64,000 nucleotides of DNA from the NCBI RefSeq assembly GCF_004369205.1, contig NZ_QFGA01000001.1, positions 248,001 to 312,000 of the forward strand, given 5' to 3'. The stretch is from Pelotomaculum schinkii. Its GTDB lineage: Bacteria > Bacillota > Desulfotomaculia > Desulfotomaculales > Pelotomaculaceae. Position 1 is the stretch's first letter. Every line of letters starts with the position of its first letter. Shown in pieces: positions 1 to 64,000 of this stretch. The position numbers and the translations under genes were made by a program. The notes beneath the pieces were generated by a model. It made no database searches. It saw only the letters and a program-made list of their open reading frames with translations, and was not told the DNA's origin.

Positions 1-2
1 TA

Positions 3-455
3 GCGGTGGCCAGGGTTGTTATCCGCAACAGAGAGTCGCTGGCAGCCCTGCGGGTAAGCGGCAATACCCTGGTAATGAGTACGATGCATTATCCTGATGA
101 GGTTAGGCAGGCTGCCGCCCTCCCCGAACTGAATTACCAGGTAAACCTGCACGAGAATGAAGTAAAAATGGCGGTCAGTCTCATTAACAGCCTCTCTGCC
201 GAATTCCAGCCGGAAAAATACAATGACACTTACAGAGAGGGATTAATGGAGATCATACAGGCTAAAATTGCCGGGGAAGAAATTACGACTCCTGCCCGGC
301 GTGAAACAGGAAAAGTAGTCGATCTGATGGAGGCGCTCAAAGCGAGTATTGACCTGGCTAAAGAAGAGCGGGTCGCGGACAGGCAGGCCAAAAAGTCAAA
401 AAGTATGAAAGAATCAAAGGTAAAAAAGGAAACCTCCCGGCGTAAAACATCATGA
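3..455 (+). CDS. ku: Ku DNA end-binding protein, C-terminal part (5' end outside the window)
   Basis: This is the last 150 codons of bacterial Ku, the homodimeric ring that binds double-strand ends and recruits LigD in non-homologous end joining. The visible part opens in the Ku core with a run like KVVIRNRESLAALR of the family and continues through HYPDEVR. It ends in a tail from about residue 120 that is rich in lysine and serine (KKSKSMKESKVKK), as in Ku proteins with a basic DNA-binding C-terminus. The reading frame is open to the window edge, so the true start lies upstream; the GTG at 6 is internal. The stop overlaps the next ATG as ATGA, so the ligase is translationally coupled to it. 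Identification is secure from motif and neighbours. Confidence 0.9.
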   Translation, partial: AVARVVIRNRESLAALRVSGNTLVMSTMHYPDEVRQAAALPELNYQVNLHENEVKMAVSLINSLSAEFQPEKYNDTYREGLMEIIQAKIAGEEITTPARRETGKVVDLMEALKASIDLAKEERVADRQAKKSKSMKESKVKKETSRRKTS

Positions 456-1420
456 GGGGAGCCATCAGGGATGGAAAAACACTGCCTCTCGTCCGTCCAA
501 TGCTGGCTGTAAGTTCCCCACCCTTTGACAGCGATAAGCACCTTTTTGAAATTAAGTGGGATGGTTATCGCAGCCTGGCTTACCTCGATGACCGAACCAT
601 AATACGCTCGCGAAACCTGGTCGATTTGACTGCGAAATTCCCGGAATTGAGCAGACTGCACCAGCGTGTAAAAAGACTGCCCGCGATCATTGACGGTGAA
701 ATAGTAATATTTGAAGCTGGAAGACCATCTTTTGCCGGTTTGCAGGCCAGGGGCAGGATGGACGGTAATAAAAAGGCGGGCCGGGCCACTCTATTAACCC
801 CGGCTGTTTTTATAGCTTTCGACGTCCTGTACACAGGTGGCGGCAGTGTGATGGAAAAAAGCCTGGAAGAGAGAAAGGACATCCTCCAAGACATGGTAGA
901 GCAGTCGGATGAACTGGTTTTATCACGCTTTATTCATGCCGAAGGTCTGGCTTATTATAATGCTTGTGTTGGAGAAGGTTTGGAGGGTGTTATCGCTAAA
1001 AGGTTGGATAGCGTATATCTGCCGGGTCGTCGCTCTAATAGTTGGCAGAAATTCAAGAATACCAGGGAAGCAGATCTGGTCATAAGCGGCTATCAGAAGG
1101 GCACTGGAGGCAGACTGCTGGGCTCGCTGCTCCTGGGAGGCTACCGGGATGGACGGCTGGTTTACCAGGGCAAAGTCGGTACGGGGTTTAGCGAACAGGA
1201 GGCTGTTCTTCTTCTGGAAAAGCTGGAGAAGCTGGAAGTTGATCAAAACATTTTGGTTGTCCCGCCCAAAGAAATTAAACAAGCCAGGTGGGTAAAGCCA
1301 GTCCTGGTGTGCGCCGTCGGGTATCTTACCTTGACTGCCGAAGGCTACCTTCGCCATCCTGTTTATAAAGGGCTCCGCTCAGATAAGACACCAAATGAAT
1401 GTGGAGTTGCGACTGAATAG
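452..1420 (+). CDS. ligD: ATP-dependent DNA ligase, LigD ligase-domain protein
   Basis: This 322-residue protein seals nicks using ATP and partners Ku in end joining. Motif I is EIKWDGYR with the adenylated lysine at residue 35. Motif III-like FIAFDVLY and motif IV EGVIAKR follow, then motif V WQKFK, and an OB-fold that begins near YQGKVGTGF and ends in LRHPVYKGLR. It is only the ligase module: the polymerase domain is a separate gene at 1860-2756 and no phosphoesterase domain is present. The ATG overlaps the Ku stop by four bases. Length and motif order match stand-alone LigD ligase modules of spore-forming Firmicutes. Confidence 0.92.
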   Translation: MRGAIRDGKTLPLVRPMLAVSSPPFDSDKHLFEIKWDGYRSLAYLDDRTIIRSRNLVDLTAKFPELSRLHQRVKRLPAIIDGEIVIFEAGRPSFAGLQARGRMDGNKKAGRATLLTPAVFIAFDVLYTGGGSVMEKSLEERKDILQDMVEQSDELVLSRFIHAEGLAYYNACVGEGLEGVIAKRLDSVYLPGRRSNSWQKFKNTREADLVISGYQKGTGGRLLGSLLLGGYRDGRLVYQGKVGTGFSEQEAVLLLEKLEKLEVDQNILVVPPKEIKQARWVKPVLVCAVGYLTLTAEGYLRHPVYKGLRSDKTPNECGVATE

Positions 1421-1517
1421 CCCCTTCCTGCATGCAGAGCATTAACCAATGAAAATGCGCACTGGGGATTGACAATGAGGAGACAAAAATATTGCTCGAA
1501 AAGGCTTGACTTGCGGG

Positions 1518-1693
1518 CAGGGGGTTGTCCGAAAGCGTTCAGGAGCACCTGGATGCGTTCCTTAGCGCGTGCGTTGCATGCAGAAAAGCTCAAATAGCGC
1601 GTAGCTAACGGGTGGCAGTCTGTAGATGCGGTGGATAGGATGCCCTAGTTGCACAAATGTAGAATTGCGAAGAGAGTGGAGGACAACCCCCTG
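1518..1693 (+). repeat. MITE-like element, copy 1 (13-bp perfect terminal inverted repeats)
   Basis: The 176-bp segment starts with CAGGGGGTTGTCC and ends with its exact reverse complement. A second copy lies inverted at 41170-41342 with the ends CAGGGGGTTATCC. The interiors align along their whole length when one is reversed, with shared runs such as GGATGCGTTCCTTAGCGCGTG and AATGTAGAATTGCG and roughly four fifths identity by eye. No coding frame spans it. Similarity extends about 13 bases outside the left end (GACTTGCGGGCAG), so the exact boundary is uncertain. It fills most of the 439-bp gap between the two ligD genes. Mobility is inferred from structure and copy number. Confidence 0.65.
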
Positions 1694-1724
1694 ACCACTA
1701 CGCATGCGGCTTTTCGAGAACCAG

Positions 1725-1753
1725 TTAACAATGACCTACTATTCCGATACAAT
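1725..1753 (+). promoter_or_regulatory. Probable sigma-A promoter of the LigD polymerase gene
   Basis: A TTAACA -35 box at 1725-1730 and a TACAAT -10 box at 1748-1753 are separated by 17 bases, each one mismatch from consensus. Transcription would begin near 1760 and leave a leader of about 100 bases before the GTG at 1860. It lies just right of the MITE-like element, so the polymerase gene may have become a separate transcription unit from ku-ligase. Confidence 0.6.
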
Positions 1754-1859
1754 CAAATTTATATTGGCTGCAACACTATTTTCAGTGATTCGCACCCATA
1801 CTTTTTGGAGAAGCGCTCTACGTATTTTCAGGTCAAAAAATAATAATGAGGTGTGTCTT

Positions 1860-2756
1860 GTGCAAGAATCCTATGCGACAGTTGACGGTTACCAGGTCAA
1901 ACTCACCAACCTTAATAAGCTGATCTGGCCGGAAGGGTTGACCAAGGCCCATCTGGTCAAATATTACCGGGAAATCGCCCCATATATCCTGCCACATCTT
2001 TACAACCGGCCGCTAGTCATGAAACGGTACCCGCATGGTCTGGGGGATGAGCCTTTTTATCAAAAGGAGTGTCCCAGCTATGCGCCTGACTGGATCATAA
2101 GACACCCGGTCGAACATTCCGAAAAGGTTGTGAACTACATAATCTGCAACAATATGGCGACTTTGGTCTGGTTAGCCAATCAAGGCGCTATAGAAATGCA
2201 TCCCTGGCTTTCCCGCATAGAAAATGTTGAATGTCCGGATATTGCTGTTATAGATCTTGACCCGGCGGCAGGAAGCACCTTTAGGGATGTTTTAACAATT
2301 GCCCTATTGGTTAAAGAAGCCCTGGCTCAGTTTAACTTGCAATCTTACCCCAAAACCTCCGGGGCTACCGGCCTGCATATTTTTGTTCCTATAAAACCGG
2401 TATACTCGTATAAAACTGTCACTAAAGCTATGCAGTACGTGGCTGAGCTTATTGTCAAAATTAATCCCGGAATGGCGACTGTGGAACGAAAAGTTGCTCA
2501 AAGGCAGGGAAAAGTCTACCTGGATTATTTACAAAACGGCCGCGGCAAAACTATGGCTTTCCAGTATAGCCTGCGGCCATTACCCGGCGCCCCGGTTTCT
2601 ACCCCCCTATATTGGGATGAAATTGGAGCATTGAACATTGAGCCGGGCGCTTTTTCAATACATAATATTTTTTCAAGAATCAAAGAGATAGGGGATATTT
2701 ACCACGGGGTACTAACAAATAAGCAAACCCTTGATGCATTACTGAAGTTAATATAA
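1860..2756 (+). CDS. ligD: LigD-type primase-polymerase (NHEJ polymerase)
   Basis: This 298-residue protein is the archaeo-eukaryotic-primase-like polymerase module of LigD, which fills gaps and adds ribonucleotides at DNA ends held by Ku. The metal-binding acidic pair is seen in VIDLDP (Asp132 and Asp134), followed by TSGATGLHIFVP and then LDYLQNGRGKT and SLRPLPGAPVSTPL, all typical of the family. The GTG start at 1860 is preferred because GAGGTG sits six bases upstream and family members begin close to here. The frame is open further upstream to 1704, but that extension crosses non-coding sequence and does not resemble the family. It is separated from the ligase gene by a repeat element. 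Confidence 0.9.
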   Translation: MQESYATVDGYQVKLTNLNKLIWPEGLTKAHLVKYYREIAPYILPHLYNRPLVMKRYPHGLGDEPFYQKECPSYAPDWIIRHPVEHSEKVVNYIICNNMATLVWLANQGAIEMHPWLSRIENVECPDIAVIDLDPAAGSTFRDVLTIALLVKEALAQFNLQSYPKTSGATGLHIFVPIKPVYSYKTVTKAMQYVAELIVKINPGMATVERKVAQRQGKVYLDYLQNGRGKTMAFQYSLRPLPGAPVSTPLYWDEIGALNIEPGAFSIHNIFSRIKEIGDIYHGVLTNKQTLDALLKLI

Positions 2757-2814
2757 ACCATGATCGTCTAAAAACGGTTAAACATAGCAGCTGGTAACGA
2801 AAAAAAGAATTTTG

Positions 2815-2843
2815 TTGCAGAGCTTTTAGAAAAAGTGTATCCT
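2815..2843 (+). promoter_or_regulatory. Candidate promoter upstream of dprA
   Basis: TTGCAG (2815-2820) and TATCCT (2838-2843) are 17 bases apart. Each box matches four of six consensus positions. The location, about 125 bases before the dprA start and after the NHEJ genes, is suitable, but the match is modest. Confidence 0.35.
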
Positions 2844-2967
2844 GACAGGGTACTCACAAAGATAAATGCAGGCTAGCAGGCAGAAAATTTTCCCAGAGGC
2901 AGGAACATATCACTCTAACCCCGAAAAGAATTGGATTAAGAGAACAGTCTTAAGGGGAGACACTTTT

Positions 2968-4071
2968 TTGGATGATAGATTATACTGGTTAGGGTGGCAG
3001 TATTTGATGCCCGGCGCCGGGAAAAGATTGTGGTCGCTGGTCGAGCGCTTTGGTTCACCCCGGGCGGCTTGGGAGGCAGGCATTAAAGAACTATCCGCCA
3101 TTCCGGGTTTGGGAGAAGATCGGGCAAACGGACTGGCCGAACGCAGGTCAAAGCTTAACCCTCAAGAAGAGGCAGAAAAACTAGACTCCATGGGTATAAG
3201 CTATGTATGCCACAGCGACCCTGATTATCCAGAAAATCTGTCGGCAATATATGACCCTCCTCCAGTACTATTCTACAAAGGCCGGCTTCAAGCCGCGGAT
3301 ACACTCTCTGTAGCAATCGTTGGCACTAGAAAGCCCTCACCTTACGGTCTGGTGGTGGCAGAGAAGCTGGCCAAAGACCTGACTGCCTTGGGGCTTACGA
3401 TCATAAGCGGGATGGCCAGGGGCATTGACTCTGCAGCGCACCGCGGGGCTCTGGCAAGTTGCGGCAGGACCATAGCTGTACTGGGTTGCGGCCCGGATGT
3501 GGTCTATCCCAGGGAAAACAAAGAGCTTATGGACGAGATTATGAATAATGGAGCTGTTGTCAGTGAGTTTCCACCCGGGACCCAACCCGAAGCCTGGCGC
3601 TTTCCGGTGCGCAATCGCATTATCAGCGGCCTGTCACAGGCAACCCTGGTGGTCGAAGCGGCAGAGAGGAGCGGCGCATTGATTACTGCAGACTTTGCCC
3701 TCGAACAGGGACGCGATGTTATGGCTGTACCCGGCAATGTAGTAAACCCGTTAAGCAGGGGTCCGCACCGGCTGATTAAACAAGGCGCCAGACTTATAGA
3801 AGGAGCCGGTGATGTGCTGGATGAACTGGGTATGGAAAAACTTTTCCCCGCTCAAGCAAGTGGCGCAGATCGTAAAATGAAAATGAGCTATGAGGAAGAA
3901 ACACTGTACGGCCTGCTGTCTTTGGATCCGGTCTCTCTGGATGAACTTATTATAAGGGCCGGGCTTCTGCCGCAAAAGGTGATGGCCGCGTTAATGTACC
4001 TGGAAATCAAGGGTTTGACCCGGCAGCTTCCAGGTAAGTTTTATATCCGGACAGGCCGTGATTTGTTCTAA
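2968..4071 (+). CDS. dprA: DNA processing protein DprA (Smf)
   Basis: DprA binds incoming single-stranded DNA during transformation and loads RecA. The 367-residue protein has an N-terminal helix-hairpin-helix region (IPGLGEDRA), a Rossmann-like core with VAIVGTRKPSPYG, ISGMARGIDSAAH, VLGCGPDVVYP and RNRIISGLS, and a C-terminal winged-helix domain from about residue 300. The TTG start at 2968 follows AAGGGGAG by eight bases and gives the usual N-terminus (DDRLYWL). An ATG at 2866 would add 34 residues that do not resemble the family and has no good ribosome site. The gene heads the dprA-topA-trmFO-xerC-hslVU-codY run known from Bacillus. Its presence does not prove natural competence. Confidence 0.93.
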   Translation: MDDRLYWLGWQYLMPGAGKRLWSLVERFGSPRAAWEAGIKELSAIPGLGEDRANGLAERRSKLNPQEEAEKLDSMGISYVCHSDPDYPENLSAIYDPPPVLFYKGRLQAADTLSVAIVGTRKPSPYGLVVAEKLAKDLTALGLTIISGMARGIDSAAHRGALASCGRTIAVLGCGPDVVYPRENKELMDEIMNNGAVVSEFPPGTQPEAWRFPVRNRIISGLSQATLVVEAAERSGALITADFALEQGRDVMAVPGNVVNPLSRGPHRLIKQGARLIEGAGDVLDELGMEKLFPAQASGADRKMKMSYEEETLYGLLSLDPVSLDELIIRAGLLPQKVMAALMYLEIKGLTRQLPGKFYIRTGRDLF

Positions 4072-4155
4072 ACTGTTTTTTGAGGGGATAAATTATAAAA
4101 AATATCGAAATAATTAATGGCAATAATAACCGTGCAATAAACGAGGTGTGCACTT

Positions 4156-6417
4156 TTGTCTAAAATACTCGTGATTGTGGAATCTCCGGCCAAAGCGAAA
4201 ACCATTAGCAAGTTTCTGGGCAAAAAATATTTTGTCAAAGCTTCTATGGGCCATGTCCGAGACTTGCCGAAGAGCCAGTTCGGAGTTGATGTTAAAAACG
4301 GGTTCAGCCCAAAATATATCACTATCAGAGGCAAAGGCGAAACAATTAAAGATTTGAAAACAGCTGTAAAAAAAGCCGACCAGGTGCTGATTGCTTCAGA
4401 CCCTGACCGGGAAGGCGAGGCTATCGCCTGGCATATACAAAAACTTTTGGAAATGGGCGAAGGGGAGCCGTGCCGGATTGAGTTTAACGAGATAACCAAG
4501 CCGGCCGTACAAAAAGCTGTGAACCAGCCCCGGCTGATTGATTATAACCGGGTTAACGCCCAGCAGGCACGGCGTATTCTTGACCGCCTGGTCGGTTATA
4601 ACCTGAGTCCGTTACTGTGGCGTAAGGTAAAGAAAGGCTTGAGCGCCGGCCGCGTTCAATCGGTGGCGGTACGCCTGATTTGCGACCGTGAAGAGGAAAT
4701 CGCTGCTTTCGAGCCTGAAGAATACTGGACGCTCACAGGTCTTTTTGCCAAAACCGGCTACAGCCCCTTTGAGGGAAAGCTCTTTAAATACCAGGACAAA
4801 AAAATAGAGATCAAATCCAGCGCCGAAATGCAGGAGGTCTTGGACAGGCTAAAAGGCGCTCACTACATTGTGAGCAAAATTACCCGCAAAGAAAAATTAC
4901 GCAGGCCGGCCCCGCCTTTTATTACCAGTACCCTGCAGCAAGAGGCCTACCGGAAGTTAAATTACACCGCACGTAAAACCATGATTATAGCCCAACAGCT
5001 TTATGAAGGGCTTGACCTCGGCAAAGAGGGGACGACCGGCCTGATTACCTATATCCGGACTGATTCGGTGCGTGTATCTGAGGTAGCCAGGGAGGAAGCC
5101 CACGGCTATATCAAGGAGCGTTTTGGGGTCCAGTATATTGGCAAAGAAACCCTCAAGTCAGCGGCCAAAGGCAAAATCCAGGATGCGCACGAAGCTATCC
5201 GGCCTACCTCGATTCACCATGAACCGGAACAAATAAAAGCATACCTGACCACTGACCAGTATAAGCTTTACAAGTTAATCTGGTCACGTTATCTGGCGAG
5301 CCTTATGAGCCCTGCCGTCTTTGACACCACCGGTGTGGATATTGCAGCCGGGGAATATGTTTTCCGTGCTTCCGGTTCAATCATCAAATTCGCCGGGTTT
5401 ATGAAGGTCTATATTGAGAGCAGGGATGACGGGGAAAGTGACGAAGAAAAACTTCTCCCGGAACTGGCGGAAGGCGAAGAAGTTGAAGCCAGGTCGCTAC
5501 AACAAAAACAGCATTTTACCCAACCACCGCCACGTTACACCGACGCCACCCTGGTAAAAACCCTGGAAGAAAAAGGGATAGGCAGGCCCAGCACCTATGC
5601 TCCCATAGTAGAAACAATAATTAAAAGGGGTTACATAGTAAGAGAAAACAAACAATTATACCCGACTGAACTGGGTTCAATCGTTATCGACCTTTTAAAA
5701 AAGCACTTCCGGGATATTATTGATGTTGAATTCACTGCCGGCATGGAAAAAAACCTGGACAGTATTGAAGAAGGGGACCTGGAATGGGTTAAAGTTTTAG
5801 CAGCTTTTTACGAGCCTTTTATGGATACCATGGAAAAGGCCGAAAAAGAAATAGGCCATGTACAGGTAACCGATGAAGTAACGGAAGAGATATGCGAGCT
5901 GTGCGGGCGGAACATGGTTAAGAAATTCGGGCGTTTTGGCAAATTTTTGGCCTGCCCCGGTTTTCCCGAATGCCGCAATACCAAGCCTTTGTTGGAACCC
6001 ACCGGCGTGGAATGTCCCCGCTGTGGAGGAGAATTGGTAATCCGTCGTTCCAAAAAAGGCAGGAAGTTTTTCGGTTGCGACCAGTATCCGAAATGTGATT
6101 TTGTCACCTGGGATCAGCCTTCAAAGACTAAGTGTCCCTATTGCGGTGACCTGATGGTGGAGAAAAGAGCCGCCGGCAAGAATATAACACTGAAGTGTAT
6201 AAATGAAAACTGCAGTCAAGGACTGGAGCAAAAAGAAGTCAAGGCTACCAAGGAGGTCAAAGTTTCGAAGGAGAGCAAGGCTTCGAAAGAAACCAGGACT
6301 TCGAAGGATGTGAAGGCGCCAAAAGTGCGCAAGACTTCAAAAGAAACAAAGGCCCGGAAAAAAACAACAGCTGGGCCGGAACAGCTGGGCGCCACAAATG
6401 TCGTTACCGAACAGTGA
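4156..6417 (+). CDS. topA: DNA topoisomerase I (type IA)
   Basis: This 753-residue enzyme relaxes negative supercoils by single-strand cleavage. A Toprim domain opens the protein (VIVESPAKAK with Glu9; DPDREGE at 82-88). The catalytic tyrosine is Tyr299 in LITYIRTDS. Three four-cysteine zinc modules follow from about residue 580 (CELC...CPGFPEC, CPRCGG...CDQYPKC, CPYCG...CINENC). The last 60 residues are an odd lysine-rich tail built of degenerate six-residue units of the type K-E-x-K-x-S. The TTG start follows GAGGTG by seven bases. Confidence 0.96.
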   Translation: MSKILVIVESPAKAKTISKFLGKKYFVKASMGHVRDLPKSQFGVDVKNGFSPKYITIRGKGETIKDLKTAVKKADQVLIASDPDREGEAIAWHIQKLLEMGEGEPCRIEFNEITKPAVQKAVNQPRLIDYNRVNAQQARRILDRLVGYNLSPLLWRKVKKGLSAGRVQSVAVRLICDREEEIAAFEPEEYWTLTGLFAKTGYSPFEGKLFKYQDKKIEIKSSAEMQEVLDRLKGAHYIVSKITRKEKLRRPAPPFITSTLQQEAYRKLNYTARKTMIIAQQLYEGLDLGKEGTTGLITYIRTDSVRVSEVAREEAHGYIKERFGVQYIGKETLKSAAKGKIQDAHEAIRPTSIHHEPEQIKAYLTTDQYKLYKLIWSRYLASLMSPAVFDTTGVDIAAGEYVFRASGSIIKFAGFMKVYIESRDDGESDEEKLLPELAEGEEVEARSLQQKQHFTQPPPRYTDATLVKTLEEKGIGRPSTYAPIVETIIKRGYIVRENKQLYPTELGSIVIDLLKKHFRDIIDVEFTAGMEKNLDSIEEGDLEWVKVLAAFYEPFMDTMEKAEKEIGHVQVTDEVTEEICELCGRNMVKKFGRFGKFLACPGFPECRNTKPLLEPTGVECPRCGGELVIRRSKKGRKFFGCDQYPKCDFVTWDQPSKTKCPYCGDLMVEKRAAGKNITLKCINENCSQGLEQKEVKATKEVKVSKESKASKETRTSKDVKAPKVRKTSKETKARKKTTAGPEQLGATNVVTEQ

Positions 6418-6476
6418 TATTAACAATATGATCACAGTAAATTTTAACTATCAATCTACTATAGTCAGGAGCACGT

Positions 6477-7799
6477 ATGCAAGATAGAACTGTCACCATC
6501 ATCGGGGCCGGCTTGGCAGGTTCGGAGGCGGCCTGGCAGGTAGCCCGGAAGGGGATTAAAGTCAAACTCTACGAAATGCGGCCGGACAAACAGACACCGG
6601 CCCACCGGGGCAGTTTATTTGCGGAATTGGTCTGCAGCAATTCGCTAAGGGCATCCAGCCTGGAGAATGCTGTCGGCCTCTTAAAAGAAGAGATGAGACG
6701 AATGGGTTCCCTGATTATGCGTTGCGCCGACAAATTCAGGGTGCCGGCGGGGGGCGCCCTCGCCGTTGACAGGGAGCTGTTTTCCAGCTGTGTCACCGAG
6801 ACCCTTTACCAACACCCCCTGATCGAAATTTGCCGTACCGAGGTAACCGCCATACCTGAGGACGATACGGTAATCCTGGCCACAGGGCCGCTGACCTCGG
6901 AAGCCATGGCTGAGAACATCAGGCAGTTCAGCGGAGAGGAATACCTTTATTTCTATGACGCAGTCGCCCCAATTGTAAGCGGTGATTCAATAAATATGGA
7001 TCAAGTATTTCGTTCCTCCAGGTACGGGAAAGGTGAGGCCGCCTATTTAAACTGTCCGATGGACGAGGAGCAATACCAAACTTTTTGGGATGCGCTGGTC
7101 AAGGCGGAAAAGGCTCCCCGCAAAGAGTTTGAGCAATCAACGCACTTTGAAGGATGTCTGCCTGTTGAGGTACTCGCCGCCCGTGGAAAAGATACTCTTC
7201 TTTACGGACCCTTAAAGCCGGTGGGCCTCATTGACCCCAAAACGGGCAAGCGGCCTTTTGCCGTGGTCCAGTTGCGGCAGGAGAACGCGGACGCTACCAT
7301 GTACAACCTGGTTGGATTTCAGACCGGTTTAAAATGGAGCGAGCAAACGCGGGTATTCCGCCTCATACCAGGACTGGAAAAGGCTGAGTTTCTGCGGCTT
7401 GGAGTGATGCACAGAAATACCTATATCAATTCACCGGCGCTTTTAAATCCTACTTATGAGAGTAAAAAAAGGCCCGGGCTCTTCTTTGCCGGGCAGCTTA
7501 CCGGAGTTGAGGGGTACGTGGAATCATCGGCCGCCGGGTTGGTCGCCGGGATTAATGCTGCGCGGAGGGCCGCAGGTAAAGAGACGCTGGCCTTTCCGGG
7601 AGATACCGGTCACGGTTCTCTTGCCCATTACATAACTTCCGCCGATCCGGCTCATTTTCAGCCGATGAATATTTCTTTTGGCCTTTTTCCACCCCTGGAT
7701 CATAAAATCCGGGATAAAAAGGAGCGATACAGGTTAATCGCCCAAAGATCACTTGAATCACTTTCAGCATTTATTAATAACATTTACATATCATTGTAA
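6477..7799 (+). CDS. trmFO: Folate/FAD-dependent tRNA (uracil-54-C5) methyltransferase TrmFO
   Basis: TrmFO makes ribothymidine at tRNA position 54 using methylenetetrahydrofolate and reduced FAD. The 440-residue protein begins with the FAD-binding motif [13 protein letters not shown] and carries the family signatures [16 protein letters not shown] and [19 protein letters not shown]. Length is normal for the family. AGGAGC lies seven bases before the ATG. The gene sits between topA and xerC exactly as in Bacillus, where it was called gid. Confidence 0.95.
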
Positions 7800-7876
7800 C
7801 AACAGGGTTGTCCCCCGCTATCGTGGCGCCAGGAAAGAACGAGACGAAACGGTTTCGGTGCGATTTCAATCGCATA

Positions 7877-7946
7877 CGGCGCGGCAGCGCCGGACTTGTG
7901 TGGCCAATGCAGCATTGTGCGAATGAATCCACACCTGCATTTTCAG
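7877..7946 (+). repeat. Structured dispersed repeat, copy A
   Basis: About 70 bases carry two potential hairpins. The first is CGGCGC-GGCA-GCGCCG. The second is a weaker palindrome, GTGCGAAT-GA-ATCCACAC, followed by CTGCATTTTCAG. A closely similar copy lies on the opposite strand at 60898-60969 and a copy of the second half at 58191-58221. Another palindrome, TGCGATTTCAATCGCA, lies just upstream near 7859-7874. The repeat lies wholly in the gap between trmFO and the chosen xerC start. Confidence 0.6.
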
Positions 7947-7988
7947 GATAGCGAACGCGTCAATCCTGCCGGGAGTAGGTTTTCGAGT

Positions 7989-8966
7989 ATGTACAGTCAT
8001 TTTGATAACTTTTTAGTTTATCTGAAAGTGGAAAAGAACGCGTCCCCAAGGACTATAGAAAGCTACCAGAAGGACTTCTTCCAGGGGTTGGATTTTTTTG
8101 CTTCTTACTTGAAGAAAAAAGACCATGCTGTTGAACCAAAGGACCTCGACCACAGTATTTTCAGACTCTACCTGGGCCAGATGCAGGAACAAGGGCTGGC
8201 CAGGACCACCATGGCCAGGCGCCTTGCGGCATGGCGTTCCCTGTACCGTTATCTGAAGCGGGAGAATATCGTTGACGACAATCCCGCAGCCAGGGTCGCC
8301 AGCCCCAGACTTAAGAAAGGGTTGCCTTCTTTCTTATACGAGAATGAGATTGCCCAACTGATCGAGGCGCCTGATTTAACCCACCCGCTTGGTGTCAGGG
8401 ACCGGGCGCTGCTGGAAACGCTTTATGCCGCCGGTCTAAGGATTCATGAACTGGTATCCCTTGACTTGGCCGACCTTGATCTTGGCTCCGGCTATGTGCG
8501 GGTAATGGGAAAAAGAGCAAAAGAGAGGCTGTCGCCCATCGGCATAGAGGCCGTTACAGCTTTGCGCAGGTACCTGGCCGGTTCACGCCAGAGGCTTTTG
8601 GCAAACGCTAAACCCGCCAAAAATAAGAGCCAAGCCAACCCTGCGTCAGCCAGCGCGGTAATGCCCGGGCCGCAAAAAATCAGCGGCGCGGTATTTCTTA
8701 ACCGGTGGGGGGAGAGGCTCACGGAGCGGGGCGTGCGGAAAATCCTGAACAAATATGTGGAAGAGGTCAGCCTGGAAAGAAAGGTCAGCCCGCACACACT
8801 GAGACACTCTTTTGCCACACACCTGCTTAACGCGGGGGCTGACCTTCGCGCTGTACAGGAACTGCTCGGACATACATGCCTTTCCAGCACCCAGGTCTAT
8901 ACCCATGTTACGGGCGAAAGATTGAAAAAAGTATACCAGAGCGCCCACCCCAGGGCAAAAGAGTAA
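7989..8966 (+). CDS. xerC: Tyrosine recombinase XerC (CodV-like)
   Basis: XerC-type recombinases resolve chromosome dimers at dif. The 325-residue protein has an N-terminal SAM-like DNA-binding domain and a C-terminal catalytic domain with Arg151 (AAGLRIHEL), His269 and Arg272 (HTLRHSF), His295 (LLGH) and the nucleophile Tyr304 (TQVYTHV). Between about residues 200 and 233 there is an Ala/Lys/Asn/Pro-rich insertion not seen in compact XerC proteins. The ATG at 7989 is chosen because earlier in-frame starts would read through the dispersed repeat and give an N-terminus unlike the family. A GGGAG about 13 bases upstream is a weak ribosome site. Confidence 0.88.
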   Translation: MYSHFDNFLVYLKVEKNASPRTIESYQKDFFQGLDFFASYLKKKDHAVEPKDLDHSIFRLYLGQMQEQGLARTTMARRLAAWRSLYRYLKRENIVDDNPAARVASPRLKKGLPSFLYENEIAQLIEAPDLTHPLGVRDRALLETLYAAGLRIHELVSLDLADLDLGSGYVRVMGKRAKERLSPIGIEAVTALRRYLAGSRQRLLANAKPAKNKSQANPASASAVMPGPQKISGAVFLNRWGERLTERGVRKILNKYVEEVSLERKVSPHTLRHSFATHLLNAGADLRAVQELLGHTCLSSTQVYTHVTGERLKKVYQSAHPRAKE

Positions 8967-9019
8967 GTATAGAGCATACATGCTGCTAATAAAGCTGAAA
9001 GATGAAAAGGAGAAACCAT

Positions 9020-9550
9020 ATGTTTCATGCCACCACTATAGTCGCAGTTAAAAAAGATGGTAAAACTGCTGTCGCCGGCGACGGTCAGGTTACCTTTGGA
9101 GAAAACACAATTATCAAAAAAGGAGCCAAAAAAATCAGGCGACTCTATAAGGATAAGGTTATAGCCGGATTTGCCGGCTCAGTGGCTGACGCATTTACTC
9201 TTTTCGAAAAATTCGAAGGGAAACTTGAAGAGTTCCATGGCAACCTGCCGCGGGCTGCGGTTGAATTGGCCAAGGAGTGGCGGACGGATAAAGTGCTGCG
9301 CAAGCTTGAAGCTCTTCTGATTGTGGCCTCCAGTGAAGACCTCCTGATGATATCCGGAGGCGGTGAAGTCATCGAACCTGATGACGGGGTGGCGGCTATC
9401 GGCTCCGGCGGCCCTTACGCCCTGGCGGCGGCCCGTGCCTTGAACAGGCACACTGCTATGCCGGCCGGTGAGGTGGCCAGGCAAGCCCTGTCGATTGCTG
9501 CTGAAATCTGTGTTTACACCAATGACAATATAATTGTGGAAGAGGCCTAA
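9020..9550 (+). CDS. hslV: ATP-dependent protease subunit HslV (ClpQ)
   Basis: HslV is the proteolytic chamber of the HslUV (ClpQY) protease, a double hexamer with an N-terminal threonine nucleophile. The protein starts [10 protein letters not shown]; removal of the short propeptide would expose Thr5. It continues with GDGQVTFG, the FAGS segment and [15 protein letters not shown], and is 176 residues long, normal for the family. The ATG at 9020 follows AAGGAGA by six bases. An ATG at 9002 would add six unneeded residues. It is directly followed by its ATPase partner hslU. Confidence 0.95.
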
Positions 9551-9588
9551 AAAGATGTCCTAAATTTTTCATCTTGGAGGATTAGTAC

Positions 9589-10983
9589 ATGGAAGAATTA
9601 ACACCACGGCGTATTGTTGAAGAACTTGATAAGTATATCGTTGGCCAGAAAAACGCCAAGAAGGCGGTAGCCATTGCTCTGCGCAACCGGTTTCGCCGCA
9701 AAAAACTGGCAGCTGATTTCAGGGATGAAGTGATCCCGAAAAATATCCTGATGATTGGACCAACTGGTGTAGGCAAGACAGAGATAGCCCGGCGCCTGGC
9801 CAAACTTGTCAAAGCTCCATTTGTTAAGGTTGAGGCTACCAAATTTACAGAAGTGGGGTATGTAGGCAGGGACGTCGAGAGTATGGTCCGTGATCTGGTT
9901 GAGACCTCCATTCGCATGGTCAAACAGGAGAAATTATCAACCGTCGAGGAGAGGGCTAAAAAACAGGCGGATGAAAAGATTATTGAACTGCTGGCTCCTT
10001 ACCCGGTCCGGGAAACAACGTCACGCAATCCACTGGAAATGATTTTTGGAGCCCCCAAACCGGTTGAGCAAATAGATAAAGCACAGGAGTCCCGAATAAA
10101 GAGGATCGAATTCGAACGGGAAATATTAAAAGAGAAGCTGGAAAAAGGGGAACTGGAAAACGAAACTCTTGAGATCGAGGTTGAGGACAATAAACCTCCC
10201 ATGCTGGAGGTATTTACAGGGTCCGGCATGGAAGAGATGGGCGTTAACCTGCAGGATATGCTGGGCGGGTTGATTCCCAAGAAAAAACGCACTCGCAAAG
10301 TAACTGTACGGGAAGCCCGCGTTATTTTGACTCAATTGGAGGCCCAGAAACTAATTGATATGGACGAAGTTACTACAAAGGCAATCAAACGCGCAGAAGA
10401 AGACGGCATCATCTTCCTTGATGAGATCGATAAAATTGCCGGCCGTGAAGGTTATGGACCTGATGTTTCCAGAGGCGGGGTGCAGCGTGATATCCTTCCT
10501 ATTGTCGAAGGTTGCACTGTTGTCACAAAATACGGCCCGGTCAAAACTGACCATATTCTATTTATCGCGGCAGGCGCCTTCCACACCACCAAGCCCTCCG
10601 ACCTGATTCCGGAACTGCAGGGGCGTTTCCCGATACGTGTCGAATTAGAGAGCCTTACTCGTCCCGATTTTCAACAAATTTTGACAGAGCCAAGAAATGC
10701 AATAATCAAGCAATACACGGAGTTATTAGCCACTGAGGGGGTTATGGTTAAATTTTCGCAAGATTCTCTTGTAGAAATAGCTGATATAGCTTATACTGTT
10801 AATGAACAAACAGAAAACATAGGAGCAAGGCGGCTTTACACCATAATGGAGAAGCTTTTAGAAGATATTTCGTTTGAGGCCCCGGAGCTTTCCGGGAAGG
10901 ATATTAACCTTGAACCTAAAGATATTGTCGAAAAACTGGGTGATCTGGTAAAAAATCAGGATTTAAGTCGTTATATTTTGTGA
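9589..10983 (+). CDS. hslU: HslUV protease ATPase subunit HslU (ClpY)
   Basis: HslU is the AAA+ unfoldase that feeds substrates into HslV. The 464-residue protein has Walker A GPTGVGKT at 57-64, Walker B IIFLDEID, the pore-type motif GYVGRDVES and the C-terminal end SRYIL that inserts into HslV. A charged I-domain rich in Glu/Lys occupies the middle. TTGGAGG lies eight bases before the ATG. The gene follows hslV by 38 bases and precedes codY, an operon order shared with Bacillus. Confidence 0.96.
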
Positions 10984-11001
10984 CGTAGAAAGAGGGACAG
11001 A

Positions 11002-11781
11002 ATGAGAGCGCTACTTGAAAGAACAAGGGCAATCAATAAGCTTCTACAAAAATCAGCTGGAAATACTGATTTTAACGAAGTGGCAAGTGTTTTGAGCGAC
11101 AACATTGAATCCAGCATCTACATTTTGGATCGAAACGGTAAAGTCGTTGGTTATGCCTATCTTAAGGGCTTGACCTGCGATATTATGAAAGACATCGTTG
11201 AAGGCAAGGGTGGTTTTCCGGAAGACTATAACGAATACTTGATGAGAATCAATGAAACTTACGCCAACTATTGCCAGACCGCAAACGCCTGTGTCTTTGC
11301 AGAAAAACGTTGTCTCTTCAATAATAAAATTACTACCACGGTGCCCATCATAGGCGCCGGATCCAGGCTGGGTACATTAATACTGGCAAAGTTTGACAAG
11401 CATTTTACGGATGAGGACATTATTTTGGCTGAATACGGCGCTACTGTTGTCGGAATGGAGATGTTGCGGGCCAGAACCGAAAGAATGGAAGAAGAGGCTC
11501 GCAAAAGAGCAGCAGTCCAAATTGCCCTTGGCACTCTATCGTATTCCGAAATGGATGCCGTACAGCATATTTTTGAGCAGTTGGAAGGGGAGGAGGGCCT
11601 CCTCGTTGCCAGTAAGATTGCTGACAGGGTGGGCATCACTCGCTCGGTGATTGTCAATGCGTTGCGCAAATTTGAAAGCGCCGGGGTCATTGAATCAAAA
11701 TCACTGGGTATGAAGGGCACCTATATACGCGTCCTGAACGAAAGGCTCCTGGAGGAGTTGAGTAAAATCAGACAGCATTAG
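11002..11781 (+). CDS. codY: GTP-sensing global transcription repressor CodY
   Basis: CodY represses nitrogen and stationary-phase genes when GTP and branched-chain amino acids are plentiful. The 259-residue length is the family norm. An N-terminal GAF-type domain (to about residue 155) is linked by a helix to a C-terminal winged helix-turn-helix containing [20 protein letters not shown] and [14 protein letters not shown] precedes the ATG. It ends the xerC-hslVU-codY run and is followed by a strong terminator. In Bacillus subtilis the flagellar operon comes next; here rpsB follows directly. Confidence 0.95.
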
Positions 11782-11832
11782 GTAGCGTCGATCCAATAGC
11801 ATGATTTTGGATCTTACAACAAAAACATTCTT

Positions 11833-11867
11833 AAAGAGTAGATCCACAAAGGGATCTACTCTTTTTT
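11833..11867 (+). terminator. Rho-independent terminator after codY
   Basis: A perfect 10-bp stem (GAGTAGATCC / GGATCTACTC) with the loop ACAAAG is flanked by AAA and a run of six T. It closes the dprA-codY block and insulates rpsB. Confidence 0.9.
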
Positions 11868-11881
11868 CAAAAGAAAGAAGC

Positions 11882-11910
11882 TTGCGCCAGAAATACAACT
11901 ATGGTAAAAT
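11882..11910 (+). promoter_or_regulatory. Probable promoter of rpsB
   Basis: TTGCGC (11882-11887) and TAAAAT (11905-11910) are 17 bases apart, downstream of the codY terminator. Transcription from about 11917 would give a leader of about 105 bases before the rpsB ATG, long enough for an S2 autoregulatory leader. In the leader an ATG at 11979 opens a 14-codon frame whose TAA stop overlaps the rpsB start as TAATG. Confidence 0.55.
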
Positions 11911-12022
11911 ACAACCTGGTGTAAATTACGCACGTTGTTGGATTTTTGCAGAGGTGCCCTTTGCGGATCTGCTTAAAGATGAAGACAGCGGAGGATGCAA
12001 CCATGGGAAGGAGGTGTGATTA

Positions 12023-12721
12023 ATGGCTGTAATATCTATGAAGCAACTATTGGAAGCAGGGGTTCATTTCGGCCATCAGACCCGTCGCTGGAATCCCAAA
12101 ATGGCCTCCTATATATTTACAGACCGCAACGGCATCTATATTATTGACTTGCAGAAGACAGTCAGAAAGGTTGAGGAAGCTTATAACTTTGTAAAGCAGC
12201 TTTCCGCCGAGGGTGACAACATCCTGTTCGTCGGTACCAAGAAGCAGGCGCAGGAAGCGGTACGTGAAGAAGCGGAGCGCTGCGGCATGTTTTATGTGAA
12301 CCAGCGTTGGCTGGGCGGCATGTTAACCAATTTCCAGACCATCCGGAAGCGCATTGACAGGTTGCACGAGCTGGAAAAAATGGAGGCTAACGGCACTCTT
12401 GAGGTTTTGCCTAAAAAAGAGGTCGCCGAGTTGATGCATGAAAAGGAAAAACTGCAGAAATTCTTAGGCGGCATCAAAGACATGAGGCGCCTGCCCGCAG
12501 CGCTTTTTATTATTGACCCGCGTAAAGAGCGCATTGCTGTAGCCGAGGCGCGCAAGTTGGGTATTCCTATTGTAGCGATTGTGGATACCAACTGCGATCC
12601 GGACGAAGTAGACTACGTCATACCCGGCAATGACGACGCCATCAGAGCAGTCCGGCTGCTTACCGGTAAAATGGCGGAGGCTGTTCTGGAAGGAAAACAG
12701 GGCGAACAGCTTGCAGAATAA
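12023..12721 (+). CDS. rpsB: 30S ribosomal protein S2
   Basis: S2 binds the 30S head-body junction and is needed for S1 and initiation. The 232-residue protein begins with the family run [20 protein letters not shown] and contains [12 protein letters not shown] and [21 protein letters not shown] lies seven bases before the ATG. It is followed by a terminator-like hairpin and then tsf, the common rpsB-tsf arrangement in which the hairpin trims the S2:EF-Ts ratio. Confidence 0.97.
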
Positions 12722-12733
12722 AAGTGTGTAGCG

Positions 12734-12774
12734 AGGTGGGGGTTAGTCTTAAGAGGTTACCCCTGCCTTTTTTT
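12734..12774 (+). terminator. Terminator or attenuator between rpsB and tsf
   Basis: AGGTGGGGG pairs with CCCCTGCCT (two G-T pairs) around a loop of about 17 bases and is followed by seven T. It lies inside the rpsB-tsf unit, so partial read-through is likely. Confidence 0.65.
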
Positions 12775-12879
12775 CTGTCCTGGGGTTTTAGTAATATATG
12801 GATAAACAAGGTTAATCATGGACATACTTAAAATTACAATAATTTACACTCAATTAGACTAATTTAAGGAGGGGTTATT

Positions 12880-13539
12880 ATGTCTGTACCAGCAAGTTTT
12901 GTGAAAGAACTTCGTGAGCGCACCGGAGCGGGTATGATGGATTGTAAAAAAGCCCTTGCCGAAAGCGGTGGCGATATTGATAAAGCCGCCGACTATTTAA
13001 GGGAAAAAGGGCTAGCGGCTGCAGCTAAAAAAGCCGGCAGGATAGCCGCCGAAGGCCTCGTTGAATCTTACATACACGGCGGGGGCCGTATTGGGGTTCT
13101 GGTAGAGGTAAATTGTGAAACTGATTTTGTAGCCAAAACTGATGAGTTTAAGGCTTTGGTTAAAGATATAGCTATGCAGATCGCGGCTGCCAAACCTGAG
13201 TTTGTGAAAAGGGAAGAAGTCCCTGCGGAAGCTCTGGAACATGAGAAGGCCATACTGCGGGCACAGGCCCTGAACGAGGGCAAGCCTGCCAATATCGTTG
13301 AAAAAATGGTTGAAGGACGTGTGGAAAAGTACTTCAAAGAAGTCTGCCTGCTGGAACAGCCCTTCATCAAGGAACCGGATATGTCCATTAAACAGCTCCT
13401 AACGGAAAAGATTTCTAAAATTGGCGAAAATATCAGCATCAGGCGTTTCACACGCTATGAACTGGGTGAGGGTATCGAGAAGAAGCAGTCAGACCTGGCG
13501 GCAGAGGTGGCAGAGGCCACACGAAATGTCTGCAAGTAA
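12880..13539 (+). CDS. tsf: Elongation factor Ts
   Basis: EF-Ts exchanges GDP for GTP on EF-Tu. The protein starts with the UBA-like domain ([19 protein letters not shown]) and includes the core motif [13 protein letters not shown]. At 219 residues it is the short form, lacking much of the second core subdomain found in the roughly 290-residue Bacillus protein, as in several other thermophilic or clostridial lineages. A strong AAGGAGGGG precedes the ATG. Confidence 0.95.
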
Positions 13540-13573
13540 AATTTTATAAAAGGATTTTAAGCTGATATTGTAG

Positions 13574-14887
<1,314 letters not shown>

Positions 14888-14888
<1 letters not shown>

Positions 14889-15097
14889 TGGATAGCATTC
14901 CTGATATAACAGGTTTTTATCTGGATGAAGCGCTCCAGATATGCAAGGATAACGGGTATCAGGTAAGTGTTGTGTTCACCCGGCCTGATAAGCTGTCGCC
15001 GGAGGGAAAACCAAGGGTGGTACGCTTTCAAAAGGTCTCGATATATACAGGGGTGATTACTGTCGTTCTAGAGGAAGGGATGAAAGGAGGTGGATAA
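14888..15097 (+). CDS. Small PASTA-like protein, function unknown
   Basis: This 69-residue protein is not a recognised named gene. Its N-terminal half reads like a PASTA repeat (PDITGFYLDEALQICKDNGY), and the C-terminal half ends with a hydrophobic strand (GVITVVLEEG) as PASTA units do. No signal peptide or membrane segment is visible, which is unusual because PASTA repeats normally sit outside the membrane on Ser/Thr kinases or PBPs. The start overlaps the frr stop by one base (TAATG) and the next gene, a tiny ferredoxin, begins five bases after its stop. It is probably co-translated with frr. The coding call is fairly firm; the fold is by eye. Confidence 0.75.
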
Positions 15098-15101
15098 AGA
15101 A

Positions 15102-15269
15102 GTGGCATACAAAATTACAGATGAATGCCTTGCTTGCGGCGCCTGCATGGATTCCTGCCCGGTTGAAGCTATTAGCGAAGGTGATATCTATAAGATTGAC
15201 CCAGATAAATGTGAAAGCTGTGGAGCTTGTGCTGATGCCTGTCCGACAGGCGCGATTGTTGAAGAGTAG
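15102..15269 (+). CDS. 2[4Fe-4S] ferredoxin, 55 residues
   Basis: A clostridial-type ferredoxin carrying two CxxCxxCxxxCP clusters: Cys9, 12, 15, 19 and Cys37, 40, 43, 47. It would pass low-potential electrons in the cytoplasm. The length is exactly that of classic clostridial ferredoxins. The start is GTG, with AAGGAGGTGG about eight to ten bases upstream inside the end of the PASTA-like gene. A hairpin follows the stop. The electron partner is not apparent from the neighbours; nearby uppS and cdsA do not need ferredoxin, while IspG at 20388 is an Fe-S enzyme that does take electrons from ferredoxin or flavodoxin. Confidence 0.93.
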   Translation: MAYKITDECLACGACMDSCPVEAISEGDIYKIDPDKCESCGACADACPTGAIVEE

Positions 15270-15275
15270 AGGACG

Positions 15276-15306
15276 GACCCCCTCACAAGCGAGGGGGTCG
15301 TTTATA
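15276..15306 (+). terminator. Terminator-like hairpin after the ferredoxin
   Basis: The 9-bp perfect stem GACCCCCTC / GAGGGGGTC has an ACAAGC loop. The tail GTTTATAT is only weakly T-rich, so termination may be partial before uppS. Confidence 0.65.
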
Positions 15307-15335
15307 TATGATGTTTTGTAAGGGTGGTCCCGAAG

Positions 15336-16145
15336 TTGGACAATATTTTAATGTTCAAGCAGTATTTCGATTTCTGGCGCAAAAAAAACACCGGTAAAAT
15401 TAAAGAGGCCGAGGTCGAGAGACTGATAAACGAGGTTGACAGAAAAAAACTGCCCAGGCATATTGCCATTATTATGGACGGCAACGGCCGGTGGGCTTTA
15501 CGGCGTGGTATGTCTCGATCCTACGGCCACCGTGCTGGCGTAGAGTCACTCAGGGACATAGTTAAAGTCTGCTCCGAATTAAAAGTGAAAATATTAACGG
15601 TTTACGCATTTTCAACAGAGAACTGGAAGAGACCCCGTGAAGAAGTTGACATTTTAATGGACCTCCTGGTGGAGTATTTTAACCGGGAAATTGAGGAGCT
15701 TAATAAAAACAGGGTAAGGGTAAACCCCATCGGCAGGTTGCATGAACTACCGCCCGCAACACTTGAGGCGCTTAAAATGGGAGCTGAGCGGACGCGTGGC
15801 AATGACGGATTGATTTTGAACGTGGCCTTTAACTACGGGGGACGGCAGGAGATAGTAGATACAGTCAGAGCGGTAGTCGCTGATGTCTTAAGCGGCAAAT
15901 TAAGCGCGGCCGATATTGAAGAGCGGGCTATTTCCGAACGGCTTTATACGGCCGGGCAGCCAGATCCGGATTTGCTGATTCGCCCGGCCGGGGATTTTAG
16001 GATTAGCAACTTTTTACTATGGCAGCTTGCCTACACAGAGTTTTGGATTTCTCCTGTTATGTGGCCTGATTTTCGCAGGATTGACCTGATTAACGCGATT
16101 TTAGAATTTCAGCGGCGGGAACGCCGTTTTGGAGGCTTAAAGTAA
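15336..16145 (+). CDS. uppS: Undecaprenyl diphosphate synthase (cis-prenyltransferase)
   Basis: UppS condenses eight isopentenyl units onto farnesyl diphosphate to make the C55 lipid carrier for wall synthesis. The catalytic motif IIMDGNGRWA is near residue 50 and the C-terminal signature RPAGDFRISNFLLWQLAYTE is complete. The TTG at 15336 is chosen because AAGGGTGG lies eight bases upstream; a GTG at 15324 overlaps that site, and an ATG at 15351 is also possible. The N-terminal extension before LPRHIAIIMDG is about 40 residues. It begins the uppS-cdsA-dxr-rseP envelope cluster. Confidence 0.94.
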   Translation: MDNILMFKQYFDFWRKKNTGKIKEAEVERLINEVDRKKLPRHIAIIMDGNGRWALRRGMSRSYGHRAGVESLRDIVKVCSELKVKILTVYAFSTENWKRPREEVDILMDLLVEYFNREIEELNKNRVRVNPIGRLHELPPATLEALKMGAERTRGNDGLILNVAFNYGGRQEIVDTVRAVVADVLSGKLSAADIEERAISERLYTAGQPDPDLLIRPAGDFRISNFLLWQLAYTEFWISPVMWPDFRRIDLINAILEFQRRERRFGGLK

Positions 16146-16178
16146 CAATGGGGATAACCCCGACGGGTCGGTGAAAAT

Positions 16179-16967
16179 GTGCTCTGGCAAAGAATAATGA
16201 GTGCCCTGTTGGGCATCCCGCTGGTTGTACTTGCGGTTTGGCATGGTGGAATCCCGCTATTATTTTTAATTGGCGTCCTGAGCATGCTTGGAATAAAGGA
16301 AATGATGCAAATTCTGGCCAAGCTTGGCTTGAACCCGTTGTTATGGCTGGCAGTAGCAGGCGGTCTAATCCTGATCAGCGGAGTTTACCTGTACAGTGAC
16401 GGCTATCCGGGGCCTACCATTACCATCATTCTATTCCTGCACCTGATTGCGACGGTCACCTTTTACCCTCGTTACTCGCTGCTTGACGGCGCCGGTACCC
16501 TGATGAGTACATTGTACGTGGGTCTTTTAACTTACCTGTACCTGCTGCGGTCTCTGCCGGATGGTTGGATATGGCTGATATTTATGCTCGCCTGCACCTG
16601 GGCCTGCGATACCGCAGCATATTTTGTGGGTACGGCCTTTGGCAAGAGGAAAATCGCTCCGGTTTTAAGCCCCAAGAAGTCACTGGAAGGCGCCATCGGC
16701 GGGCTGGCCGGAAGTGTACTAACAAGCTGCTTGTTTGCATACATATATCCATTCTTATCTGTTCCTAAGATGCTGCTGCTGGGTCTCCTGGTGGGACTGG
16801 CTTCTGAAGTCGGCGACCTGCTTGAATCAGCGTTTAAAAGGCAGGCGGGGATAAAAGATTCTAGCATGCTGATACCCGGCCATGGGGGAATATTGGACCG
16901 CATCGACAGTTGGTTGTTTACAGCTCCGCTGGTATATTATTTCGTACTGTTGTTTATTATAAATTGA
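16179..16967 (+). CDS. cdsA: Phosphatidate cytidylyltransferase
   Basis: CdsA makes CDP-diacylglycerol from phosphatidic acid and CTP, the precursor of phosphatidylglycerol and related lipids. The 262-residue protein has seven or eight predicted membrane helices and the full family signature SAFKRQAGIKDSSMLIPGHG plus GILDRID near the C-terminus. The GTG start gives the usual short cytoplasmic lead (LWQRIMSAL) and is preceded by GGTGA. It sits between uppS and a membrane transporter-like gene. Confidence 0.94.
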   Translation: MLWQRIMSALLGIPLVVLAVWHGGIPLLFLIGVLSMLGIKEMMQILAKLGLNPLLWLAVAGGLILISGVYLYSDGYPGPTITIILFLHLIATVTFYPRYSLLDGAGTLMSTLYVGLLTYLYLLRSLPDGWIWLIFMLACTWACDTAAYFVGTAFGKRKIAPVLSPKKSLEGAIGGLAGSVLTSCLFAYIYPFLSVPKMLLLGLLVGLASEVGDLLESAFKRQAGIKDSSMLIPGHGGILDRIDSWLFTAPLVYYFVLLFIIN

Positions 16968-16983
16968 ATGGGGGTGGTAAAAG

Positions 16984-18024
16984 TTGCCAAAGCCAATCTT
17001 GCTGATTGTTTATGCCGCCATTGTGATATTGGTGTTTATGGCGGCCTATGTTTACGTGCTTCCAATTTTTGTGCCTTTTATCATCGCCCTTTTTTTTACC
17101 GCGCTGATGGAGCCGTTGATACGGTTAATCCAGCGCAGGTCGCGTATGCCCCGCGGTTTTGCGGTACTGCTTACTATGTTTGTTGTATTTGGCGGCATCG
17201 GCGTAGTTTTTTCAGCAATAATTCTCAAGCTGGTCGCTGAATTAATTCAGCTCTCTGTTTCTCTGCCTGGCGTGGCGGCGGAAATAAGTCTCTATTACCA
17301 GTTTTTTATTGATAGAGTAACTGCCTTTTACATCACACTTCCACCGGGGGTTACTTCGTCCCTGGAACAGAATATTTCCATTCTGACTGCCAACTTACAG
17401 AGTCTGATTACCAAGTCGGCAAACTCAATTATTGACTTTCTCTCAATTGTACCCGGCACCTTCACCATCATGCTCGTCAGCTTATTGGCCACCTATTTCC
17501 TGGCCCGCGACCGGCAATTGATTATTGGGCTCTTGCTCCGGTATATTCCTGCGCCCTGGGGCGAAAAAACGGTTGCCATTCTGCAGGAGATAACCGCAGC
17601 CTTCATTGGATACCTGAGGGCGCAGGCGGTGCTGGTACTGATTACGATCGTGCTCAGCGTTACCGGACTCTACCTTATTGGAGCAGACTATGCTCTCACC
17701 ATGGGGCTTTTGATCGGCGTTTTTGATATGATACCGGTCCTGGGGCCGGCCACGATTTATGTTCCCTGGATAATCTGGTCGTTTGTCACAGGCGCTACCG
17801 CCTTTGGCGTCAAATTGACCATATTGTACGGGTTAGTGCTGGTGGTAAGGCAGGTTTTGGAAGCTAAAATTGTCTCAGCCAACCTCGGCCTGCACCCCCT
17901 GGAAACACTGCTCGCCATGTATGCGGGACTTAAAACGATTGGCCTGGCCGGCCTTATATTGGGTCCTATTATCTTGATTGGCGGTAAGGCAGTTATGAAG
18001 GCGGTAAGATCACCCCAAAGATAA
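16984..18024 (+). CDS. AI-2E/YtvI-family membrane protein
   Basis: This 346-residue protein belongs to the AI-2E transporter family, which includes the Bacillus sporulation protein YtvI. It has two N-terminal helices (residues 5-45), a third around 60-80, a soluble middle segment and four or five helices in the C-terminal half. The conserved late motif IGVFDMIPVLGPATIYVPW is seen near residue 240. The TTG start follows GGGGGTGG. Family members export small molecules or ions; the substrate cannot be told from sequence. It lies between cdsA and dxr, where Bacillus has no such gene. Confidence 0.85.
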   Translation: MPKPILLIVYAAIVILVFMAAYVYVLPIFVPFIIALFFTALMEPLIRLIQRRSRMPRGFAVLLTMFVVFGGIGVVFSAIILKLVAELIQLSVSLPGVAAEISLYYQFFIDRVTAFYITLPPGVTSSLEQNISILTANLQSLITKSANSIIDFLSIVPGTFTIMLVSLLATYFLARDRQLIIGLLLRYIPAPWGEKTVAILQEITAAFIGYLRAQAVLVLITIVLSVTGLYLIGADYALTMGLLIGVFDMIPVLGPATIYVPWIIWSFVTGATAFGVKLTILYGLVLVVRQVLEAKIVSANLGLHPLETLLAMYAGLKTIGLAGLILGPIILIGGKAVMKAVRSPQR

Positions 18025-18060
18025 TTTTCGTACTTATAACTATAATAGGAGCAAAGTATA

Positions 18061-19215
18061 TTGAAAAGAGTCGTCGTCCTCGGCAGTACCGGTTCAATAG
18101 GCACACAGACCCTGGATGTAATCAGGAATCTGCCGGGTGAATTTGAAGTGGTTGGGCTCGGAGCAGGAAGAAACTCACGCCTTTTAGCTGAACAAATAAA
18201 CGAATTCCAGCCCCGCGCCGCTGCTTTAGCGGAGCAAGAAGATTTGTCGCGTTTAAAAAGAGAACTGTCGCCACAAGATAAACTTGATCTGGACTGGGGC
18301 ATAGAAGGGATGAAAAACCTTGCCGCGATGCCTGAAGCAGATCTGGTTGTTATTGCCGTTACCGGGGTGGCAGGAATTCATCCTACCTTCACCGCGCTGA
18401 GCGCCGGCAAGAATGTAGCCCTGGCCAACAAGGAGACACTGGTGGCTGCGGGGCAGCTGGTGATGGATTTGGCGACCAGGAAAAGTAAGGCTCTTCTTCC
18501 GGTTGACAGCGAGCATTCCGCCGTGTGGCAGTGCCTCTACGGATATTCTTTTGATCAACTTGAAAAGATAATTCTCACAGCTTCAGGGGGTCCCTTCCGT
18601 AGCGCAAACAGTGTAGACCTTGAAAAAGTAACGGTTGAGATGGCTTTGAAACATCCCAACTGGAACATGGGAAGTAAAATCACCATAGATTCAGCTACTT
18701 TGATGAATAAGGGCCTTGAGGTAATTGAAGCGAAGTGGTTATTTGGGGTGGATTACGCCCAAATTGATGTAGTTGTTCACCCGCAGAGCATTATCCACTC
18801 AGCGGTTGAATTCAAGGACGGTTCAGTGATCGCCCAGATGGGGCTGCCGGATATGCGTCTGCCAATCCAGTACGCCCTGACCTTTCCGCAACGCGTACCA
18901 GGACCGGCGCCCAGGCTTGACTGGACAAAGTTACCTAAACTTACCTTTGAAGCTCCGGACACATCAAAATTCCCCTCCCTGCTCCTGGCGTATGAAGCAG
19001 GGAAGACAGGGGGCACCATGCCTGCCGTATTAAACGCAGCGAATGAAACGGCAGTTTATGCCTTTCTGCAAAAAAGGATAACCTTTTTGGGTATCCCCAC
19101 GGTGGTGGAAAAGGTAATGGAAAAACACGCCAGTATAAACAATCCTGATCTGGGTGAAATAATGGAAGCAGACCTTTGGGCGAGAGCAACGGCTGGGGAA
19201 TTCCTTAGATTCTGA
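18061..19215 (+). CDS. dxr: 1-deoxy-D-xylulose-5-phosphate reductoisomerase
   Basis: Dxr makes 2-C-methylerythritol 4-phosphate, the committed step of the MEP isoprenoid pathway, using NADPH. The 384-residue protein starts with the Rossmann motif VLGSTGSIGTQTL and shows ANKETLVAAG, PVDSEHSA, LTASGGPF and MNKGLEVIEAKWLF. The TTG start follows an AGGAG site. With ispG at 20388 it shows that this organism makes isoprenoids by the MEP route, feeding uppS. Confidence 0.96.
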   Translation: MKRVVVLGSTGSIGTQTLDVIRNLPGEFEVVGLGAGRNSRLLAEQINEFQPRAAALAEQEDLSRLKRELSPQDKLDLDWGIEGMKNLAAMPEADLVVIAVTGVAGIHPTFTALSAGKNVALANKETLVAAGQLVMDLATRKSKALLPVDSEHSAVWQCLYGYSFDQLEKIILTASGGPFRSANSVDLEKVTVEMALKHPNWNMGSKITIDSATLMNKGLEVIEAKWLFGVDYAQIDVVVHPQSIIHSAVEFKDGSVIAQMGLPDMRLPIQYALTFPQRVPGPAPRLDWTKLPKLTFEAPDTSKFPSLLLAYEAGKTGGTMPAVLNAANETAVYAFLQKRITFLGIPTVVEKVMEKHASINNPDLGEIMEADLWARATAGEFLRF

Positions 19216-19241
19216 TTTAAGAGAAATCCGGGGTGGTTAAA

Positions 19242-20291
19242 ATGTTGACATTTGTAGCTTCAGTTTTTGTTTTTGGGCTATTGGTTTTTTTTCATGAGCT
19301 TGGACATTTTTTTGTCGCTAAAATGGTTGGCATCAAGGTGATTGAATTCAGCCTGGGGTTTGGTCCCAAAATAGCCGGGGCAACCTGGGGAGAAACCCAG
19401 TATAACGTGCGGTTGCTGCCCCTGGGTGGCTTTGTCCGCATGGCCGGCATGGAACCTAACGAGGAAATCGAAGAAGGCGATGAGCTGAGGGGGTTTAATA
19501 AGAAAACCATAGGTCAGCGAATTGCCGTTATATTTGCCGGACCCTTTATGAATTTTCTCTTGGCAGCGATGCTGTTAGCAATGATTTTTGCTTTTCAGGG
19601 CATTCCTGACGGGGTTGTAACTGTAGAAACCTTGCCCGATTCCCCTGCCATGCAAGGCGGGATAATGCCGGGTGATAAGATTTTGGCGATAAATGGTGAG
19701 CATATTGAGAACCAGGATGAACTGATTGGGCTGATTAGCGCCCGACCCAACCAGAATATCGAAATTACGGTACTGAGAAACAATGTGGAACAGCAATTGA
19801 ATATCCGTACGACTGCTGATGAAAACGGCGCCGGCAAGATTGGTTTCATTGTGGGACCGGGGACACGTAAGCTTGGCCTAATCCAGTCGATTGGCCAGGG
19901 ATTGGCGTGGACTGGCCGTGGTACCTTTATGATCCTTGATTTTGTTTCTAAAATGATTTTTGGTCAGGCTCCTGCCGATTTTGGGGGACCGGTGAGGGTT
20001 GTCTCTGAAATAGGTAAGGCCGCCGAGGTTGGGTTCTTTTTCCTGCTGCAGCTGGCTGCTTTTCTAAGTATCAACCTGGGCCTTTTTAACCTGTTTCCCA
20101 TCCCGGCCCTTGACGGCAGCCGGATCCTGTTTTTGTTCTGGGAAAAACTAAGAGGGCGGCCGGTCGACCCGATGAAAGAAAATTTTATTCACCTGGTTGG
20201 ATTTGGCCTGTTGCTCTTATTGATGGTGGTAATCACCTATAATGATATCCTTAGTATTTTTGTGGTTAATAACGTTCCAGGGCAAAATTAG
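19242..20291 (+). CDS. rseP: Site-2 intramembrane metalloprotease RseP/RasP
   Basis: This 349-residue zinc protease cuts transmembrane anti-sigma factors and signal-peptide remnants within the membrane. The zinc motif HELGH lies at residues 18-22 in the first helix, a PDZ domain spans about 115-190 (MPGDKILAINGE), and the second metal site NLFPIPALDGSR is in a late helix. The ATG at 19242 follows GGGTGG by six bases; the frame is open to a GTG at 19233 that overlaps this site. It keeps the dxr-rasP order of Bacillus. Confidence 0.94.
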   Translation: MLTFVASVFVFGLLVFFHELGHFFVAKMVGIKVIEFSLGFGPKIAGATWGETQYNVRLLPLGGFVRMAGMEPNEEIEEGDELRGFNKKTIGQRIAVIFAGPFMNFLLAAMLLAMIFAFQGIPDGVVTVETLPDSPAMQGGIMPGDKILAINGEHIENQDELIGLISARPNQNIEITVLRNNVEQQLNIRTTADENGAGKIGFIVGPGTRKLGLIQSIGQGLAWTGRGTFMILDFVSKMIFGQAPADFGGPVRVVSEIGKAAEVGFFFLLQLAAFLSINLGLFNLFPIPALDGSRILFLFWEKLRGRPVDPMKENFIHLVGFGLLLLLMVVITYNDILSIFVVNNVPGQN

Positions 20292-20387
20292 CTCGTCACG
20301 GACGAACATGCTCATACAAATGCGTATCACACCCAGATTTTAAAGGCAAACGTGGTGTTGTTTTAGGATGGGTAAGGTGGGTAAGCG

Positions 20388-21437
20388 ATGAACAGAAGAA
20401 AAAGCCGGCCGCTTATGGTTGGCGGAGTAATGGTTGGCGGTGGCGCTCCGGTGTCCGTTCAATCCATGACCAATACCGACACCAGGGATGCCGCCGCCAC
20501 CACCGCCCAAATTAACAGGCTCGCCCTGGAGGGCTGCGAAATCATTCGCGTGGCGGTTCCCGACCACTGGGCGGCCGCTGCTCTACCCTTAATTATCCGC
20601 GGCATTGACATCCCTCTTATAGCCGACATCCATTTTGACTACCGGCTGGCTTTGATGGCTCTTGAAGCCGGAGCGCAGGGCTTAAGGATTAACCCGGGCA
20701 ACATCGGGGGCCGGTCCAAAGTCGCAGAAGTCGCGGCAGCCGCGAGGGAGCGGGGAGTCCCGATCAGGATTGGAGTAAATGCAGGCTCTTTGGAAAAAAG
20801 TCTGTTAACCAAATATGGCGGAGTCACACCTGCCGCCATGGTTGAAAGCGCCATGGGGCACATACATATCCTGGAGGAATTGAACTATACGGATATCAAG
20901 GTATCCTTAAAGGCCTCCAGCATCCCGCTGATGGTTGAAGCCTACCGCAGCCTGGCCGGGAAAGTCGACTACCCTTTTCATATCGGGGTGACTGAGGCGG
21001 GTACGCTGGCCACCGGGACTGTTAAATCAGCGGTAGGAATTGGCATCCTATTAAGCGAAGGAATTGGTGACACCGTAAGGGTCTCGCTTACCGGACACCC
21101 GCTGCATGAAGTCAGAGTGGCCTATGATATTCTGAAAGCCCTGGGGCTGCGCCGCCGGGGTGTGGATTTGATCTCTTGTCCCACCTGCGGGCGCACCCAG
21201 GTTGACCTTATTAAACTGGCAGAGGAGACTGAAGCAAGGCTCAAAGTACTGGACAAGCCCATCAGGGTTGCCGTTATGGGCTGTGTGGTCAACGGTCCCG
21301 GTGAAGCAAGAGAAGCAGATGTGGGTATAGCCTGCGGCAAAGGGGAAGGACTCATCTTTAAAAAAGGCGTGGTTGTCAGGAAGGTCCCGGAAGAGAAGCT
21401 GCTGGAAGAACTCATGAAAGAAATCGAAACCCTATGA
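20388..21437 (+). CDS. ispG: 4-hydroxy-3-methylbut-2-enyl diphosphate synthase (IspG)
   Basis: IspG reductively opens methylerythritol cyclodiphosphate using a [4Fe-4S] cluster. The 349-residue protein carries the N-terminal TIM-barrel signature VQSMTNTDTRD and the C-terminal cluster ligands in SCPTCGRTQ and MGCVVNGPGEA. It is the short bacterial form. GGTGGG precedes the ATG. It is placed between rseP and proS; the electrons it needs could come from a small ferredoxin such as the one at 15102, which is inference. Confidence 0.95.
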   Translation: MNRRKSRPLMVGGVMVGGGAPVSVQSMTNTDTRDAAATTAQINRLALEGCEIIRVAVPDHWAAAALPLIIRGIDIPLIADIHFDYRLALMALEAGAQGLRINPGNIGGRSKVAEVAAAARERGVPIRIGVNAGSLEKSLLTKYGGVTPAAMVESAMGHIHILEELNYTDIKVSLKASSIPLMVEAYRSLAGKVDYPFHIGVTEAGTLATGTVKSAVGIGILLSEGIGDTVRVSLTGHPLHEVRVAYDILKALGLRRRGVDLISCPTCGRTQVDLIKLAEETEARLKVLDKPIRVAVMGCVVNGPGEAREADVGIACGKGEGLIFKKGVVVRKVPEEKLLEELMKEIETL

Positions 21438-21565
21438 AGTTGTAAAGGACCCAAAGAAATACTTTCACAATATACGCCTTATGCCCTACGCCTTACGACC
21501 TATCGTAACCGCTTCTTGTTGATAAGTTATAGCAATAATTTATATTCATACCGGAGGTTTTTATC

Positions 21566-23278
21566 ATGCGAGCTACAGAGTTATATGCGCCTACTTTACG
21601 GGAAGTCCCGGCCGAAGCCGAGGTGGTAAGCCACCAGCTCCTCCTGCGAGCAGGTTATATCAGGCGGACGGCAACGGGTGTATACACCTACCTGCCGCTG
21701 GGTATGCGCGTCCTTAAAAAAATCGAACAAATTGTTCGGGAAGAGATGGACCGCCAGGGTGGTCAGGAGATTATGATGCCCATAATCCAGCCTGCCGAAC
21801 TTTGGCAGGAATCCGGCCGGTGGGACGTCTATGGCCCTGAGCTTTTCCGGCTTAAGGACAGGCATGAACGCGATTTTGCCCTTGGGCCAACGCATGAAGA
21901 AATCATTACCGCGCTGGTGCGTGGAGAAGTGAATTCATACAAGCAGATGCCGATCTTGTTATACCAGATTCAAAATAAGTACCGTGATGAACGGCGACCA
22001 CGCTTTGGCCTGCTGCGAGGCCGGGAGTTTATCATGAAAGATCTTTATTCCTTCGACCGGGACGCGGACGGACTGGAGGTCAGCTACAGAAAAATGCACG
22101 TGGCGTATACCCGTGTTTTTAAACGCTGCGGTTTACGTTTCAGGCCGGTGGAGGCAGACTCGGGGGCTATTGGAGGCAGTGATACCCATGAGTTTATGGT
22201 CCTGGCCGATTCAGGAGAAGCAATTATACTTTACTGTGAAAATCCAGTTTGCGGTTACGCCGCCAACAATGAAAAGGCTTCCGTGCCGGTTGGTGAGATA
22301 ACACCTGATGAGACACTCTACCCGCTAAACAGGGCTGAAACTCCCGGCTGCCGTACCGTCGAAGAAGTTGCACAGTTTTTACGTATTTCTCCTCAACAAA
22401 TAATCAAGACGATTCTTTACGAGACTGAAAGAGAAGTCGCGGCCGCGCTTGTGCGGGGTGACCGCGAAATTAATGAAATAAAACTTTCGAATGCTCTGGG
22501 CTGCCTGCGGTTGGAACTGGCGGGACCAAAAACTGTCCAGCAGGTGACCGGCGCGGCGGTAGGCTTTGCCGGTCCGGTGGGGTTGAAGGGCTGTACCATT
22601 GTGGCCGACCCCGAGGTGATGGCTATGGTCAACGCTGTAACAGGTAGCAATACAAATGACATACACTGCCTTAACGTTAATCCAGGACGCGATTTTGAAG
22701 TTAATATGATAAAAGATATCCGTATGGTCCAGGCCGGTGAGCCATGTCCCCATTGCGGTTCTAAACTACTGGAAGCAAAGGGCATTGAAGTAGGGCAGAT
22801 TTTCAAGCTGGGGGACAAGTACAGCAAGGTTTTAGGCGCAACCTACCTGGATGAAGGCGGCAAGAGCCTGCCGATTATCATGGGATGCTACGGGATAGGA
22901 GTTTCCCGTACCATGGCTGCTGCAATTGAACAGAACCACGATCAGAACGGCATTATTTGGCCGGTAGCCATCGCGCCTTTCCAGGTGGTCGTCATTCCAG
23001 TCAGCGCCAAGGACGAAACCCAGGTCGCGTTAGCCGAGGAACTGTATCACCGGTTATTAGAAGCCGGTGTTGAAACTGTAATAGATGACCGGCCCGAGCG
23101 TGCGGGTGTCAAGTTCAAGGATGCGGACCTGATTGGTTACCCGTTGCGCATAACCATAGGGGCCAAAGCTGTTTCTGAAAACCGTGTTGAAATACGGCCA
23201 CGCAAAACGGGCGAGGTCACCCTGACGGCAACCCGGGACCTGGAAAAAACCGTACTGAAAATGCTCGCAGAACTATAA
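21566..23278 (+). CDS. proS: Prolyl-tRNA synthetase (bacterial type)
   Basis: This class II synthetase charges tRNA-Pro. Over 570 residues it shows class II motifs ([38 protein letters not shown]), an inserted YbaK-like editing domain from about 230 to 400, motif 3 ([13 protein letters not shown]) and an anticodon-binding domain at the end. GGAGG lies seven bases before the ATG. The 128-base gap upstream contains a degenerate CGCCTTA direct repeat (about 21475-21497) but no T-box was recognised. In Bacillus polC follows proS; here it does not. Confidence 0.96.
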
Positions 23279-23305
23279 TATAGTATAAAGATTCTTTGAA
23301 AATGG

Positions 23306-24466
23306 GTGGGCACTATCGGCAAGCTCAGGAAAGTACTTATTTTATCGGTATCGGTTGGCGCCGGTCACATGCGAACAGCCGAGGCCATTAAAAAAGCATG
23401 CGGCTCTCTTGCTCCGGAAGCTGAAGTTGTTATTTTGGATACGTTCCGCTATGCCAATCCCTTGCTCGAAAAGGTTGTCCTCGGCACTTATATGGAAATG
23501 CTTAAGATGACACCCGTATTATATGGTTATCTCTACCGCCGGTCGGAGCGGGGACAGCCTTTATCAGGCCGTGGGAAAGAGGAATTCAACAGGATCTTAA
23601 GCCTCCTGAGCGCGCCCAGGCTGATGGCATATATCAGGGATTTCGAACCGCAAATTATTGTTTGCACCCATCCTTTTCCACTTGGTATTATCTCGTATAT
23701 GAAGAAAAGGGGAAAGTTCAACGGGCTGGCGGTTGCCACTATTACCGATTTTACCATTCACTCATTCTGGATTTTTCCGCATGTTGATACCTATATCGTA
23801 GGTTCAGAAGCTCTAATACCCCAGTGCGAGCAGTACGGCATAGAAAAAAAACGGATTAGGGCAACGGGCATACCAATTGACCCTGCCTTCAGCAAGCCTT
23901 ACGATAAATATCGCTTGAGATTAGAACTCAATCTTGACCCCGACCTTACAACCATCCTGCTTGTGGGTGGCGGTTTAGGTATGGGACCACTCTTGTCTGC
24001 CGTAAAATCACTCGGCAGCGGCAATAACCGGCTTCAGCTGATCGTGGTCAGCGGCGCCAACAAGGTCCTTTATGAACGTTTAGCAAGAACTATCCCCAGT
24101 TTGTCGTGTGCAATTCGTCTTTACGGCTTTGTAGATAATATTCACCAATTGATGGCCGCATCGGATTTAATGGTTGGGAAGGCAGGCGGCTTAACATGCG
24201 CTGAAGCCCTGGCGCTGGGATTGCCAATGTTCATTGTTGATCCCCTGCCGGGACAAGAGGAAAGGAATACCGAATTTATTTGTTCAATGCAGGCAGGCGT
24301 TAAGGTTGAAGAAAAAGACCTGGCTGCAGTCATTACCAACTATTTGCACAAACAAAGCGATATCGCCAGTATGGCCAGCGCGGCTCTTGGCTTGGGGAAA
24401 CCTGGAGCAGCCTACGACCTGGTTGATTATATGTCGCATGTAGTTCGTGATCTAAAAGTTATTTAG
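23306..24466 (+). CDS. MGDG synthase/UgtP-family glycosyltransferase
   Basis: This 386-residue GT28 enzyme belongs to the family that adds sugar to diacylglycerol (plant MGDG synthase, Bacillus UgtP). The N-terminal domain opens ILSVSVGAGHMRTAEAI. The C-terminal nucleotide-sugar domain has VGGGLGMGPLL and the donor-binding KAGGLTCAEALALGLPM followed by PGQEERN. The GTG start has only a weak ribosome site overlapping it. Likely role is glycolipid synthesis, in keeping with nearby cdsA; the sugar and acceptor cannot be read from sequence. It occupies the position held by polC in Bacillus. Confidence 0.86.
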   Translation: MGTIGKLRKVLILSVSVGAGHMRTAEAIKKACGSLAPEAEVVILDTFRYANPLLEKVVLGTYMEMLKMTPVLYGYLYRRSERGQPLSGRGKEEFNRILSLLSAPRLMAYIRDFEPQIIVCTHPFPLGIISYMKKRGKFNGLAVATITDFTIHSFWIFPHVDTYIVGSEALIPQCEQYGIEKKRIRATGIPIDPAFSKPYDKYRLRLELNLDPDLTTILLVGGGLGMGPLLSAVKSLGSGNNRLQLIVVSGANKVLYERLARTIPSLSCAIRLYGFVDNIHQLMAASDLMVGKAGGLTCAEALALGLPMFIVDPLPGQEERNTEFICSMQAGVKVEEKDLAAVITNYLHKQSDIASMASAALGLGKPGAAYDLVDYMSHVVRDLKVI

Positions 24467-24555
24467 CTTTCTTAAAATTTGTAGTCAAGTTGTTTGGAGA
24501 AAGTTATTTTCCGCAGCTCTTTCCTTCCTTGTCGGTAGTTATGTCTATCATGCTC

Positions 24556-24584
24556 TTGTCAACAATTGTCTTTTGTGTTATAAT
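24556..24584 (+). promoter_or_regulatory. Strong sigma-A promoter of the rimP-nusA-infB operon
   Basis: TTGTCA at 24556-24561 and a perfect TATAAT at 24579-24584 are 17 bases apart, in the only sizeable gap (260 bases) ahead of rimP. Transcription would start near 24591 and give a leader of about 135 bases. Confidence 0.8.
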
Positions 24585-24625
24585 AACTCTGGTTTGGGGC
24601 AAGGGGAGATTTGTGATTTTTCAAG

Positions 24626-24644
24626 GAGTGGGTAATACCCACTC
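24626..24644 (+). promoter_or_regulatory. Hairpin in the rimP operon leader
   Basis: An 8-bp perfect stem (GAGTGGGT / ACCCACTC) closes on the loop AAT and is followed by TTTCG. The T-run is too short for a firm terminator. It lies about 35 bases into the predicted leader, so it may be an attenuator or an RNA-stabilising stem; NusA-dependent feedback is possible but unproven. Confidence 0.5.
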
Positions 24645-24726
24645 TTTCGTCTTACATGGATATTGAATATAAGTTTAAATAAGTAACCAGAATTGCTTGC
24701 AGTAAAATATAATAGGAGGGCTCCTT

Positions 24727-25188
24727 TTGGCTAAGCAGAAAACAGCAGCTACAGTCGCGGCATTGATCCAGCCGGTATTTGAGGATGTTGAGTTGGAACT
24801 GGTAGATGTGACCTTTACAAAAGAACGCAACGGCTGGTACCTGCGTATTTTTATAGATAAACCCGGCGGAGTAGATATCGAGGACTGCCAGAACGTCTCC
24901 AGGGAAATAGAACTAATACTGGACGAAACGGATCCGATACCCCAGTCCTATATACTGGAAGTATCCTCGCCGGGGATCGAAAGACCTTTAAAAAAGCCTG
25001 CTGACTACGACCGTTTCAGTGGTAGTCTGGCTAATATCACTACATATGCGCCGCTTGAAGGCAAAAAGAATTTTCGTGGACGCCTTATAGGTCTTCGCGG
25101 CAGTGACGTGGTGCTGGCTGTTAACGGTTCGGAAATAATAATTCCGTTTGAACAGGTTGCAGGAGCGCACCTTGAAGTGGAATTTTAA
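24727..25188 (+). CDS. rimP: Ribosome maturation factor RimP
   Basis: RimP helps assemble the 30S subunit. The 153-residue protein shows the two-domain layout: an alpha/beta N-terminal domain with FEDVELELVDVTF, LRIFIDKPGGVDIEDC, and YILEVSSPGIERPL at the domain junction, then an SH3-like C-terminus. The TTG start follows AGGAGGG by seven bases. It opens the rimP-nusA-rnpM-ylxQ-infB operon. Confidence 0.95.
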   Translation: MAKQKTAATVAALIQPVFEDVELELVDVTFTKERNGWYLRIFIDKPGGVDIEDCQNVSREIELILDETDPIPQSYILEVSSPGIERPLKKPADYDRFSGSLANITTYAPLEGKKNFRGRLIGLRGSDVVLAVNGSEIIIPFEQVAGAHLEVEF

Positions 25189-25209
25189 ACAGTTCAGGGA
25201 GGAAGAATT

Positions 25210-26292
25210 ATGAACACCGAATTTTTAGAAGCCCTTAAAGAACTTGAGAAAGAAAAGGGCATTTCGGTTGATATTTTGCTGGAGGCCATTGAGGCAGCGT
25301 TGCTTTCAGCTTACAAGCGTAATTTTGGTTCCCTGCAAAATGCCCGTGTGCACATTGACCGCGAAACAGGCGACTTTAAAGTGTATACCCAACGTATGGT
25401 CACCGAGCACGTTGAAGACCCGCGGCAGGAAATAACGCTCGAAGAGGCTCAACAAATAAACCCCAATTACGACCAGGGAGATATTGTTGAAACAGAGGTT
25501 ACCCCCAGAAACTTCGGACGGATTGCCGCCCAAACAGCCAAACAAGTGGTTGTACAGAGAATCCGGGAAGCCGAACGCAATATTATCTTCGAAGAATTTG
25601 CCAACCGCGAGGGTGACATTGTAACAGGGATCGTCCAAAGGATGGAACAAAAGAATGTATTTATCGAACTGGGGAAAACCGAGGCAATCCTGGCGCCTTC
25701 AGAACAGATGCCTGGAGAGGAGTATCGGCATGGGGAAAGGCTGAAGACCTATATTATTGAAGTCAGAAAGACCACCAAGGGTCCCCAAATTCTTGTTTCC
25801 CGGACTCACCCCGGTCTTTTAAAAAGGCTTTTTGAACTGGAGGTTCCTGAACTGCATGAGGGTGTCGTGGAACTTAAAGGCATCGCCCGTGAAGCAGGCG
25901 CCCGTTCAAAAATAGCGGTTTACTCCAAAGATGAAAATATCGATCCGGTTGGTTCCTGCGTCGGACCAAAAGGAATGAGGGTCCAAAACATTGTCAACGA
26001 ACTTAACGGAGAAAAAATTGATATCATCAAATGGAATCCCGACCCGTCCAAATTTGTAGCGAGTTCACTAAGCCCGGCCAAGGTTGTTGCTGTAGAGATA
26101 TGGGAGGAAGAGAAAATTGCGAGAGTGATTGTGCCCGACTACCAGCTTTCCCTGGCCATTGGTAAAGAGGGACAAAACGCACGTCTGGCAGCTAAGCTTA
26201 CCGGTTGGAAAATAGATATCAAGAGTGAGACGCAGATGCGGGAAATTTACCCTGATGAATATGGAGAACTGTTTGAAGAGGAAGATGAATAG
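25210..26292 (+). CDS. nusA: Transcription termination/antitermination factor NusA
   Basis: NusA binds RNA polymerase and modulates pausing and termination. The 360-residue protein has the N-terminal polymerase-binding domain, an S1 domain from about residue 130 ([20 protein letters not shown]), and two KH domains ([18 protein letters not shown] and [20 protein letters not shown]). It lacks the C-terminal acidic repeats of enterobacterial NusA, as is usual in Firmicutes. GGGAGGAAG precedes the ATG. Confidence 0.96.
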
Positions 26293-26304
26293 GGGGTTGG
26301 CCAG

Positions 26305-26571
26305 GTGCCCAGGGTGAAAAAGATTCCCCAGCGCATGTGTGTCGGGTGCCATGAGATGAGGGCCAAAAAAGAACTAATCCGTGTAGTGCGGACGCCCGAC
26401 GATAAAATTGAGATCGACCCGACCGGAAAACTTTCCGGCCGCGGCGCCTATATCTGCCCGCAAATTGAATGTCTGCAAAAAGCTATCAAGGGTAAACGTC
26501 TGGATAAAGCCCTGCAGCGCACAATAACACAGGATATTTTGGAAGTACTGAAGCAGGGGTTGGTAAAATAA
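26305..26571 (+). CDS. rnpM: YlxR/RnpM family RNase P modulator
   Basis: YlxR proteins bind RNA, and the Bacillus member has been described as a modulator of RNase P. The 88-residue protein shows the family core RMCVGCHEMRAKKELIRVVR and the GRGAYIC motif. The GTG start follows a G-rich stretch (AGGGGGTTGG). The stop overlaps the next ATG (TAATG). Position between nusA and ylxQ is the conserved one. Confidence 0.92.
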   Translation: MPRVKKIPQRMCVGCHEMRAKKELIRVVRTPDDKIEIDPTGKLSGRGAYICPQIECLQKAIKGKRLDKALQRTITQDILEVLKQGLVK

Positions 26572-26903
26572 TGACGGTAGAAAGGTTAATCAGTTTGGGG
26601 CAGCGGGCTGGAAAACTTGCTTCGGGAGCTTTTGCGGTAAAAAGCAATCTTAACAGAGGAAAGGCAAGGCTGTTATTGATAGCGAATGATACGGCGACAC
26701 AGTCGTTTCAAGAGTTGAGCGGGTTGGCGGCTGCAAGAGGTGTTCCTGTACTATATTATGGCTCGAAGGATGATCTTGGCAGACTAATCGGTAAGTCGCC
26801 GCGTACAGCGCTGGCTATTACAGATGAGCATATGGCCAAAGGGATTCTTGAAGCTTTCGAAAGGGGAGAGGCCAACCGAACAGAGCAAAAAACCTGGAGG
26901 TGA
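26571..26903 (+). CDS. ylxQ: YlxQ, L7Ae-family RNA-binding protein
   Basis: This 110-residue protein belongs to the L7Ae/L30e/S12e RNA-binding family, which recognises kink-turns. It contains [19 protein letters not shown] near the start and a LLIAND strand typical of the fold. The ATG overlaps the rnpM stop by one base and the stop is four bases before the infB ATG, so it is fully embedded in the nusA-infB operon. Its ribosome role is not established. Confidence 0.9.
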
Positions 26904-26907
26904 TTAT

Positions 26908-29841
26908 ATGGTAAAAAAACGCGTACACGAACTTGCCAAGGAACTTAACATAGAAAGTAAAGAGATTATTAAGAAACTTAGCCAAATGGGTATTGAAGTC
27001 AAGTCCCATATGAGTACCATTGAGGACAAGGATGTTGGTGAAATCCTGCGACAATACCGCAAGGCTGGCCAGGCCGATGAAAAGAAGGTTTCCGAAAGGA
27101 CTTCAAAAGTCTCTGAAACCAGAGGCGCGCCAAACGCGGCAGCGCCAACCGCCAGGGAATCCAAGGGTGATCTCAGAAGAGATAAAGAAAAGAATGCTTT
27201 GGATGCTAAAAAAACCGATAAGAACCGGGGTACACAGTCCGGCTCCAGACACAGGACTGATTATAATAGAGGACCCGGGCTGGTAGACCGCGTCCCTTCA
27301 CGCCCACCGGACCGGCGCTTTCAGGAAAAACCGCCTGAAAAACAAGCACGACCCTGGGGGGCCCCTAAAGTTGAGCAGCAGACTAAACCTAAAATGGTTG
27401 AAAGCCCGCCGGAGCGCCCGAAATTTGATAAACCTCAACAGGATCGCCCCTTGCAGGAAAAAAGGCAGTTAGAGCGGCCACTTGCGGAACAACCGGCCAT
27501 GCCCAAACCAACGCAGGGACGTACCGGCCAAACCAGGCCGCAAGGTGAACATGCTAGACCGGATCGTCCTTTCCATGAAAGAGGCCAGGGACAGACCAAG
27601 CCTCAACCCCAAGGAAGAACACCGGGCACGGCGCCACAACAGGGGCCAACTCCGCGCTACCCGCGGCAGGGAGGTCCAGGTAGACCCCAGGATCAGAGAT
27701 CGGCCGGAGGATTCAGACCGGGAGGTGGTCCGGCAGTAACCGGTGCGAGAGTTGGCGAACGTGGAGCAGCCCCGATGGGGCCATCTGATAGAAGGGTGTT
27801 TGATCGCGGGCCAGGTACAGCTGCGAAACCAAGGACGGACCAGCAGGCAATCAGGCCGATGGCTAGACCGGACGATAAAGGCAGGCCGGCCTTGCTGCAA
27901 ACAAAAACTCCCGATAAACAGAAGCCGGTATCCAAACCCGGCGCCCAGAAGACAGCAAAGGGCCGCTATGAAAAACGCAGCGCCATCGCGGAACATGCTG
28001 AAGGAAAACTACGTCACAGAACGGGCCCGCGTAAGAAAGGACCGGCCAAATCACACGAAATAAAGCCGCTTCAGCCGGTGGAGAAAAAGCCGGTTATACT
28101 TGGCGAATCTACCACGGTACAGGAACTGTCCTTGAAAATGCATAAAGGGCCGGCTGAATTGATTAAGAAGTTGCTCAGTATGGGTGTAATGGTTACCATT
28201 AACCAGGAAATCGACACCGATACTGCTTTGATTTTGGCTGAGGAATATGGTTATGAGGTAGAGATAAAACTACCGGTTGACCTTGAAGCGCAGCTGATGC
28301 AAGAACCTGAAGAAGACAGCGCTCTTCTACAGACCAGGCCTTGTGTGGTAACGGTGATGGGCCATGTGGACCATGGCAAAACCTCTTTACTGGACGCGAT
28401 CCGGGAGACGAATGTGACCGCCACCGAGGCAGGTGGAATTACCCAGCACATCGGGGCTTACCAGGTAGAACACAATGGTAAAAAGATTACTTTTGTGGAC
28501 ACCCCGGGTCACGAAGCCTTTACCGCAATGCGCGCGCGGGGAGCGCAGGTCACCGACATTGCCATACTTGTTGTGGCAGCGGATGACGGCGTCATGCCGC
28601 AAACCATTGAGGCAATCAACCATTCTAAAGATGCCAAAGTCCCTATTATTGTTGCTATCAATAAAATTGACAAACCCGGCGCCAACCCTGATCGGGTCAA
28701 GCAGGAACTAACCGAGCACGGCCTGGTGGCAGAGGAATGGGGCGGGGATACCATCTGCGTCAATGTTTCGGCAATTAAAAGGGAAGGCTTAACAGATCTT
28801 CTCGAAATGATCCTGCTGGTGGCTGAAGTCAGCGAACTCAAGGCCAACCAGAACCGACCTGCCAGAGGTACGGTTATTGAGGCGGAACTGGACAAGGCGC
28901 GCGGACCAGTTGCCAACGTACTGGTCCAAAACGGTTCCTTGAACATTGGTGATACGATTATTGCCGGAGCTGCTTTGGGCCGGGTCCGGGCGATGATGGA
29001 CGATAAAGGCCGCCGCATTAAAAAAGCCGGGCCGTCTACTCCGGTAGAAGTCATTGGCTTTTCAGATGTTCCGCTGGCAGGAGACATATTCATGGCGGTT
29101 GAGGATGAAAAGCTGGCCAGGACTATTGTCGCTCGCAGGCAAACTAAGAAGCGGGAGGAAGAACTCAAAACAACCACCCGTGTATCTCTGGAAGACCTGT
29201 TCAAGCATATCCAGGAAGGACAGATCAAAGAACTGGGGATTATTGTCAAAGCCGATGTGCAGGGATCGGTTGAGGCGCTGCGCCAGGCCTTGGAACGCCT
29301 CAACACCGGAGAGGTAAAGGTAAATATCATTCATGGCGGCGTGGGAGCTATTAGTGAGACTGACATCATGTTTGCCTCAGCCTCTAATGCCATCATAATA
29401 GGTTTTAACGTCCGTCCCGATGTCAACGCCAGAAAGGCTGCCGAAAGCGAAAAGGTAGATGTGCGTCTCTACCGGGTTATTTATGACGCTATTGAAGACG
29501 TAAAGGCGGCAATGAGCGGATTGCTTGATCCGGAATACAAGGAGGTAATGCTTGGAAGGGCCGAGATACGCAAGATTTTCAGGGCCTCCAAAATAGGTAC
29601 TATTGCCGGGTGCTATGTCCTTGAAGGCAAACTTGAAAGAGACGCCGGGGTAAGGGTAGTTCGTGACGGGATCGTAGTGCATGAAGGAAAGCTTGATTCT
29701 CTGAAACGTTTTAAGGACGACGTTAAGGAAGTCGTCCAGGGCTATGAGTGTGGCCTGGCTTTGGAGAAATTCAATGAAATTAAAGAAGGGGACATTATCG
29801 AGGCATTTTCCATTGAAGCAATTAAGCGTGAGCTTTCCTAG
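26908..29841 (+). CDS. infB: Translation initiation factor IF-2
   Basis: IF-2 is the GTPase that brings initiator tRNA to the ribosome. At 977 residues it is long for a Firmicute, because residues from about 60 to 390 form a Pro/Arg/Gln/Lys-rich, low-complexity linker between the N-terminal IF2N helix domain ([18 protein letters not shown]) and the second IF2N domain. The G domain has [12 protein letters not shown] near residue 485, DTPGHEAFT and NKIDKPGA. Domains II to IV follow normally. The ATG at 26908 follows TGGAGGTGA; the open frame runs upstream into ylxQ but has no homology there. Confidence 0.96.
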
Positions 29842-29971
29842 CCCATGCTGGAAATTGGAAAGAAATAATGCTTTTTTAAATTAGTCTTGGGGAAATATAT
29901 ATTTAGCAACGGGATTTCTTGAGGTTCATATATTCCACTTCCGCATCAAACTGAAGGTGGTGTTTGCGGTT

Positions 29972-30331
29972 ATGTCCTTTCGTCCTGAGCGGTTGGCAGA
30001 GGCTATAAAAAAAGAAGTATCTGAACTGTTAACAGAAGAGTTAAAAGATCCAAGGATTGGCTTTGTTTCCATCACCTCAGTCGAAGTATCCAAAGACCTT
30101 CGTTATGCAAATATTTACATCAGTGTTTTTGGCGAGACGGCTAAGCGGAAAGCTTCTCTTGAAGCGCTTCAAAAAGCCCATGGTTTTATACGGGGGGAAT
30201 TGGCTAAAAGAATCCGCCTGCGCTATATGCCGGAGATTACCTTTAAACTTGATGAATCTATAGAGAGAGGCTCAAGGCTGATAGCGCTGATGAATGAAGT
30301 CAAGGACAAGGACGCTGGGCAATATGACTAA
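29972..30331 (+). CDS. rbfA: 30S ribosome-binding factor A
   Basis: RbfA is a KH-like 30S maturation and cold-shock factor. The 119-residue protein has the typical opening [19 protein letters not shown], then [22 protein letters not shown] and the late [16 protein letters not shown]. The ATG at 29972 matches family starts; two GTG codons at 29957 and 29960 are alternatives that overlap the likely ribosome site GAAGGTGG. The 130-base gap after infB contains no ylxP homologue, which Bacillus has here. The end overlaps the next gene by eight bases. Confidence 0.93.
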
Positions 30332-31298
30332 TCTGTACGATATAGCTGCTGCCATTAGGCGTTCCGAGAGTATATTGATTTGCGGCCATATTATGCCGGA
30401 TGGGGACTGCCTGGGTTCAGTTTTAGCGCTCGGCTTGAGCCTGGAGGCTATGGGCAAGAAAGTGGTCATGGCCGGACCAGACCCCATCCCGGCTATATAT
30501 GAATTTTTGCCAGGTGTTGAACGTTTTAAGACAGGCGCGACGCCGGATGGCGTTTATGATACATTCATCATTCTGGACTGCTCGGTACCCGAGCGGCTTG
30601 GCAGGGACTACCAGGATCTTTTAACAAGCAAAAAGGTCATTATAAATATTGACCACCATGCCGGTCCTGGTATCTTGGGGACGTATTGCTACATTGACAC
30701 GGCGGCTGCAGCCGTCGGGGAAATAATTTTTGACCTGCTAAAGCTTATGCAGGTAAGTATTCCTGTTGAAACAGCCATAAACCTTTATACTGCAATTGTA
30801 ACGGATACAGGTTCCTTTCAATACGATAACGTTACTCCCGGTACCCACCGCCGCATAGCGGAACTGCTCGAATTCGGCGCTCCAGGAGCCCAAATTAATA
30901 TACTATTACATGAAGAAAAGCCAAAGGCTGCCCTGGTTTTATTGAGGGAAGCATTACATACACTGACAATGTCCCCCTGCGGAAAAGTATGCTGGATGAC
31001 GGTTACATTGGAAATGCTAAAAAATACCGGCGCCCTGGATGAACATACGGAAGGACTGGTTAACTACTGCAGGTCGATCAGAGGGGTTGAGGTTGGACTT
31101 CTTTTCCGAGAAATTTTGGAGGGTACGTATAAAGTTAGCTTGCGCTCCAAAAATATTGTGGATGTAAACATGCTGGCTGTTCAATTCGGAGGTGGCGGTC
31201 ACGCAAAAGCGGCCGGATGTATTTTACAGGGCGCCCTTAGGGAGGTTCAGGATAAGGTAACGAGGGAAGCTGTATTAGCAACCGGGGGAACAGCCTAA
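30324..31298 (+). CDS. nrnA: Bifunctional oligoribonuclease/pAp phosphatase NrnA (DHH family)
   Basis: NrnA degrades very short RNAs and dephosphorylates pAp. The 324-residue protein has DHH-family motifs [23 protein letters not shown] and a late [10 protein letters not shown], plus the C-terminal DHHA1 domain with [10 protein letters not shown]. The ATG at 30324 begins just before the rbfA stop and gives the standard N-terminus; an upstream ATG at 30294 has no ribosome site. It sits between rbfA and truB. Confidence 0.93.
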
Positions 31299-32242
31299 TG
31301 AACGGTATTATAAACTTTCTCAAACCACCTGGCATGACTTCCCACGATGTGATTAATTTTGTGCGACGTACAACTGGTATAAAAAAAGTGGGGCATACTG
31401 GAACGCTGGACCCTGGCGCGGCTGGAGTCCTGGTTGTTTGTATGGGGCAGGCCACCCGCCTGTCACAGTTTCTGATAGATGATACTAAGGAATACCGTGC
31501 TGAAATAACCTTTGGGCTTGCTACGTCAACCGGCGATTCTTTTGGCCAGGTAACCGCGCAAGGTAACGCGGCAGGACTTACCGAGAAGACCGTCCGCGAC
31601 TCTTTAACTGTTTTTACCGGAGAGATCAGCCAGATCCCGCCAATGACTTCCGCCATTAAGCAACAGGGGAAAAAGCTTTACCAATTAGCCAGGGATGGAA
31701 TTGTGGTAGACCGCCCGGCCCGCAAGGTTACTATTTATTCACTGGAGTATATATGGGGAACCGGGTGGGGCAGCACGCGCCCAAGAGCTTTGCTGCACCT
31801 GCGCTGCTCAAAGGGGACCTATGTCCGGACTTTATGTGAGGACCTGGGCAGCTACTTGGGTTGTGGAGCTCACATGTCATTTCTGGTGCGTACCAGGGCC
31901 GGAATTTTTAATATATCCGATTCAGCGACACTGGAAGAAATTAAGGCTGCGGCAATTGAGTGCAAACTTATGGACAAAGTCATACCTATGGAAAAGGCGC
32001 TTTTTGGCTTACCCGTAGTAACAGTAAAAAACGGAGCCGCTACTGCGGTCGCATCAGGTTCAAAGTTATATCAGCCGGGAGTTTACCAAATGCCGGAAAA
32101 TTTGTCTGAAGGGGATTTGGTACAGCTGGTAGGACCGGAGGGACTTTTGGCGGTGGCTGAAACCATCTTGGACCCTGAATATCAGGACAGGCTGGTTTTT
32201 AAACCAGTCTGCGTCTTGCAAGCCCAAGCAGGGGGGAATTAA
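31298..32242 (+). CDS. truB: tRNA pseudouridine-55 synthase
   Basis: TruB isomerises uridine 55 in the tRNA T-loop. The 314-residue protein has the catalytic aspartate in GHTGTLDPGAAGVLVV, the KEYRAEITFG strand and the C-terminal PUA-like extension. The ATG overlaps the nrnA stop by one base (TAATG). Its stop is one base before the ribF start codon region, so ribF is probably coupled. Confidence 0.96.
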   Translation: MNGIINFLKPPGMTSHDVINFVRRTTGIKKVGHTGTLDPGAAGVLVVCMGQATRLSQFLIDDTKEYRAEITFGLATSTGDSFGQVTAQGNAAGLTEKTVRDSLTVFTGEISQIPPMTSAIKQQGKKLYQLARDGIVVDRPARKVTIYSLEYIWGTGWGSTRPRALLHLRCSKGTYVRTLCEDLGSYLGCGAHMSFLVRTRAGIFNISDSATLEEIKAAAIECKLMDKVIPMEKALFGLPVVTVKNGAATAVASGSKLYQPGVYQMPENLSEGDLVQLVGPEGLLAVAETILDPEYQDRLVFKPVCVLQAQAGGN

Positions 32243-32243
32243 A

Positions 32244-33182
32244 TTGCAACTATATCATCACTGGCAAGGAATTAAGGAAAAGCATAACAAAATCGTAGTC
32301 GGCCTGGGTAACTTTGACGGTTTACATATTGGCCACCAGAAATTGATTGCCGATCTGGTGGCTTTGGCCAGGAAGGTTGGAGGAACACCTGCCGTATTCA
32401 CTTTTCATCCTCATCCTCTGGCCATACTAAAGCCTGAAAAAAGTCCACTCCTCCTGTTATCCCAGAAAGCCAAGCAAAATTTCTTTGCCAAACTTGGAGT
32501 CGAAGTACTTCTTCAGATACCTTTTGATCGGGATTTTGCAAGTATGTCGCCGGAAGACTTTGTGAAAAATGTCCTTCATGAAGAAATGGGCGCCTGTGGC
32601 GTTGTAATCGGATATAATTACACCTTTGGCCGTTACGGTCGAGGAACGCCGGCATTACTGGAAGAATTGTCGGCTGTCTACGGGTTTGAGCTCAGAGTGA
32701 TACCTCCCATTGCGATTGAAGGGCAACCTGTCAGCAGCACCCTGATCAGAGGTCTGCTGGTCAGAGGTGAAGTGACCGAAGCTGCAAAATACCTGGGATA
32801 CTATCCTTTTGTAGAAGGAGAAGTAGTAACCGGTGAGCAGCGTGGCCGGAACATCCTTGGCTTTCCTACGGCAAATCTGAATATAGATCAGACCTTGTTG
32901 GTTCCAGCAAATGGTGTCTATTTAACAAAGGTACATATTGACGGAGAATCTTATTTCGGAGTTGCAAATATTGGTGTTAAACCTACTTTTAATACTAATA
33001 ACAGGAATATCGAGGTACACTTACTGGATTTTTATAAAGATCTTTATGGCATTCACATAAAAGTAAGTTTTACCAGGAGATTAAGAAAAGAAAAAAAATT
33101 TGCATCACCCTCAGAACTGGTAAAACAAATTGAAATAGACATATTAGAAGCCAGAGCGGAAAGCTTGAAAATCAAAGAATAA
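32244..33182 (+). CDS. ribF: Bifunctional riboflavin kinase/FAD synthetase
   Basis: RibF (RibC in Bacillus) makes FMN and then FAD. The 312-residue protein shows the nucleotidyl-transferase motifs GNFDGLHIGHQKLI and VIGYNYTFGRYGRG, and the flavokinase domain with GEQRGRNILGFPTANL and the PANGVYLTKV strand. The TTG start is preceded by GGGGGG about seven bases away. The gene ends the nusA-ribF operon before a separate promoter. Confidence 0.96.
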   Translation: MQLYHHWQGIKEKHNKIVVGLGNFDGLHIGHQKLIADLVALARKVGGTPAVFTFHPHPLAILKPEKSPLLLLSQKAKQNFFAKLGVEVLLQIPFDRDFASMSPEDFVKNVLHEEMGACGVVIGYNYTFGRYGRGTPALLEELSAVYGFELRVIPPIAIEGQPVSSTLIRGLLVRGEVTEAAKYLGYYPFVEGEVVTGEQRGRNILGFPTANLNIDQTLLVPANGVYLTKVHIDGESYFGVANIGVKPTFNTNNRNIEVHLLDFYKDLYGIHIKVSFTRRLRKEKKFASPSELVKQIEIDILEARAESLKIKE

Positions 33183-33220
33183 AAGGTGTGTGGTCTAAAT
33201 ATAATTTTGAGAGGGCGGCG

Positions 33221-33260
33221 TTTACATGCACACCAGATTGTGCTACAATTAACGCGTTAA
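33221..33260 (+). promoter_or_regulatory. Promoter with overlapping 12-bp palindromic operator, upstream of the 75-aa gene
   Basis: TTTACA (33221-33226) and TACAAT (33244-33249) are 17 bases apart. A perfect 12-bp palindrome, TTAACGCGTTAA, occupies 33249-33260, starting at the end of the -10 box and covering the expected transcription start. That geometry suits a repressor site, as in autoregulated toxin-antitoxin operons. The promoter boxes and palindrome are seen directly; the regulatory role is inferred. Confidence 0.65.
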
Positions 33261-33294
33261 ACGTCCCGGATCATAACAAAAGGAGACGTTAACC

Positions 33295-33522
33295 GTGGGG
33301 ATTCCTAAGTTCGACCCTCCAGAAGAAGAAATAAAAAAATTGCTCAGTCATATCGCCATGATTTGTTTGAGCGAAGAGTTTCAATCTCTCAAACTGGAAT
33401 TGGAAACTATCTACAACCAGTCGAATGTAGAGAATGTTCGGTTAACGGCCTTTCAGGATGCTCTTTATGCCTTCCTGGCCCAGGAAGAAGATGAACAGTC
33501 TTATCAGTCTCATGTCTATTGA
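33295..33522 (+). CDS. Small protein of unknown function, possible antitoxin partner
   Basis: The 75-residue acidic protein is not recognised. It looks wholly alpha-helical ([20 protein letters not shown], then a Leu/Glu-rich stretch and a Glu/Asp/Gln-rich end) with no signal or membrane segment. The GTG start has AAGGAGACG a few bases upstream. It has its own promoter and overlaps the next gene at TTGA. The pairing with a DUF4258-like product, the acidic nature and the operator-like palindrome suggest an antitoxin, but no DNA-binding motif was identified. Confidence 0.75.
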
Positions 33523-33527
33523 TCCAG

Positions 33528-33749
33528 ATGAAGGTAATCATTACCGAACACGCCCGGAAGCGATTAAGAGACATCAGACAGGACAAGATTACGGTTGCCG
33601 ATATCGTGAACGCGGCCGGTGGATTACCTGGACGCATACCGACAGCCACCCGCTTTCGGGGTTTCTTTGCCAAGTCGGGCCGTGTTTTCGATATAGTTGC
33701 CAAGGACATTCCGGGAGGACGACTTGTAATAACAATTATTGGGAAATAA
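33528..33749 (+). CDS. DUF4258-like small protein, possible toxin
   Basis: The 73-residue basic protein opens with [15 protein letters not shown] and continues with a strand-rich half ending [10 protein letters not shown]. This layout of a conserved HAxxR near the start and two late strands is that of DUF4258/BrnT-like small proteins, some of which are RNase toxins. The ATG at 33528 gives the family-like N-terminus; a TTG at 33519 overlapping the previous stop is the alternative. It lies directly upstream of rpsO in the same direction. Function is inferred from size, pairing and motif only. Confidence 0.65.
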
Positions 33750-33841
33750 AACCCATTAAAATTGAACTGTTGGCTAGGGAACTCGTTCTCCGGCGGTTAA
33801 CTTGGCCAACAGCGATTGAAGAGAAAAAGGAGGTGAACGGC

Positions 33842-34111
33842 ATGGCCTTGACTAGCGACCATAAGCAAAGTGTGATCACCAAATACAAGTTACACGAGAA
33901 TGATACAGGTTCCCCAGAGGTGCAGGTGGCGGTTTTGACTGAGAAGATCAACGTCCTTACAGAACACCTTAAAATCCACAAGGGCGACCACCACTCCAGG
34001 CGGGGACTATTGAAAATGGTTGGTCAAAGAAGGGCTCTGCTCAATTATTTGAAAGACCGTCACTTTGACCGGTATCGTTCATTAATTGAGAAGCTCGGTT
34101 TAAGGAAATAG
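33842..34111 (+). CDS. rpsO: 30S ribosomal protein S15
   Basis: S15 is a primary 16S rRNA binder in the platform. The 89-residue length and the runs [27 protein letters not shown] and [13 protein letters not shown] identify it. AAGGAGGTGAACGGC lies before the ATG. It is followed by a hairpin and pnp, the conserved rpsO-pnp order. Confidence 0.97.
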
Positions 34112-34122
34112 ATGTTGTTAAG

Positions 34123-34142
34123 GAAGCGGGTCCACCCGCTTC
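34123..34142 (+). terminator. Hairpin between rpsO and pnp
   Basis: GAAGCGGG pairs with CCCGCTTC around TCCA. The following sequence (TTCTGATTTC) is only moderately T-rich. It may be a weak terminator or an RNase processing signal. Confidence 0.5.
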
Positions 34143-34258
34143 TTCTGATTTCAGGACCAGGTGTTATTTTTATCCTAAGAGAAGGAAATAATATTAAAAA
34201 TGTCGAATAGCATTATTTTGTAAATATTTTCTTATTGCACAGGAGGTATATCCCATTA

Positions 34259-36454
34259 ATGTCAGATTACCCGGTTTTAACAATGGAATTAAACATAGGT
34301 GGACGACCTATGACCCTGGAGACAGGAAAGCTGGCGAAGCAAGCAGGCGGGGCTGTTTTTGTCCGGTATGGTGAAACTGCCGTCCTTGTTACAGCGACGA
34401 TGGCGCGTAATATCAGGACCGGTATAGACTTTTTCCCCTTGACGGTCGACTATGAGGAAAGATTTTACGCTGTAGGCAAAATCCCCGGAGGCTTTATTAA
34501 GAGGGAAGCCCGCCCCAGCGAGAAGGCCATACTTTCAGGCAGGTTGATTGACAGGCCGATTCGGCCGCTTTTCCCAAAACAACTCAGAAACGAGGTGCAG
34601 GTGATTGCCACGGTCATGTCGGTCGATCAGGACCACGCTCCGGAGATAGCAGCCATGATCGGCGCTTCAGCGGCCCTGCATATTTCTGAAATACCCTTGA
34701 AATACCCAATCGGTGGTGTTATTGTCGGCCGGGTCAACGGGGAGCTGGTAATTAATCCTGTCCTTGCGCAAGCCGAGCAGAGCGACCTGCACCTCGTCGT
34801 AGCGGGAACAAAAGACGCGGTCATGATGGTGGAAGCCGGAGCTAAAGAAATACCCGAAAAGATTATGCTCGATGCTATCGCTTACGGCCATAGCGCTGTC
34901 AGGGATATCGTTGATTTTATTGAAAGTTACCGCGAGGCAGCATTAGCAAAAGGACTGGCCAAAGCAAAAATATTACCGGAAATCACCGAGCCGGCGCCAG
35001 AATTGGTGGATATTGTTACCCGGTCGGCCACTCCCAAAATTGAGGGAGCGCTCATTCGCTGCAGCAGCGAAAAACTCTCCAAGCTTACCAGGGATAATTT
35101 CCTGGACGAAATTAAAGCTGAATTGGTGGAGCAGTTTCTGGAACAATTTCCGGAGCAGGAAAACGATATAAAAGAATTGCTGGAATCAATAGAAAAACAA
35201 TTGGTGCGCAGGATGATCGTAACCAAGGGAATAAGGATCGACGGGCGGGCCCTCAACGAGGTACGGCCCATAACGGTTGAGGTAGGCATACTTCCGCGGG
35301 CGCATGGATCAGGCCTTTTTACGAGGGGACAAACCCAGATCCTTTCATCGGCGACCCTGGGGACAATATCGGAGGAACAGATTCTTGACGGCCTGGGTGT
35401 TGAAGAGTCAAAAAGGTTTATCCACCACTACAACTTCCCACCTTTTAGCGTAGGTGAAACCAGGCCGATGCGGTCACCGGGACGCCGGGAGATAGGACAC
35501 GGGGCTTTGGCGGAACGGGCGTTGTCGGCAGTGATCCCTGATGAGGGCGCTTTCCCCTATACGATCAGGCTTGTTTCTGAAGCGCTTGAATCAAATGGCT
35601 CAACTTCCATGGGGAGTGTGTGCGGCAGCTGTCTGGCCCTGATGGACGCCGGTGTTCCGATTAGCGCCCCGGTTTCAGGTGTCGCCATGGGTTTAATTAA
35701 GGAAGACGACCAGCTTACAGTCCTGACTGATATTCAGGGCTTTGAAGATCACCTGGGTGATATGGATTTTAAAGTAGCCGGAACAGTAAAAGGAATTACC
35801 GCGCTGCAGATGGATATTAAAATTGCCGGGATCAGCCAGGAGGTATTTGAACAAGCGCTGGCCCAGGCTCATGAGGGCCGCATGCATATATTGCAGAAAA
35901 TGCTGGATGTACTCCCCGCCTCCAGACCTGAGTTGTCTCCCCACGCTCCACGTATTATCCACACTACTATTGACCCGGAAAAAATAAGGGATGTGATTGG
36001 TCCAGGCGGTAAGATAATCAAGAAGATCATCGAGGAAACCGGAGCTGATATAGATATAGAGGATGACGGCAGAGTATTTATTGCCGCTGTGGATCAGGAA
36101 AAAGGCAAGAGGGCGCTGGAGATTATTGAAAGCCTGACCAAGGAAGTGCAGGCCGGGGAAATATACAACGGCAGGGTAGTCAAAATAATGGACTTCGGCT
36201 GCTTTGTAGAAGTCATACCCGGTGTATTGGGACTGACCGGCAAAGAAGGCCTCGTTCATATTTCTCAACTTGCTCACCATAGGGTTAACAAAGTGGAGGA
36301 CGTTGTTAAAGAAGGAGATATGATCCTGGTCAAGGTTATCGGCTACGACAACCAGGGCCGCCTGAAGCTCTCCAAAAAAGATGCCATGCCGGCGCCCGAG
36401 GGGGGCGAGGAGAAAAACGATCGGCAGAACCGGTCGTCCAGACGCAGAGAATAA
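34259..36454 (+). CDS. pnp: Polyribonucleotide nucleotidyltransferase (PNPase)
   Basis: PNPase degrades RNA 3' to 5' by phosphorolysis. The 731-residue protein has two RNase-PH domains ([36 protein letters not shown]), a KH domain ([17 protein letters not shown]) and an S1 domain ([15 protein letters not shown]), ending in a short charged tail. The ATG at 34259 follows AGGAGGT by 11 bases; a second ATG at 34283 is closer to the family consensus start and an ATG at 34235 lies before the ribosome site. Confidence 0.96.
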
Positions 36455-36491
36455 CATCCCAATGCCGTCTCAAAAACCCTTATGATATTAG

Positions 36492-36516
36492 AAAACCTCA
36501 CTTAAGAGGTTTTTTC
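36492..36516 (+). terminator. Rho-independent terminator after pnp
   Basis: AAAACCTC pairs with GAGGTTTT around ACTTAA, running into a six-T tail. The stem is short but the A/T-flanked shape is typical. Confidence 0.8.
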
Positions 36517-36576
36517 ATTTTTGAAAAATAATCTTACCTGTTTCAGCATAGGTTTTTTCAAGAATGGAATGGGGGT

Positions 36577-37311
36577 TTGAAAAAATTGAGGTTATTAATA
36601 CTGTCTTCCGGTAGCAAAAAGACAAGGTCGAGCTTTTTTGCTCTGCTGGTCCTCATAGGTATGGCAGGGTATTTAATCAGTGCCTGGAAACAACCGGCCA
36701 CCACAACCGGAGCGCCGGTTTACCAGGGCAGCGGCAAAGAAAAAAATGTCGCCCTGACCTTTAATGTAGTTTGGGGGGAGGAATATGTTCCCCAGATCCT
36801 TGAGGCGCTAAAGAAAAATAATGTGCCGGCTACCTTTTTTATCGGTGGACAATGGGCGGAAGATTTTCCCGCCTTAACCAGGCAAATTGTCCAGGACGGG
36901 CACGAAGTCGGCAACCACGGCTACTCACACCCTCATCCGGATGGAATTTCCCGCTCCGCGAACTTAGATGAAATTAAAAAAACTGAAACTGCGATCGATA
37001 ATTCTTGCGGCATCAAGACTAAATTGTTCGCGCCGCCATACGGCGAGCGGGGTGACGCAGTATTAAAGGCAGCTGAAGATGCGGGATATCAAACTATACT
37101 TTGGAGTGTCGACACCATTGACTGGCAGCGACCTGAGCCCTCTGTAATTGTAAAACGGGTTGTTGAAAAAGCACACAACGGCGCCATCGTCCTGATGCAT
37201 CCCACTGCCCCGACTGTCCATGCCCTTCCTGAAATAATCGGGGAACTAAAGAAAGAAGGGTACGAAATGGTCAAGGTTTCAATACTCCTTGAAGGCTTGA
37301 AGACAGAATGA
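36577..37311 (+). CDS. ylxY: YlxY-type polysaccharide deacetylase-like sporulation protein
   Basis: This 244-residue protein has one N-terminal membrane helix (about residues 18-38) and a NodB/CE4 domain. The metal histidines are in NHGYSHPHP and a late LMHPT is present. However, the usual first motif TFDDG reads LTFNVVWGEEY, so the catalytic aspartates are missing; the Bacillus YlxY family shows the same change, so it is a family trait. It may bind rather than deacetylate peptidoglycan. The TTG at 36577 sits very close to GGGGG; a TTG at 36586 is an alternative. Position after pnp is exactly that of Bacillus ylxY. Confidence 0.85.
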   Translation: MKKLRLLILSSGSKKTRSSFFALLVLIGMAGYLISAWKQPATTTGAPVYQGSGKEKNVALTFNVVWGEEYVPQILEALKKNNVPATFFIGGQWAEDFPALTRQIVQDGHEVGNHGYSHPHPDGISRSANLDEIKKTETAIDNSCGIKTKLFAPPYGERGDAVLKAAEDAGYQTILWSVDTIDWQRPEPSVIVKRVVEKAHNGAIVLMHPTAPTVHALPEIIGELKKEGYEMVKVSILLEGLKTE

Positions 37312-37390
37312 AAGCGAATCGACCAACTTAAAACTAATAATCCGCCACAAAAATGGGAAACCTGATCGCGTGAAAAAGGTGGTCAAAAAA

Positions 37391-38527
37391 ATGCGCCTGA
37401 GAAACCGGGCATTTCCATTACTGTATCCGGTCTTAATTATAACCATAATTATTTCTTGCTGCCGGCCGGCCTACCCGTCTGAACCCATACCATCAATTAC
37501 TGCTGACGCCGCTATCCTGATGGATGCCGGAACAGGCCAGGTCCTCTTTGAGAAAAATGCCGGCCTAAAAAAACCCCCTGCCAGCACCACCAAGATTATG
37601 ACAGCCCTGCTGGCTCTGGAGGGCGGGGATTTACAGGAAACTGTAACAGTAAGCCCCCATGCCGCCTCAGTAGGTGAAGCCAGCCTGGAGCTTACAGCCG
37701 GTGAAATGCTTACCCTGCAAGCCCTTTTATATGGCGCCCTGCTTGAGTCCGGCAATGACGCTTGTGTCGCCTTGGCCGAACACATTGGCGGCACAGAAGG
37801 AAATTTTGTGCTATTAATGAATCAAAAAGCAAAACTAATTGGAGCGGACTCTACCAGTTTCAAAAATACCAACGGCCTTCCAGCGGCAGATCATTACACC
37901 ACGGCAAATGATTTAGCAACGATCACACGCTATGCTTTTCACAATCAGGTTTTCAAACAAATTATCGGTACCCGCAATATAATAATTGAGAGCAGTATGG
38001 GTACTCGTCATTTAAGTAATACCAACCGCCTGCTGTGGAGTTACTATGGGGCAGACGGCGTTAAAACCGGCACCACAGTGGAGGCTGGTTGCTGCCTGGT
38101 GGCGTCGGCTGCCAGGGATGGAAGAAAATTAATCAGCGTGGTGCTTAACAGTGATGATCGCTGGACAGATTCCATAAAATTGCTTGATTACGGTTTCGAA
38201 CGGTTTGAAAGCTTGCGGGTAATTGACCAGGGCGCTGTGGTTGGAAGCGCCATGGTCGAGGAGGGTATAACTGACGAGGTTATGGCAGTGGCCTCTGACG
38301 AGCTTGACGTGGTCGTTCCCAGAGACGAGGAAGTCGCTTTGGAAAAAGTGGTTTCAATTGAAAGGCAAATAACTGCTCCGGTAGTTAAGGGTCAGCCAAT
38401 CGGCAGAATTACAGCCAAGATTAACGGGGAAGTCGTTGGAAGCGTTGAGCTGGTTTCCGACCGTGATGTCGACAGAATGCCGAATTACCGTTTGTTTTGG
38501 GTAAAGAGGAATTTTTTGCCGATATAA
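37391..38527 (+). CDS. dacF: D-alanyl-D-alanine carboxypeptidase (DacF-like PBP)
   Basis: This 378-residue S11-family enzyme trims stem peptides of peptidoglycan. It has an N-terminal signal segment (hydrophobic residues 8-22, with ISCC at 21-24 that could be a lipobox), then the active-site triads STTK (Ser65, Lys68), SGN (120-122) and KTG (225-227), and a C-terminal beta domain from about 290. The ATG at 37391 follows AAGGTGGT by eight bases; a GTG at 37370 is possible. Placement among sporulation genes suggests a DacF-like role in spore cortex, but a vegetative role is not excluded. Confidence 0.88.
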   Translation: MRLRNRAFPLLYPVLIITIIISCCRPAYPSEPIPSITADAAILMDAGTGQVLFEKNAGLKKPPASTTKIMTALLALEGGDLQETVTVSPHAASVGEASLELTAGEMLTLQALLYGALLESGNDACVALAEHIGGTEGNFVLLMNQKAKLIGADSTSFKNTNGLPAADHYTTANDLATITRYAFHNQVFKQIIGTRNIIIESSMGTRHLSNTNRLLWSYYGADGVKTGTTVEAGCCLVASAARDGRKLISVVLNSDDRWTDSIKLLDYGFERFESLRVIDQGAVVGSAMVEEGITDEVMAVASDELDVVVPRDEEVALEKVVSIERQITAPVVKGQPIGRITAKINGEVVGSVELVSDRDVDRMPNYRLFWVKRNFLPI

Positions 38528-38590
38528 AAAGGAATTATAATAAATTTAACGAATAGTTGTAGGATTGTACTTTGAGGAGGTTTCCACCAT

Positions 38591-39856
38591 ATGTTCCAGA
38601 AGGTAACATTAGATAACAACGTGCATATTCTAACTGAGGATATCCCCCACGTCCGGTCTGTAGCCGTGGGTTTCTTTGTAGATGTCGGCTCTCGCGACGA
38701 AGACAACGAAGTCAGCGGTGTTTCCCATTTTATCGAGCACCTTATGTTTAAAGGCACCAAACGGCGTACAGCCAAAGATATAGCCGAAACCCTGGATGCG
38801 GTTGGAGGCCAGTTAAATGCGTTCACGACTAAAGAATTCACCTGTTACTACGCGCGGGTTCTTGACGAATATTTTGACCTGGCTGTAGACCTTTTAAGCG
38901 ATATGTTCTTTGACTCAAAATTTGAGCTCCGGGATATAGACAAGGAACGGAATGTTATCCTGGAGGAAATTAAAATGTACGAGGATGCTCCTGATGAACT
39001 TGTCCACGATATTTTTGCCGGTTCAATGTGGAAGAGCCATGCTCTGGGCCGGCCGATTATCGGAACAGCCGATGTAATAGCCGGCATATCCAGAGACAAG
39101 ATTATGGATTACTACCATAAGTATTATAATCCTGCCAAACTTACCGTGGCAGTAGCAGGGAATATTGATCATGAGCGTGTTATCAGCAAGCTCCGCCCAA
39201 TCCTTGAGCCAAAACAAGGCAACCCCACCGTGAGGAGGATGATCACACCTGCCCCGCACCGCGAGGTAATATGCCGCAGCAAGGAAACTGAACAGGTCCA
39301 CCTGTGCATCGGTACTCCGGGCTTGAAACTGAACGACGACAATATTTATGTCTTCCAGGTTACCAACACAATTTTGGGCGGCGGCTTAAGTTCAAGGCTC
39401 TTTCAGGAAATCAGGGAACAGCGGGGATTGGTGTACACGGTTTATTCCTACCATACCTCCTACCACGATGCCGGCTTGTTCTGCGTTTACGCCGGATTAA
39501 GTAAAGAAAACATTGATGAGGTCATGGAACTGACCTTAAAACAGGTTAGGGACATTCAAGTCAACGGAGTAAATCAACAGGAACTACAGAGAGCTAAAGA
39601 CCAGCTAAAAGGGAACCTGCTGTTAAGCCTCGAAAACGTCAATACCAGAATGAGCCGTTTGGGTAAATCACAATTATATCTGGGCAAGGTTATTCCACCT
39701 GAAGAAATTGTGGCCCTGGTAAACAAGGTGACAGCCGATGAAATACAGGAGCTTTCCAGACAAATGTTGAAGCCTGAAAATTTCTCACTGGCTGCTATTG
39801 GGCCATGGGAAGATTGTGGCAACCTGAAAAAAATCCTCACCGGATTGTGGGTCTGA
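38591..39856 (+). CDS. mlpA: M16-family zinc peptidase (MlpA/YmxG-like)
   Basis: This 421-residue peptidase is of the processing-peptidase type. The inverted zinc motif HFIEH is at residues 46-50 (His46, Glu49, His50) with the downstream glutamate in ERNVILEEIKMYED. The second, inactive-like half contains GGGLSSRLFQEIREQRGL. TTTGAGGAGG lies before the ATG. Bacillus has the same gene (ymxG/mlpA) between ylxY and ymxH. Substrate is unknown. Confidence 0.93.
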   Translation: MFQKVTLDNNVHILTEDIPHVRSVAVGFFVDVGSRDEDNEVSGVSHFIEHLMFKGTKRRTAKDIAETLDAVGGQLNAFTTKEFTCYYARVLDEYFDLAVDLLSDMFFDSKFELRDIDKERNVILEEIKMYEDAPDELVHDIFAGSMWKSHALGRPIIGTADVIAGISRDKIMDYYHKYYNPAKLTVAVAGNIDHERVISKLRPILEPKQGNPTVRRMITPAPHREVICRSKETEQVHLCIGTPGLKLNDDNIYVFQVTNTILGGGLSSRLFQEIREQRGLVYTVYSYHTSYHDAGLFCVYAGLSKENIDEVMELTLKQVRDIQVNGVNQQELQRAKDQLKGNLLLSLENVNTRMSRLGKSQLYLGKVIPPEEIVALVNKVTADEIQELSRQMLKPENFSLAAIGPWEDCGNLKKILTGLWV

Positions 39857-39863
39857 TGACATG

Positions 39864-39892
39864 AAAATCCTCTCCAAAAAGAGGATTTTTTT
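39864..39892 (+). terminator. Rho-independent terminator after mlpA
   Basis: AAAATCCTC pairs with GAGGATTTT around TCCAAAAA and is followed by further T. It directly follows the mlpA stop. Confidence 0.85.
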
Positions 39893-39938
39893 ACGAACAA
39901 ACCTTTAATTCAAACTAGTCGGATGGGGGACAAGAGCA

Positions 39939-40403
39939 ATGGAACTTATCGCAAATATTCAGGTTAAAAAGCTTTCGGAGAAAGTTGGCAGGGATATTCC
40001 TTTTCCCCGTTACGCCACTGACGGCGCCGCCGGTCTGGACCTGCCGGCCTGCCTGGACTCCCCGGTGGTTATAGAGCCCGGTTCCAGAGTAGTGATACCT
40101 ACGGGACTGGCGATCCAGATACCTTCCAGGTATATTGTCGGACTGGTATTCCCCAGAAGCGGTCTTGCCGCCAGGCACGGCATCTCCCTTGCCAATGCTG
40201 TTGGTGTTATTGACAGCGACTATAAAGGTGAAATACTTATCGCACTGATTAACCAGGGAGACAAGGAATACTTAATCAACCCGGGTGAGAGGGTAGCGCA
40301 GATTGTTTTTATGCCCGTTTTCAAGGTAAAGCTTGAGGAAACTGATACTTTGGACGACACCGTCAGGGGAACCGGTGGCTTTGGTTCCACGGGCCAGCTT
40401 TAA
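39939..40403 (+). CDS. dut: dUTP diphosphatase
   Basis: Dut hydrolyses dUTP to dUMP, keeping uracil out of DNA. The 154-residue trimeric enzyme shows all five family motifs: DGAAGLDLPA, PRSGLAARHG, GVIDSDYKGEI, NPGERVAQIVF and the C-terminal GTGGFGSTG. GGATGGGG lies upstream of the ATG. It is bracketed by terminators, so it is probably monocistronic. Confidence 0.95.
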   Translation: MELIANIQVKKLSEKVGRDIPFPRYATDGAAGLDLPACLDSPVVIEPGSRVVIPTGLAIQIPSRYIVGLVFPRSGLAARHGISLANAVGVIDSDYKGEILIALINQGDKEYLINPGERVAQIVFMPVFKVKLEETDTLDDTVRGTGGFGSTGQL

Positions 40404-40438
40404 ATATCGGCTGCTTTTGGTATTTTAACTATTTTTAT

Positions 40439-40464
40439 AACAACAGGCAACCTGTTGTTTTTTT
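40439..40464 (+). terminator. Rho-independent terminator after dut
   Basis: AACAACAGG pairs with CCTGTTGTT around CAA and is followed by a run of T. Confidence 0.85.
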
Positions 40465-40513
40465 ATTCATATTTCCTGCCTGTCCCAAATAAGATAGCTA
40501 TGGGGTGAGGCGA

Positions 40514-40849
40514 ATGTTAAGCGGGATAATTCTCATTATCGTAATCTTATTTCTGGTGAGTATATCAGTCCGGGAGCGTATCCTGCTGTACAAGTACCGG
40601 GAAAAGGATTGGAGCTCTATTGGTGAAGCAAAGTCAAGTCCTCTATCGCAAGCTCTGGCAAACCTGGTCGGGGTTGCCGGCGGCATTTATATTTCCCTGG
40701 TGGTTATAGCCACTTTTATGGAAGTTCAGCTGCCTGAGCGTATTTACCTGGGAGGGCTCAGCATGGAACCATTGGCTTTTGTGTCCATTTTAATGGCTGT
40801 CGCCCAACCATACATGCAAAGAATTATTAATGCTTGGAGAAGAATATAA
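40514..40849 (+). CDS. Small membrane protein, function unknown
   Basis: The 111-residue protein is not recognised. It has three hydrophobic segments: residues 4-20 (IILIIVILFLV), about 50-72 (VGVAGGIYISLVVIATF) and 85-102 (PLAFVSILMAVAQPYM), with a charged loop RERILLYKYREKDW between the first two. The ATG at 40514 follows GGGGTGA by about five bases; a GTG at 40505 overlaps that site. It is followed 25 bases later by ymxH, probably in one transcript. Confidence 0.8.
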   Translation: MLSGIILIIVILFLVSISVRERILLYKYREKDWSSIGEAKSSPLSQALANLVGVAGGIYISLVVIATFMEVQLPERIYLGGLSMEPLAFVSILMAVAQPYMQRIINAWRRI

Positions 40850-40874
40850 TTAAGATAATAAGGAGGACCTTCTA

Positions 40875-41150
40875 GTGCGGATGGGTGAACTTGCCGGTAA
40901 GGAAATTGTAAATTTATATAACGGGTCGCGTCTTGGCGTGGTGGGAGAATCCGACCTGATCCTGGACACAGAATCGGGGGAAATCCGTTCAATTATCCTG
41001 CCCAAGAAAAACAACCTGATTAATATCTGGATCGATAGACAGCACCTGGTTATACCCTGGGAAGCGATCAGAAAGGTTGGCGCGGAGGTTATTATTGTCG
41101 ATTTAGATCAGACAAGTCCAAGTTACCAGCGATACAGCTCGAACTTTTAA
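40875..41150 (+). CDS. ymxH: YlmC/YmxH-family PRC-barrel sporulation protein
   Basis: This 91-residue protein belongs to the YlmC/YmxH family, a single PRC-barrel domain linked to sporulation genes. It shows LAGKEIVNLYNGSRLG, a central LDTESGEIRSIILP, and PWEAIRKVGAEVIIVDL at the end. The GTG start follows AAGGAGG by eight bases. In Bacillus ymxH sits just before spoVFA (dpaA); here an inserted segment with a MITE-like repeat, an SDH-family protease and dapB lies between. Confidence 0.88.
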   Translation: MRMGELAGKEIVNLYNGSRLGVVGESDLILDTESGEIRSIILPKKNNLINIWIDRQHLVIPWEAIRKVGAEVIIVDLDQTSPSYQRYSSNF

Positions 41151-41169
41151 AAACATCTGGGGTAGGGGG

Positions 41170-41342
41170 CAGGGGGTTATCCTCCGCTCTCTGCGCAATT
41201 CTACATTTCAGTAAGACAACATTACATCGACCGCATCTACAGACAGCCATGCGGTACCTACGCGCTATTTAAGCTTTTCTGCAAGCTATGCACGCGCTAA
41301 GGAACGCATCCAAGTGCTCCGTTCGCTGCGGATAACCCCCTG
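41170..41342 (-). repeat. MITE-like element, copy 2 (inverted relative to copy 1)
   Basis: The 173-bp segment is bounded by CAGGGGGTTATCC and its exact reverse complement. Reversed, it aligns end to end with 1518-1693. It fills the first half of the 365-base gap between ymxH and the SDH-family gene. Sequence right of it (TGCCCGCAAGTC) also matches the flank of copy 1, so the true element may be about 13 bases longer. No gene lies in the rest of the gap apart from the hairpin at 41393. Confidence 0.65.
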
Positions 41343-41392
41343 CCCGCAAGTCGGGTCTTTTTGAAAGCATTTCTAATATGCATTAACTAATC

Positions 41393-41416
41393 CTCCATGC
41401 TGGTCATGGAGTTTTT
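41393..41416 (+). terminator. Terminator-like hairpin before the SDH-family gene
   Basis: CTCCATG pairs with CATGGAG around CTGGT and runs into TTTTT. It would end the membrane protein-ymxH transcript after the MITE-like element. Confidence 0.7.
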
Positions 41417-41515
41417 GTGTGCGTAGTTAAGGTCAAACTTAAATTATTTTGATTGTTATTAATCCAGGCTGAAATGGCATAATAAACGTGTTGACAAAAT
41501 AACCGGAGGCGTAAC

Positions 41516-42502
41516 ATGGCCCGTGAACAAAGGGTTGCGTTAATCAAAAAAATATCTGAGCTTAGAGGTTCTAAACTGCTTTGCTATATCACCGGCGACC
41601 GTGAGAACGTCAACACCAGGATTGCCCCGGATGTTACGCCGGTCTTCTACAGGCATCTGGAAATGTTTGGTGAATGCAAGCAAATTGACCTGTTTCTGTA
41701 TACAAGGGGGGGGGACGTCCTAACGCCGTGGCGTCTGGCTCATCTGATTAGAGAATATACCAATCGTTTTGCTGTTCTGGTGCCATTTCGTTGCTACAGC
41801 GCCGGAACTCTCTTGTGTCTGGGAGCGGATGAAATAGTGATGGGTAAAATGAGTGAACTTGGGCCAATTGACCCCAGCGTTGTGAATGCTTTTAATCCAC
41901 AGGATCCCAATAACCCTGCTGCTAAGATTCCTGTGAATATTGAAGATGTCTATTCGTACCTTGCCCTGGCCGGTGAAAAAGCCGGTGTATGCAGCACCGA
42001 CCAGCAGGTTAAGGCTTTTACCCTGCTGGCAGAACGTATTCACCCGCTGGCTTTGGGAAATGTGCACCGAAATTATCTGTTGATCAGGTCACTGGCTAAA
42101 AAAATGCTTGCGTTGCACCACTTGCCTCTGAAAGAAGGACGCATTGAACACATTGTGGACAATCTCACTGAAAAACTATATGCGCATAACCATATGATTT
42201 CCCGTCGGGAAGCTATGGACGAGATTAACCTGGCTGTATCAATACCGGACACAAGCTTTGAACCGTTGATGTGGTCATTATACCAGGACTACGCCGAAGA
42301 GTTGGCCTTGTCTGAGCCATTTAATCCGTCTGAAAAGCTTATAGGGGCCAAGACTGAATTTGAGGTGGTTAGCGGATACGTTGAATCGATGCAGGGCGCA
42401 GACGCTTTTGTTTTTTCGGGTGTGGTCGAAAAGCGTGATTTTCCCGAGGCCAGCCAGGTAAACGTAAGCATACTTAAACAGGGGTGGAAAACAATATCAT
42501 AA
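41516..42502 (+). CDS. SDH-family ClpP-fold serine protease (SppA-like, cytoplasmic)
   Basis: The 328-residue protein belongs to the serine dehydrogenase proteinase (SDH_sah) family of the ClpP/crotonase fold. The oxyanion strand YTRGGDVLTPW is followed by the nucleophile Ser95 in CYSAGTLLCLGADEIVMG, and by SELGPIDPSV, which carries the conserved Asp. A helical insertion (about 150-240) and a C-terminal extension complete it. There is no signal or membrane helix, unlike SppA. Substrate is unknown. ACCGGAGGC lies before the ATG. A 56-residue gene starts 16 bases after its stop. Confidence 0.83.
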   Translation: MAREQRVALIKKISELRGSKLLCYITGDRENVNTRIAPDVTPVFYRHLEMFGECKQIDLFLYTRGGDVLTPWRLAHLIREYTNRFAVLVPFRCYSAGTLLCLGADEIVMGKMSELGPIDPSVVNAFNPQDPNNPAAKIPVNIEDVYSYLALAGEKAGVCSTDQQVKAFTLLAERIHPLALGNVHRNYLLIRSLAKKMLALHHLPLKEGRIEHIVDNLTEKLYAHNHMISRREAMDEINLAVSIPDTSFEPLMWSLYQDYAEELALSEPFNPSEKLIGAKTEFEVVSGYVESMQGADAFVFSGVVEKRDFPEASQVNVSILKQGWKTIS

Positions 42503-42518
42503 TGGGAGATGAATATGC

Positions 42519-42689
42519 ATGGAAGAAAGCCGGACAGCCTTTGATAACAAGAAATTGCATTTTAATTATTATACAGATACCACAAAGTATTATCTTTTGA
42601 CAGGCGGGTCTGGTTACCCGCTGGCTGATTTCGATTTTTCCAATATCCCTTCACTAAAGCAAACCAGCTTTGTAATACCTAAAAAATAG
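42519..42689 (+). CDS. 56-residue protein of unknown function
   Basis: This short gene is not recognised. It is preceded by GGGAGATGA at about eight bases, uses an ATG, and lies 16 bases after the SDH-family protease, so the two are probably co-transcribed. The product is rich in Tyr, Phe and Thr (FNYYTDTTKYYLLTGG, ADFDFSNIPSL) with no signal or membrane segment. The final KK and the lack of low-complexity sequence are compatible with a small folded or partner protein. It could be a substrate or regulator of the protease; nothing in the sequence proves this. Confidence 0.6.
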   Translation: MEESRTAFDNKKLHFNYYTDTTKYYLLTGGSGYPLADFDFSNIPSLKQTSFVIPKK

Positions 42690-42864
42690 TGCATGCTTGT
42701 CTAATTTCATAAAACACAACACCGTCCTGACTGTTTCTATACAGGGCTATTTTGTTTTCAAGTCCTGAATTAATATTGACATAAACAATTATATATAAGA
42801 AAATTAATTTTAAAAGTCAAAGGGGTTTCTTCTTTCGGGATTAGCTGCTTAAAGGAGGCATACT

Positions 42865-43668
42865 ATGATTAAAGTTATCGTCACCGGGGCTTATGGAAAG
42901 ATGGGCCGTGAGGTGGTGAAATCGGTCCTGCGAACCGAAGATATAGAACTTGTCGGAGCAGTCGACAGTGTTGGTGAGGGTACAGATGTAGGTTCACTGG
43001 CCGAAGCAGGCAGTACAGGGATAATTATTGAAAAGGATCTTGAAGAAGTGCTGACGCGGGTACGTCCTGACGCAGCAGTGGACTTTACCGGTCCACATTC
43101 TGTTTACAATAACACGATGATCTACCTCAAGCACCGGGTCCGCCCGGTCATTGGAACGACCGGCTTAAGTCCGGAGCAAATCAATGATATTGTCGCATAT
43201 TCGGAGAATCTGGGAGTAGGTGGATTAATAGCGCCCAACGTTGCTATCGGAGCTCTGTTGATGATGAAGTTTGCGGCAGAAGCATCCCGTCATTTCCCCC
43301 ATGTTGAAATTATCGAACTGCACCACGATCAGAAACTGGATGCGCCTTCGGGCACGGCTATTAAAACGGCCGAAGCTATTATTGAACAGAGGGGTACGGA
43401 AATCCAGCAGGGTTCGGCAATGGAGGTTGAAAGATTGGCCGGAGCGAGAGGCGGAGAATTTGCCGGGGGTATACGCATTCACAGCGTAAGGCTTCCAGGG
43501 TTGGTGGCGCACCAGGAAGTGATCTTCGGAGGACTCGGCCAGACTCTGACCATCAGGCATGATTCAATAACCCGGGAATCTTTTATGCCCGGTGTATTGT
43601 TGGGTATTCGCAAGGTAATGCGTCTTGAAAGGGTGGTTTATGGATTAGACCGGTTGCTCTTTGAATAA
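42865..43668 (+). CDS. dapB: 4-hydroxy-tetrahydrodipicolinate reductase
   Basis: DapB reduces dihydrodipicolinate with NAD(P)H in lysine and meso-diaminopimelate synthesis. The 267-residue protein begins with VTGAYGKMGREVV, shows VDFTGPHSV and GTTGLS, and carries the catalytic ELHHDQKLDAPSGTA. AAGGAGG precedes the ATG. A TTGACA at 42776 has no -10 box at proper spacing, so the promoter is not clear. It lies next to dpaA, which competes for the same intermediate during sporulation. Confidence 0.96.
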   Translation: MIKVIVTGAYGKMGREVVKSVLRTEDIELVGAVDSVGEGTDVGSLAEAGSTGIIIEKDLEEVLTRVRPDAAVDFTGPHSVYNNTMIYLKHRVRPVIGTTGLSPEQINDIVAYSENLGVGGLIAPNVAIGALLMMKFAAEASRHFPHVEIIELHHDQKLDAPSGTAIKTAEAIIEQRGTEIQQGSAMEVERLAGARGGEFAGGIRIHSVRLPGLVAHQEVIFGGLGQTLTIRHDSITRESFMPGVLLGIRKVMRLERVVYGLDRLLFE

Positions 43669-43770
43669 AGACATCTAAATACGAGGTAAATGCAGGACAA
43701 GCACCTCCGTTTAACGGAAAACATATACTGTACTGTATTTTGGGGTAAACGTGTTTAGGGGGGCAAAACT

Positions 43771-44661
43771 ATGCGGCCAAACCTTAAGGGGTTGAAGGTT
43801 GCCGTTATGGGCGGTGATGCTAGAGACCTGGTTATTGTGGAAGAACTGGCTGCTTCCGGAGCGCTGGTCAATGTTACCGGCCTGCCGGCCAAGGTGAAGC
43901 CGGGGGTTGCCGCCTTCCAGGAGCAGGAAGAGTGTTTGCATGGGATTAACGCCCTGGTTTTACCGGTACCCGGTATCAATGAGGACGGGCTTATATACGC
44001 CCCGTTGGCGGATCAGCCACTGACCCTGACCGAGCAACTGATTTCAATTATGCCCTCCAACATCCCGGTCTTTGTCGGGGTGGCCGGACAGAAGCTGGTA
44101 AGGTTAATGGAACAAAAGGAATTGCGTCTTATAGAACTAATGAAAATTGATGAGGTCGCAATTTACAATTCCATACCTTCCGCTGAGGGAGCCATACAAA
44201 TGGCTATGGAGATGCTGCCCATTACTATTCACGGCTGCACAGCTTACGTCCTTGGCTTTGGCAGAACCGGCGCCACGCTGGCGCGCCTGCTCGGCGCCAT
44301 GGGGGCAAAAACACGGGTAGCGGCAAGAAGGAAAGAACCCCTGGCACGTATTGCTGAGATGAACCTTACCCCAATACCGTTTGACCAAATGTCAAAATCC
44401 CTGAGAGAAGCGGATGCCATTTTCAATACTGTCCCGTCTATGGTCCTGACGGGTGAAATACTGGAAAATGTATCACCTGAGGCCGTAATCATAGATCTTG
44501 CATCGGCTCCAGGAGGTACAGATTTCCAGGCGGCTAACAAACTCGGGATTAAAGCAGTCCTGGCGCCGGGGTTGCCCGGTCGTGTCGCGCCCAAGACGGC
44601 AGGCCGTATACTGGCCAGGACCATACTCGGGTTTCTGGCGGAGGAGATGGCCGGCAGGTAA
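43771..44661 (+). CDS. dpaA: Dipicolinate synthase subunit A (SpoVFA)
   Basis: DpaA is the NAD(P)-binding subunit of dipicolinate synthase, which oxidises dihydrodipicolinate to the DPA stored in spores. The 296-residue protein opens with VAVMGGDARDLVIVEEL and has a second Rossmann domain with VLGFGRTGATLARLLGAMG and APGLPGRVAPKTAGRIL at the end. TAGGGGGGC precedes the ATG. The dpaB gene follows within 27 bases. Its presence is strong evidence of sporulation. Confidence 0.94.
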   Translation: MRPNLKGLKVAVMGGDARDLVIVEELAASGALVNVTGLPAKVKPGVAAFQEQEECLHGINALVLPVPGINEDGLIYAPLADQPLTLTEQLISIMPSNIPVFVGVAGQKLVRLMEQKELRLIELMKIDEVAIYNSIPSAEGAIQMAMEMLPITIHGCTAYVLGFGRTGATLARLLGAMGAKTRVAARRKEPLARIAEMNLTPIPFDQMSKSLREADAIFNTVPSMVLTGEILENVSPEAVIIDLASAPGGTDFQAANKLGIKAVLAPGLPGRVAPKTAGRILARTILGFLAEEMAGR

Positions 44662-44688
44662 TTGGTTTCGGTTTCGGAGGTGCTTATG

Positions 44689-45279
44689 ATGCGTTTAAAA
44701 GGGGTTAAAGTGGGATTTGCCCTTACGGGTTCTCACTGCTGTCTTGCTGATGTAATACCGCAGTTGCGTATTCTGGTTAGTGAGGGCGCTGAAATATTAC
44801 CGATTATCAGCCAAACGGTTGATACTACCGATACCAAATTCGGCGCCAGTAACACATGGAAGGAAGAAATAAAAGATATAACCGGCAGGGATGCTATTAC
44901 GAGCATGGTGGACATTGAGCCGATCGGGTCACAAAAACTTCTCGATATTTTGCTTGTAGCTCCCTGTACAGGCAATACTCTGGCCAAACTGGCAAATGGA
45001 ATCACTGATGGGCCGGTCTTGTTTTCTATCAAAGCCCAATTGAGAAACCAGAGGGCGGTTGTTCTGGGCATATCCACTAACGATGGCCTCAGTATGAACG
45101 CGAAGAACATCGGACTCTTGCTTAACGTAAAGAACCTCTATATGGTACCATTTGGGCAAGACAACCCAACCAGCAAACCAAATTCACTTATGGCCAAGTG
45201 GGATCTGATTACTGAGACGCTCCTCGAGGCTATGAGAGGCAAGCAGTACCAACCGTTATTGTTAGGATATCATCCATAG
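44689..45279 (+). CDS. dpaB: Dipicolinate synthase subunit B (SpoVFB)
   Basis: DpaB is the flavoprotein-like partner of DpaA. The 196-residue protein shows the phosphopantothenoylcysteine-decarboxylase-type fold: VGFALTGSHCCLADVIPQL, VAPCTGNTLAKLANGITDGP and AVVLGISTNDGLSMNAKN. GGAGGTG lies six bases before the ATG at 44689; the ATG at 44686 is an equally possible start, and a TTG at 44662 is upstream of the ribosome site. Confidence 0.93.
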   Translation: MRLKGVKVGFALTGSHCCLADVIPQLRILVSEGAEILPIISQTVDTTDTKFGASNTWKEEIKDITGRDAITSMVDIEPIGSQKLLDILLVAPCTGNTLAKLANGITDGPVLFSIKAQLRNQRAVVLGISTNDGLSMNAKNIGLLLNVKNLYMVPFGQDNPTSKPNSLMAKWDLITETLLEAMRGKQYQPLLLGYHP

Positions 45280-45365
45280 GTTCAAAAAACCGGTATGATA
45301 CCTGACCGCAACCCGGCACGTTCTTATAAAACATATGCATTTAAACTGTATTTGGAGGGGTATAT

Positions 45366-46385
45366 TTGAAGAAGTTCAATGTAGTTATCGTTGGGGCGTC
45401 CGGAGCGGTGGGCCAGGAATTGCTCAAAATACTTGATGAAAGAAATTTCCCGGTCGGCGAATTAAGACTTTGCGCAACCTCACGCTCCGCAGGTAAAGTT
45501 ATGCTTTTCAAAGACCAACCGTATCAGGTGGAAATCACTACACCTGACTCTTTCAACGGAATGGATATAGCTCTGTTCGCAGGGGGCATTGCAAGCAAGG
45601 AATTTGGATCTGCCGCCGTTGAGCGTGGCGCAGTCGTTATCGACAACAGCAGTAATTACAGAATGGATCCGGCAGTTCCGCTGGTGGTACCGGAAGTTAA
45701 CCCCGAAGATGTAAAATGGCATCAGGGTATTATCGCTAACCCAAATTGTTCAACCATACAGCTGGTGGTTGCATTAAAACCAATACATGACGCTGCCAAA
45801 ATTAAGAGGGTGGTGGTAGCAACATACCAGGCGGTGTCTGGAGCGGGACGCGAGGGTATTGAGGAACTTACGGGGCAGACCAGGGCTGTGCTTGATCAGG
45901 GTGAAATAACCCCAAAAATTTTCCCTTACCCTATAGCCTTTAATTTAATTCCTCATATAGACGTCTTTATGGATTTGGATTACACCAAAGAAGAATGGAA
46001 AATGGTCAAGGAAACCCAAAAAATCCTGCACGATGACGCTATTGCCGTAACGGCCACCACTGTACGGGTACCGGTCTACCGCAGCCATTCGGAAGCTGTT
46101 AATATTGAGACGCACCGAAAAATAACTGCTCAGGAAGCAAAGCGTTTATTTGAAAGTTTTCCGGGTATTGTAGTTATTGACGACCCCGGCGCCAAGCTTT
46201 ACCCCATGCCTTTGTTTGCTTCCAACCGCGACGAAGTTTTTATCGGTCGCATCCGGGAGGATAATTCAATCCCCAACGGCTTAAACATTTGGGTGGTAGC
46301 GGATCAAATCCGCAAAGGGGCCGCTACAAATGCTGTCCAGATTGCGGAGTTGCTTGTCGAATACGGATGTTTGATGAATAATTAA
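45366..46385 (+). CDS. asd: Aspartate-semialdehyde dehydrogenase
   Basis: Asd makes aspartate semialdehyde from aspartyl phosphate, at the branch to lysine, threonine, methionine and DPA. The 339-residue protein has VIVGASGAVGQELL at the start, the catalytic Cys128 in ANPNCSTIQL and RSHSEAVNIE later. The TTG start follows GGAGGGG by about seven bases. It follows dpaAB as in Bacillus. Confidence 0.96.
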   Translation: MKKFNVVIVGASGAVGQELLKILDERNFPVGELRLCATSRSAGKVMLFKDQPYQVEITTPDSFNGMDIALFAGGIASKEFGSAAVERGAVVIDNSSNYRMDPAVPLVVPEVNPEDVKWHQGIIANPNCSTIQLVVALKPIHDAAKIKRVVVATYQAVSGAGREGIEELTGQTRAVLDQGEITPKIFPYPIAFNLIPHIDVFMDLDYTKEEWKMVKETQKILHDDAIAVTATTVRVPVYRSHSEAVNIETHRKITAQEAKRLFESFPGIVVIDDPGAKLYPMPLFASNRDEVFIGRIREDNSIPNGLNIWVVADQIRKGAATNAVQIAELLVEYGCLMNN

Positions 46386-46479
46386 TGCCTCAAACTGTCA
46401 TTCTCTACTGAAGCCCGCAGCAGCGTCATGGCGCCAATCGACCGGTGTCGAGGTTGAAGGCTGAAAAGGAGATTGTTTA

Positions 46480-47703
46480 ATGAGATTTATTGTCCAGAAG
46501 TTTGGCGGCACCTCCCTGGTGAGTCAGGATAAACGGGATATTGCTGTATCCAGGGTGATCCAGGCTAAACAGGAAGGCTATGCCCCGGTTGTGGTGGTGT
46601 CTGCCATTGGACGCGCGGGGGATCCTTATGCCACCGATACCTTGCTCTCCTTTGCGTGCAGCGGCAATACAGAGCTTGCTCCCCGTGAGAGCGATCTACT
46701 AATGTCATGCGGTGAAATTATTTCGGGTGTAATTATGGCGGCAACCATCCAAAAAACGGGTTGCCCTGCTGTATTTCTTACCGGCTCACAAGCGGGTATT
46801 ATTACCGACTGTGAATACAATGAAGCAAGAATATTAAGGGTTGAACCCGAGTATATAATGAAACATGCTTCTGCTGGGAAGATTGTGGTTGTGGCGGGAT
46901 TTCAGGGTGTTACGCAGCAAGGGGAGATTACGACCCTTGGCCGGGGGGGGAGTGACACTACGGCGGCTGCGCTGGGTGTGGCTCTTGATGCTGCCTGGGT
47001 TGATATTTATACCGATGTCGAGGGAATAATGACGGCGGACCCAAGAATTGTAGAAGACGCCTTGCCGCTGGAAAATGTTACTTATAACGAAATCTGCCAG
47101 CTGGCTCATGAAGGGGCCAAGGTAATCCACCCCAGGGCAGTTGAGATTGTTATGCAGAAAGGAATCCCTTTGCGGATTAAATCAACCTTCAGCGGCGGGC
47201 CGGGTACGCTGGTAACCTCACAGGGTGAAATGCAAAATGGCTCCATTGATATTACCAGGGACCGGACAGTGACCGGCATTACCTATATTTCAGATATTAC
47301 CCAGATAAAAATAATAGCCGATACTATTACGGATAAAATTGATTTCCAAAAAAAAATATTCAAGAGTCTGGCACTGGCCGGGATTAGTGTGGATTTTATT
47401 AACGTGCATCCCGATGTAATATTGTTTACTGTTAAAAACACAGACGTTTCGAAAGCCGTACAGGTTCTGGACAATATTGGTATCTCCCCGCAGGTGCTGC
47501 CTGACTGTGCCAAAATTGCAACCGTAGGCGCGGCAATGACCGGCGTACCTGGTGTGATGGCAAAAATCGTTGAGGCGCTCGCCCGGGAACAAATCACGAT
47601 CCTGCAGTCCGCTGATTCTTATACTACTATTTGGGTGCTGGTTAAAAAGGAAGACATGGAGAAGGGCATTCGCGCTCTTCACCGTGAGTTCCGGCAACAA
47701 TGA
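46480..47703 (+). CDS. dapG: Aspartate kinase (DapG type)
   Basis: The enzyme phosphorylates aspartate, the first step of the pathway. The 407-residue protein starts with VQKFGGTSLVSQDKR and has LGRGGSDTTAAALG and ADPRIV in the kinase domain, then two ACT domains from about residue 265 (ITYISDITQIKII; IATVGAAMTGVPG) for feedback by diaminopimelate or lysine. AAAAGGAGA precedes the ATG. It sits between asd and dapA as in Bacillus dapG. Confidence 0.95.
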   Translation: MRFIVQKFGGTSLVSQDKRDIAVSRVIQAKQEGYAPVVVVSAIGRAGDPYATDTLLSFACSGNTELAPRESDLLMSCGEIISGVIMAATIQKTGCPAVFLTGSQAGIITDCEYNEARILRVEPEYIMKHASAGKIVVVAGFQGVTQQGEITTLGRGGSDTTAAALGVALDAAWVDIYTDVEGIMTADPRIVEDALPLENVTYNEICQLAHEGAKVIHPRAVEIVMQKGIPLRIKSTFSGGPGTLVTSQGEMQNGSIDITRDRTVTGITYISDITQIKIIADTITDKIDFQKKIFKSLALAGISVDFINVHPDVILFTVKNTDVSKAVQVLDNIGISPQVLPDCAKIATVGAAMTGVPGVMAKIVEALAREQITILQSADSYTTIWVLVKKEDMEKGIRALHREFRQQ

Positions 47704-47727
47704 GTAAAACAAGGAAGGTGAACAGAA

Positions 47728-48612
47728 TTGAATGTGGATTTTGGGCGGATCTTGACCGCCATGGTCACGCCTTTCCATAAGGACTTGAGCGTCAACCTGA
47801 GCCAGGCCAGGAAGTTAGCGCGCCACCTGGCTGCTTCCGGTTCGGACGGGCTGGTCATAGCCGGAACAACAGGGGAGTCGCCGACACTTACTAAGGACGA
47901 GAAGGTAGAACTCTTCCGGGCCGTGGTGGAAGAGGTAGGAGGAAAGGCCGTTGTTTTGGCTGGAACAGGCGGCAATTCAACCGCGGATAGCATTGTGTTA
48001 ACCCGGGCAGCCGAAAAAGTTGGTGTTGACGGGGTAATGCTGGTAGTCCCGTATTATAATAAGCCATCTCAGGAAGGGATTTACCAACACTTTAAGACTC
48101 TGGCAGAGAGTACCGACCTTCCTGTAATGATCTATAACATACCGGGCAGAACAGCTGTAAATCTGCTGCCTGCAACCGTGGCCAGGCTCGCTGAAATTGA
48201 CAATATTGTCGCGATTAAGGAAGCCAGTGGCAGTATGGATCAGGTCAGTGAATTACGCAGGCTTTTGCCGGACAGTTTTGCGATTTACTGCGGCGATGAT
48301 TCTTTGACCCTGCCAATGCTGGCGCTGGGCGGGAAAGGTGTTATCAGTGTGGCATCGCACCTGGTGGGACCCCGTTTGCAGGAACTGGTTAATGCGTTTA
48401 CATCCGGAAACACCACCCTGGCCAACGAAATTCACCTCGAACTGTTCCCCCTCTTTAAAGGTTTATTTATCGCCACCAACCCGGTTCCAGTAAAAACCGC
48501 CTTGAATTTGAAGGGGTGGCAGGTTGGAGCAACACGCCTGCCTTTAGTGGAAGCAACCTCGACAGAAAAATCAGCTATCAAAGAACTTCTGGAAAATATC
48601 AACCTTTTTTAA
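47728..48612 (+). CDS. dapA: 4-hydroxy-tetrahydrodipicolinate synthase
   Basis: DapA condenses pyruvate with aspartate semialdehyde. The 294-residue TIM-barrel enzyme has [13 protein letters not shown], Tyr136 in MIYNIPGRT and the Schiff-base Lys164 in VAIKEASG. The TTG start follows AGGAAGGTG. The gene closes the dpaA-dapA run; a terminator follows. Confidence 0.96.
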
Positions 48613-48660
48613 GCGCCAACCATCGTTGATAATCGAGTGTGCCAACTAAGGGGATAGAAG

Positions 48661-48692
48661 AGGAGTTGCTTATTAAAACGCAGCTCCTTTTT
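48661..48692 (+). terminator. Rho-independent terminator after dapA
   Basis: AGGAGTTGC pairs with GCAGCTCCT (one G-T pair) around a ten-base loop and runs into TTTTTA. It lies about 50 bases after the dapA stop. Confidence 0.8.
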
Positions 48693-48799
48693 ATGTATGA
48701 TATGCGGTTTTTTGGGGGAAATTATGCTCTGGCCTATTTTGAGAGATTATTTGCTGCAATATCAGGCTCTTGGCTGTTAACATTATGTTTTAAATTTTG

Positions 48800-48828
48800 T
48801 TGTTATTGGTAATAAAATATAGTACAAT
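48800..48828 (+). promoter_or_regulatory. Promoter of rnj
   Basis: TTGTTA (48800-48805) and TACAAT (48823-48828) are 17 bases apart in AT-rich sequence. The leader to the TTG at 48966 would be about 130 bases. The rest of this 353-base gap holds only the dapA terminator. Confidence 0.7.
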
Positions 48829-48965
48829 TATATTTGAGTGTTTTTTAACTGTGCGGATTTCCCGGGAGCGGTCTAATTATATATTTCCCCACCTTCTCCT
48901 GAATTATCTCACCTGTTGCAAACGTGAAAAGGATTTTTTTTTGGAAATGGTTAGGAGGTGTGGAT

Positions 48966-50633
48966 TTGTCAAAAGAACCTAAATTGTCCCTGATACCCCT
49001 TGGCGGGTTAGGGGAAATCGGCAAAAACATGATGGCGGTGAGATTTGGGGAGAAAATTTTAGTTATTGACTGCGGTTTAATGTTCCCTGAAGAAGGTATG
49101 TTGGGGATTGACATCGTTATTCCGGATATTACCTATCTTTTGGAAAACAGGGATTCCGTCCTCGGAATTGTGCTTACCCACGGTCACGAGGACCATATCG
49201 GCGCCCTGCCGTATGTGCTGCGCCAGCTAAATGTACCGGTTTACGGGACCAAACTCACTTTGGGGCTGCTGCATGGTAAACTGAAAGAGCAAAATATGAT
49301 CAGTGAAACCATTCTGCACACGGTAAAACCGAGAGATGTGGTACAGGTTGGTCCTTTTAAAATCGAGTTCATCAAAGTATCACACAGCATTCCAGACGCA
49401 GTGGCGATTGCTGTGCATACACCGATTGGCGTGGTTTTTCATACCGGCGATTTTAAAATTGACCAGACGCCGGTGGACGGTCAGGTAACTGATTTTCAGC
49501 GCTTGGCTCAGCTGGGTGAAAAAGGCGTGTTGGTCTTACTTTCCGACAGCACCAATGCGGAAAGGCCCGGTTATACCATGTCCGAACGTTTTGTCGGAAA
49601 CACTTTTGATGAAACTTTTCGCCTGGCAGCCGAAGACAGGATTATCATTGCCACTTTTGCCACCAACGTGCACAGGCTTCAGCAGGCCATTCAGGCAGCA
49701 TACAAGCACAACCGCAAGGTTGCTGTGGTGGGGCGGAGCATGGTCAATGTGGTCAGCGTCGCCACCGAACTGGGATATCTGGACATCCCCGACGGTATCA
49801 TGATCGAACTTGAGGAGGCTAACCGCCTGCCCAAAAACAGGGTTGCGATCCTTACCACCGGAAGCCAGGGTGAACCAATGTCGGCTTTGACCAGGATGGC
49901 CCTTTCAGACCACCGTCAGGTAGAAATTTTACCTGGCGACACCGTTATTATTTCGGCTACACCGATACCCGGCAACGAAAAGCTGGTTGCGCGCATTATC
50001 GACCAGTTGTTCAAGCTTGGCGCCAAGGTAATTTACGAGTCAATGTCCGGCATTCATGTCTCCGGCCACCCGAGTCAGGAGGAATTGAAGCTCATGATTA
50101 ACCTGACCCGGCCGAAGTTCTTTGTCCCTATCCACGGCGAATACAGAATGATGATCAGGCATGCCGAACTCGCCAGGGACGTAGGGGTTTCACCGGAGCA
50201 CATTTTTGTGGGGGAAAACGGCCAAATATTGGAATTCACTCGTCGCTCGGGCAGAGTCGCCGGCAGAGTCGCTGCCGGAAAGGTGCTTGTCGACGGGCTC
50301 GGTGTTGGAGATGTAGGGAATATTGTCCTCAAGGATCGTAGAATGCTGTCTCAGGACGGTATCCTGATCGTAGTGGTCACAATAAACCGTGAAACAGGGT
50401 TAATCATGGCAGGTCCCGATATTGTCTCAAGGGGATTTGTCTATGTCCGGGAATCCGAAGAACTGCTCGAGGAAGCAAGGATGAGAGTAAAAGCATCATT
50501 AGAAAAATGCACTTGCAAGGGAATCTCCGAGTGGTCCTCAATGAAGTCTCAGGTAAGAGACGTTTTAGGAAAGTATTTATTCGAAAAAACCAGGAGAAGG
50601 CCGATGATACTGCCAATTATCATGGAAGTTTGA
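48966..50633 (+). CDS. rnj: Ribonuclease J
   Basis: RNase J is a metallo-beta-lactamase/beta-CASP enzyme with endonuclease and 5' exonuclease activity on RNA. The 555-residue protein shows PLGGLGEIGKNM, the metal motif LTHGHEDHIGALP, the FHTGDFKID and SDSTNAERPG segments, and HVSGHPSQEEL of the beta-CASP domain. The TTG at 48966 follows AGGAGGTG by five bases; the frame is open to an ATG at 48924 but that part is not conserved. Position after dapA matches Bacillus rnjB. Confidence 0.94.
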   Translation: MSKEPKLSLIPLGGLGEIGKNMMAVRFGEKILVIDCGLMFPEEGMLGIDIVIPDITYLLENRDSVLGIVLTHGHEDHIGALPYVLRQLNVPVYGTKLTLGLLHGKLKEQNMISETILHTVKPRDVVQVGPFKIEFIKVSHSIPDAVAIAVHTPIGVVFHTGDFKIDQTPVDGQVTDFQRLAQLGEKGVLVLLSDSTNAERPGYTMSERFVGNTFDETFRLAAEDRIIIATFATNVHRLQQAIQAAYKHNRKVAVVGRSMVNVVSVATELGYLDIPDGIMIELEEANRLPKNRVAILTTGSQGEPMSALTRMALSDHRQVEILPGDTVIISATPIPGNEKLVARIIDQLFKLGAKVIYESMSGIHVSGHPSQEELKLMINLTRPKFFVPIHGEYRMMIRHAELARDVGVSPEHIFVGENGQILEFTRRSGRVAGRVAAGKVLVDGLGVGDVGNIVLKDRRMLSQDGILIVVVTINRETGLIMAGPDIVSRGFVYVRESEELLEEARMRVKASLEKCTCKGISEWSSMKSQVRDVLGKYLFEKTRRRPMILPIIMEV

Positions 50634-50660
50634 GGAAAGGTTATAGCTTAATGTTTTAAT

Positions 50661-50710
50661 AAAGAGCGCCGATGCCGTTATTCGCGGCTTTTGGCGCTCT
50701 TTTCTTTTAT
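50661..50710 (+). terminator. Rho-independent terminator after rnj
   Basis: AAAGAGCGCC pairs with GGCGCTCTTT, enclosing an inner GCCG/CGGC stem, and continues into TTCTTTTAT. The right half of this structure is duplicated at 51675-51720. Confidence 0.8.
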
Positions 50711-50717
50711 TAGGGGA

Positions 50718-50832
50718 CTGTCGGCGGGAATGTTGAAGCCGGGTCTGGCCATTGCCGAAATGATAGCCAGTATGTCCAAGCCGACTATTTCGGTTGTCCT
50801 GGGAGGTGGCCACTCTATCGGCGTCCCGATTG
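50718..50832 (+). pseudogene. tepA: Fragment copy of the tepA active-site region
   Basis: These 115 bases match 52196-52310 inside tepA at about nine positions in ten, including the codons for [11 protein letters not shown] and [13 protein letters not shown] around the serine nucleophile. The fragment lacks both ends of the gene, and it carries a one-base insertion (CCGGGTCTGG against CCGGCCTGG) that shifts the frame before AIAEM. An open frame of 74 codons crosses it but is not a working gene. It lies right after the rnj terminator, so it looks like the wreck of a tandem duplication. Confidence 0.85.
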
Positions 50833-50890
50833 AGTCCTTGTCACTACCCTATAGAAAAAGCCAGGAATACCAAGGCTTCGAAGTTATTTT

Positions 50891-50927
50891 AAAGGCTCTG
50901 AGCTCAACAAGTTAGGAGCCTTTTTTT
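50891..50927 (+). terminator. Terminator downstream of the tepA fragment
   Basis: AAGGCTC pairs with GAGCCTT across a 17-base loop and is followed by seven T. Its original gene is unclear. Confidence 0.6.
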
Positions 50928-51086
50928 AGCCTTATTCGCAATGGTTGTTTTTCCCCCGCAGGGTGTATTCCGATGAAAAAATTTTTAACATGGAGTGCAG
51001 AGCACGGTATGGTATAAATCATAATGCAGGAAAAACGAGGTTCTCGTGGAAATACTTATTAAGGTGATTGTTGGGAGTTGGTAGAT

Positions 51087-51320
51087 ATGGATAATGAACA
51101 ATTCCAAAGGCTTGTGCTTGACCAACTGAAAATGCTTACGGAGGGCCAGAAGGAACTCGGACAAAGCGTAAAAGCACTTGAACAAGGTCAGAAGGTGCTT
51201 GAACAAGGCCAGGTAGAAATTAAAAATGAGCTTAAGTATATTTGGGCTGACATTAAGAAGATCGACAGCCGGCTTTCCACTCAGGAAGAAGAAGTAGGCA
51301 TAATAAAACGCCTAAAATAG
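51087..51320 (+). CDS. Small coiled-coil protein, function unknown
   Basis: The 77-residue protein is charged and almost wholly helical. It contains three near-repeats of the type EGQKELGQ, LEQGQKVLEQGQ with heptad spacing, then NELKYIWADIKKIDSRLSTQEEEV. Such short coiled-coil proteins recur in Peptococcaceae and in phage genomes, usually without assigned role. The ATG at 51087 has GGGAG about nine bases upstream; a TTG at 51078 is the alternative. It lies between the tepA fragment and the YD-repeat relic. Confidence 0.7.
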   Translation: MDNEQFQRLVLDQLKMLTEGQKELGQSVKALEQGQKVLEQGQVEIKNELKYIWADIKKIDSRLSTQEEEVGIIKRLK

Positions 51321-51356
51321 GGACGTAATTAAAATAATATCAGGAGAGTGATTTTG

Positions 51357-51676
51357 GTGTTCAAGAGATTGTTCGCACTTGCGGCAGTCTTTCTTTTTTT
51401 GACTGCCGTGCTGCCGGCCGTCGCCGGACAGCTCATCTAAAAAGGGGACAGGTCCCTTCTCCCACAACAATCCTATTATTACGAATCCCTGAACAGGCTG
51501 ACCAAACTCAAGTTTGACAGTTAAGAGCTTACAACAACCTGAACAGATTGACCACCTTCAGCGCCGACGGCAAGAGCTACAGCTACGAATACTACGGCGA
51601 CGGGATGCCCAAGGTCGTCAACTATCCCCAGCTGGCCACCTTCACCGCCAACGGCCAGACAGACCTACAGCTGTGA
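51357..51676 (+). pseudogene. Decayed secreted YD-repeat (RHS-like) protein
   Basis: A GTG with CAGGAGAGTG upstream starts a 27-codon frame coding for a clear signal peptide (FKRLFALAAVFLFLTAVLPA, then VAG) that stops at TAA 51438. Beyond it, in the same frame, comes YYYESLNRLTKLKFDS and a stop at 51522. After a frameshift (51530-51676) comes YNNLNRLTTFSADGKSYSYEYYGDG, stopping exactly where the duplicated terminator half begins. YxxLNRLT is the hallmark of YD repeats. A near-palindrome GGGACAGGTCCC at about 51446-51457 sits between. These are remnants of a large wall or toxin-delivery protein. Confidence 0.75.
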
Positions 51677-51720
51677 TGCCGTTACTTGCGGCTTTTGGCG
51701 CTCTTTCTTTTTATTAGGGG
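51675..51720 (+). repeat. Duplicated right half of the rnj terminator
   Basis: GATGCCGTTACTTGCGGC and the following TTTTGGCGCTCTTTCTTTTTATTAGGGG repeat 50671-50716 with only a few changes. The left arm of the hairpin is missing, replaced by the YD-repeat relic, so this copy cannot fold as a terminator. It lies about 100 bases before tepA. Confidence 0.8.
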
Positions 51721-51820
51721 CTACCAGGCACATGGGTGTATTTTTTATTTGATTTGAAACATAATAGAGAAGTCATAGAATGGTCCGCGTATATCCAAGT
51801 ACAAGTCAGGAGTGAAATTC

Positions 51821-52663
51821 GTGTCGTCAATGCATGTTGAACCTCAGCCGGGAGTTTTCCCCTTTACCCCGGCGCCTTGTCCGGAGCCGGGGATTGCTCC
51901 TGAACCGGAAAGGCGGGAAGAACCTGATAAAGAAGCGGATCCCGGACGGGACCCGCAGCACGGTAAAAGAGTTGCCGGTAAATCCAAAGGAGCCATGGAA
52001 TCCATGAAGGAAATGGGTTCGGCCCCCATTCCTGAAGTCAAGTCCAATATTCACTGCCTGACCATCATCGGGCAAATCGAAGGGCACCTGGTCCTTCCGC
52101 CGCAGAACAAGACCACCAAGTATGAGCACATGATTCCGCAGTTGGTAGCTCTGGAGCAGGCAGCCGAGGTTGAGGGTGTATTAATCATCCTTAATACCGT
52201 TGGCGGGGATGTTGAAGCCGGCCTGGCCATTGCCGAAATGATAGCCAGTATGTCCAAGCCGACCGTTTCGGTTGTCCTGGGAGGGGGTCATTCTATCGGA
52301 GTTCCGATTGCGGTTGCGGCCAAGTATTCCTTTATATCCGACACCGCCAGCATGACTATTCATCCCATTCGCCTCAACGGCCTGGTCATCGGCGTTCCAC
52401 AGACCTATGAATACCTTGACAAGATGCAGGACAGGGTAGTCCGTTTTACTACAATGCATTCAAACATTACTGAAAAAAAATTTCGCGAGTTGATGTTCCG
52501 GACCGGAGACCTGGCAAGAGATATTGGGACTGTTCTTATTGGTAAGGAAGCCGTTGAGGTTGGTCTGATTGACGCGGTTGGAGGGATTGGCGACGCTGTC
52601 AATAAAATCAACACCATGGTTGATGATTGGAAGCAAAGAAGAAAAGAGGCGGTACTCCAGTGA
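51821..52663 (+). CDS. tepA: TepA, ClpP-fold translocation-enhancing protease
   Basis: TepA is a cytoplasmic ClpP-family protease encoded next to ylzJ and spoIIIE in spore formers. The 280-residue protein has a Pro/Glu-rich, probably disordered N-terminus (residues 1-70), then [30 protein letters not shown], the nucleophile Ser158 in [11 protein letters not shown] and His181 in SMTIHP. The GTG at 51821 is eight bases from AGGAG; a GTG at 51812 overlaps the ribosome site and an ATG at 51830 is possible. The stop overlaps ylzJ at GTGA. Confidence 0.9.
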
Positions 52664-52872
52664 TTCTTTATACTCCGATGCAGTTGGAATTGGTATTGGA
52701 AGGCTTCGACACTACCAGGTACCCTGCGTACCGGGACATCGAATATCAGGGAGTAGCGATGGTGGTGGAATCGGCAGGGTTCGGACGTCAGAAGATTGTC
52801 AAGCTGTTAAGTACGAATCCTTTCGACTACCTGAAGCCGGAACTTGCGCCGGGCAGTATCATAAATTGTTAA
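52660..52872 (+). CDS. ylzJ: YlzJ-like protein
   Basis: This 70-residue protein is the YlzJ family member that accompanies tepA. It begins [15 protein letters not shown], the family signature, and ends LKPELAPGS. The GTG start overlaps the tepA stop (GTGA) and follows GAGGCGG by seven bases, so the two are co-translated. Function is unknown. Confidence 0.85.
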
Positions 52873-52877
52873 ACACC

Positions 52878-52905
52878 ATTCCTGGTCTAACCAGGAATTT
52901 TTTTT
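52878..52905 (+). terminator. Rho-independent terminator after ylzJ
   Basis: ATTCCTGG pairs with CCAGGAAT around TCTAA and runs into about nine T. Confidence 0.85.
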
Positions 52906-52914
52906 GGAAGGATT

Positions 52915-52944
52915 TTCACAGTCCGGTCAACCTCGTGATATAAT
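52915..52944 (+). promoter_or_regulatory. Promoter of uppP
   Basis: TTCACA (52915-52920) and a perfect TATAAT (52939-52944) are 18 bases apart, and TGA before the -10 gives an extended -10 element. It lies between the ylzJ terminator and the uppP ribosome site. Confidence 0.7.
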
Positions 52945-52985
52945 AAAAAGTATTGTGTTGAAAATCTACAAAAGGAGGTATTCGT

Positions 52986-53768
52986 TTGACCCTGACAGAA
53001 GCGCTGGTGCTGGGTATAATACAAGGCCTGGGAGAGTTTCTTCCTATTTCCAGTTCGGCTCATCTGGTCCTGGTTCCATGGGCCTTGGGGTGGCAATATG
53101 CCGGGCTTACCTTTGATGTCGCACTGCATATAGGAACTCTTATATCAGTGGTAGCTTTTTTTTGGAAGGACTGGCTTACACTGCTCAGCTCTGCTGTTAC
53201 CAGAAAAGGGAGCAAAGAAGCTGCGCTATTCTGGTACCTGGTGTTGGGGACAATACCGGGGGGCGCTATCGGCTATCTTTTTGAAGAACAGGCCGAAACA
53301 GTATTGCGCACACCTTTATTGATCGGCGTTATGCTGATTGTGATGGGGATTATTCTTTACTGGGTCGACCGTAGAGCTGCCAGCGTAAAGAGCATAGATT
53401 CTGTCTCTCTCCTTGACAGCCTGCTGATAGGTCTCTCCCAGGCATTGGCTATTATTCCCGGCGTGTCCCGTTCCGGGATTACTATGACCGCCGGCCGGGC
53501 CCTGGGTTTTACCCGTGCATCCGCCGCCAGGTTCTCTTTTTTACTTTCAACCCCGATTGTTGTTGGAGCAGGGCTTTATAAAATGAAAGACCTGTCGCCC
53601 GGGGACCTGGACGCAGCTTTTTTGACGGGGGTAGTCTCTTCCGCGGTGGTCGGCTTTATTGCCATAGGCTTTCTGATCAGATACCTGTCACAACGCAGTT
53701 TCGCGGTGTTTGCCTGGTACCGCTTCGTTGTTGGTTCTGCCGTAATTATCCTGGCGCTGGCCAGGTAA
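52986..53768 (+). CDS. uppP: Undecaprenyl-diphosphatase UppP (BacA)
   Basis: UppP recycles the lipid carrier by removing a phosphate from undecaprenyl diphosphate at the membrane. The 260-residue, multi-helix protein carries the two family motifs: LGEFLPISSSAHLVLV near the start and PGVSRSGITMTAGRALGF about residue 160. The TTG start follows AAAGGAGGT. It uses the product of uppS at 15336 and gives bacitracin tolerance in other bacteria. Confidence 0.95.
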   Translation: MTLTEALVLGIIQGLGEFLPISSSAHLVLVPWALGWQYAGLTFDVALHIGTLISVVAFFWKDWLTLLSSAVTRKGSKEAALFWYLVLGTIPGGAIGYLFEEQAETVLRTPLLIGVMLIVMGIILYWVDRRAASVKSIDSVSLLDSLLIGLSQALAIIPGVSRSGITMTAGRALGFTRASAARFSFLLSTPIVVGAGLYKMKDLSPGDLDAAFLTGVVSSAVVGFIAIGFLIRYLSQRSFAVFAWYRFVVGSAVIILALAR

Positions 53769-53818
53769 TCTCATATTGGACGCGTACTTTTGATATGCCA
53801 AATTAATTTTTCATGCTG

Positions 53819-53839
53819 CCCTCCGGTGGCCCCGGAGGG
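53819..53839 (+). terminator. Hairpin after uppP
   Basis: CCCTCCGG pairs with CCGGAGGG around TGGCC, followed by TTAATAGTATTT. The stem is strong but the T-run is broken, so termination may be partial. Confidence 0.5.
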
Positions 53840-53910
53840 TTAATAGTATTTAGTTTTCTAGGATTTTTGCCGATAACTATGGTATATTATTTCTGGGGGG
53901 AGGGAAATTC

Positions 53911-56151
53911 ATGGGAATTTTAGGTCAAATGAAGGAAGAGCTCAAATATGAAATTATCGGGATCGCCCTCATAGCCTTAGGGGTGCTTGGTCTACTCAGC
54001 ATTCTGGTCCCTTCCTCCGGGCTGGTCAGTGTATGTATAGACAGGGTCTTCAAAAGTATTGCGGGAGAAGGGCGCTACCTTTTTCCATTGCTTCTTGCCA
54101 TGGGAGGCGCCAGGCTGGTGCTAAAGCGGCGCAGTACCACCACGGTGTCCGAAAGAATGTATGGAGCGCTGCTCTTGTTCCTATTGATCTTGACCTTTTG
54201 CCACCTGATTATACCTGTGGACGACTCCTTCAAGGCGGGTTGGAACGGTGACGGCGGAGGCCTTTTGGGAGCTGTATTCAGCTATATTTTAAGAAAATCC
54301 TTCGGAATTGTCGGCACCTATATAATTCTTGCCGCCGCCGGGATTATCGCGCTCCTGCTTTTAACCAACCTTTCCCTGGCAACCTTGACCAAGGGATTTG
54401 CATCCGGTTTGTGGTCCGGGGTTAAAAGCAGCTTGCAGGGATTGGACAACTTTTTCTTCACCAAGGTAGAAGAAGACAAGGAGGCTCCAGCCAATGCTCC
54501 TGTCATTATAGATAATACGGAGGAACCATTCCCAACCGGGGCGCCGCCCGCAGGGCTGAAAGAACGGGCCGGTAATGAGCAGAATATCCCCATGATTTCT
54601 GACTATGACAGCAAAAAAGAGGTTGTCAACCCGGACAGGCCGGAAGCTGGACCTGGTGAAGAAGCAAAAGAAGATGAAGAATTGGATGCCCTGTTTAACA
54701 AGGACTTCTCAGGGGATCTGGGCGCTTACAAACTGCCACCCCTGACCATACTATCACGTCCCTTGAAGGCTAAAAATATTCGTTTGAGTAAAGATATCAA
54801 TGAAAATATTCGTATCCTTGAGGAAACCCTGGAGAGTTTCGGCGTGAAGGCAAAGGTAATGCAGGTTTCCCGGGGACCCGCCATTACCCGCTATGAAATC
54901 CAACCTCCGGCAGGGGTTAAGGTCAGCAGAATTGTAAGCCTGGCCGATGATATTGCCCTGTCCATGGCAGCGCCGGATGTGCGGATCGAAGCTCCTATCC
55001 CCGGGAAGGCTGCGGTGGGTATCGAGGTCCCGAACAAGGAGATATCCATGGTCCACATTAGAGACTTGCTGGAAACTCAGGAGTTCGGGCAGGCCAAATC
55101 AAAGCTGACCGTAGTTTTCGGTAAGGATATTGCCGGAAACCCTATTGTTAGCGATTTGGCTAAAATGCCCCACTTGCTGATTGCTGGAGCAACAGGTTCA
55201 GGTAAGAGCGTCTGCCTCAATACCCTGATCGCAAGTATACTATTCAAAGCCACGCCCGATGAAGTAAAGTTTTTAATGATAGATCCGAAGATGGTCGAAC
55301 TGGCTACCTATAACGGTATTCCCCACCTGGCGTCCCCGGTGGTTACAGACCCAAGAAAAGCGGCAACGTCTCTGCGTTGGGCGGCCCGGGAGATGGAACG
55401 CCGCTACACGCTTTTTGCGTCTGTTGGCGTTCGTGATATCACCCGCTACAATACCGTAATTAGAACAAAAGATCCGGGCGGCGCCCAGCCGCTTCCCTTC
55501 ATGGTGGTAATTATAGACGAGCTGGCCGACCTGATGATAGTCGCCCCTGCCGACGTTGAGGACGCAATATGCAGGTTGGCTCAGATGGCCAGGGCTGCCG
55601 GCATCCACCTGGTGGTGGCGACCCAGCGCCCTTCCGTGGACGTAATTACCGGCCTGATCAAGGCCAATATTCCTTCCAGAGTTTCATTTGCGGTATCTTC
55701 CCAAATAGACTCGCGCACCATTCTGGATATGGGAGGGGCTGAAAAACTCCTCGGTAAGGGGGACATGCTGTTCTTCCCGGTGGGAGCATCTAAGCCGGTC
55801 CGGGTTCAGGGCGCCTTTCTTTCCGATCGCGAGGTGGACGACCTGGTCAACTACCTTAAAAAGCAGGCCGAGCCCGTATATGATGATAAGATCCTTGTTG
55901 AAACCCCTGCAGAGGAGCCCGCCCCGGAGATTGAGGATGAACTGCTGGCTCAGGCGGTTTTAATTCTTATCGAGAGCGGGCACGCCTCTATTTCAATGCT
56001 GCAACGGAGACTGCACATAGGCTATGCCAGGGCCGCGCGCCTTATTGACATTATGGAAAAGAGGGGTATCGTGGGGGGTTATGAGGGGAGCAAACCGAGG
56101 GCAATACTAATGTCACTGGAGCAGTACCAGCAAGTTTTTAAGAAGAGGTGA
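53911..56151 (+). CDS. ftsK: FtsK/SpoIIIE-family DNA translocase
   Basis: The 746-residue motor pumps chromosomal DNA through the septum during division or sporulation. Four hydrophobic segments lie in the first 170 residues, followed by an acidic linker, an alpha domain, and the beta motor domain with Walker A GATGSGKSVCLNTLI and Walker B FMVVIIDELADL. The C-terminal gamma winged-helix (GHASISMLQRRLHIGYARAARLID) recognises orienting sequences. A G-rich ribosome site precedes the ATG. Context after tepA-ylzJ is that of spoIIIE in Bacillus. Confidence 0.95.
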   Translation: MGILGQMKEELKYEIIGIALIALGVLGLLSILVPSSGLVSVCIDRVFKSIAGEGRYLFPLLLAMGGARLVLKRRSTTTVSERMYGALLLFLLILTFCHLIIPVDDSFKAGWNGDGGGLLGAVFSYILRKSFGIVGTYIILAAAGIIALLLLTNLSLATLTKGFASGLWSGVKSSLQGLDNFFFTKVEEDKEAPANAPVIIDNTEEPFPTGAPPAGLKERAGNEQNIPMISDYDSKKEVVNPDRPEAGPGEEAKEDEELDALFNKDFSGDLGAYKLPPLTILSRPLKAKNIRLSKDINENIRILEETLESFGVKAKVMQVSRGPAITRYEIQPPAGVKVSRIVSLADDIALSMAAPDVRIEAPIPGKAAVGIEVPNKEISMVHIRDLLETQEFGQAKSKLTVVFGKDIAGNPIVSDLAKMPHLLIAGATGSGKSVCLNTLIASILFKATPDEVKFLMIDPKMVELATYNGIPHLASPVVTDPRKAATSLRWAAREMERRYTLFASVGVRDITRYNTVIRTKDPGGAQPLPFMVVIIDELADLMIVAPADVEDAICRLAQMARAAGIHLVVATQRPSVDVITGLIKANIPSRVSFAVSSQIDSRTILDMGGAEKLLGKGDMLFFPVGASKPVRVQGAFLSDREVDDLVNYLKKQAEPVYDDKILVETPAEEPAPEIEDELLAQAVLILIESGHASISMLQRRLHIGYARAARLIDIMEKRGIVGGYEGSKPRAILMSLEQYQQVFKKR

Positions 56152-56250
56152 TATGTTCTACCTTTAACTTGACAGGACTGGCGTAATATATTTACTTAAA
56201 AAAGGAGACCCTAAGATTGTATGGTTTAGCTGGACCGGCAGGTGCGCTCG

Positions 56251-57285
56251 ATGGTTGAAGAAATAACTATTGAAGAAGCCCTAAATTTAAAAAACGCTTT
56301 ATTCATTGATGTCCGTTCGGAAGGTGAGTTTGCAGAAGCGACCATTCCGGGCGCTGTAAATATCCCTGTTTTTGAAAATGAAGAGAGAGCAGCTATTGGA
56401 ACCTTGTATCATCAGGCAGGGCCTGATCACGCGCGAAGGCTGGGCCTTAAGTTGGTTGCCCCAAAGCTTCCGCAAAAACTGACAGCCGTTGACCAGCTGG
56501 CAGGGGATAAAAGCCTGGCAATATTTTGCTGGCGGGGTGGACAACGCAGCCAGTTCATGGCCGGCCTGTTAGATATCATGGGCTATCCCGTTTACCGGGT
56601 AATTGGCGGCTATAAGGCTTACCGCCAATATGTCAACATCTACTTGGGCCGGGAGGAGCTTACCCAGAAAGCAGTTGTGCTGCATGGCCTAACCGGTGTT
56701 GGAAAAACCGAGGCGCTGGTTGCGCTGGAGGAAAGAGGACTGCCGGCGCTTGACCTTGAGGGCCTTGCCGAACACCGCGGCTCGGTTTACGGTAAGATCG
56801 GCCTGCCGCCCTCACCCTCCCAAAAGGCGTTTGAAAGTTCTATTGTAAAATTTTTAACCACCCTCGGAGATAACAGCATTTTTTTCGTCGAGTGTGAAAG
56901 CAGGCGGATAGGCAACCTCCTGGTACCGTCCCCATTGATGTCCTCTATTAAAAATGGAATTCGCGTTCTTCTGTACGCGCCGATTGACCAGAGGGTAAAA
57001 AGGATCCGCGACGTCTATACCTGTGGTCCTGACAATAATATCAAGGAACTGCAAAGGGCAACCGCCTCTCTCGAAAAGAAGATAGGCCGCAATAGGGTGG
57101 AAACGTTAAACAGCATGCTGGCCGAAGGCAATTTCGAACCGGTTTTCACCTATCTTTTGAAGTATTATTACGACCCCCTCTATAAGTACCCGGAAGTACC
57201 GGACGATAATTACGACCTCTGTGTGGATACCACTGATATGAAGAAGGCTGTAGATGATATTGTGGAATTTGCCAAAGGGCTCTGA
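56251..57285 (+). CDS. mnmH: tRNA 2-selenouridine/geranylthiouridine synthase MnmH (SelU)
   Basis: MnmH exchanges sulfur for selenium at wobble uridine 34 of some tRNAs, via a geranylated intermediate, using selenophosphate. The 344-residue protein joins an N-terminal rhodanese domain (FIDVRSEGEF; catalytic Cys93 in IFCWRGGQRS) to a P-loop domain (GLTGVGKT at 146-153). The ATG at 56251 is preferred; a GTG at 56242 is possible. A TTGACA at 56169 with TTTACT 16 bases later may be its promoter. It implies a selenophosphate supply elsewhere in the genome; no selD is in the window. Confidence 0.92.
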   Translation: MVEEITIEEALNLKNALFIDVRSEGEFAEATIPGAVNIPVFENEERAAIGTLYHQAGPDHARRLGLKLVAPKLPQKLTAVDQLAGDKSLAIFCWRGGQRSQFMAGLLDIMGYPVYRVIGGYKAYRQYVNIYLGREELTQKAVVLHGLTGVGKTEALVALEERGLPALDLEGLAEHRGSVYGKIGLPPSPSQKAFESSIVKFLTTLGDNSIFFVECESRRIGNLLVPSPLMSSIKNGIRVLLYAPIDQRVKRIRDVYTCGPDNNIKELQRATASLEKKIGRNRVETLNSMLAEGNFEPVFTYLLKYYYDPLYKYPEVPDDNYDLCVDTTDMKKAVDDIVEFAKGL

Positions 57286-57349
57286 AGGCAGTTTCACGGC
57301 GAGTTGGATGTTACTTTGTACTAGTTAAGCCGGCGTGGGAGGAGATCAT

Positions 57350-58093
57350 ATGGAAATCGGCAACAGCTTAAAGGAAGCCAGGGAAGCTCGCAAGTTGTCC
57401 CTGGAGGAAGTTGAAGAAGAAACCAAGATCCGCCGCAAGTACCTGCAGGCTTTGGAAAACGAGCAGTATGAGGTCCTGCCCGGTCAGGTTTATGCCAAGG
57501 CCTTTTTGAAAAATTATGCCCGGTTTTTAAACCTCAATGTTGAAGAAGTTATGGCCGCCTTTAACCACTCCCCTGCCGAAGAGGCGCCTCAACCTCAGGA
57601 CAGTAACAATATCAGCCGGACTGAACCCGAATTAAAACGCGGCCAAAAACCCCGCTATTGGCTTTACCTGGCGACGGTGGTGATTGTGATGGGGCTTACT
57701 GTATCTGTCTATTACACAGTACGTAGCATAGGGTTCAACCATCCCGCCAGAGGGGAGTTCAAGACCGAAGAACAGAACCAGGCTCCTCCCAATCCATCCG
57801 TCGGTCAGCAGCCCCCGGCAGAGGAGCCAATCAACAAGCAGGAGGGGGTTCGGCTGACTTTCAGCGTGACCAAGAATACATGCTGGATGCGGGTAATTGT
57901 GGATGGCGCGCCCGCCTTTCAGGGTGAGGTGTCGGCCGGTCAGACCCAAGAGTTTACGGGCACAGAGAAAATTTCTTTTAGACTGGGCAACGCCGGTGTG
58001 GTTCAGGTACAGCTAAATGGGCAGGACCTCGGTTTTCTTGGTGAGGAAGGAGCGGTTATCGACCGGGAGTTCACATCTTCCCCGACGGGCTAA
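57350..58093 (+). CDS. rodZ: RodZ-like helix-turn-helix membrane protein
   Basis: This 247-residue protein matches RodZ/YmfM, which links the cytoskeleton to cell-wall synthesis. A cytoplasmic helix-turn-helix domain occupies residues 4-75 (LKEAREARKLSLEEVEEETK and YAKAFLKNYARFL), a membrane helix about 104-122 (WLYLATVVIVMGLTVSVYY), and an extracellular C-terminal DUF4115 beta domain from about 160, after a Pro/Gln/Glu linker. GGAGGAG precedes the ATG. A hairpin without a T-run (58099-58119) follows. Confidence 0.9.
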   Translation: MEIGNSLKEAREARKLSLEEVEEETKIRRKYLQALENEQYEVLPGQVYAKAFLKNYARFLNLNVEEVMAAFNHSPAEEAPQPQDSNNISRTEPELKRGQKPRYWLYLATVVIVMGLTVSVYYTVRSIGFNHPARGEFKTEEQNQAPPNPSVGQQPPAEEPINKQEGVRLTFSVTKNTCWMRVIVDGAPAFQGEVSAGQTQEFTGTEKISFRLGNAGVVQVQLNGQDLGFLGEEGAVIDREFTSSPTG

Positions 58094-58098
58094 AGGAA

Positions 58099-58119
58099 AA
58101 CTGCCGGTAACCGGCAGTT
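58099..58119 (+). terminator. Hairpin after rodZ
   Basis: AACTGCCGG pairs perfectly with CCGGCAGTT around TAA. No T-run follows, so it may be a weak terminator or RNA-end stabiliser. The gap from here to 58287 otherwise holds only the dispersed-repeat copy at 58191. Confidence 0.45.
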
Positions 58120-58190
58120 ATTGAGCACAATGGGCTATATTATGCAAAAGGGTTAGCCGTATCGCTGATCCTACAGAGAAAGAGCAAACA

Positions 58191-58221
58191 TTTGTGCGAA
58201 TGAATTCGCACCTACATTTTT
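58191..58221 (+). repeat. Structured dispersed repeat, copy C (second half only)
   Basis: The perfect palindrome GTGCGAAT-GA-ATTCGCAC followed by CTACATTTTT matches the right half of the repeat at 7877-7946 and of its reverse copy at 60898-60969. The CGGCGC hairpin of the other copies is absent. It lies between the ends of rodZ and the minus-strand fakB, which converge here. Confidence 0.6.
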
Positions 58222-58287
58222 GGGGTATCGCTTCGTATGCCGGACTCTTGTTTTCAGGGTAGTGCCGTACCGCTGAAGCTGCGCGGT

Positions 58288-59130
58288 TTACTCAGTTATA
58301 AAGACTGCTCCCACCACGCCTGGCCCAACGTGTGTCCCTACAACCGGTCCGACTTTAGAAATAATCGGCTTATCGCAGTTCACAATTGGCGTTAATAATT
58401 TCAGGACCAGCTCTGCGCCTTCCGGAGCGTCACCATGTAAAACACAGCATTTGATCCTTTTACCGCCTGCTTTCTCCGCAATAATTTGCGCCAATCGTTC
58501 AATCGCTCTGGCTTTGCCCCGAACCTTTTCATATGGCTCAACAACACCCTCATTTAAGTATAGAATTGGTTTTATACTGAGGATGGCGCCCAACAAAGCC
58601 TGAGCTTTCCCGATTCTGCCGCCTTCTTTAAGGTATTTTAGACTGTCGACGCTAAAAAACAACCTGATTTTGGGAATTGTCTTATGTATGATATCCATGA
58701 TATCAGCCTTGCTTTTGCCCATCATGGCAGCCCGGGCTGCCTCCAGGACCAACAGGCCGAGCCCCATACTACACGACTTGGAATCAACGACTTCGATATC
58801 ACTTCCCGGAAACATATCCCTGGCCACTCGCGCTGACTGCGCAGTGCCGCTCATAACTGAGCTGATATGAATAGAAATGATGCTATATTGAGGCAGTAGG
58901 TGCCCGTAACAATCGGCAAACTCAGCAGGGGAAGGCTGGGATGTGGTTGCTGTTTGCCCCTTTTCCGTTAAGCGCTGGTAAAATTCTTCTGTTTGCATGT
59001 CCACGCCATCAAAAAACGTATCATTACCGTTAAAAATCACCTTAAGCGGCACCACTGTAATACCATATTGGGAGACCAGCTCATTTGGGAGGTCGGCGGT
59101 ACTGTCGGTTACTATGGCGATTTTGTTCAT
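58288..59130 (-). CDS. fakB: DegV-family fatty-acid-binding protein (FakB)
   Basis: DegV proteins bind a fatty acid and present it to FakA for phosphorylation. The 280-residue protein opens with IAIVTDSTADLP, has TSQPSPAEF, HISSVMSGTAQSA and the conserved RIGKAQALLGAILSIKPIL, all DegV signatures. The ATG at 59130 has CAGGTG about ten bases upstream on the minus strand. It begins 16 bases after the fakA stop, so both lie in one transcript. Confidence 0.87.
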   Translation of the reverse strand: MNKIAIVTDSTADLPNELVSQYGITVVPLKVIFNGNDTFFDGVDMQTEEFYQRLTEKGQTATTSQPSPAEFADCYGHLLPQYSIISIHISSVMSGTAQSARVARDMFPGSDIEVVDSKSCSMGLGLLVLEAARAAMMGKSKADIMDIIHKTIPKIRLFFSVDSLKYLKEGGRIGKAQALLGAILSIKPILYLNEGVVEPYEKVRGKARAIERLAQIIAEKAGGKRIKCCVLHGDAPEGAELVLKLLTPIVNCDKPIISKVGPVVGTHVGPGVVGAVFITE

Positions 59131-59146
59131 GTGATATAACACCTGC

Positions 59147-60769
59147 TTATTCTACGGAAATTATAAAGTCATATACCGGCTGACCGCCGTTTTGCACTTC
59201 AAACTCGTGCCCGCTGAATTTCTGCATCATCTGATCAGCCAGCCTTTCAGCCTGCTCTGAAGACACTCCCTCTCCAAAGTAAAGGGTCACCAACCGTCCT
59301 TCACCATGAAGCATGGCCGCCAGCAAGTATTCCATTACTCCAGACAGATCTTTCCCGCTGGTTTTGAGGTCCCCATCAGCCAGGCCAATAATGCTGTCCT
59401 TGGTAATTTCCATCCCCGCGTAGTTGGTATCACGAACCGCCCTGGTAATCTCCCCCGTCCGGACCGATGACAGGGACAGGTTCATTTTTTGTGTCGCAAC
59501 GGCAATATCGTCTCCCGGATTAAGGGTCAAAAGAGCGCTTAACCCCTGGGGTATGCTTTTAGTAGGAACTACAATAGTATCCTTAAGTGATAAACTGCCT
59601 GCCAGCTCCGCCGTCATAACCACATTTTTGTTGTTGGGCAGGATGACGACCTGTTCAGCTTTCAGCTCCTCAATAGCCCTCAAAATTTCACCGGCGCTGG
59701 GATTCAAAGTCTGCCCCCCGGCAATAACCATATCCGCCCCGAGGTTTTTCATGATCTCGATAATACCCATACCAAAGCCCACAGAGATAATACTAAAAAT
59801 ATTATCCGGGTCTGTCTGAGCGCCTTTTGAACGCATGGCCTTATTTTGTTCGCGCATATTTGTTATCTTTAAATCGTTCAAGGCGCCGTATTTCAAGCAG
59901 TATTCAATGACAAGTCCAGGGTGGTTGGAGTGTATATGGATTTTGGTCAGATCCCCTGAGCCAACCACCATAAGACTATCACCGTAAGTTGATAATTCCT
60001 GTTTTATTTTTTCCAGTGGCAGGCCGTTTCCAGTGAGCAAAAACTCGGTACAGTAACAAAAACCTATGGTTTCTACTGCCCTTGTGTTTCCCAATTTTAC
60101 ACCTGTCTCGGCCTCCCGGCCGGCGACTGGCTGCAATATGGCCTTGGCGGCCGGTGAGGCGCTTTTTAGGGCGCTCAAACATCCTTCCAGGATAACAACA
60201 AAACCTTTCCCGCCTGCGTCAACAACGCCGGCCTCTTTAAGAGCCGGAAGCTGATTGGGCGTCTCCTTCAGGGCCGTAAAGGCTTTTTTAAAAACCGCGA
60301 CCATCATGCGGAGCAGATTGTTGCTGCGTTGAGCCGCAGCTTCTTCAGCAGTTTTTCTTACTACGGTTAAAATAGTACCTTCCACCGGACTCAATACCGC
60401 CTGGTAAGCCATACTGGCGCCATCTTCAAAAGCCTCTATGATATCTACAGCAGTTGCTCTTTCCTTAACCCTCAGCGATCTGGCGAACCCTTGCAGAACC
60501 TGAGAAAGAATTACACCGGAATTACCCCTTGCGCCAATAAGACCGCCCCTGGCGGCAGCCTCCGCCACCAAACCGATATGATTGGAATTTGTGGCGACGG
60601 CTTCTTTCACAGCCGAAGCCAGGGTATGGTACATATTAGTCCCGGTATCACCGTCGGGAACCGGAAAAACATTGAGAGCGTCAATACCTCCCTTTGACTG
60701 TTCCAGCAGGTCTACTGCTCCCCGAAACATCAATTTTAAATCGTCGCCGTCGAATGAATATACTCCCAC
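59147..60769 (-). CDS. fakA: Fatty acid kinase catalytic subunit FakA (YloV/DAK family)
   Basis: FakA uses ATP to phosphorylate FakB-bound fatty acid, giving acyl-phosphate for phospholipid synthesis. The 540-residue protein begins with the DhaL-type ATP site NVFPVPDGDTGTNMY and GLIGARGNSGVILSQ, then a middle domain and a C-terminal DegV-like third domain (VIAGGQTLNPSAGE; LPNNKNVVMTAE). The GTG start has GAGGGG seven bases upstream. In Bacillus yloV lies elsewhere; here the pair interrupts a plus-strand region. Confidence 0.87.
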   Translation of the reverse strand: MGVYSFDGDDLKLMFRGAVDLLEQSKGGIDALNVFPVPDGDTGTNMYHTLASAVKEAVATNSNHIGLVAEAAARGGLIGARGNSGVILSQVLQGFARSLRVKERATAVDIIEAFEDGASMAYQAVLSPVEGTILTVVRKTAEEAAAQRSNNLLRMMVAVFKKAFTALKETPNQLPALKEAGVVDAGGKGFVVILEGCLSALKSASPAAKAILQPVAGREAETGVKLGNTRAVETIGFCYCTEFLLTGNGLPLEKIKQELSTYGDSLMVVGSGDLTKIHIHSNHPGLVIEYCLKYGALNDLKITNMREQNKAMRSKGAQTDPDNIFSIISVGFGMGIIEIMKNLGADMVIAGGQTLNPSAGEILRAIEELKAEQVVILPNNKNVVMTAELAGSLSLKDTIVVPTKSIPQGLSALLTLNPGDDIAVATQKMNLSLSSVRTGEITRAVRDTNYAGMEITKDSIIGLADGDLKTSGKDLSGVMEYLLAAMLHGEGRLVTLYFGEGVSSEQAERLADQMMQKFSGHEFEVQNGGQPVYDFIISVE

Positions 60770-60897
60770 AGGATTTCCCCTCGTGAATCTTTTTTATATT
60801 TATTTCGACGTTTTCACTGCTTTTCCTTTGCAGGCTACGGTAAGGGAGAAAATTGAGGCTTTTATTGAAAGATACAGAAAAAAGCCTTGTGTCTACA

Positions 60898-60969
60898 CTG
60901 AAAATGTAGGTGTGAATTCATTCGCACAAAAGTTACATTAACCACAAAAGTCCGGCGCTAACGCGCCGT
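60898..60969 (-). repeat. Structured dispersed repeat, copy B
   Basis: Read on the minus strand, this matches the repeat at 7877-7946 almost end to end: a perfect CGGCGC/GCGCCG hairpin (loop GTTA here, GGCA there), a shared GCCGGACTT run, then TTGTGCGAATGAATTCACAC and CTACATTTTCAG. It lies in the 461-base gap between fakA and yajQ, which also holds a 32-codon ORF and the yajQ promoter. Confidence 0.65.
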
Positions 60970-60986
60970 GTTAGTGAGATGACTGC

Positions 60987-61085
60987 CTAGTAGAAATAAA
61001 TAGGGACAAGGTAAAGCTCATCAAGGTTGTTGTCAGCATCCTGGTCGTTGCCTATTATTTCTTGTTCTTGCCTCAGGTCGTCCAT
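60987..61085 (-). CDS. 32-residue acidic peptide, unconfirmed
   Basis: A 32-codon minus-strand frame starts with ATG at 61085, with GGGAGGTTGAAGA immediately before it, a good ribosome site. The product (MDDLRQEQEIIGNDQDADNN and a hydrophobic end LYLVPIYFY) is strongly acidic with an aromatic tail. It lies about 220 bases upstream of fakA on the same strand. It could be a leader peptide or a small free protein. The call rests only on the ribosome site and composition. Confidence 0.4.
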   Translation of the reverse strand: MDDLRQEQEIIGNDQDADNNLDELYLVPIYFY

Positions 61086-61167
61086 TCTTCAACCTCCCGA
61101 TATTGATCTATCCGTTATCATAGCAGATTGGACTTGCTGTAATAAAGATATTCATTTCAGGTAACCT

Positions 61168-61196
61168 TTGACATTTCTCTGTTTAGGTTGTAACAT
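61168..61196 (+). promoter_or_regulatory. Probable promoter of yajQ
   Basis: A perfect TTGACA (61168-61173) is 17 bases from TAACAT (61191-61196). The leader to the TTG at 61231 would be about 30 bases. Confidence 0.6.
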
Positions 61197-61230
61197 TTAA
61201 AAAAATAGCAGCTAGGCAGGTGTAAAACTT

Positions 61231-61728
61231 TTGGCAAAAGAAAATACATTCGATATCGTTTCACAGGTTGATCTCCAGGAGGTCAACAACGCCGTCAACC
61301 AGGCGCTTAAGGAACTTCAAACCAGGTTTGATTTTAAAGGCAGCAAAAGCGGAATAACCTATGACGGCGAACAGATTACTCTTGTCGGAGATGACGAGTT
61401 TAAACTAAAGAATGTGGTTGACATTTTGGAAGCAAAGATGGTAAAAAGGGGTATTAATTTAAAAGCCTTAAGGTACGGTAAGATTGAACCCTCCGCCAGG
61501 GACACCGTCCGCCAGCGGGTTAACCTTGTCCAGGGGGTGGACAAAGAACTTGCCAAAGTAATAACCAAGCTTGTTAAGGAAAGCAAGCTTAAAGTACAGG
61601 CTGCGATTCAAAACGACCAGGTTAGAATAAGTGGTAAAAACCGTGACGACCTCCAGGAAATCATGAAGATTATCAAAGGCCATGAATTTAATATCCCGCT
61701 GCAGTTTATTAATTACCGGACATTCTAG
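61231..61728 (+). CDS. yajQ: YajQ-family nucleotide-binding protein
   Basis: YajQ proteins bind nucleotides, and some members bind cyclic di-GMP. The 165-residue length is typical. The protein shows FDIVSQVDLQEVNNAVNQA, TRFDFKGSKSGI and a late IQNDQVRISGKNRDDLQ. The TTG start has CAGGTG about eight bases before it. It is transcribed away from fakA. Its precise role is not known in spore formers. Confidence 0.92.
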   Translation: MAKENTFDIVSQVDLQEVNNAVNQALKELQTRFDFKGSKSGITYDGEQITLVGDDEFKLKNVVDILEAKMVKRGINLKALRYGKIEPSARDTVRQRVNLVQGVDKELAKVITKLVKESKLKVQAAIQNDQVRISGKNRDDLQEIMKIIKGHEFNIPLQFINYRTF

Positions 61729-61764
61729 CGCATTCCCCGCATCCGGCTTATATTGCCATATCTT

Positions 61765-61792
61765 TTGATGTGGCGCCGTACTGGGTTATACT
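61765..61792 (+). promoter_or_regulatory. Probable promoter of rimO
   Basis: TTGATG (61765-61770) and TATACT (61787-61792) are 16 bases apart, about 30 bases before the rimO ATG. Confidence 0.55.
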
Positions 61793-61822
61793 ATATAAAA
61801 CTGCTTAAGAAAGGACATCCTG

Positions 61823-63154
61823 ATGACTATAAAAGTCGGACTGGTCAGTCTGGGCTGCCCGAAAAACCTGGTTGATTCTGAAATCATGCTGGGACTCCTG
61901 AAGGAGTCCGGCTTTATTATTACCAACCGTGAAAAGGAAGCGGATGTCATCATTGTTAATACGTGTTCGTTTATCAACGACGCCAAAGAAGAGTCCATCA
62001 AAACAATTTTTGAACTGGCGCGGCTCAAGGAGGAAGGAAATTGCCGCGCGCTACTGGTGGCGGGGTGTCTGGCCCAGCGCTACCATCGTGAGCTGACAGA
62101 GGAAATGCCGGAAGTTGACGGTCTTATCGGAACAGGCGCAATACATGAGGTTCCTGTTCTGGTACGACGGGCTCTGGCTGGAGAAAAAGCTTTTTTGGTA
62201 GAAAGTCCTGGTTACCTCCACACCTCGTTGCAGCCCAGAATGCAGGCAACGCCATCCTACACAAGTTATTTAAAAATTGCAGAAGGCTGTGACAACAGGT
62301 GCTCTTATTGTACAATTCCTCTCGTAAGAGGCCCGTTCAGAAGCAGGGAGGCGGAGGATATTATCAACGAGGCTGCCGGTATGGTTAAACAAGGGACCAA
62401 AGAGCTGGTCCTGGTAGCTCAGGATACCACCCGTTACGGCCTGGATCTATATGGCCGGCCGTATCTGGACAGCCTGCTCGAACGCCTGGCCGGTTTGGAG
62501 GGACTTATCTGGATAAGACTGCTCTACACTTACCCATCTCTCATTAACGATCAACTTATCCGTCTTATAGCCCGGGAAAAAAAGATTTGCAACTATCTGG
62601 ACATACCCCTGCAGCACGCATCAAACTCAGTCTTACAGCGGATGAAGCGGCAGGGCGGCAATGCAGAAATACAGCGGCTAATAAAAAAGCTGCGGGCCGA
62701 AATCCCCGGGATAATTCTACGGAGCACTTTTATAGTAGGTTTTCCGGGCGAAACCGAAGAGGATTTTGAGGAACTCTTAAGTTTTATGACCTCGATGCAG
62801 TTTGACCGGGTTGGTGTGTTTACCTATTCCAGGGAAGAGGATACTCCGGCAGCTTCCATGCCGGACCAGGTTCCCGAAGAAATTAAAATGGCCAGACGGG
62901 ATAAAGCGATGTCTCTCCAGCAAAAGATATCTCACGAAAAAAATCGCGGGAAAATTGGCGCCCAGTTGTCAGTTCTGGTAGAAAAGAAAAATACCGGGAA
63001 GACTTATACCGGAAGAAGCGAAGGTGACGCTCCCGGTATTGATGGCAAGGTAAAATTCACATCCGAGACCCATTTACAACCTGGTGATTTCGTAAAGGTA
63101 CTAATTACTGCAGCACAGCCATATGACCTGACCGGTAAACTGGTTCGTGAATAG
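61823..63154 (+). CDS. rimO: Ribosomal protein S12 methylthiotransferase RimO
   Basis: RimO is a radical-SAM enzyme that methylthiolates Asp of S12. The 443-residue protein has an N-terminal UPF0004 domain with three cluster cysteines (LGCPKNLVDSE, NTCSFI, AGCLAQRY), the radical-SAM motif CDNRCSYC (Cys156, 160, 163), and a C-terminal TRAM domain. The LGCPKNLVDSE opening separates it from MiaB and MtaB. GAAAGGA precedes the ATG. Confidence 0.94.
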   Translation: MTIKVGLVSLGCPKNLVDSEIMLGLLKESGFIITNREKEADVIIVNTCSFINDAKEESIKTIFELARLKEEGNCRALLVAGCLAQRYHRELTEEMPEVDGLIGTGAIHEVPVLVRRALAGEKAFLVESPGYLHTSLQPRMQATPSYTSYLKIAEGCDNRCSYCTIPLVRGPFRSREAEDIINEAAGMVKQGTKELVLVAQDTTRYGLDLYGRPYLDSLLERLAGLEGLIWIRLLYTYPSLINDQLIRLIAREKKICNYLDIPLQHASNSVLQRMKRQGGNAEIQRLIKKLRAEIPGIILRSTFIVGFPGETEEDFEELLSFMTSMQFDRVGVFTYSREEDTPAASMPDQVPEEIKMARRDKAMSLQQKISHEKNRGKIGAQLSVLVEKKNTGKTYTGRSEGDAPGIDGKVKFTSETHLQPGDFVKVLITAAQPYDLTGKLVRE

Positions 63155-63264
63155 ATTGCACAGACGTCAGGACCGTTTTTTACCCAGATATTTACTAGGG
63201 AATGATAAAGCCCGTTATGCTATAATTATTAGACGACAACGCCTTTTTAGAGAGGAAGGTCGGT

Positions 63265-63840
63265 ATGAAGTGGCAGGGCTTAAAAATCCCTATTATTATT
63301 GTTTCTTTGCTGGCCGGTATGGCTTTATTTTTTGCAGGCCAATGGTTGTATCAAAAATACATTTTTAATGATCCGCTCAATTATGCCTTGAACAGCAACC
63401 AGTCAATTGAATCATTTAGCATAAGCAATAAAGGAAGCGTACTTCAGGTAAATGTAACTCTGAAATATGACGCGGACATGATGCTGTCTTACAAAGAGCT
63501 CCGTAAAGAACTTACCGATGCCATGGGCAAAAAGGACTTCCAACTGATCTTGGGTGACAATCGCAATGATGTGTTAAGACAGGTTTGGTTCAACTCCCAG
63601 TATGCCGTTTACGAGGCGTCCTTTCAAGGCAATTTCCAGGACATGGCTGCTGCGGTTAATGAGGAAGCCCGTGCCTCCGGAGTAGATGCGATCATTAACG
63701 TTGATCAGGAAAATATCTATTTGAGACTGAAACACGAAGGGCATACCCTTGATCAGGTAATTGCTCTCAGTGTAAATAAGAATTACGGTAATGGCCAGGC
63801 GCCTGCCACCGGAGGTGGGAATAATGATCAAGGAAATTAG
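63265..63840 (+). CDS. Membrane-anchored protein, function unknown
   Basis: This 191-residue protein is not recognised. One N-terminal membrane helix (about residues 8-28, IPIIIVSLLAGMALFFAG) is followed by an extracytoplasmic alpha/beta-looking domain and a Gly/Asn/Gln tail (ATGGGNNDQGN). AGAGGAAGG precedes the ATG, and TGCTATAAT at 63218-63226 may be an extended -10 promoter lacking a clear -35 box. The stop overlaps the start of the next gene, so they are co-translated. Confidence 0.82.
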   Translation: MKWQGLKIPIIIVSLLAGMALFFAGQWLYQKYIFNDPLNYALNSNQSIESFSISNKGSVLQVNVTLKYDADMMLSYKELRKELTDAMGKKDFQLILGDNRNDVLRQVWFNSQYAVYEASFQGNFQDMAAAVNEEARASGVDAIINVDQENIYLRLKHEGHTLDQVIALSVNKNYGNGQAPATGGGNNDQGN

Positions 63841-64000
63841 CATCGGACTGGGGCTTGCCGCAATAATTTCCCTGCTGGTGCTGGGATACGATATTACACC
63901 AATTTTGTTCCTTGCCGCGGCCGGCGCCGGGGTATTTTTCCTGGCCAAAACAAGAGGACTTTTTAGCGCCAAGAGTTTTAAAAGTACAGATGGCGCCGGA
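63824..64000 (+). CDS. Membrane protein, N-terminal part (cut by window end)
   Basis: An ATG with GGAGGTG six bases upstream opens a frame that runs to the window edge (59 codons). It codes for two hydrophobic segments, about residues 7-21 and 25-41 (PILFLAAAGAGVFFLA), then a basic stretch. It overlaps the end of the previous gene by 17 bases. No family can be named from this fragment. Confidence 0.7.
   Translation, partial: MIKEISIGLGLAAIISLLVLGYDITPILFLAAAGAGVFFLAKTRGLFSAKSFKSTDGAG

Follow-up and report, generated by a model that had tools for sequence, protein, structure and literature searches.

The question raised by this locus is whether a short reading frame lying directly behind a protease gene, between ymxH and dapB, is a gene at all and, if it is, whether its product works together with the protease. 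In the window, which is the whole 64,000-nucleotide stretch of Pelotomaculum schinkii DNA analyzed here, the insert is bordered upstream by ymxH (40875-41150, TIGR02888 match) and downstream by dapB (42865-43668). It holds a gene for an SDH-family serine protease of predicted ClpP fold and long form (41516-42502, plus strand; 328 amino acids [aa], PF01972), which carries an additional beta region at the C terminus, and a small companion gene (42519-42689, plus strand; 56 aa, core KYYLLTGGSGYPLADF...FVIP) with homologous frames behind SDH genes elsewhere. The coordinates, the strand, Ser95 in the motif CYSAG, the 16-base gap between the genes, and the 56-codon frame all agree with an earlier note on this DNA, which had proposed a new module of an orphan protease and a dedicated small partner or substrate. 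In Bacillus, where ymxH precedes spoVFA, this joint is not known to hold any gene.

The distribution of the small gene was analyzed in related genomes. With the 56 residues as query, a match was found in 43 of 60 related genomes at E up to 1, and the strong matches lay directly behind SDH, except in G018, where the match is at the start of another contig. In a class-wide search of 113 genomes, SDH matched 72 and a profile of the small gene matched 69, all of them SDH genomes apart from one weak outlier (G023, E 0.028), which falls within a long frame of an SDH-less genome and was taken as chance. Four SDH genomes gave no match to the profile: G090 and G091, in which a diverged frame is nonetheless present at the correct place; G041, which lacks the small gene and retains a truncated SDH of 189 matched residues; and G111, in which a 41%-identical SDH stands in another gene setting, again with no small gene. 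Among the 60 loci examined from the 73 SDH places in the class, a homologous frame follows SDH directly in 57, including two (L093 and L094) counted by place and alignment with scores of only E 0.35 and 0.15. The three other loci are L095 (G111), L096 (G041), and L137, which is cut by a contig edge. A usable start is present in 56 of the 57 frames, and the frame in L106 has no common start codon.

In near relatives, the core of the small protein reads KYYLLTxGSGYPxAEF...LVIPE, and two alignment columns are invariant across the 57 proteins. Of 19 hand-chosen pairs, 18 gave a dN/dS ratio of 0.07 to 0.29 and one was saturated; the window gene gave 0.13 and 0.22 against two genus mates. The small gene starts at a median of 35.5 bases behind the SDH stop (range, -20 to 221). 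A ribosome site of its own, claimed for it earlier, is indeed present but modest in the window, with GGGAG (42504-42508, plus strand) 10 bases before the ATG; the genus mates L133 and L134 show GGGAG at a similar spacing. In relatives, five or more of the six AGGAGG positions match at 41 of 56 starts, compared with 15% in shuffles, in a tally for which the starts were chosen partly by that same score. The window's 56-aa form is short for its family, and its C-terminal tail is shorter than in most same-family relatives: the proteins have 63 to 79 aa in 14 of 15 same-family loci (L133 to L136 and L138 to L148), the other one also having 56, and the range across all class loci is 51 to 96 aa. Searched alone, the small frame matched no Pfam or NCBIfam family at E 1, and 20 of its relatives pointed to no convincing family, with one-member matches at E 0.03 or worse; a gene of this kind, lacking a family model in both collections, may be missed by length filters. 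A chance origin of the 56-codon frame, as its shortness, its modest ribosome site in the window, and the missing family model might suggest, is so improbable in view of its conservation behind SDH inside and outside the class and of the dN/dS values that this reading was set aside, and on comparative sequence grounds the small frame is a real gene. A 31-codon alternative frame starting at 42501 (TAATG) was dropped once the frame at 42519 proved conserved.

The next point is whether the small gene belongs to the protease or to the neighborhood. Most of the 60 class loci share the gene order dut, duf114, ymxH, SDH, small gene, dapB, dpaA, dpaB, and asd. In 23 genomes with a long SDH outside the class, no tblastn match to those neighbors was found at E 1e-4 within about 5 kb on either side. 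Of the 23 out-of-class loci, 22 were scored; the remaining one is cut off by a contig edge. A class-only profile beat the best of 63 control stretches at 19 of these 22 loci, and a profile with outside members did so at 21, eight of the loci coming from the same genomes as the seeds of that profile; the last locus (L223) matches by eye. The small gene is thus present without the ymxH-dapB neighbors and tracks the protease, not the neighborhood. In a set of 80 named loci, kept from 292 in a genome scan, the class-only profile beat all controls in 70, a profile combining class and outside members in 76, and the outside-only profile in 78, the two remaining loci being L237 at a contig edge and L296, which matches by eye. 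With the 11 profile-seeding loci left out, the outside-only profile succeeded in 67 of 69. This tally overlaps with that of the class search, as most of the class genomes in the named set had also entered the latter. The names include Pelotomaculum, Desulfotruncus, Desulfoscipio, Desulfofundulus, Moorella, Fuchsiella, Natroniella, Candidatus Frackibacter, and Dethiobacter. Looking for the 56-aa frame beside orthologous proteases, the check proposed in the earlier note, therefore brought no refutation, and the word "dedicated" is well supported by genomics, the frame being tied to long SDH inside and outside the class.

The protease of the window matched PF01972 with 50.8 bits (E 1.6e-13, residues 45 to 129; gathering cutoff, 31.3) and stayed below the cutoff of 250 bits for the equivalog NF047768 Clp_like_SDH with 65.7 bits, as did three relatives with 56.6, 60.2, and 80.6 bits, which points to a distinct long form. 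It is the sole SDH match in its genome. The protein resembles PF01972 and NF047768 in the ClpP-like core and the Ser95 region and differs from the PF01972 family in the added C-terminal beta region and the near-constant small neighbor gene. Residues G65, G66, S95, D119, and H224 are among those invariant in 12 long, short, and diverged members, and their catalytic roles are those that we infer from the ClpP fold. The fold was modeled on a read-through chain of the relative L144, not on the window protein, with a mean pLDDT of 82.5. This model matched ClpP and a stomatin-specific protease at Z 11.9, mostly over residues 1 to 252, with a root mean square deviation (RMSD) of 3.4 to 3.8 over 176 to 179 aligned residues in the top four rows, and the best Foldseek matches were ClpP and SppA at modest E values from 8.4e-5. 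By this model, the long SDH is a predicted ClpP-fold protease of clan SK. The C-terminal strands (residues 284 to 334 of the L144 model) lie mostly outside the fold matches, and no solved structure related by sequence was found at E 0.1.

ClpP, the protease with AAA+ partners, shares the fold over model residues 1 to 252 (Z up to 11.9), whereas sequence identity to the model is only 9 to 18% in the matched rows, and the invariant His of SDH occupies a different chain position from that in ClpP. No ATPase gene was noticed among the neighboring genes inspected. The best-tied match was the stomatin-specific protease 1510-N of the NfeD type (6m4b_A, Z 11.9, RMSD 3.6, 176 aligned residues); structure titles give solved mutants S97A and K138A of it, while the long SDH alignments hold no invariant Lys. 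A likeness to the germination protease Gpr, a spore protease, would follow only if the forespore reading set out below is right. A run of nine G (41706-41714) occupies the SDH codons for R64-G65-G66-D67 in the presumed active-site loop and could be prone to slippage; nine G are also present in L121, L133, and L134, and two to seven in the other 57 of the 60 loci.

Genes for Hsp20 proteins (Pfam PF00011), which are stress chaperones in general, adjoin the pair in out-of-class loci. Eight of 10 neighbor proteins submitted matched PF00011 with 27.8 to 58.2 bits (gathering cutoff, 20.8), the other two being a 2-thiouracil desulfurase and a cNMP-binding regulator, and the assignment of further Hsp20 members rests on our own profile of ten proteins from seven loci. 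In the flanking DNA of the 80 named loci, at least one Hsp20 gene was found in 34, two in 28, and none in 46, and wherever found, these genes were on the strand opposite SDH. Among the 24 named loci assigned to the out-of-class group by identity and title, 22 had Hsp20, the exceptions being L292 and L300, the latter named Moorella thermoacetica; the count was 15 of 17 outside the seeds of the Hsp20 profile. In the phylum sample, which overlaps the named set, Hsp20 was found in 15 of 23 loci, with two genes in 14, and the eight loci without it include three of genus g68 (L213, L216, and L220) and one at a contig edge (L226). Outside the class, the two genes are either both downstream, at 215 to 620 and 708 to 1094 bases, or both upstream, at 74 to 174 and 529 to 792 bases.

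Inside the class, an Hsp20 match was obtained in 14 of the 60 loci, some Pelotomaculum being among the bearers, and loci with one gene per side carry them between ymxH and SDH and between the small gene and dapB (e.g., L242, L248, and L249). Just a 29-bit remnant is left in L243 of Pelotomaculum terephthalicicum. In the window, no Hsp20 genes were found beside the pair, and the three Hsp20 matches elsewhere in its genome are two ordinary Hsp20 proteins and a diverged one. The description of the protease as an orphan has to be amended, since two Hsp20 genes flank the pair in many relatives, though not in the window. A four-gene unit was probably placed between ymxH and dapB, with the Hsp20 genes then lost in many lines, including that of the window. 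Spore chaperones of the CotM-CotP type are likewise Hsp20 proteins and may be the nearest known counterparts of the flanking genes. In seven loci (L296, L298, L299, L305, L308, L312, and L313), the DNA ahead of one Hsp20 gene, GGGTGAAAGCAAGG-like, is complementary to the CCTTGCTTTCACCC-like DNA of the other, and by eye these stretches form an inverted repeat around an Hsp20 gene.

Upstream of the pair, a putative promoter (41455-41484, plus strand) consists of GTTAT (41455-41459), 18 bases, and CATAATA (41478-41484), the latter ending 31 bases ahead of the SDH start. The box CATA[AC]TA, a -10 box of the sigma-G type in Bacillus, occurred in the 110 bases ahead of SDH in 35 of 61 class loci, compared with 1.2 in shuffles, and before 6 of the 304 other genes in these loci; because of common ancestry among the loci, the counts are not independent. 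SASP genes are sigma-G genes in Bacillus, and in a positive control with same-family SASP genes found by tblastn, the box was present in 16 of 26, compared with 0.92 in shuffles. An earlier SASP control by regular expression had recovered 3 of 26 genes, none with the box. The -35 part differs, with GCATA at 17 to 18 bases in SASP genes and, by eye, GTNAT at 18 to 19 bases in Pelotomaculum-like SDH loci, in which the form CATACTA is frequent. For the window, the -10 box of the sigma-G type was found (41478-41484) and the SASP-type -35 was not, so that the likeness to the sigma-G regulon lies in the -10 alone and no membership is claimed.

Outside the class, CATA[AC]TA was found upstream of SDH in 3 of 24 loci and the form GGN1-2ATA[AC]TA in 14 of 24, compared with 0.28 in shuffles, the latter being weaker evidence because the pattern was framed after the sequences had been viewed. 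Upstream of Hsp20 genes, CATA[AC]TA was present in 16 of 61 cases (1.6 in shuffles) and the GG form in 4 of 61 (0.8 in shuffles), so that both forms are enriched but missing from most cases. With the -35 fixed, a sigma-F/G pattern gave 4 of 60, compared with 0.92 in shuffles, and was replaced by the -10 box alone. The sigma-F promoter given in PMC4383634, GTATA and GGGGAGGCTA, is just loosely like the SDH and Hsp20 boxes.

The reality of the small gene, its tight linkage to the protease in different settings, the joint decay described below, the Hsp20 neighborhood, the catalytic residues, and the enrichment of the box form the observed basis of the reading that we prefer. Protease and small partner would make up one functional unit, whose most likely site of production is the forespore and whose task would be protein quality control, either within the spore or during germination; we hold this to be probable, with a good measure of doubt. 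The absence of Hsp20 from the window and many relatives, the differing -35, and the locus L095 speak against it.

The strongest competitor, with an appreciable though minor chance of being right, is a vegetative stress-response protease working with small heat shock proteins and having no special spore link. The sequence CATAAT also resembles a sigma-A -10, Hsp20 proteins serve general stress responses, and spoIVA, although found in all 29 long-SDH genomes of the phylum sample, occurs in 336 of 398 genomes anyway, which leaves its association with SDH weak. A site scan of the window, however, listed no sigma-70-like site between ymxH and SDH, and the frequency of CATACTA in Pelotomaculum-like loci, together with a box common to SASP genes, favors a spore link; the box also lends indirect support to expression in sporulation, as considered in the earlier note.

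Linkage of the small gene to the long SDH was further analyzed in exceptional loci. The small gene was found in none of six loci with short SDHs that end before the C-terminal region, nor was it found in the diverged L227 (39%-identical SDH). In G041 (L096, 3214-4108), SDH is truncated, with a scrap of its C-terminal end left ahead of dapB in a different frame, and no small gene remains; this is joint decay of the pair. G108 carries two SDH-small gene pairs (L097 and L098), with Hsp20 genes found beside L097 and not L098. L095 (G111) speaks against a strict rule that a long SDH comes with a small gene: its SDH, 41% identical, is long and includes the C-terminal region, yet no small gene is present. 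At L095 (2062-5509), SDH stands directly beside a frame that reads by eye like a type I restriction-modification methylase or specificity gene, and this diverged locus is the only one adjoining such a frame. A defence role was considered and dropped: PADLOC returned no families for four proteins at E 0.01, with no family for the L095 SDH. In L227 (G250, 4116-9000), a 449-codon SDH-like frame lies near flagellar-like frames, as read by eye.

Gene linkage can also reflect shared regulation. The small protein might be a spore protein in its own right, sharing a transcript with the protease but never touching it, a reading that we regard as unlikely. It would suit the spore-type box ahead of the transcription unit and a product that is small, tyrosine-rich, and poorly structured in prediction, but it fits less well with a pair that is kept in different settings, is present twice in one genome, decayed jointly in G041, and was not found with short SDHs.

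Structure models said little about contact. Alone, the small protein was predicted by AlphaFold as a tyrosine-rich chain with two short strands, at a low confidence (pLDDT 61.8); when modeled as part of a read-through chain with SDH, it reached a pLDDT of 43 to 71 and gave no usable sign of docking. Two conserved short strands with otherwise little structure, in close pairing with one protease type, would also be expected of a substrate or inhibitor of the protease, comparable to a cognate pro-peptide or an antidote. We judge this distinctly unlikely, as the tail is variable in length and short in the window and no conserved cleavage-like site was recognized by eye.

Under the preferred reading of a spore quality-control unit, the ancestral form probably comprised four genes: those of the protease and its small partner and, on the opposite strand, a pair for Hsp20 holdases. 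The small protein, once translated, would probably bind the protease, with the additional C-terminal beta region of the small-gene-bearing proteases as a possible site, and may act as an adaptor, a switch, or a regulator of SDH activity. Hsp20 would keep misfolded or no longer needed spore proteins soluble, and SDH would remove them. The groove of Hsp20 normally takes an IXI/V tail. A bolder version, which we rate as a long shot, is an ATP-independent relay from chaperone to protease in the dormant or waking spore: the Hsp20 proteins would hold clients, the conserved hydrophobic strand of the small protein (LVIPE, IIVSE, or LVIRD) would dock in the Hsp20 groove and its tyrosine strand at the C-terminal region of SDH, no AAA+ motor would take part, and in the lineage of the window, the pair would act on other clients after the loss of Hsp20.

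The protease itself belongs to the known family PF01972, which is sparsely covered in the literature searched. Neither the family of small genes nor its close pairing with SDH nor the Hsp20 neighbors were met in that literature, which took in few of the subscription journals, and no title found there tied an SDH protease to Hsp20 or to a small partner. The near-constant small gene and the frequent Hsp20 flanks suggest an unrecognized protein-care kit for the spores of spore-forming anaerobes. The paired small protein and the two chaperone genes offer a first handle on the role of SDH, testable in culturable Moorella, and if the spore reading is true, they add a protease-chaperone unit to the known systems of protein care in spores.

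The DNA between ymxH and SDH holds further features, which the earlier note had reported ahead of the pair as a MITE-like element and a terminator, and the element was confirmed. The MITE-like element (41167-41345) has a 16-base perfect inverted repeat at its ends (41167-41182 and 41330-41345) and 34 further copies of at least 140 bases in the genome, with 79 to 86% identity. Terminator-like hairpins lie at 41393-41411 and 41342-41356, and five such sites were found in 40700-43000, compared with 2.1 expected. The element and the terminators look incidental to the pair, and the element is not part of the module. A second copy is located in the window at 1496-1701 on the minus strand, and several of the genomic copies are arranged as twins or a triplet, 56 to 102 bases apart. 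In the genus mate L133, the gap between ymxH and SDH contains a match to the right half of the element and its flank, with 80% identity over 174 bases.
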